The notes below the pieces were generated by a model. That model saw only the letters and a program-made list of their open reading frames with translations. It had not been told where the DNA came from and searched no databases. Positions 1 to 21,315 of a stretch of DNA of 21,315 nt are shown one piece after another. Position numbers and translations under genes: made by a program. This DNA comes from a virus, in IMG/VR virus record IMGVR_UViG_3300017776_000248, positions 1 to 21,315 of that record. The stretch is one strand, 5' to 3'. Position 1 is the stretch's first letter. Each line of letters starts with the position of its first letter.

Positions 1-2
1 GC

Positions 3-269
3 ACTGCACAAATAAATGAAAGTTTTGGAATGTCTAGTTTGTCTGATACTGGTGCAGGGTTATACGTTTTAACAGTATCGTCAGCTATGAGTTCTAGTGA
101 TTACACTGTTGTTTTGCACGGTATTAGTGACGTAAGCTATCCAGCGCACGTTGGCTCTTACGATACAAGCAGAACAACAACAACATTTCCTGTAAATAGC
201 AGTAACAGTGGAAGTGCGTGGGCAGATGTTTCTACCTTAGATGCTGTAATATTCGGAGACCTCGCATAA
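3..269 (+). CDS. Tail-appendage protein, C-terminal fragment
   Basis: The reading frame is open from the left edge of the window, so the gene is cut at its 5' end; an internal Met lies at 30 but nothing marks it as the start. The visible 88 residues are rich in Ser, Thr and Gly and contain the pattern 'SLSDTGAGLYVLTVSSAMSSSDYTV', which is matched in layout by the two following genes (Ser-x-x-Asp-x-Gly-x-Gly-x-Tyr ... Met/Phe-Ser-x-x-x-Tyr). It ends in Gly-Asp-Leu-Ala, like its two neighbours. The stop codon overlaps the next start as TAATG. I infer a beta-rich tail-fibre or tail-tip domain; the N-terminal module seen in the following genes would lie outside the window. No enzymatic motif is visible. 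Confidence 0.7.
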   Translation, partial: TAQINESFGMSSLSDTGAGLYVLTVSSAMSSSDYTVVLHGISDVSYPAHVGSYDTSRTTTTFPVNSSNSGSAWADVSTLDAVIFGDLA

Positions 270-273
270 TGGC
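254..273 (+). repeat. Conserved gene-junction repeat, copy 1
   Basis: The sequence cggagacctcgcataatggc spans the end of the partial gene and the start of the next. It contains GGAGA, the codons for Gly-Asp-Leu-Ala, the stop TAA and the overlapping ATG. Confidence 0.85.
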
Positions 274-652
274 TAGTATCCTGAAGGTAGATGAACTGCG
301 GGGGATTGCATCGGCTGGTGACATTACAGTTACTAGCGAAGGCGGCGCGGCTACACAGTCACTTCAGCAGGGGTTGGCGAAGGCGTGGGTTCAACTAATT
401 GGAACTGGAACTGTTTCAACTTTAGATAGTTTCAATAATTCGAGCATCAGCGATTTATCACAAGGAAGATATCAAACTAATTTTTCTAATAGCATGAATA
501 ATGATGACTACGCTGTGACTGCTTCTGACACATTTCAAACATCAGGATATTATAGCTCAACAACTTCAAGTCATAATATTTTTTGTAACGGTGCGGTTTC
601 AACCCCAGTTGATAGCACTGTTTCAGCAACAGTACACGGAGACCTCGCATAA
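269..652 (+). CDS. Short tail-appendage protein, shared N-module (127 aa)
   Basis: The start at 269 is chosen over an in-frame ATG at 218 because it gives the shared N-terminus Met-Ala-Ser-Ile-Leu-Lys-Val-Asp-Glu-Leu and because it forms a TAATG overlap with the preceding stop, with GGAGA 9 nt upstream. Residues 1-28 are the N-terminal module also found at 652, 1780, 2303 and 2786. The rest is a Ser/Thr/Asn-rich segment with 'SISDLSQGRYQTNFSNSM', the same type of domain as in the flanking genes, ending in His-Gly-Asp-Leu-Ala. Such short proteins are usually tail-tip or fibre parts of phages; I infer that the N-module attaches to the virion and the C-terminal domain faces the host. No catalytic residues are recognisable. 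Confidence 0.75.
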   Translation: MASILKVDELRGIASAGDITVTSEGGAATQSLQQGLAKAWVQLIGTGTVSTLDSFNNSSISDLSQGRYQTNFSNSMNNDDYAVTASDTFQTSGYYSSTTSSHNIFCNGAVSTPVDSTVSATVHGDLA

Positions 653-656
653 TGGC
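637..656 (+). repeat. Conserved gene-junction repeat, copy 2
   Basis: All 20 bases are identical to copy 1. The match with copy 3 continues upstream over about 15 more bases, with a few substitutions. Confidence 0.85.
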
Positions 657-1044
657 AAGCGAACTGAGAGTCACCACCATTGCCAATAATGCAGGCACCG
701 AGTCTGTCGATACTACCTATGTGATTAATGGTAGTGCGAAGACGTATTCTCTTTGGAATATGGGAAGTTTATCTGGCACTGGTGGCACAACGGGTATTGA
801 TACATCGCTTAACGTGTCCTCTATGGATGATGATGGTGCAGGAGATTTCGGTATCAATTTTACCAACAGTTTTTCTTCTGTAAATTATACGGCTACGTCT
901 GCAACTAGCAGTGGTTCAAGAAGGGTTCTTACAAGAAACGGCACAGTAACAGCGTCTGCTATGGATGGTTTGACAAGAAATGACTCCAATTCAAACTCAG
1001 ATGCTGCGGCTTGTTCAGTAACAATGCACGGAGACCTCGCCTAA
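652..1044 (+). CDS. Short tail-appendage protein, shared N-module (130 aa)
   Basis: It starts on the A of the preceding TAA (TAATG at 650-654), preceded by GGAGA. The N-terminus Met-Ala-Ser-Glu-Leu-Arg-Val is a divergent copy of the shared module: the Leu and Val positions are kept but the Ile-Leu pair is Glu-Leu. The C-terminal domain carries 'SMDDDGAGDFGINFTNSF', aligning with 'SISDLSQGRYQTNFSNSM' of the upstream gene, and again ends His-Gly-Asp-Leu-Ala. The two proteins therefore look like paralogues produced by tandem duplication. A role as an alternative or successive tail-tip subunit is inferred from context. Confidence 0.75.
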   Translation: MASELRVTTIANNAGTESVDTTYVINGSAKTYSLWNMGSLSGTGGTTGIDTSLNVSSMDDDGAGDFGINFTNSFSSVNYTATSATSSGSRRVLTRNGTVTASAMDGLTRNDSNSNSDAAACSVTMHGDLA

Positions 1045-1048
1045 TGGC
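1029..1048 (+). repeat. Conserved gene-junction repeat, copy 3
   Basis: 19 of 20 bases match copies 1 and 2 (C instead of A at 1041). It connects to a gene without the shared N-module, so the junction is conserved independently of the protein that follows it. Confidence 0.8.
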
Positions 1049-1772
1049 TTACATAGGTATAGATCCAAATGTAGGTGACATTACGTTCCAGAGGTTCACT
1101 GGGGACGGGTCTACTACTGTGTATACACTGGCGCAGAATGTAGCCAGCGGCGAAGCTATACTTGTGACCGTGGGCAACGTGGTTCAGGAACCGGGAGCCA
1201 GCGCTTCATACACGGCCTACGCGAACACACTGACCTTTTCTGAGGCACCAGCTAACACTGATGAGATCGTTGTACGCTTCTTTGGTCGCGCCGTTGACCA
1301 GCCCCTGTCTTATGCAATGCAGGTATATAAGTACATTGCAACAGCTAGTCAGACAGTATTTACCGGGGCGGACAACGCAGGCGCTATCTTGGCGTTTAGT
1401 GGCAACGATGTAGATGTGTATCTAAATGGTATTCATCTGGATACGGTAGACTATACACCAAGCAGCGGCACCACGATTACTTTAGCCAGCGGCGCAGCGC
1501 TCAATGATGAGATTGTCATTCGCGCATTCCGCGCATTTACTGTGACAGACACAGTGAGCAAGGCCAGCGGCGGTACGTTTGTTGGTGAGATAACCGCGCC
1601 GCAGTTTCAGACTACTAACACTACTGTTGATACGGCTGTGTTTCGTACTAATAACCAGACGGTGGATGAGAATACCACTATTGGCTCAACCAAAAATGCT
1701 TTGGCTATTGGGCCGCTAACCATTGATTCCTCGACCAGCATTACGGTTGATGGCAACTTGACGATACTGTGA
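1044..1772 (+). CDS. Phage structural protein with two beta repeats (242 aa)
   Basis: An in-frame ATG at 1011 is rejected because the TAATG overlap at 1042-1046 with its upstream GGAGA gives the natural start Met-Ala-Tyr-Ile-Gly. Residues about 9-75 ('DITFQRFTGDGSTTVYTL' ... 'VVQEPG' ... 'LTFSEAP' ... 'IVVRFFG') and about 85-165 ('TVFTGAD' ... 'VDVYLNGIHL' ... 'ITLASGAALNDEIVIRAF') are two copies of a beta-sandwich-like unit often seen in marine-phage tail fibres, where each copy ends in Asp-Glu-Ile-Val-x-Arg. The last 60 residues (Thr/Asn-rich, 'GPLTIDSSTSITVDGNLTIL') resemble a trimeric fibre stem. It does not carry the N-module of its neighbours, so it may be the scaffold to which the short proteins attach; that is inference. 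Confidence 0.8.
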   Translation: MAYIGIDPNVGDITFQRFTGDGSTTVYTLAQNVASGEAILVTVGNVVQEPGASASYTAYANTLTFSEAPANTDEIVVRFFGRAVDQPLSYAMQVYKYIATASQTVFTGADNAGAILAFSGNDVDVYLNGIHLDTVDYTPSSGTTITLASGAALNDEIVIRAFRAFTVTDTVSKASGGTFVGEITAPQFQTTNTTVDTAVFRTNNQTVDENTTIGSTKNALAIGPLTIDSSTSITVDGNLTIL

Positions 1773-1779
1773 GGCGCAG

Positions 1780-2298
1780 ATGGCTTCGATATTAAATGTA
1801 GACCAAATTAACAATGCGGCAGGCACAAGTGCGCTGTCGTTTAGTAGCGCTGGAATTGTAACGCCCTCTAATCCAGTGTTATTTCATATTTACATGAACG
1901 CTAATACTGGTCTTGCCGACAACACAGGTACTGTTCTTCCATTGCAAGCGGCAGAATACGCTACTCACTCATTTCACGACACAACAAACAATCGCATCAC
2001 TGTTCCAAGTGGACACAGCGGTTATTTGTTTTTGAGTTGGAACGTCAGAATTGACACTATCAATGGCGATAACAATGCCGCTTATTTGCGAAAGAACGGC
2101 AGTGTAATCGTTGAACAAAACAAATATTACACCAGTGCCGCCGCTGAAAGCATTTCATTTGCTGGGTCGAGAGTAGTGTCATACACCGCTGGTGACTACT
2201 TTGATCTCTACTGTTTTCAAGATAACCCAACTAGCTCAACGAGAAATGCAATCGCTGGTGCGGGGAACACTTTTATTAGTGGTTTCAAAATAGGATAA
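1780..2298 (+). CDS. C1q-like tail protein with shared N-module (172 aa)
   Basis: Residues 1-28 (Met-Ala-Ser-Ile-Leu-Asn-Val-Asp-Gln-Ile ... Ala-Gly-Ile-Val) are the shared module. The remaining roughly 140 residues follow the C1q/TNF jelly-roll layout used by many phage and bacterial C1q-like proteins: 'ITVPSGHSGYLFLSWNVRI', then 'AAYLRKNGSVI', then 'VVSYTAGDYFDLYCFQD', and a final 'GNTFISGFKIG' strand. C1q-like domains form trimers and bind proteins or glycans, so a receptor-binding tip is a reasonable inference. The gene begins 7 nt after the previous stop with a weak Shine-Dalgarno (GAGGCGCAG). Confidence 0.8.
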   Translation: MASILNVDQINNAAGTSALSFSSAGIVTPSNPVLFHIYMNANTGLADNTGTVLPLQAAEYATHSFHDTTNNRITVPSGHSGYLFLSWNVRIDTINGDNNAAYLRKNGSVIVEQNKYYTSAAAESISFAGSRVVSYTAGDYFDLYCFQDNPTSSTRNAIAGAGNTFISGFKIG

Positions 2299-2302
2299 CG
2301 AT

Positions 2303-2782
2303 ATGAGTACCCTTTATGTAGACAACATATACAGCAAGACGGGAACCGCGCAGGCGCTGACGATTGATAGCAGTGGGCGTATCTTTACACCACAAAGACC
2401 CGCTTTTTACATTAGGAAAACAGGCACCACCTACACCTATGGTACAAGTCCTATACCTTGGGATGATGTTGTTTTCGACACTGCCAATGCTTGGAACAGT
2501 TCAAGTTACCGATATGAATGTCCAGTAGCAGGGTTGTACTGGGTAAACATTTCGGTACACAACACGACAAATCAAATAACTAGCGCATTTGTCAGAAAAA
2601 GTGGGGGAAACTATCTTTTTGGTTTCAATGCAAATACAGCAGGTAACACGGAAGGAAACCTTGTCATTAGCGCCCTCATGGAATGTACCGCCAGCGATTA
2701 CATAGACGCTGTAGGGGACCGTTCAACATCGGCAGGATTTTTCGGCGGTTTGTCTGCAATGCAAGTTATGTTTATGGGGTAA
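2303..2782 (+). CDS. C1q-like tail protein with shared N-module (159 aa)
   Basis: The N-module reads Met-Ser-Thr-Leu-Tyr-Val-Asp-Asn-Ile ... Ala-Leu-Thr-Ile-Asp-Ser-Ser-Gly-Arg-Ile. The C-terminal part is a second, divergent C1q-like jelly roll: 'YRYECPVAGLYWVNISVH', 'SAFVRKSGGNYLFG', 'CTASDYIDAVGD', then 'GGLSAMQVMFMG' as the terminal strand. It follows the other C1q-like gene after 4 nt. The two differ greatly outside the core positions, so they may recognise different ligands or form a hetero-oligomer; both options are inference. No unusual composition was noted. Confidence 0.8.
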   Translation: MSTLYVDNIYSKTGTAQALTIDSSGRIFTPQRPAFYIRKTGTTYTYGTSPIPWDDVVFDTANAWNSSSYRYECPVAGLYWVNISVHNTTNQITSAFVRKSGGNYLFGFNANTAGNTEGNLVISALMECTASDYIDAVGDRSTSAGFFGGLSAMQVMFMG

Positions 2783-2785
2783 TGT

Positions 2786-3202
2786 ATGACCAGCATCTTA
2801 AAAGTCAGTGAGATCCAAGATCCAACAAACAGCAACACCGCGCTGACGATTGCATCAGATGGTACAGTTACGCTGCCACAGAATGACAGTGGTTGGATAA
2901 CTGCAACGCTAAACTCACCGTACACACACTTTGGCAGTCCGTATGGAGATGTTCAGTACAGGAAAATCGGTGACATTGTGAACATCCAAGGTTTGGTAAA
3001 TATAAACAATGCGTCTAACGGAAGCACAATCTTCACGCTTCCGTCTGGTTACAGACCCTCACTTCGACTTGTATTTGCACAAGCAAACGCAAACACCGAT
3101 ATCACAAGAATTGATATTCTTACAGACGGTGATGTAAATGCACAAGCCATAACGAACAGCGCAAGTTGGGTAACTCTTACTATGACATTCATGGTTGCGT
3201 AG
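2786..3202 (+). CDS. Tail-appendage protein with shared N-module (138 aa)
   Basis: The N-module is Met-Thr-Ser-Ile-Leu-Lys-Val-Ser-Glu-Ile ... Ala-Leu-Thr-Ile-Ala-Ser-Asp-Gly-Thr-Val-Thr-Leu-Pro. After a short linker the domain reads 'VQYRKIGDIVNIQGLVNI', 'STIFTLPSGYRPSLRLVF' and a final 'SWVTLTMTFMVA'. The 'YRK-x-GD-x-V ... LPSGYRP' pattern is common at the C-terminus of phage fibre and baseplate proteins and is thought to be a small beta-sandwich. It is the last of the N-module genes. Spacing to the previous stop is 3 nt and to the next start 11 nt. Confidence 0.8.
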   Translation: MTSILKVSEIQDPTNSNTALTIASDGTVTLPQNDSGWITATLNSPYTHFGSPYGDVQYRKIGDIVNIQGLVNINNASNGSTIFTLPSGYRPSLRLVFAQANANTDITRIDILTDGDVNAQAITNSASWVTLTMTFMVA

Positions 3203-3213
3203 AGGTTAATGAT

Positions 3214-4335
3214 ATGAGCAGAGCGAGAGACATAGCCGACTTAGGTGGTAGCACAGATGCTGGTGGCATTACTGGCAGGAACCTGATTATCAATGGGGCG
3301 ATGCAGGTGGCACAGCGCTCGACAAGCGCTACTGGCGTAGCAGGTTACATAGCCGTTGATAGGTTTCGTTGTACTGGGAGTGCTGATGCTGTTGACCAAT
3401 TATCATTAACTCACGCACAGGTTGCAGATGCGCCAGATGGTTTTGCTAATTCCTATAAAATAACTGTCTCAACGCCAGAAACAACTTTAGCCGCTGATGA
3501 GATGATACGAATAGAACAGCGCATGGAAAGTCAAAACCTACAGCATCTAAAAAAGGGTACATCAAGTGCAGAGGCAGTGACTTTATCTTTTTGGATTAAG
3601 GGTTCGGAAACTGGAACATATATCGTAAATCTGCATGACACTGATAACACCCGCACTATCGCCGCAAGTTACACAATAAACGCCGCAAATACTTGGGAGT
3701 ATAAAACTATTACCTTTGCTGGCGATACAACTGGTGTGTTAGATAACGACAACGCGCAAAGCCTAAGTTTATATTGGTATCTTGGGGCTGGAACAAATTG
3801 GACTAGCGGTACACTAGGTACATCTTGGGCTGCATTTACTAAAGCAAATGTTGCTGTAGGACAAACGGACATTCTTACAACTAGCAGTGCAACTTGGCAA
3901 ATCACAGGCGTCCAGCTAGAAGTCGGCGAGACAGCCACGCCGTTTGAACACCGTAGCTATGGCGAAGAACTGGCGTTGTGTCAGCGGTATTTTCAAGCGT
4001 TTAAAACAGGTCGTGTAAACACAAGTCTCGTTTCCATTGCTTCATCAACAAGTCAAGCCGTTATTAATATGCCTTTGCAAGTGGAGCCGAGAGTTTTAGC
4101 AAGCTATGATGGTGCTTTGGCATCTGGAACTTTTACAAAAACAGGAACCGTTGCTGTAAATGCGTTTCCTTCAAACGGTGACAATGTAACCAGTATTCCT
4201 TTTTGGGTATGTAACTCGACTGAAATAACTGTAGCTTTAAACACTTCAACTACGCTTGTTCAATATAATGGATATGCCACTAGAATTGGCGGAAGTGCTG
4301 GTGAAACTGTATTTACTTTGGATGTTGAGCTATGA
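3214..4335 (+). CDS. Tail protein, carbohydrate-binding-like domain (373 aa)
   Basis: Start 3214 is chosen over the in-frame ATG at 3166, which would lie inside the previous gene; AGAGG sits 8 nt upstream. The N-terminal 'RDIADLGG' and 'NLIINGAMQVAQRSTS' followed by 'VDRFR' are hallmarks of a widespread phage tail-protein family. Residues roughly 60-235 hold a beta-sandwich that looks like a carbohydrate-binding module ('ESQNLQHLKKGTSSAEAVTL', 'SFWIKGSETGTY', 'TWEYKTITFAGDTTGVLDND', 'ITGVQLEVGETATPFEHRSY'). The motif 'GEELALCQRYFQ' then leads into a roughly 120-residue C-terminal beta domain, the more variable part in this family. I infer glycan recognition at the host surface. The stop overlaps the next start (ATGA). 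Confidence 0.8.
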   Translation: MSRARDIADLGGSTDAGGITGRNLIINGAMQVAQRSTSATGVAGYIAVDRFRCTGSADAVDQLSLTHAQVADAPDGFANSYKITVSTPETTLAADEMIRIEQRMESQNLQHLKKGTSSAEAVTLSFWIKGSETGTYIVNLHDTDNTRTIAASYTINAANTWEYKTITFAGDTTGVLDNDNAQSLSLYWYLGAGTNWTSGTLGTSWAAFTKANVAVGQTDILTTSSATWQITGVQLEVGETATPFEHRSYGEELALCQRYFQAFKTGRVNTSLVSIASSTSQAVINMPLQVEPRVLASYDGALASGTFTKTGTVAVNAFPSNGDNVTSIPFWVCNSTEITVALNTSTTLVQYNGYATRIGGSAGETVFTLDVEL

Positions 4336-4511
4336 CGATTGTAAAAGTTAAAAGAATATCTTCCGAAGATGGTTCTACTGGAAGTCCTGTTAATGTAACG
4401 TATAGCAACGGGGACCTTGCTTGTTTTAATTTAGTTGAAGGACATCCTATGTACGACACAATTATGGAACAGGTAGAAGCTGGCGAACTGACCATAGCGG
4501 ATGCTGACTGA
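4332..4511 (+). CDS. Small coupled phage protein (59 aa)
   Basis: The ATG at 4332 overlaps the preceding TGA (ATGA), and its TGA at 4509 overlaps the next ATG (TGATG), so it is coupled at both ends, which is strong evidence for a real short gene. The protein starts Met-Thr-Ile-Val-Lys-Val-Lys-Arg-Ile and ends in an acidic helix ('EQVEAGELTIADAD'). There is no signal peptide, membrane segment or recognised motif. Its position between two tail genes suggests a small accessory or chaperone-like tail protein; function is unknown. Confidence 0.7.
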   Translation: MTIVKVKRISSEDGSTGSPVNVTYSNGDLACFNLVEGHPMYDTIMEQVEAGELTIADAD

Positions 4512-5236
4512 TGCTAGGCGCGGTTGCCATATCAGAACGAGGTATATCGGATCAGGGGGTCTTGCTCTCTGCATCTGAAACCGCGTCTGCTAACTTTATT
4601 AAATCAAATGCAGCTAATCTAACAGTAGTTGGTTCTGCTGACATTGAAGCGATAGCTACAAAGACAACTATTGGTGTTGGTATTCTTGTTGGCATCATGG
4701 AGTCATCGACTGTCTTTACACAGACCACAGTGCCTACACGGTTTGCTACAGGTGTATCAGCAAGCGTAACAAGCTTTGATCAAACGACAACACCGCTTAC
4801 TGTATTTAACGGTGTGTCAGAGCAGTCGGCTAACTTTACGCAAGAGACCGAAGGTTTACGTTTTGCCACAGGTGTGTCTGAGCAGTCGGCTAACTTTACA
4901 CAAACAACGTCTGAAAACATTGTGCGTGTTCTTCTGTCTAATCAAACAGCAGAGTTTACGCAAAGCTCTACTGGGAGTATAGTGCAGCTTGCCGAAGCAG
5001 ATATTATAGCCACCTTTACGCAAATTGCTTCTGGTGGATTTGTTAAGCTTCTTGAATCGGAAGTGTCTGCTGTATTCATACAAACAACAGACGGAAGATT
5101 GTACTGGGATGATTGGGCGCAATCGCCTAATAACTCACCATCTGAAACGTGGGTTCAAATCGTGCCAACAGGCGGGACATGGACAGAAATCAACGCAGGT
5201 GGTACAGTAGAGACTTGGACACAAAAGGTGGTTTAA
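4511..5236 (+). CDS. Tail protein built of nine 20-residue repeats (241 aa)
   Basis: Residues 22-202 divide into nine consecutive repeats of 20 residues (the second has 21). The best copies read Ser-x-x-x-Ala-x-Phe-Thr-Gln-x-Thr ... Gly-Val, with repeats starting at residues 22, 42, 63, 83, 103, 123, 143, 163 and 183. Repeats five and six are nearly identical in their first half. Such regular Phe-Thr-Gln repeats with one turn per 20 residues suggest a beta-solenoid or a fibre of stacked hairpins; this is inference. The last 39 residues are Trp-rich ('TWVQIVPTGGTWTEI', 'ETWTQKVV'), a layout seen at the ends of other phage structural proteins. The start overlaps the preceding stop as TGATG. Confidence 0.75.
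   Translation: MLGAVAISERGISDQGVLLSASETASANFIKSNAANLTVVGSADIEAIATKTTIGVGILVGIMESSTVFTQTTVPTRFATGVSASVTSFDQTTTPLTVFNGVSEQSANFTQETEGLRFATGVSEQSANFTQTTSENIVRVLLSNQTAEFTQSSTGSIVQLAEADIIATFTQIASGGFVKLLESEVSAVFIQTTDGRLYWDDWAQSPNNSPSETWVQIVPTGGTWTEINAGGTVETWTQKVV
4574..5116 (+). repeat. 60-bp coding tandem repeat, nine units
   Basis: The 20-residue protein repeats give a 60-bp period in the DNA. Most units have diverged, but 4811-4843 and 4871-4903 match at 31 of 33 positions, exactly 60 bp apart, pointing to a recent unit duplication or gene conversion. Confidence 0.75.
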
Positions 5237-6424
5237 ATGGCGTCTACCTACACAGATAATACAGGTATTGAAAAACCGGGACCGGGTGAACAGTCGGGTA
5301 CTTGGGGTACTACAACCAATACAAACTTTGATCTTATTGATCGGAGTTTAAATGGTGTTGGTAATATTACATTAACAGGCACATCGCATACTTTATCAAC
5401 TTCTGATGGTTCTTTATCAGACGGTCACTACCGTGTGCTTGTCTTGGGCGGCACACCTACTGGTACAAACACAATTAGCATTACACCTACCGACCAAGAA
5501 AAAGTGTATCTTGTATACAACAACTCTGGTCAGTCTGTTGTATTTACACAAGGTTCTGGTGGCAACGCGACTATTACAAATGGCGCGACTGCTTGGATTT
5601 ACGCTGATGGTGGCGGCGCGACTGCTAAAGTACGCGCTGTTCCTTCAGATGTTGTAGACGACACCAGCCCACAGCTTGGCGGTAACTTGGATGTAAACGG
5701 TAACTCAATCGTGTCTGCTAGCGACGGGGATATTGCCATTACACCAGACGGCACAGGCGATGTGATTATTGACGGGATTAAGCACCCACAAGCTGATGGT
5801 AACGCAGGTGAGTTCCTAAAGACAGATGGCTCTGGTCAATTAAGTTTTGCTGATGTAGCAGCGTCTGCTTTTAATTCCGGCATGTTAGCTCCCTATGCTG
5901 GCGCTACAGCGCCTACGGGTTGGCTGCTTTGTCATGGTCAGGCAATAAGTCGTACAACATATGCCGATTTATATGCTGTCGTTGGAACAACATACGGCGC
6001 TGGAGACGGGGCAACTACATTCAATGTTCCAGATCTTCGTGGTCGTGTTATCGCCGGTAAAGACGATATGGGCGGCTCATCTGCTAACCGTCTTACATCT
6101 GCTTTGAATGGTGATAATCTTGGCGCAGCAGGTGGTGCAGAAAGCCACACGTTATCAACTTCACAAATACCGGCGCACAGACACTTTGTTGCGGCTAACG
6201 TAGCGCTAGGAAGTGCCTCATCCAGTGTTGCGGCGGTTACTTCTACAACTCAGGTCGCAAGGCAGTATCAGTCTCCTTATGGTGCCGGGGGAGAGATATT
6301 TAGTATGTCAATGGTTCGGACGGGCACAGACGCTTCAGTTGGTCGCTCTAGCTCTGTGGGTAGCGGTAATTCACACAACAACACCCAGCCTACATTTATT
6401 CTGACCTATATTATTAAAACATAG
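5237..6424 (+). CDS. Tail fibre with phage tail-collar domain (395 aa)
   Basis: The N-terminus ('GIEKPGPGEQSGTWGTTTNT', then Asn-Phe-Asp-Leu-Ile-Asp) is a common virion-attachment segment of marine-phage fibres. The middle (about 140-205) contains 'DDTSPQLGGNLDVNGNSI' and 'ITPDGTGDVII', a repeat-like fibre shaft. Residues about 215-275 form a phage tail-collar domain (PF07484 type): 'APYAGATAPTGWLLCHGQAI', 'TTFNVPDLRGRVIAG'. The C-terminal part ('SHTLSTSQIPAHRHFV' to 'NTQPTFILTYIIKT') is the usual extension after the collar, with the His-x-His region that binds metal in some fibre tips. The start has AGGTGG 5-6 nt upstream and immediately follows the previous stop. Confidence 0.9.
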   Translation: MASTYTDNTGIEKPGPGEQSGTWGTTTNTNFDLIDRSLNGVGNITLTGTSHTLSTSDGSLSDGHYRVLVLGGTPTGTNTISITPTDQEKVYLVYNNSGQSVVFTQGSGGNATITNGATAWIYADGGGATAKVRAVPSDVVDDTSPQLGGNLDVNGNSIVSASDGDIAITPDGTGDVIIDGIKHPQADGNAGEFLKTDGSGQLSFADVAASAFNSGMLAPYAGATAPTGWLLCHGQAISRTTYADLYAVVGTTYGAGDGATTFNVPDLRGRVIAGKDDMGGSSANRLTSALNGDNLGAAGGAESHTLSTSQIPAHRHFVAANVALGSASSSVAAVTSTTQVARQYQSPYGAGGEIFSMSMVRTGTDASVGRSSSVGSGNSHNNTQPTFILTYIIKT

Positions 6425-6432
6425 GTGGTTAT

Positions 6433-8310
6433 ATGCCGCTAACAAAACTACAGTTTCGCCCCGGCATCAACCGAGACATTACTTCGTACTCCAATGAAGG
6501 CGGTTGGCGTGATGGTGACAAAATAAGATTCCGCCTTGGCTATCCTGAAAAGATTGGTGGCTGGCAAAAGTTTTCAGAAGCTACTTACTTAGGGTCGGCT
6601 CGTGCGCTTCATAACTGGATCGCGTTAGACGGTTCTAACTTTCTAGGTGTTGGCACACACCTTAAATACTATGTTGAAGAAGGCACGTCTTTTAACGACA
6701 TCACACCTATCCGCCAAACAACAGCCGCAGGTGATTTAACTTTTGCAGCTACGACGGGTAGCGCAACAATAACTGTGACAGACACAAGCCACGGATGCCA
6801 GCAGTTTGACTTTGTGACCATATCTGGAGCAGTTAGTTTAGGCGGGGACATCACGGCGGCAATTCTAAACTCCGAGCATCAAATTACTCGCGTTATTGAC
6901 GCAGATGATTACGAGATAACTGTGTCAACTCCTGCTTTGGGGACAGACACAGGCAATGGCGGTTCCTCTGCTGTTGGCGCGTACCAAATTAATGTAGGCT
7001 TGAACAACACAGTTGGCGGAACAGGTTGGGGCGCAGGTACTTATGGACGTGGCGGTTGGGGCGCTGCGGCTCCCGGTGGTTTGACCACAACAAACAAAAT
7101 TCGTTTGTGGTCGCATGACAATTTTGGTGAAGATCTTCTTATCAACCCACGCGACTCGTTTATTTATTACTGGGACAAGTCAAGTGGCGTTAGTTCAAGA
7201 GCCGTGGAACTGTCCACATTGTCCGGCACAAAAACATCTGTTCCTACCGCATGCAAGCAGGTAATGGTATCAGACCGAGATCGTCACGTTTTGGCATTTG
7301 GTTGTGATGGCATCAACTCAAGTTCATCAGCAACGCAGGGTGATGGCGTACAAGATCCGCTGCTTATTCGGTTCTCGGATCAAGAAGACCCACTGATTTG
7401 GTATCCATCCGCAACCAACACTGCGGGTGACTTGCGCCTCGGTTCTGGATCTACGTTTGTACGAGCCATTGAAACAAAACGTGAGATTCTGGTATGGACA
7501 GACACAGCGCTGACTTCACTACGGTTCATTGGACCGCCCTTTACATTTGGCCTGCAACAGCTTGCTAATAACATCACGATCATTGGCCCAAATGCTGCTG
7601 TGGCTACAGAAGACTTTGTATTCTGGATGGGGCTAGATAACTTCTACGTCTATGCGGGTCAGACAGCACAGCTACCTTGTACTGTAAAAGACAAAGTGTT
7701 TGGCGACATTAACTTGGCTGAATTTGATAAAGTGTACGGCGCTGTTAACAGTGAGTTTGGTGAGGTGTTTTGGCTATACCCATCTGCCGATTCAACTGAA
7801 AATAACAGATATGTGATATATAATTACATCGACAAAATTTGGTATTTTGGAACCATTGAAAGAACGGCTTGGCTGGATCGTGGAACACGAGACTTTCCTA
7901 TCGCTGCGTATGATGGCCTGCTATACAACCATGAGTTTGGCTATGATGACGATGGCGAAGCAATGGAATCTTTTATTGAATCAGCCGCTATAGACATAGG
8001 AGATGGCGATCACTTCGTGTACATAAGAAGAGTAATACCTGATCTTACATTTACTGGCTCAACTAATATTAGTTCGCCGCAAGCTACGTTTACTGTCAAA
8101 GCCCGCAACTTCCCGGGTGAAGACTTTGGCAATACGGCATCGGGCACAACGTCAAGAACAGCTATTAGTCCTGTTGAAGAGTTTACAAACCAACTAGACC
8201 TTCGTGTTCGTGGTCGTTCTTTTGCGCTTCGCGTGGAGTCTGACGCATTAGAGTCAAAGTGGAAGCTAGGCAGCCCCCGTGTGGATATAAGACAAGATGG
8301 TAGGCGTTAA
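6433..8310 (+). CDS. Conserved virion protein, possible tail stabiliser/hub (625 aa)
   Basis: It opens with 'LQFRPGINRDITSYSNEGGW' and then 'KIRFRLGYPEKIGGW', a start typical of a large conserved structural protein of marine short-tailed phages. Residues roughly 100-180 form an inserted Thr/Gly-rich beta domain; later blocks ('VMVSDRDRHVLAFG', 'DPLLIRFSDQEDPLIWYP', 'REILVWTDTALTSLRFIG', 'EDFVFWMGLDNFYVYAG') resemble successive blades of a beta-propeller. The final part ('RSFALRVESDALESKWKLGS') is a beta-sandwich end. The layout recalls the P22 gp10-type DNA-stabilisation/tail-hub family, but I cannot show homology by eye, so that name is tentative. AGGTGG precedes the start and the stop overlaps the next start (TAATG). 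Confidence 0.8.
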   Translation: MPLTKLQFRPGINRDITSYSNEGGWRDGDKIRFRLGYPEKIGGWQKFSEATYLGSARALHNWIALDGSNFLGVGTHLKYYVEEGTSFNDITPIRQTTAAGDLTFAATTGSATITVTDTSHGCQQFDFVTISGAVSLGGDITAAILNSEHQITRVIDADDYEITVSTPALGTDTGNGGSSAVGAYQINVGLNNTVGGTGWGAGTYGRGGWGAAAPGGLTTTNKIRLWSHDNFGEDLLINPRDSFIYYWDKSSGVSSRAVELSTLSGTKTSVPTACKQVMVSDRDRHVLAFGCDGINSSSSATQGDGVQDPLLIRFSDQEDPLIWYPSATNTAGDLRLGSGSTFVRAIETKREILVWTDTALTSLRFIGPPFTFGLQQLANNITIIGPNAAVATEDFVFWMGLDNFYVYAGQTAQLPCTVKDKVFGDINLAEFDKVYGAVNSEFGEVFWLYPSADSTENNRYVIYNYIDKIWYFGTIERTAWLDRGTRDFPIAAYDGLLYNHEFGYDDDGEAMESFIESAAIDIGDGDHFVYIRRVIPDLTFTGSTNISSPQATFTVKARNFPGEDFGNTASGTTSRTAISPVEEFTNQLDLRVRGRSFALRVESDALESKWKLGSPRVDIRQDGRR

Positions 8311-8540
8311 TGTCTAGCACTCAGATTGCACCACCAAGGCTCCCAGAAGCCCCAGCAGAGTATTCGCAGCAACATATGCAAGACCTATTACGGGCATTGG
8401 AAGCCTTTATAGAGCAGGAGCGTAATCCGGGCGAATTGCGTGGATCAAGGATTACTTTAACGGATTTGCCTACTTCAACTACTGGGCTAGAAGTTGGTGC
8501 ATTGTATAATGACTCTGGCACTGTGAAGATAGTGACATAA
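8310..8540 (+). CDS. Small phage protein, tail-associated (76 aa)
   Basis: TAATG coupling to the large virion gene. The N-terminal half is a Pro-rich lead followed by one amphipathic helix ('SQQHMQDLLRALEAFIEQER'). The C-terminal half carries 'LTDLPTSTTGLEVGALYNDS', a short motif found in many small phage proteins downstream of tail genes. Its role is unknown; a coiled-coil adaptor or a short virion component would fit. It closes the tail gene run: the next gene has its own promoter. Confidence 0.65.
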   Translation: MSSTQIAPPRLPEAPAEYSQQHMQDLLRALEAFIEQERNPGELRGSRITLTDLPTSTTGLEVGALYNDSGTVKIVT

Positions 8541-8559
8541 TTGGAAAAACCTGTATAAT
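8532..8559 (+). promoter_or_regulatory. Predicted sigma70 promoter of the ejection-gene block
   Basis: The -35 box GTGACA (8532-8537, 5 of 6 to consensus) and the -10 box TATAAT (8554-8559, perfect) are separated by 16 bp. Transcription would begin near 8566, leaving a leader of about 22 nt with AAGGA (8575-8579) ahead of the ATG at 8588. The -35 lies over the stop region of the preceding gene, in the widest gap of the structural block. Confidence 0.65.
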
Positions 8560-8587
8560 TGTTCGTGTTTAACTAAGGATTAGCATA

Positions 8588-9400
8588 ATGGGACTTTTTG
8601 ACGATCTAGTAAAAACAGCTTTACCCATAGCGGCTGGAGCTTTTTTAGGGCCTGCGGCGAGTCCGTTATTTGCTGGTGCTACAGGATTTATGGCAAACCC
8701 CGCTGTGCAAAGCGCTTTATTGTCTGGTGGCATTGGCCTTCTTTCTGGTCAAAAGCCGAAAGATGCACTGAAATCAGCGCTCCTTGGTGGCATTGGTGGT
8801 TACGCTGGTCAAAAGTTCTCGGCCGCTGGAGCGCCTGCTACAACTGGCGGAAGTCCATATACCTCTTACAGTCAATTAAGCGGTAATCCTAGCGCTGGTT
8901 CAAAACCGTTTACGCCTCCAGCACCTCCTCCGTCAGTCAAGGGCATAGAGCCAAAAACAATGTCGGCAGAATTGCTAAAAGGCATTGGAATGTCTGGCGA
9001 CCCCGGGCAAGAAAATTTATTGTTTAAGATATTGAATACACAAGCTGGTGAAGGCTTGCTTGCTGGTCTTGGTGCATATGGATTAGATAAGTTGATGGGT
9101 GATGACGAAGAGGACGATAGAGGGTCTTTTGAGCGCCGTCCATACGGTGCTGGTGGCCCGGGTGGCAAGCTTGGCGGCATAACTTATGCTGAGTATGGCG
9201 GAGCCATGGGATTCCCTCCTCGTGATGGCGGCATTGACCCTAATGAGGGGTCTGGCAGATCAGATGATGTTCCAGCTATGCTGACCGCTGGAGAGTTTGT
9301 AATGACACGAGACGCCGTAAAGGGAGCGGGCAACGGCAATTTGCGTCAAGGCATAAACAATATGTACAATATGATGAGTCAGTTTGAGAGGATGGCGTAA
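8588..9400 (+). CDS. Internal virion protein, tape-measure-like C-motif (270 aa)
   Basis: Residues 8-65 are Gly/Ala/Leu-rich with closely spaced glycines ('LLSGGIGLLSGQ', 'LLGGIGGYAGQ'), a glycine-zipper pattern able to insert in or associate with membranes. A Pro-rich linker (about 110-118) follows, then an acidic stretch (Asp-Asp-Glu-Glu-Asp-Asp near 175). The end carries 'SDDVPAMLTAGEFVMTRDAV' and 'NNMYNMMSQFERMA'. The 'DDVPAML-x-x-GEFV' motif is widely seen in phage tape-measure and internal proteins. I infer an ejected internal protein that helps DNA cross the cell envelope; evidence for that is composition and neighbours. It is expressed from the promoter just upstream and coupled to the next gene (TAATG). 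Confidence 0.7.
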   Translation: MGLFDDLVKTALPIAAGAFLGPAASPLFAGATGFMANPAVQSALLSGGIGLLSGQKPKDALKSALLGGIGGYAGQKFSAAGAPATTGGSPYTSYSQLSGNPSAGSKPFTPPAPPPSVKGIEPKTMSAELLKGIGMSGDPGQENLLFKILNTQAGEGLLAGLGAYGLDKLMGDDEEDDRGSFERRPYGAGGPGGKLGGITYAEYGGAMGFPPRDGGIDPNEGSGRSDDVPAMLTAGEFVMTRDAVKGAGNGNLRQGINNMYNMMSQFERMA

Positions 9401-10293
9401 TGGCTACGCAAACGGTAGAAAACGTACAACGACTCGCACCATATCTTGAGGGTCTGGAAAAGCGTCTACTTGGCACTGCTTTTGGTGAATTTAGTGGCGC
9501 AACACAGACAAGCCCCGGGCTGCTTGATAAACCACTTGGTTTACCACAGTATCAGGTAGCTGGCCTTGACCCGCTTCAGCAACAAGCACTCGGCGCGGCA
9601 CCACAAATGTTTGGCTCATACCTGCCATTTACTATGGGCGCGGGTATGCAAGGACTTGCAGGCGCAAGTGCCTTACAGCAAGGCGTTGGAATGCTTGACC
9701 CAAGTCAAGGCATATCAGCATTTATGAACCCCTATCAATCAGCAGTAATTGACGAAATTAATCGTCAAGCGGCTACAGGGCAACAAAAACTAGGAGGTCA
9801 AGCTGTTAGAGCGGGTGCATTCGGTGGATCTCGCTTTGGTGTGCAATCAGCAGAGCAGGAAGGCCGCAGACTCGCCGCAGTTGGTGAGGCGCAACGCAAA
9901 GGCTTCCAAGATGCCGTTACGTCATCACAAAGGGCTGGTCAGTTGCTTGGCGGTCTTGGTCAGGCATATGGGCAACTAGCAGGCACCACAGCCGATATTG
10001 GGCGCGTACAGTCAGAGCTTGGTCGTGCCGATCTTGGCATGCTTACACAGCTTGGTGATATTGGTCGTACATATCAGCAACAGCTTCTGGAAGCAGAGCG
10101 TCAAAACCAGTTGCAAGCTGTACAAGAACCGTTTACTCGTTTAGAGATTGGTCAGTCGCTGCTAAAAGGATTGCCAAGCGGAGGCTTATCTAGCACATTC
10201 AAGTCTGCTACAACACCAGATGCGAACCCATTCTTGTCTGGCATTGGTGCATACACAGCTTTGCAGGGCATTAACCCAACTGGAAGCGCATAG
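9400..10293 (+). CDS. Phage virion protein, putative ejection component (297 aa)
   Basis: Gln-, Ala- and Gly-rich protein, predicted mostly helical. The middle block 'FMNPYQSAVIDEINRQAA' followed by 'AVRAGAFGGSRFGV' is a recognisable signature of a family encoded next to glycine-zipper internal proteins in marine phages. The helices after it ('EQEGRRLAAVGEAQRKG', 'QQLLEAERQNQLQAVQEPF') have coiled-coil character. There is no signal peptide or catalytic motif. TAATG coupling to the upstream gene and a 9-nt gap to the next put it in one operon with the other large internal proteins. Function as an internal or ejection protein is inferred. Confidence 0.7.
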   Translation: MATQTVENVQRLAPYLEGLEKRLLGTAFGEFSGATQTSPGLLDKPLGLPQYQVAGLDPLQQQALGAAPQMFGSYLPFTMGAGMQGLAGASALQQGVGMLDPSQGISAFMNPYQSAVIDEINRQAATGQQKLGGQAVRAGAFGGSRFGVQSAEQEGRRLAAVGEAQRKGFQDAVTSSQRAGQLLGGLGQAYGQLAGTTADIGRVQSELGRADLGMLTQLGDIGRTYQQQLLEAERQNQLQAVQEPFTRLEIGQSLLKGLPSGGLSSTFKSATTPDANPFLSGIGAYTALQGINPTGSA

Positions 10294-10302
10294 GGGTAAC
10301 TT

Positions 10303-12306
10303 ATGGCTCAACGTCCCGTACTACCATTAGGATCTGGCCTTGGTCAGATTAGAGCGCCATCACTGCAAGGTGATGCGAATGAAGCGGCTTTTATGAACCA
10401 AACAGGTGCGCTTCAAAAGCTTTTGGGGATGTACCCTACACAGGCAGAGGCAATTGCTGCTAGGGAAAGGGCGCAAGAAGGCATCGTTAGCATGTTGAAT
10501 CAAGTTGGTGGTGGGGCAACACAAAACGGTCAAGACCGTGGAGTTTATGGTCAAAGTCCAGAGCGCACTAGGGAGGCAGCGATAAATCGTCTTGAAAATA
10601 TCTTCAGAGGCGGAGGTTTTTTAAGACCCGAAAATCAAAAAGGAAAATCTGCTATTGCTGATTTGATTAGTAATGATCCAAGCATTTCTGAAATAGACAT
10701 TTTTAGCCCAGATGCAGCGGCAGGTATAGCTGGACAAAGAATGCCTTTGACTGGTGGAGGGGATCAGCCGGGAGACGCCACGTTTGGTGGACGCATACCT
10801 GAAGATGTAGATACTGGTGATGATGGTGATGTGACAATAGAAATGAGTCCGACCATTGATGATGACGTTGACGTAATAACAAGCGCAGACACAAGTACAG
10901 ACACAGGTACAGGTGTTAAAAGCGGAACTGGGGTCAGTCCATCTGCCGCTGGAGAAACAACCACTGGGACAGCGAAGAGTGAAACGCAAGACGGTTCTAC
11001 AGGTGCAGCAAAAACTAACGCATACGAACAATTGTTAGCATCTTCTTTACAGTCTTATAACGATGCCATAGGCCGCGCACCATCTGGTGCGAAGTCAATG
11101 GATGAGTACAAAAAAGAATTTTCTGAAGCTACTGGTATAGATATTTCTGGAGATCCTGACAATAAAGCCGCTCTAACAGCATTTGGCCTTGCGCTTATGC
11201 AGAATAAAGCAGGTAAAGGATTTAATGTAGGAAACATCTTGAGTGAAGTTGGTGCTGCTGGAGAAAAAGCGTTGCCACTCATGGAGGCCGCTAGAAAAGA
11301 AGCCAGAGCGGGTCAGCTTGCTGCTGGTCAATATGCCCTTTCAGAAGCTAAAACTGCCAATGCTGCAAGACAACAATTCTTGGTTGATCAATCGAATTAC
11401 CTTACTAAGCGGCGTGATACAATTCTTGACGCTGCCACAGTCAGAATGGAATCTATTGAAGATAGAGAAGATAAGCAGAGCGCGGCCATAGAGTTAGAAG
11501 CAATTAAATCTGGGTTTGATAGACAAATAAAATTATCTGAATTAGATTTGGAGGGGGCAAAAAAAGCTGCCGAAAACAAAGTTAAAACCACAGATACAAC
11601 AAAAATTACAGATCCTGCGTTGCAAGGTCTTGAAATAGTTATGGGTAATAGAGTCTCTGACGGCAGAGCTGTATTTAAGTTTCCTGCACAAAACGCTGCT
11701 TCATTTGGCACGGCTTTGGCTGATGTGCAAGAGGGTATAAGTGGTTTGGATGAAATTTCAAACAATATAAGAAAAGCGCAGCAAACTCCGGGCGGCACAA
11801 CAACTCAAAAAGCTCTTGAATTTGGTCAAGGGATTGCGGCTTCATTTGGATTTAATTTAAACGAGGAGCCGCAGTTTGACAAAGATGGCAACTTTACAGG
11901 AATGGCGGCAAAGCCAAAGCCTCTTACTGATGCGACTGTTATTCGTGACAGAATTATATCGCAGTTTAAACGCTTCTTGACTCAAGAGACTGGCAACGGG
12001 ATTTCTAATGTTGACATTAAAAACATTGAAAGATTACTTGGGAACGTGGATTTTCTCGGTGATCCAAACACAGCCTTAAAAAGAGTTGAAGAAGCAAAAA
12101 AGATATTCTTAGGGAAAAAAGATAAGTTGGTTACTTATCTTGACGGGTTCAGCGATAAAACAAGATACATAAACGATCAAGAATATTTAGATACTCGTGA
12201 ATCAATAGATCAAGCCATAGCACAATCATATAGCTTGGACTTTGGTGGCTTTCAAAAAATTACAGATGAAGATACAGGCTTAGAAGTCTACAAGATTGGC
12301 GGTTAA
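10303..12306 (+). CDS. Large helical virion protein, putative ejection component (667 aa)
   Basis: N-terminal residues 1-60 are Gln/Ala-rich ('ALQKLLGMYPTQAEAIAARE'). Residues about 165-245 form a low-complexity Asp/Thr/Gly linker ('TGDDGDVTIEM', 'SADTSTDTGTGVKSGTG'). From about 245 the chain is helical, with a coiled-coil stretch at about 350-430 ('MEAARKEARAGQL', 'RMESIEDREDKQSAAIELEA'), and the last 200 residues are a mixed domain ('IISQFKRFLTQETGNGISNV', 'SYSLDFGGFQKI'). No enzyme motif is evident. Composition and position between two other internal-type genes suggest a protein packaged with, or ejected before, the DNA. The acidic linker is unlike the rest of the gene. Confidence 0.7.
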   Translation: MAQRPVLPLGSGLGQIRAPSLQGDANEAAFMNQTGALQKLLGMYPTQAEAIAARERAQEGIVSMLNQVGGGATQNGQDRGVYGQSPERTREAAINRLENIFRGGGFLRPENQKGKSAIADLISNDPSISEIDIFSPDAAAGIAGQRMPLTGGGDQPGDATFGGRIPEDVDTGDDGDVTIEMSPTIDDDVDVITSADTSTDTGTGVKSGTGVSPSAAGETTTGTAKSETQDGSTGAAKTNAYEQLLASSLQSYNDAIGRAPSGAKSMDEYKKEFSEATGIDISGDPDNKAALTAFGLALMQNKAGKGFNVGNILSEVGAAGEKALPLMEAARKEARAGQLAAGQYALSEAKTANAARQQFLVDQSNYLTKRRDTILDAATVRMESIEDREDKQSAAIELEAIKSGFDRQIKLSELDLEGAKKAAENKVKTTDTTKITDPALQGLEIVMGNRVSDGRAVFKFPAQNAASFGTALADVQEGISGLDEISNNIRKAQQTPGGTTTQKALEFGQGIAASFGFNLNEEPQFDKDGNFTGMAAKPKPLTDATVIRDRIISQFKRFLTQETGNGISNVDIKNIERLLGNVDFLGDPNTALKRVEEAKKIFLGKKDKLVTYLDGFSDKTRYINDQEYLDTRESIDQAIAQSYSLDFGGFQKITDEDTGLEVYKIGG

Positions 12307-12307
12307 A

Positions 12308-15304
12308 ATGGGCAAAAGAATACAAGTCGATTTACCCAATGAAAGCTTTTTTGTAGAAATAGCAGGTGACGAGCCTACTGTAAGAGAGCAAATGCGTATT
12401 GCTGAAATAATCTCAGCCAAACGTAATCAAGCTGATATGAGTCAGGTTCAAGCTCAAGCTAAAGCAGATTATGAAAACAGACAATTGTTCGACACTAAGT
12501 CAGGCATTCAAAACGCAACACTTCGTTCTGCGCTATCTGTCGCTGAAACAAATGAAGAAGAAGAAGCTGTATTAAAAGAAAGATATGGTTTTGGAGAAGG
12601 CGATTTTGTTCGTGACAAGCGTGGCAGGCTTGCAATCACACAGTCTGGCGGTGAAAAAATTGGCCTTAATCTAACTAAAGACACACTTGTAGACGAAGAA
12701 GGTTTTTCTCGTTACGACTTTGCTGACCTTGCAGGCATAGCTCCAGAGCTTGTGGGCGGTATTGGAGGTGCCATAGCTGGAATACCGCTTGGCCCTGCTG
12801 GTATTATTGGCGGCTCTGTTCTTGGAGCTATGGGCGGCGCTGGCGCTGAAGAAGCTGGCGAAGCGTTGCTTGGTGTATCTAAACAAACAGGATCAGAGAT
12901 AGCTAAAGATATAGCCATAGAAGGCGGTATTACATTAGCTGGCGAACTTACGTTTGGTTTAGCGGGCGCACTGTTCCGTGCGGGCCGCAAAGGTTTGAGC
13001 GTAAAAGAATTGCCAAAAGAAGAGCTTGAAGCCGCAGGTGAAGCTTTGACTTACCAAATTACCGATCCGGCAACTGGTCAGTTGGTTGATGTGCCAATTA
13101 CACCAGAGCTTGCCGCCATAGGTGCGCCAAACCTTATTGCGCGTCAGTCCAAGATTATGGAACGTGTTATCGGTTCTTCTGACAGGCTGAAGAACAACTA
13201 CGACAACATGCAAAAAATTCTGAATAACTTCCGCCAAAGAGCAAATGCCGTAGAAGCCGCCACAGCAGAAGAGGTGGGGGAAGCCACTCTTGATGCAGCG
13301 TTCAGAACTAACAGGCGCTTAGTTGCCGAAGAAGAGGCCGCTCGTAGGGCTGTTGTACAAACCTTGTCTGGCGCAACAGATCAGTTTATGAGTGCTGCGC
13401 TTAAAGGCGCTGACGTTGATGAAACAGCGTTTAAAATATTGGCAGATGCAAGTAAAGCATTTGACAGTATGGCGACTGATAAATTTGTTAAGATAGAAAA
13501 TCTTGTGGGTAAATCTATCGGCACAAAAGAATTTATTGATACACAGCCTTTAAAAGAATTGGGCAAAAGATTAGAACGGGAATACGGACCTTCAATCGCT
13601 GCTGGTAGAGGAACGTCAGAAGCGAAGCGTGAAAGTGTATCGGCTGATATAGATGCCATTATCAGTGGTTTAAAGGGTCTGGGCGCAATGAATCGCGCCC
13701 CTAAGAAAACTGGTTTCTTGCAGTTGTACAATCTACGCAAAACCCTTAATGACGGCAAAATGGCAACAGGCTCTAATACAGGCAGGACAGAGCTAAAAAG
13801 AGTTATTGCACAAATAGATGAAATGCTTGATCCAAAAACTCTTGACGCTTTAGCTGTTAAAGGCGGTTTAGGTGAAGAAGGCACACGCGCTATTACAGAG
13901 GCGGCGTCTAGCTTGAAAGAAGCTCGTGGGTTCTTCCAAAGAGGACAAACAGCTATAGATGATTTGCAAGATGCCATAGGCATTAAGGATTTAGCAGAGG
14001 CTGCCAGATCTGGGACAATTCCGGCAAAGCTTGACTTCCTTACGACATTGGTAAGAAACGGAAAGCCGCAATCATTAGTTAGGTCATTAGATGTTGTTAA
14101 AAAGTTTTCAGGAGCTGAACAAGCCGAACAATTGCGCGGTTTAGTTGCGACTCGTTGGTTAGAGAATGCGTTGGAAAAGACAATACCTGACGGAATTGAT
14201 GCTGCGGCATTTTCTGGTAAGAACTTTGCTAAATCAATTAAAGATCTTGGCAAGACAGCCGACACATTGTTTGGTGATCAGGCTGGTCAAGTTCGCGCTT
14301 TAGCTCGGCAAATAGAAAAGTCATCTTCATCTAATATGACAGAAGAAGCTATTTTGCAGGCTGTTAAAGAGGGCGGTACAGAGGGAGCTAACGTAGCGGG
14401 TCTTCTTCGTAATGTTCTTAACTCTCAAAACAACTTGAATAGCTTTACAACGACCAGAGCATTGCGTGACTTGGCGGAGACTGGCACAAGAAGAATGTCG
14501 CCAGAAAAAGCTGCTGAGTATGTTGCGGCTCCGAATGTTGACGCAAACAGAATTAACACAGTAATCAACAGCTTCAGAGCTGAAGGCAATACAGAGGCAC
14601 TAGATAAAATACGTTCATTTTACATGAACAATGTTCTGCGTGACTTCGGTGGAGACACATTTGTTGACGGCAAAGCAATTAAAGACTTTGCCAAAAACTT
14701 TAATGACGCTGCAAAGGGCGGTAAGTTTCGCGCTATTTTCGGCGACGAAATGGGTAAGGACATGGAAAAGTTTGGCCGTGTTCTGTCAATTAATGCAAAA
14801 ACAGCACAAGGTGGTGATCTTGTTGCTGCCAACATTGCAGCAAGTCCCTTAAACAACCTCGGCAAGATTGCTAAGTACGGTTTGTTTACTAGGTTCCTGA
14901 CATCAGCGCCGTATTACAAGCAAGTGCTAAACCAGTACAACGCTTTATCCGGCTCTCTTACTCCAAACAAAAAAGCCGAACTGTTAGGCAACATCATATC
15001 TCAGCTTATGACGCAAGCTCCGGGGCAGTTAGGCCAAGAAGCTTACAACGAAACAAAAAGACAAGTGTCTGCGTTAATGGAAAGCAGCGGAGTATCCGAA
15101 CAATTGTCCGATATTCAGTCACGCATGCAGCCGCCAGTATCATCATCAGGCATTGGTCAGGTAAATGTTACGGCTCCATTAGCGCAAACAACACAACCAA
15201 CTGGTCAACAGCCAAGCATTAGGCAGCAGGCCGCAGCAAACCCTGCGGTAGCGCAAGCTCTTGGCATACAAGGACCAACAGCAGGACTGTTAGGACAATC
15301 ATGA
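12308..15304 (+). CDS. Giant internal virion protein with glycine zipper (998 aa)
   Basis: The ATG at 12308 is preferred over the in-frame TTG at 12296, which lies inside the previous gene; no strong Shine-Dalgarno is seen for either, so coupling to the upstream stop (1 nt apart) is likely. Residues about 145-190 hold a long glycine-zipper hydrophobic segment ('IGGAIAGIPLGPAGIIGGSV', then 'LGAMGGAGAEEAGEALLG'), a candidate membrane-spanning element. The remaining 750 residues are helix-rich and charged. The last 50 are Gln/Pro/Ala-rich and probably disordered. Size, zipper and gene order resemble the largest ejection protein of short-tailed phages (the role of T7 gp16 or P22 gp16/gp20), by analogy only. 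No lytic transglycosylase motif was recognised. The stop overlaps the lysozyme start (ATGA). Confidence 0.75.
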   Translation: MGKRIQVDLPNESFFVEIAGDEPTVREQMRIAEIISAKRNQADMSQVQAQAKADYENRQLFDTKSGIQNATLRSALSVAETNEEEEAVLKERYGFGEGDFVRDKRGRLAITQSGGEKIGLNLTKDTLVDEEGFSRYDFADLAGIAPELVGGIGGAIAGIPLGPAGIIGGSVLGAMGGAGAEEAGEALLGVSKQTGSEIAKDIAIEGGITLAGELTFGLAGALFRAGRKGLSVKELPKEELEAAGEALTYQITDPATGQLVDVPITPELAAIGAPNLIARQSKIMERVIGSSDRLKNNYDNMQKILNNFRQRANAVEAATAEEVGEATLDAAFRTNRRLVAEEEAARRAVVQTLSGATDQFMSAALKGADVDETAFKILADASKAFDSMATDKFVKIENLVGKSIGTKEFIDTQPLKELGKRLEREYGPSIAAGRGTSEAKRESVSADIDAIISGLKGLGAMNRAPKKTGFLQLYNLRKTLNDGKMATGSNTGRTELKRVIAQIDEMLDPKTLDALAVKGGLGEEGTRAITEAASSLKEARGFFQRGQTAIDDLQDAIGIKDLAEAARSGTIPAKLDFLTTLVRNGKPQSLVRSLDVVKKFSGAEQAEQLRGLVATRWLENALEKTIPDGIDAAAFSGKNFAKSIKDLGKTADTLFGDQAGQVRALARQIEKSSSSNMTEEAILQAVKEGGTEGANVAGLLRNVLNSQNNLNSFTTTRALRDLAETGTRRMSPEKAAEYVAAPNVDANRINTVINSFRAEGNTEALDKIRSFYMNNVLRDFGGDTFVDGKAIKDFAKNFNDAAKGGKFRAIFGDEMGKDMEKFGRVLSINAKTAQGGDLVAANIAASPLNNLGKIAKYGLFTRFLTSAPYYKQVLNQYNALSGSLTPNKKAELLGNIISQLMTQAPGQLGQEAYNETKRQVSALMESSGVSEQLSDIQSRMQPPVSSSGIGQVNVTAPLAQTTQPTGQQPSIRQQAAANPAVAQALGIQGPTAGLLGQS

Positions 15305-15786
15305 ACATAGATCAACTTCGGGAAGAACTTGCAGACGATGAAGGATGCAAGTACGAAATATATTTAGATCATCTAGGTTTGCCTACGTTTGGTGTGGGAG
15401 CATTGGTCAAGGAGCAAGACCCAGAGTATGGTCAGCCAGTAGGCACACCTGTATCAGAGGAGCGTGTACGTCAGCGCTTTAAGCTAGACATAGCAGTGAC
15501 AATTGAAGACTGCCGCCGCCTGTGCGGCAACGTCAATGTTGACTTTGATGAGCTAGACGAAAAATATCCAGACGCTGCCTTGTGCTTGTGTAATATGGCG
15601 TTTAACTTAGGCTATCCAAGATTAAGCAAGTTCAAGCGTATGTGGGCAAATGTAACGAAGGCTATGGACGACCCTAAAGCGTGGCTAGATGTGGCTACAG
15701 AGGCCGAGGACAGCCGCTGGTTCGATCAAGTTCCTAACAGAGCCAAAAGACTTACAGCACGATTCAGAGCGCTTGCGGAGGCGTAA
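15301..15786 (+). CDS. T4-type lysozyme endolysin (161 aa)
   Basis: The protein is a glycoside hydrolase family 24 lysozyme that cleaves the N-acetylmuramic acid to N-acetylglucosamine bond in peptidoglycan. The catalytic triad of T4 lysozyme (Glu11, Asp20, Thr26) is matched in residue and spacing by Glu14, Asp23 and Thr29, within 'DEGCKYEIYLDHLGLPTFGV'. Later family landmarks are 'AALCLCNMAFNLGYPRLSKF' and 'DSRWFDQVPNRAKRL'. At 161 residues it is close to T4 lysozyme (164). No signal peptide or SAR segment is present, so release would need a holin, and none was recognised nearby. It could instead act in the virion during entry, since it is coupled (ATGA) to the internal-protein gene. Confidence 0.93.
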   Translation: MNIDQLREELADDEGCKYEIYLDHLGLPTFGVGALVKEQDPEYGQPVGTPVSEERVRQRFKLDIAVTIEDCRRLCGNVNVDFDELDEKYPDAALCLCNMAFNLGYPRLSKFKRMWANVTKAMDDPKAWLDVATEAEDSRWFDQVPNRAKRLTARFRALAEA

Positions 15787-15808
15787 TAAATAAAAGCAAG
15801 GGCAAGCT

Positions 15809-16504
15809 ATGAATATATATTGGGCAGCGATGCCAAATGAAATTGTATCACCGTTAAAATTTGATAATCCCTCTCCTGCTATAAAACATTTCCCAAAGCC
15901 GTCTGGTTCAAACGTGAACAAATGTCCGGCTATGATTGACTATCATAAAAACACATACGCTTTGACGTTCCCGATGGCCTACAACCTTACAATAGCGCAG
16001 GATGGCGAGGTTCACACAGGAGATTATACCCGAGAAATTTTAGAGCATCTTTTAACTATAAGAGATCAAGCAGACAAGCTGTATTCGTTAAACTTCAACA
16101 GTCTATTTATTGCAGAGCAACCTTGCGAGATTGAAGTCTTTACACCAACAACAGTTAAGAACAGTTTTGTAAAGAACACGTTTCTGGTTCCCGGAACCTA
16201 TGATATAGGTGAATGGATTAGACCCCTAGAGTGCGCTTTCTTCGTAGACAAAGAAGGGGCGCAGCTAACAATAAATCAAGGGGATGTCTGGGCATATATT
16301 CGCTTCAAGACAAACGAGCCAGTGAACCTTCGGCGCTTTTTCTTTACACCAGAGATGCACCCATTATTAAGTGATATTGCCCGTTCTGTCTGGCCTGCCA
16401 CAAAAAATGTTCGCAAGCTAGAGGTGTTTTATCACATGCTTCGTCGATCTGGTTACAAGAAAAATTTTATGCGGTTGGTAAAAAATAATTTATCTTGTGC
16501 CTGA
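15809..16504 (+). CDS. Conserved phage protein of unknown function (231 aa)
   Basis: Start at 15809 has GCAAGGG about 7 nt upstream. The protein is soluble, without signal peptide or membrane helix. Distinct segments are 'SPAIKHFPKP', then 'NKCPAMIDYHKNTYALTFPM' near residues 37-56, 'VPGTYDIGEWIRPLECAF' near 127, and a basic C-terminal helix ('RKLEVFYHMLRRSGYKKNF'). The 'CPA ... YxxxFP' start recalls hypothetical proteins of marine cyanophages and other oceanic phages whose function is unknown. It follows the lysozyme by 22 nt and may be co-transcribed. I do not recognise a catalytic motif and assign no role. Confidence 0.75.
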   Translation: MNIYWAAMPNEIVSPLKFDNPSPAIKHFPKPSGSNVNKCPAMIDYHKNTYALTFPMAYNLTIAQDGEVHTGDYTREILEHLLTIRDQADKLYSLNFNSLFIAEQPCEIEVFTPTTVKNSFVKNTFLVPGTYDIGEWIRPLECAFFVDKEGAQLTINQGDVWAYIRFKTNEPVNLRRFFFTPEMHPLLSDIARSVWPATKNVRKLEVFYHMLRRSGYKKNFMRLVKNNLSCA

Positions 16505-16599
16505 CTATAAGGCATTATGGGGGGTAAGTAGAAAAGATCAGAAACAGCTTCTCGGCTGTTGATAACGGCACTATTGGAGAGTACACATGTGCGCTCCGT
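16505..16599. other. Leader of the nuclease gene with hairpin
   Basis: This gap continues, from 16528, in the frame of the following nuclease but contains no ATG, GTG or TTG in that frame. GGGGGG at 16519-16524 could serve as a crude ribosome-binding site. A perfect 6-bp hairpin (AACAGC 16543-16548, loop TTCTCG, GCTGTT 16555-16560) is encoded within it. No clear promoter was found. Confidence 0.5.
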
Positions 16600-16950
16600 T
16601 TGTTGAAGTTAGGCGTGTCATGTCGTGTTGTTAACATGGGCGCGACAGACTTACTCGCGGAATTTGATGGAAAAATTTACCGCATACAGGTGAAGGCTAG
16701 TCAGTTAAAAGCTCACAAAAGAAGTTATGGCTATCAGTTTATGGTAGCAAAAGGTGGCAATAAAGAACCCTTTACACCATACGATTGCGACATCATAGCT
16801 TGTGTTACAATTGACACAGAATATGTATGGTTTTTCCCTATACAAAAACTATGCGATCAAGTGTCAAAGCGCATAATGCCAGAGAAGTTCAATGAGCATA
16901 CAACTGAGCGTACATGGAAAGATGCTATAGCCTACCTTGAGACTTTGTAG
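16600..16950 (+). CDS. PD-(D/E)XK nuclease-like protein, start uncertain
   Basis: The annotated TTG at 16600 is the first usable start codon, but the frame is open from 16528 and the upstream residues ('AVDNGTIGEYTCALRLLKLG') look like the real family N-terminus. The signature is Gly-Glu-Tyr (Glu codon 16579), Thr-Asp-Leu-Leu (Asp codon 16648) and 'YRIQVKAS' (Gln 16687, Lys 16693), the order Glu ... Asp ... Gln/Glu-x-Lys of PD-(D/E)XK endonucleases (similar to PDDEXK_5, PF11645). With the TTG start the catalytic Glu region is lost. Either a rare start (ATC 16537 or ATT 16573) is used, or the gene has lost its start. The 3' end overlaps a minus-strand gene by 26 bp. In phages such nucleases may act in recombination, host DNA attack or homing. 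Confidence 0.65.
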   Translation: MLKLGVSCRVVNMGATDLLAEFDGKIYRIQVKASQLKAHKRSYGYQFMVAKGGNKEPFTPYDCDIIACVTIDTEYVWFFPIQKLCDQVSKRIMPEKFNEHTTERTWKDAIAYLETL

Positions 16951-17098
16951 CACCCATTATCACCAAGCCACATGATTCACATTTTGGCGAATCCATCGTG
17001 TAATCAACAAAGCATTTACACTTAGGACACTTATCCTCATCAATAGCTTTCTGTATTGGGCCTTTTTCTTTTCCTTGTTTGGACAATGCTAAAATCAT
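16925..17098 (-). CDS. Small zinc-ribbon protein (57 aa)
   Basis: On the minus strand, the ATG at 17098-17096 overlaps the stop of the upstream minus gene (ATGA), and the TAG lies at 16927-16925. The protein begins Met-Ile-Leu-Ala-Leu-Ser-Lys, has a basic helix (Lys-Gln-Gly-Lys-Glu-Lys-Gly), then two cysteine pairs: Cys24-Pro-Lys-Cys27 and Cys40-Glu-Ser-Cys43-Gly, 12 residues apart. An extra Cys29 follows the first pair. This is a classic zinc ribbon. The coupling to a DNA-binding-type gene suggests joint function in transcription or nucleic-acid binding; function unknown. Its last 26 bp run antisense under the + strand nuclease gene. Confidence 0.75.
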   Translation of the reverse strand: MILALSKQGKEKGPIQKAIDEDKCPKCKCFVDYTMDSPKCESCGLVIMGATKSQGRL

Positions 17099-17265
17099 GC
17101 GGCTGAACCGATTCCTGCTTTTACATCATCAGTATAATTTTCTTTGTAGTGATCTGCAACAAGCTTGGCAATTTGCTGCCCAATTTTTCTGTGTTCGTTG
17201 GTGCTGATCTTTACAAGCTTGTTGTAAGTGCTAATATCAACTGCAACGGATTTGAATTCTTTCAT
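17095..17265 (-). CDS. Ribbon-helix-helix-like DNA-binding protein (56 aa)
   Basis: On the minus strand, the start at 17265 is chosen over an upstream in-frame ATG at 17310 because GGGAG lies 8 nt ahead of it and the protein then begins with a canonical RHH strand. 'MKEFKSVAVDISTYNKLVKI' gives the beta-strand and first helix; 'STNEHRKIGQQIAKLVADHY' is the turn and second helix, as in Arc/CopG/MetJ-type repressors. The tail is short and acidic. Such proteins bind operator DNA as dimers and commonly autoregulate. It is the first gene of a two-gene minus-strand operon and could act on the 43-bp divergent region, or be the antitoxin of a pair; both are inference. Confidence 0.75.
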   Translation of the reverse strand: MKEFKSVAVDISTYNKLVKISTNEHRKIGQQIAKLVADHYKENYTDDVKAGIGSAA

Positions 17266-17289
17266 TAGATTTACTCCCACTAAATAACA

Positions 17290-17313
17290 AGAATGGGCAT
17301 ATTCTAACATGTT
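17290..17313. promoter_or_regulatory. Inverted-repeat operator candidates
   Basis: AGAAT (17290-17294) and ATTCT (17301-17305) form a 5-bp inverted repeat with a 6-bp spacer, and AACATGTT (17306-17313) is a perfect 8-bp palindrome over the DUF1064 start codon. Both overlap the predicted minus-strand -10 box. A role as RHH-protein operator is inferred from position only. Confidence 0.35.
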
Positions 17314-17328
17314 TAAAGGCTATCGCAA
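17301..17328 (-). promoter_or_regulatory. Predicted promoter of the RHH-zinc-ribbon operon
   Basis: Read on the minus strand: -35 TTGCGA (17328-17323, 4 of 6), 16-bp spacer, -10 TAGAAT (17306-17301, 5 of 6) with an extended -10 TG at 17309-17308. It lies within the first 20 bases of the DUF1064 gene, so the two divergent transcription units would compete for the same DNA. Confidence 0.5.
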
Positions 17329-17662
17329 GTATAATAAGTATGGCGCTCAGAAAACTAAATTTATGGGCTATACATTTGATTCTAAATGGGAGGCTGAACG
17401 ATGGGGGCAGCTTACCGCTATGGAGAAGGCTAAGTCCATAAGAGACTTAGAGAGACAGATCAAATATGACATCATCGTTAATGGTCAAAAAATATGTCGA
17501 TACATTGCTGACTTCAGGTACAGGCAAGTTGAGGAAGATGGGTCTGAGACAGAAATAGTTGAGGACGCTAAAGGTGTTGAAACTGCTGATTTTAAATTAA
17601 AAAAGAAACTGATGTTAGCGGTTCACGGAATTGAGATAAAATTATCTAAAAAAATTCGTTGA
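17309..17662 (+). CDS. DUF1064 family nuclease-like protein (117 aa)
   Basis: The protein matches the layout of the DUF1064 family (PF06356): 'YTFDSKWEAERWGQL' near residues 21-35, 'CRYIADFRYRQ' near 63-73, and 'IVEDAKGVET' near 83-92. Glu28, Asp68, Glu85/Asp86 and Lys88 give a PD-(D/E)XK-like arrangement, and the family is thought to be nuclease-related and to sit in phage recombination modules. The ATG at 17309 has no obvious Shine-Dalgarno; leaderless or weak translation is possible, and Met19 could be an alternative start. The start region overlaps the opposite-strand promoter and candidate operators, suggesting control by the RHH protein. Confidence 0.8.
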   Translation: MFKGYRKYNKYGAQKTKFMGYTFDSKWEAERWGQLTAMEKAKSIRDLERQIKYDIIVNGQKICRYIADFRYRQVEEDGSETEIVEDAKGVETADFKLKKKLMLAVHGIEIKLSKKIR

Positions 17663-17687
17663 CATTCCTTTTGAGGTTTCCTATTTA
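17659..17687 (+). promoter_or_regulatory. Possible promoter of the recombination operon
   Basis: A perfect -35 TTGACA (17659-17664) overlaps the stop of the DUF1064 gene. At 17-bp spacing the -10 is TATTTA (17682-17687), only 3 of 6, so strength is doubtful. Position ahead of a gene with an ideal ribosome-binding site supports it. Confidence 0.4.
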
Positions 17688-17720
17688 TCAATTGTGGAAG
17701 CAATACAGAAGGAGGGCGCA

Positions 17721-18158
17721 ATGCTTAATGCACCTACCACATTTATCCCTAACGACTTGACGCCAGTCTATGAGCGGCGCAAGGACGTTATGCAGCAGAT
17801 TGCTGATCTTCAGAACGAACTAAAGGTCATCAATAATTCTCTTATCCAGCAATTTGAGGATCAGGCCGAACAAGTGCTTGCCAGCAAAGGCAAGGACTTT
17901 GGGCAAGTCACGATCAAGTCTGAAGGCTTTAAGATCTCTATTGACTCGCGCAAGCGTGTTGACTGGGATCAGGAAAAGCTTATGGGCGTTCTTGATAATA
18001 TGGATAACGAGAATGCGAAGCACTATGCGACAGTAAAGGTATCTGTTGCAGAAGCTAAGTTTCAACAAGCCCCACCAGATATTAGAGCAAAACTATCCGA
18101 GTGCCGCACTGTGTATCTGCAAGGCAAATCAGTAAACATTGAGGTTGATGATGCTTAA
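17721..18158 (+). CDS. Recombination-module protein with coiled coil (145 aa)
   Basis: The ATG at 17721 is preferred to the in-frame GTG at 17694 because AAGGAGGG lies 5 nt upstream. Residues about 14-50 form a coiled coil ('YERRKDVMQQIADLQNELKV'). The following beta/alpha part ('QVTIKSEGFKISIDSRKRVD', 'ATVKVSVAEAKFQQAPPDIR') has no known catalytic motif. The family is commonly found just before Sak4-like ATPases in phage genomes, suggesting a role in recombination or as a partner of the ATPase; this is inference from neighbourhood. The gene ends 8 nt inside the next one. Confidence 0.7.
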   Translation: MLNAPTTFIPNDLTPVYERRKDVMQQIADLQNELKVINNSLIQQFEDQAEQVLASKGKDFGQVTIKSEGFKISIDSRKRVDWDQEKLMGVLDNMDNENAKHYATVKVSVAEAKFQQAPPDIRAKLSECRTVYLQGKSVNIEVDDA

Positions 18159-19023
18159 CATTATTACAGCAGAAGAAAGGCTTGCCGAAAAACGCGGTCA
18201 CAAGATTGTGATCGCGGGTAAGTCTGGTGTGGGCAAGACCAGTCTTGTCCGCACCTTAAACACCGACACAACTCTGTTCATGGACTTGGAGGCTGGTGAC
18301 GCAGCCATCGAAGGCGTGAGAGTTGATGTCATCCGTCCGCGCACATGGCAAGAGTGCCGTGACTTCGCTTGTTTCTTGGGTGGGGGCAATCCTGCACTAA
18401 ACGATGACGCACCATACTCTATGGCGCACTATCAATATGTGTGTGAGGTGTATGGCGACCCAGAACAGTCTTTGGCAAAATACGATACGGTCTTTGTTGA
18501 CAGTATTACTGTTGCTGGACGCCTTTGCTTTAGTCATTGCCAGAACCAACCAGAAAACAGATCTGAGCGTAGTGGCAAGCTTGACACTCGTGCCGTGTAT
18601 GGAATGCAGGGTCGTGAGATGATGGCGTGGCTGACGCACCTACAACACATTCGCAACAAGAATGTGATTTTTGTCGGCATCTTGGATGAGATCACTGACG
18701 ATTATGGCAGAGCCGAATACAAGCTGCAAATGGAAGGCAGTAAGACAAGCCGTGAACTGCCGGGTATTGTTGATGAAGTGATCACAATGACAACAATGAC
18801 AAGCGAAGAAGGACAACAGTTCCGCGCCTTCGTTTGCCAGACTCTAAACAAATGGAATTATCCAGCCAAGGATCGTAGTGGTCGGTTGGATATGATCGAA
18901 GAGCCGCATCTCGGAAAACTTTTGGAAAAAATGTCCGCAGGTACGGCGCAAGCTGACAGACCAATGGCGTTTGTCAATCCTAGTGAAGTGGTTATTGCAG
19001 AAGGAGAAGAAACAAATGCTTAA
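18151..19023 (+). CDS. Sak4-like AAA/RecA-fold recombination ATPase (290 aa)
   Basis: Walker A is Gly23-Lys-Ser-Gly-Val-Gly28-Lys29-Thr30, and a Walker B-type strand 'YDTVFVDSIT' has its Asp at 117. The gene resembles the AAA_24 (PF13479) group of phage RecA-fold ATPases, which includes Sak4 and supports single-strand annealing and homologous recombination. Start 18151 (Met-Leu-Asn) is preferred to TTG 18139 and ATG 18148 because GAGG at 18141-18144 is then 6 nt away; it overlaps the preceding stop by 8 nt. 'LQHIRNKNVIFVGILDEITD' and 'SRELPGIVDEVITM' are further family-like blocks. The following gene is an SSB candidate, the usual Sak4 partner. Confidence 0.85.
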   Translation: MLNIITAEERLAEKRGHKIVIAGKSGVGKTSLVRTLNTDTTLFMDLEAGDAAIEGVRVDVIRPRTWQECRDFACFLGGGNPALNDDAPYSMAHYQYVCEVYGDPEQSLAKYDTVFVDSITVAGRLCFSHCQNQPENRSERSGKLDTRAVYGMQGREMMAWLTHLQHIRNKNVIFVGILDEITDDYGRAEYKLQMEGSKTSRELPGIVDEVITMTTMTSEEGQQFRAFVCQTLNKWNYPAKDRSGRLDMIEEPHLGKLLEKMSAGTAQADRPMAFVNPSEVVIAEGEETNA

Positions 19024-19645
19024 CCTAAATAACGTAGCACCAGCAGAATACGATAACACTCCGCTGGAACTGATCCCAGATGGCACGGTTGTTCGTGGCA
19101 TTGTTAAACTTACTGGTGGTGATGTTGAGCTGCCTGAGTTTGGCGCAGGGCAGTATTTTAAATCATCACAATCAACAAGTGCTAAATGGTTGCCAATTGA
19201 AATGACTATCGTTGGTGGTCCGTTTGACAAGCGTAAGGTATGGCACAATGTTTTTGTTGATGGTGACAAGCTGTCGGAGCGTGGCATTCCTGTAGCAAAA
19301 GAGATTGGTCTTCGCATGCTGAAAAGCATGGTCGATAGTGCGTTTAACCTATCGTCCAAAGACGAATCTCCGCAAGCACAACAGGCGCGTAGCTTGAATG
19401 GGGTTAGTGATCTCAATGGCATGAGCGTATGTTTTTCCATTGGCGTGGAGAAAGGCACTAATGGATATGCTGACAAGAACAAAATTAAGTATGTTCTTAC
19501 AGCAGACTCTAAGGGCTTTATTGGTGGTCAAACCATGGCAGCGCCAGCCGCTGCACCTATGGCACAAGCGCCAGTTACCGCCGCGCCGCAACAGCCAACC
19601 GTACACGAAGCTTCGGCTAGTGTTACGCCGGCTTGGGCAAGATAG
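19016..19645 (+). CDS. Putative single-stranded-DNA-binding protein (209 aa)
   Basis: Starts at ATG 19016, inside the last codons of the ATPase gene (8-nt overlap) with AGGAG 9 nt upstream; the longer TTG start is unlikely. The first roughly 160 residues form a beta-rich domain ('LELIPDGTVVRGIVKL', 'KWLPIEMTIVGGPFDKRKVW', 'MSVCFSIGVEKGTN', 'KIKYVLTADSKGFIGG') compatible with an OB fold. The last 40 residues are Ala/Pro/Gln-rich and presumably flexible, like the linker of SSBs, though there is no acidic tip (it ends Pro-Ala-Trp-Ala-Arg). Assignment as an SSB rests on this layout and on adjacency to the Sak4-like gene. Alternatives include another recombination accessory protein. Confidence 0.6.
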   Translation: MLNLNNVAPAEYDNTPLELIPDGTVVRGIVKLTGGDVELPEFGAGQYFKSSQSTSAKWLPIEMTIVGGPFDKRKVWHNVFVDGDKLSERGIPVAKEIGLRMLKSMVDSAFNLSSKDESPQAQQARSLNGVSDLNGMSVCFSIGVEKGTNGYADKNKIKYVLTADSKGFIGGQTMAAPAAAPMAQAPVTAAPQQPTVHEASASVTPAWAR

Positions 19646-19654
19646 GAGGCCACA

Positions 19655-19939
19655 ATGTTGGGAAGCATTTTTAAAGCAATCTTTGGGGTAACAGAACAGC
19701 CTGTTCAAAAAACTAAACGGCGTACTGTTAAGAGGCCTAAACATCCACGTTACTGCGATCCGTTGCGCGTTATCATGGAAAGTGGCAGACCCTACACATT
19801 GGGTCAGCTTCAGAAGCGTTTGGGAAAGACCAAGGGTACTGTGCATCATGAGATGTGCGAGTTGCGTAAAGGCGGCTTCACTATCACAAAGCAATACGAC
19901 AAAAAACTTTCTGTGTATAAGTATCGGATGAACGGATGA
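19655..19939 (+). CDS. Winged-helix DNA-binding protein (94 aa)
   Basis: ATG at 19655 with TAGGAGG 7 nt upstream, 9 nt after the SSB-like gene. Residues about 1-12 form a short hydrophobic helix; residues 19-32 are strongly basic ('KTKRRTVKRPKHPR'). Residues about 45-90 form a winged-helix unit: 'YTLGQLQKRLGKTKGTVHHE' as helix-turn-helix with a recognition helix, then 'ELRKGGFTITKQYDKKLSVY' as the wing. It could be a transcriptional regulator or a replication/loader factor. It overlaps the helicase start (ATGA), so a link to replication is plausible but unproven. Confidence 0.65.
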   Translation: MLGSIFKAIFGVTEQPVQKTKRRTVKRPKHPRYCDPLRVIMESGRPYTLGQLQKRLGKTKGTVHHEMCELRKGGFTITKQYDKKLSVYKYRMNG

Positions 19940-21315
19940 TCTTACGCGGATACCAAGAGGCGGCTATCAATGCCGCCTCTGACGCTTTAGACAAGCATGG
20001 CAACACACTTGTCGTGGCTCCTACAGGAGCTGGCAAGACTATTATGCTGTCTGCTCTTGTTGGCAAGCGTTATAAAAAAAATAAAAACATTTTAATCTTA
20101 CAGCACCGTGATGAGTTGGTTTCACAAAACTCCACAAAGTTTCATCGAGTCAACGAAAAGCTGACTAGCAGTGTGTATAATTCTACACAAAAAGACTGGT
20201 CAGGCGACGCTGTATTCGCAATGGTTCAGACACTATCCAGAGAGAAAAATCTGGCTACTATGCCGCGCATTGACATAATTGTTGTTGATGAAGCGCATCA
20301 CACCATTGCCGAAACATATCAACGCATCATTAATGCCGCAAAGAAGGCCAATGAGGGGGTGCAGATCGTTGGCTTTACGGCTACCCCTAACCGTGGTGAT
20401 AAGAAGGGCTTGCGCGGCATTTTTAGCAATTGCAGCCATCAGATCGAAATCTCCACGCTGATCAATGAAGGGTTTCTTGTACGGCCTAAAACATATGTGA
20501 TTGATGTGGGTGTGCAGGATGAGTTGCGGAATGTTCGCAAGACTGTTGCCGACTTTGATATGGAAGCTGTTGAGCGAATTATGAACCGCCGCGCTATCAA
20601 TCAAAAAGTGGTTGATGAATGGCTGGATAAGGCTGGTGATAGAAAGACTATTGTATTCTGTTCCACGATTGTACATGCAAAAGATGTATGCGAGGCGTTT
20701 GTTGATGCTGGCGTGAACGCCGCTGTTGTTACAGGCGATACACCAAGTGATGAGCGTCAGAATATTTTACACGATCTGGCACATGGTGACATGCAGGTTG
20801 TCGTGAATGTTGCCGTTCTTACCGAAGGGTTTGACGCACCGCCTGTGTCATGCGTCATTTTGACGCGGCCTTGTTCGTATAAGGCCACAATGGTGCAAAT
20901 GATTGGTCGCGGTCTACGCACGATTGATCAAGAAGAATTTCCCGGTGTTGTTAAGTCTGACTGCATCGTTATGGATTTTGGCACATCAGTGCTTACGCAT
21001 GGGTCGCTTGATGATCTTGTTAATTTAGATGGCGCGACTGGCACCAGAGCAGGTGAGGCACCAGAAAAGGTATGCCCAGAATGTGATTCAGTTGTGCCAT
21101 TAGGCGTTCGCGAATGTCCTATCTGTGGGCATGAGTTTGAAGGACAAAACGCCGATCCGTTAGAGCATTTTGAGTTAACTGAAATTGATTTGATGGAGCG
21201 CTCACCGTTCCGTTGGATTGATTTATTTGGCACAGGAACATGTTGGGCCGCAACAGGGTTTAATGGATTTACACTTGTAGCACAAACAGGCCACGTTTCT
21301 GCCGCAATCGTAAAA
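19936..21315 (+). CDS. SF2 helicase with zinc ribbon, truncated by window end
   Basis: The frame is open from the ATG at 19936 (overlapping the TGA of the upstream gene as ATGA) to the end of the window, giving 460 residues without a stop. Helicase motifs are in order: motif I Ala-Pro-Thr-Gly-Ala-Gly-Lys-Thr (28-35), motif II Asp-Glu-Ala-His (118-121), motif III Thr-Ala-Thr (148-150), and motif VI Gln-Met-Ile-Gly-Arg-Gly-Leu-Arg (321-328). A Cys380-Cys383/Cys394-Cys397 zinc ribbon follows, with the phage-type tail 'ERSPFRWIDLFGTG' after it. The enzyme is an ATP-dependent DNA translocase of RadD/DEAH type, probably acting in replication or recombination. Confidence 0.92.
   Translation, partial: MILRGYQEAAINAASDALDKHGNTLVVAPTGAGKTIMLSALVGKRYKKNKNILILQHRDELVSQNSTKFHRVNEKLTSSVYNSTQKDWSGDAVFAMVQTLSREKNLATMPRIDIIVVDEAHHTIAETYQRIINAAKKANEGVQIVGFTATPNRGDKKGLRGIFSNCSHQIEISTLINEGFLVRPKTYVIDVGVQDELRNVRKTVADFDMEAVERIMNRRAINQKVVDEWLDKAGDRKTIVFCSTIVHAKDVCEAFVDAGVNAAVVTGDTPSDERQNILHDLAHGDMQVVVNVAVLTEGFDAPPVSCVILTRPCSYKATMVQMIGRGLRTIDQEEFPGVVKSDCIVMDFGTSVLTHGSLDDLVNLDGATGTRAGEAPEKVCPECDSVVPLGVRECPICGHEFEGQNADPLEHFELTEIDLMERSPFRWIDLFGTGTCWAATGFNGFTLVAQTGHVSAAIVK

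Follow-up and report, generated by a model that had tools for sequence, protein, structure and literature searches.

Slot-specific N-terminal tags and exchangeable heads in a tail gene array of a marine podovirus-like phage

Results

Genes of the array

The viral DNA analyzed here (the window; 21,315 nucleotides) belongs to a marine podovirus-like phage and carries an array of tail genes (Table 1). An earlier note on this DNA had described five genes, starting at 269, 652, 1780, 2303, and 2786 (here slots B, C, E, F, and G), that share an N-terminal pattern, M-x-S-x-L-x-V-x-x-I...G. We find both the starts and the pattern in 5/5 genes. The slot proteins are 127 to 172 aa long. The partial slot A frame and the untagged 242-aa gene D were added to that five-gene array. 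The 88-aa open frame of slot A matches the GDLA-head profile (E = 8e-18), and its place ahead of slot B is also seen in loci L005, L030, L247, and L256. The closing fiber occupies the equivalent position in L247 and in phage HMO-2011, and relatives of the protein at 6433..8310 are annotated as phage stabilization proteins.

Table 1. Features of the tail gene array and its surroundings in the window.
Feature	Position	Strand	Description
Slot A gene, C-terminal part only	3..269	+	GDLA-type head; tag beyond window edge
Slot B gene	269..652	+	Tag MASILKVDELRG..., position-2 linker SAGDITVTSEGGAAT..LQQGLAKAW, GDLA-type head
Slot C gene	652..1044	+	Tag MASELRVTTIANN..., position-3 linker SVDTTYVINGSAK, GDLA-type head
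D gene	1044..1772	+	242-aa untagged fiber protein; opens block D-E-F-G
Slot E gene	1780..2298	+	Tag MASILNVDQINNAAG, C1q-like head
Slot F gene	2303..2782	+	Tag MSTLYVDNIYSKTG, C1q head
Slot G gene	2786..3202	+	Tag MTSILKVSEIQDPTN, minor-tail/receptor-binding-type head
Closing untagged fiber gene, NLIINGAMQVAQR type	3214..4335	+	phrog_4492 tail fiber, E = 1e-62
Tail collar-domain protein (context)	5237..6424	+	Pfam Collar, E = 2e-25
Virion structural protein, phage stabilization-related	6433..8310	+	P22 gp10-like, nozzle; phrog_3287, E = 4e-70
Junction copy 1	255..273	+	Head A end (GDLA stop) overlapping slot B start
Junction copy 2	638..656	+	Head B end / slot C start
Junction copy 3	1030..1048	+	Head C end / D start
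Linker microhomology GCGCTGACGATTG	2354..2366	+	After tag F; codes ALTI
Linker microhomology GCGCTGACGATTG	2840..2852	+	After tag G

The tagged proteins continue into three C-terminal domain types, as the earlier note had proposed: a GDLA-ending, phrog_11355-type head (slots B and C), a C1q-like head (slots E and F), and a minor-tail-protein-type head (slot G). Slots A to C match the PHROG 11355 tail fiber profile (E = 2e-7, 6e-17, and 2e-9, with slot B at 6e-17), and slot B matches the GDLA-head profile at E = 2e-18. Slots E and F are C1q domains by both profile and jelly-roll fold. Slot F scores above the Pfam gathering cut-off for C1q (PF00386; E = 2.7e-5), and Foldseek aligns its model with the C1q domains of C1QL2 and cerebellin (E = 1.5e-9; TM(target) up to 0.86). 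Slot E, which has no Pfam match of its own, matches a C1q-type profile that contains no window rows (E = 5e-13), and the A3 profile, with slots E and F included, matches adiponectin (E = 3e-42). The slot G head matches phrog_13022 (E = 2e-13) and the minor tail protein family phrog_3639 (E = 1e-11); this type recurs in slot G of L247 (80%) and L030 (57%).

The GDLA head profile has no match at all among solved-structure sequences, and Foldseek returns nothing with E below 0.001 for the head model (slot C, AlphaFold2 monomer). In VIA-align, the best score (Z = 7.8) is to tailspike C-termini of Pam1 (70 residues, rmsd 2.0) and phiAB6 (89 residues, rmsd 2.8), with SLL-2 at Z = 5.9. This likeness to tailspike tips or an H-type-lectin-like fold is only suggestive.

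Tags are homologous, slot-specific, and fixed in order

A hidden Markov model trained on nothing but the five 30-residue modules yielded 297 domain matches among 13,721 open reading frames from 201 loci (window included), compared with 4 among the reversed frames at an equal cut-off. The five modules are homologous. An iterated module profile gives the copies in the window E values of 3e-9 to 2e-15, which are partly circular because these copies seeded the profile.

Using related tagged loci sought with degenerate DNA patterns, we find that the earlier idea of one shared tag holds for the homology of the modules and fails in one respect: the tag, about 14 residues long and followed by a linker, is specific to the slot of each gene and is conserved across phages. 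The first 14 residues of slot C, for example, are identical across six loci. The tags are mutually distinct and fixed in order: among 98 multi-slot loci there were 0 order violations and 0 repeated tags, and an unsupervised analysis recovered a single order in 622/623 tag-pair instances. Only 1/728 within-contig tag pairs reached at least 70% identity, against a permuted mean of 57.6 and a minimum of 38 (200 permutations). This pairwise measure is the valid test for tag duplication. Apparent duplicates from single-linkage clustering were spurious, slots B and C having been merged via intermediates.

In the DNA of the tags, diversity is 0 to 0.11 at codon positions 1 and 2, and 0.23 to 0.48 at position 3. 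The constraint on the tags thus acts at the protein level, since third positions vary freely while the amino acids are held, and we reject a role as a translation signal only. The module fold that the earlier note had expected does not appear in two AlphaFold2 monomer models, where the tag is an extended segment of lower confidence (pLDDT about 60 to 76).

One D gene precedes three tagged genes

The D protein consists of two repeated domains and a shaft-like C-terminus. It matches a D-tail profile that includes the window sequence (E = 6e-24), and half of it matches tail fibers of T7-like pelagiphages. Searches of solved-structure sequences with D, slot G, and the 241-aa protein gave no credible match. 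Among 83 complete loci selected on D alone, 80 have one D followed by exactly three tagged genes. The loci are related to each other, so that locus counts are counts of non-independent events. Arrays in relatives are not variable in length in the way that had been proposed: the triad per D block is fixed, and only the number of blocks per phage varies (one to three). The triad is not strictly obligatory, because in contigs L345 and L385 D and slot E are present but F and G are missing. Most blocks that seemed to have four genes turned out to be a triad with an untagged MALT-type gene lying further down, or to rest on a false tag call.

Position within the block is also marked in the linkers. 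Across 169 blocks, the counts at positions 1/2/3 were 66/0/0 for linker type L1, 1/80/1 for L2, and 0/0/76 for L3.

Some relatives in the wider group (CRP-2 and CRP-207) have one long single-chain fiber instead. D-like domains are present inside the fibers of CRP-2, CRP-207, and Melnitz, so D looks like a headless fiber. In a search for fusions of D and heads, these fibers had no match to the C1q and GDLA head profiles.

Heads pass between slots and between phages

Along the slot proteins, identity is mostly 0.7 to 1.0 in the first 10 residues and about 0.1 to 0.2 past residues 30 to 40, a fall-off checked also on loci picked by D only. In five relatives D is 95 to 97% identical, while the heads on either side of it show identity at or near background. 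Conversely, heads that are 97 to 99% identical sit behind different tags (E, F, and G), with up to 100% identity in a wider set. One HMO-2011 head is 91% identical to the slot B head of a relative despite a different tag, and slot E of L256 holds a GDLA-type head. Heads therefore pass between slots and between phages, which bears out the earlier picture of a constant N-terminal module with interchangeable C-terminal domains.

At the DNA level, swap breakpoints map to the linker that follows the tag and to the start codon of the next gene. The junction sequence GGAGACCTCGCNTAATGGC has three exact copies in the window (0 expected); the first contains a Shine-Dalgarno-like run, GGAGA, together with TAATG. 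The junction Gly codon is GGA in 272/279 junctions, compared with a background of 22%. The linker sequence GCGCTGACGATTG has two copies (0 expected), and the upstream boundary of a swap between L030 slot F and L319 slot G coincides with this site. The variation observed is whole-head replacement with sharp boundaries. A check for a diversity-generating retroelement identified no reverse transcriptase among the scanned proteins (a subset of the open reading frames of a fragmentary window).

Discussion

We propose, with a probability of about 0.68, that the array encodes a plug-in receptor-binding apparatus, with D and three addressed tags as its constant parts and heads that act as exchangeable cassettes. 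Of this, the sequences show the slot-specific tags, their fixed order, the triads, the head exchange, and the protein-level constraint on the tags. The unit would be a block of four genes, one for the constant fiber protein D and three for small head proteins. The tag (about 14 residues plus linker) would decide which of three positions a head protein fills, and the folded head after it, the cassette, would bind the host surface. Heads would be exchanged between slots and between phages by recombination with one end in the linker and the other at the following start codon, leaving all tags in place. With these end points, an incoming head would supply both a stop codon for itself and the ribosome-binding site of the next slot. 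Judging from the sequences, the tagged proteins probably dock on the virion, most likely on or beside the D fiber, with D as their putative partner; the heads are predicted receptor binders, and several specificities may be displayed simultaneously.

How the chains might be arranged is a more tentative matter. In each block, the tagged chains could be the three different strands of a heterotrimer that caps a D trimer, giving three heads per fiber, with the position-specific linkers marking three non-equivalent strands. Such a split fiber would agree with the count of exactly three tagged genes for each D, with the restriction of the three linker types to positions 1, 2, and 3, and with the D-like domains in single-chain fibers of relatives. 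Yet head types are mixed within a triad (C1q, C1q, and minor-tail type in the window), whereas C1q-family heads of solved structure form trimers of like domains, which would lead one to expect pairing of like with like; L345 and L385, moreover, carry a single tagged gene behind D. We consider the heterotrimer possible but doubtful. Equally doubtful is a fuller version, in which a homotrimeric D stalk would carry a tip of three different chains placed by tag and linker, each fiber would have three exchangeable heads, and up to three fibers (nine or more heads) would be present per virion.

It is unlikely that the tags are inert scars, 5′ ends kept only as recombination homology or translation start regions, with a slot order that reflects common descent. 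Swap boundaries do fall at short shared DNA. Genes would also be lost whenever like tags recombined, and that effect by itself could account for the lack of duplicated tags. Against this, amino acids are held while third codon positions are free, linker type is tied to position across separate blocks, and tags of different slots stay distinct over many phages, which would hinder rather than help homologous exchange between slots. Even less probable, to the point of being very improbable, is ordinary duplication and divergence of orthologs with fast-evolving C-termini and no head transfer. Fast evolution alone could bring within-slot head identity to or near background, but it is contradicted by near-identical heads behind different tags, by sharp DNA breakpoints, and by the GDLA-type head in slot E of L256.

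An array of the same kind is present in HMO-2011, a phage of Puniceispirillum (SAR116), in gp28 to gp41. It has two D-like fiber genes, gp33 and gp41, and its tagged genes bear GDLA-type, C1q, and EIAG-type heads, alongside tail-assembly chaperones. The window has the same type of layout, with a D gene, the E/F/G triad, and a closing NLIINGAMQVAQR-type fiber, and both arrays end alike in the closing fiber and a small gene. HMO-2011 differs in having two D blocks and chaperone genes between the tagged genes. Tail-assembly chaperone domains are likewise interspersed among tagged genes in relatives; no such genes were identified in the window. The HMO-2011 array genes are annotated only as tail fiber, tail-related, or C1q-domain proteins, and neither that record nor the literature searched describes tags, triads, or head exchange. 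We likewise found no description of a tagged D-plus-three arrangement in the literature searched.

Podophage tails of the GP4 type carry several fiber types. In L256, homologs of GP4 fiber I (gp80; Pfam PF23140, Gp80) and of an SU10-type adaptor lie just upstream of the array. Like the chaperone domains among tagged genes of relatives, these neighbors speak for a virion setting. These upstream proteins, the GP4-type fiber included, had no credible match among solved-structure sequences, and no counterpart of the tagged triads was identified in GP4.

Partial parallels exist in other systems. CBA120 (TSP1-4) and RaK2 (PMC10253068) assemble branched tailspike complexes through conserved N-terminal docking domains. 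They share with the window a conserved N-terminal segment and a variable C-terminal part, a likeness that here lies in the conservation pattern alone. These phages carry several receptor-binding proteins per virion, each a large homotrimeric depolymerase whose docking domains are folded and T4 gp10-like, whereas the window has slot-specific tags of about 14 residues, heads of 100 to 150 residues, and D-plus-three blocks. Pfam and PHROGs scans of the window slot proteins found neither T4 gp10-like domains nor depolymerase bodies. In metaviromic islands of marine phages, C1q-domain genes near the tail fiber were read as host-recognition genes, and recruitment of metagenome reads is far better for the N-terminus of their products than for the C1q head (PMC3909814). 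That case concerns two single pelagiphage genes, and differs in having no per-slot tags, triads, or head transfer between slots. Tail fibers of eCIS have eBAP anchors and C1q tips (PMC12923769); in them, too, the N-terminal anchor is conserved and the receptor-binding domains, which include C1q, are swapped, in some cases with several fiber genes. They differ from the window in being longer, in belonging to contractile injection systems, in numbering at most five per locus, and in having folded baseplate-binding anchors.

Phages of abundant uncultured marine bacteria change hosts quickly, and the way in which particle assembly survives such changes is poorly known. Here, sequence sets a constant addressing part apart from an exchangeable binding part, and the junctions of exchange are visible. 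The counting rule of one D to three tagged heads predicts the make-up of the appendage. Many genes annotated as hypothetical or tail fiber would become a readable code, in which the tag gives the slot and the head gives the specificity. Such arrays are present in a cultured phage, HMO-2011, where the model is directly testable.

Slot-specific tags

All five tagged genes of the window begin with M-x-S-x-L-x-V-x-x-I...G, and a profile of this module alone, seeded from these five N-termini only, gave 297 matches against 4 in reversed sequences when searched over 2 Mb of related loci, the window among them. Behind the module, profile matches identify three types of C-terminal domain (head), as the earlier note had read from the translations. 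That note also proposed a single common tag and expected arrays of variable length, neither of which holds: relatives instead keep a separate tag per gene position, in fixed order, and complete loci mostly comprise D (the untagged 242-aa fibre gene) and exactly three tagged genes.

Fibre and virion genes in the linear, 21,315-base IMG/VR record
Feature	Position	Head type	Remark
Small fibre gene, C-terminal end only	3-269		Left window edge
Tagged small gene	269-652	GDLA-type (phrog_11355)	
Tagged small gene	652-1044	GDLA-type (phrog_11355)	
D, untagged 242-aa gene	1044-1772		
Tagged small gene	1780-2298	C1q-like	
Tagged small gene	2303-2782	C1q-like	
Tagged small gene	2786-3202	Minor-tail-protein type	
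Larger fibre gene	3214-4335		Directly after tagged genes
241-aa protein	4511-5236		
Collar protein	5237-6424		Among tail/virion genes beyond the larger fibre gene
P22 gp10-type stabilization (nozzle) protein relative	6433-8310		

Judged from sequence, the tags are a set of slot addresses, not one shared tag. In relatives, they read MPSVLNVDTI/MASKLDVDEIA (slot A), MASILKVDELRG (B), and MASELRVTTIANN (C, with D next), then MASILNVDQINN (E, first after D), MSTLYVDNIYSK/MSTLYVDTINEK (F), and MTSILKVSEIQDP (G). Neither order violations nor repeated slots occur among 98 loci with at least two slots, although many loci were retrieved by tag G or by the GDLA junction, and the loci share descent. In each listed case in which the profile skipped F, an F-type gene does lie between E and G. 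With slots left unnamed, one order is kept in 622 of 623 tag-pair instances. Within contigs, a single tag pair out of 728 is at least 70% alike; permutation of the tags among contigs gives 57.6 on average (minimum 38). Tag codons vary at third positions (0.23-0.48) and hardly at first and second positions (0-0.11); thus, constraint acts on the protein.

Exchange of heads

The alignments show heads exchanged behind tags that stay fixed. Within-slot identity falls from mostly 0.7-1.0 in the first ten residues to about 0.1-0.2 past residues 30-40, a drop that recurs in loci chosen by D alone. In six close loci, the window plus five relatives, identity is 71-100% over the first 14 residues and 95-97% in the intervening D, whereas most heads lie at or close to the level of shuffled sequences. 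Near-identical heads occur in different slots: L030 F and L319 G (99%), L291 E and L303 G (98.6%), and L309 E and L252 F (97%); one further pair, in other loci, is 100% identical. A head of HMO-2011, a cultured Puniceispirillum (SAR116) phage, matches the L229 slot B head at 91% behind a different tag. L256 carries a GDLA-type head in slot E; head classes therefore also cross between slots.

DNA alignments show swapped segments with sharp edges: identity sets in within the linker (GCGCTGACGATTGATAGCAGTGG, which codes for ALTIDSSG, or the IPGH counterpart) and stops right at the start codon of the following gene. Thus, the cassette comprises linker, head, stop, spacer, and ATG. In the window, the linker 13-mer lies behind tags F and G, and the GDLA junction GGAGACCTCGCNTAATGGC has three copies (0 expected by chance for each). 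GGA encodes the Gly of the GDLA head at 272 of 279 junctions, compared with 22% elsewhere, and in phase it creates GGAGA ahead of the overlapping start (TAATG or ATGA). From this bias, we infer that each GDLA-type head supplies the next slot's ribosome-binding site.

D and its triad

In the long arrays of L247, L256, and L271, tagged genes form triads, each after a D-like gene with a like C-terminus. Exactly three tagged genes occur in 104 of 128 complete segments of tag-selected loci; four-gene D-to-D segments are mostly a triad and an untagged MALT-type gene further downstream. Of the complete loci chosen by D alone, 39 of 41 with D242 and 41 of 42 with the HMO-2011 D have the triad. In the two D242 exceptions, L345 and L385, D242 is followed by slot E only, F and G being absent; their slot E genes are of the same kind, and one contig is 59.5 kb. 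The HMO-2011 array comprises two D blocks, whose middle position is filled by a C1q or EIAG-type head; genes for tail-assembly chaperones (PF16778) stand between its tagged genes.

Linkers of GDLA blocks are position-specific: counts at positions 1/2/3 are 66/0/0 for type 1, 1/80/1 for type 2, and 0/0/76 for type 3. The three tagged chains might form one heterotrimer, consistent with the strict number three per D and the three linker types, or three homotrimers; head types mixed inside one triad and the two one-gene exceptions argue against an obligatory heterotrimer.

Two other genes recur in these loci. Just upstream of the second D lies an additional head gene whose start carries no tag (MALT... 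or similar) and whose head and linker are like those of triad position 2 (L197, L180, L092, L097, L188, and L204:10789-11169). A well-conserved 152-163-aa protein (..PEFQGTHLFDRLCWAKENL..), for which a family search gave no assignment above threshold, follows the first triad in many loci (L256:8851-9306, L204:9925-10398, and relatives), accompanied by a 119-125-aa tail-assembly-chaperone-like protein.

Phage type and spread

With its collar and nozzle-type genes, the window looks like a short-tailed phage; nozzle-gene relatives occur in pelagiphages, roseophages, and DSL-LC04. Within the 241-aa protein there are short repeats (SEQSANFTQ, FATGVS, and FTQTT), and its identity is uneven (82-84% in two relatives, 38% in L030); it may thus be one more virion protein of modular build.

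The array has a small counterpart in the myovirus Melnitz; the module has therefore passed from one tail type to another. In Melnitz-1 (L321:8001-9942), tagged C1q and EIAQ-type head genes flank a D-like 115-aa gene beside neck genes. CRP-2 (L325) and CRP-207 (L326), roseophages of the HMO-2011 kind, carry a single ~1000-aa fibre that includes a D-like domain, at the place taken in HMO-2011 by the small-gene array. The sole tag G match in the genome collection, L324 (PBPT01000031.1), is a 9,584-base contig in a Neomarinimicrobiota MAG; the equally long IMG/VR L209 suggests a viral contig inside the bin.

Comparison and proposed mechanism

Docking through the N-terminus combined with exchange of C-termini is already known from CBA120 and RaK2 (PMC10253068) and from eCIS (PMC12923769), and this array, where docking is putative, is alike. 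C1q heads that under-recruit, behind N-termini that are better conserved, have been reported in marine phages (PMC3909814). Within incomplete literature coverage, we found no published account of mini-tags specific to a slot, of triads fixed behind a D gene, or of head cassettes bearing the next gene's ribosome-binding site.

One half of D matches tail fibres of T7-like pelagiphages, and D-like domains are built into single-chain fibres of CRP-2, CRP-207, and Melnitz; D is thus a fibre protein. Upstream of its array, L256 encodes a GP4 fibre I homologue and an SU10-type adaptor. The slot F head is clearly predicted to be a C1q/TNF jelly roll; likeness of the GDLA head to tailspike C-terminal tips and H-type lectins is borderline (Z up to 7.8). 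We propose that D would bear or adjoin three attachment positions, one tag reading each, and that the heads would be receptor-binding tips.
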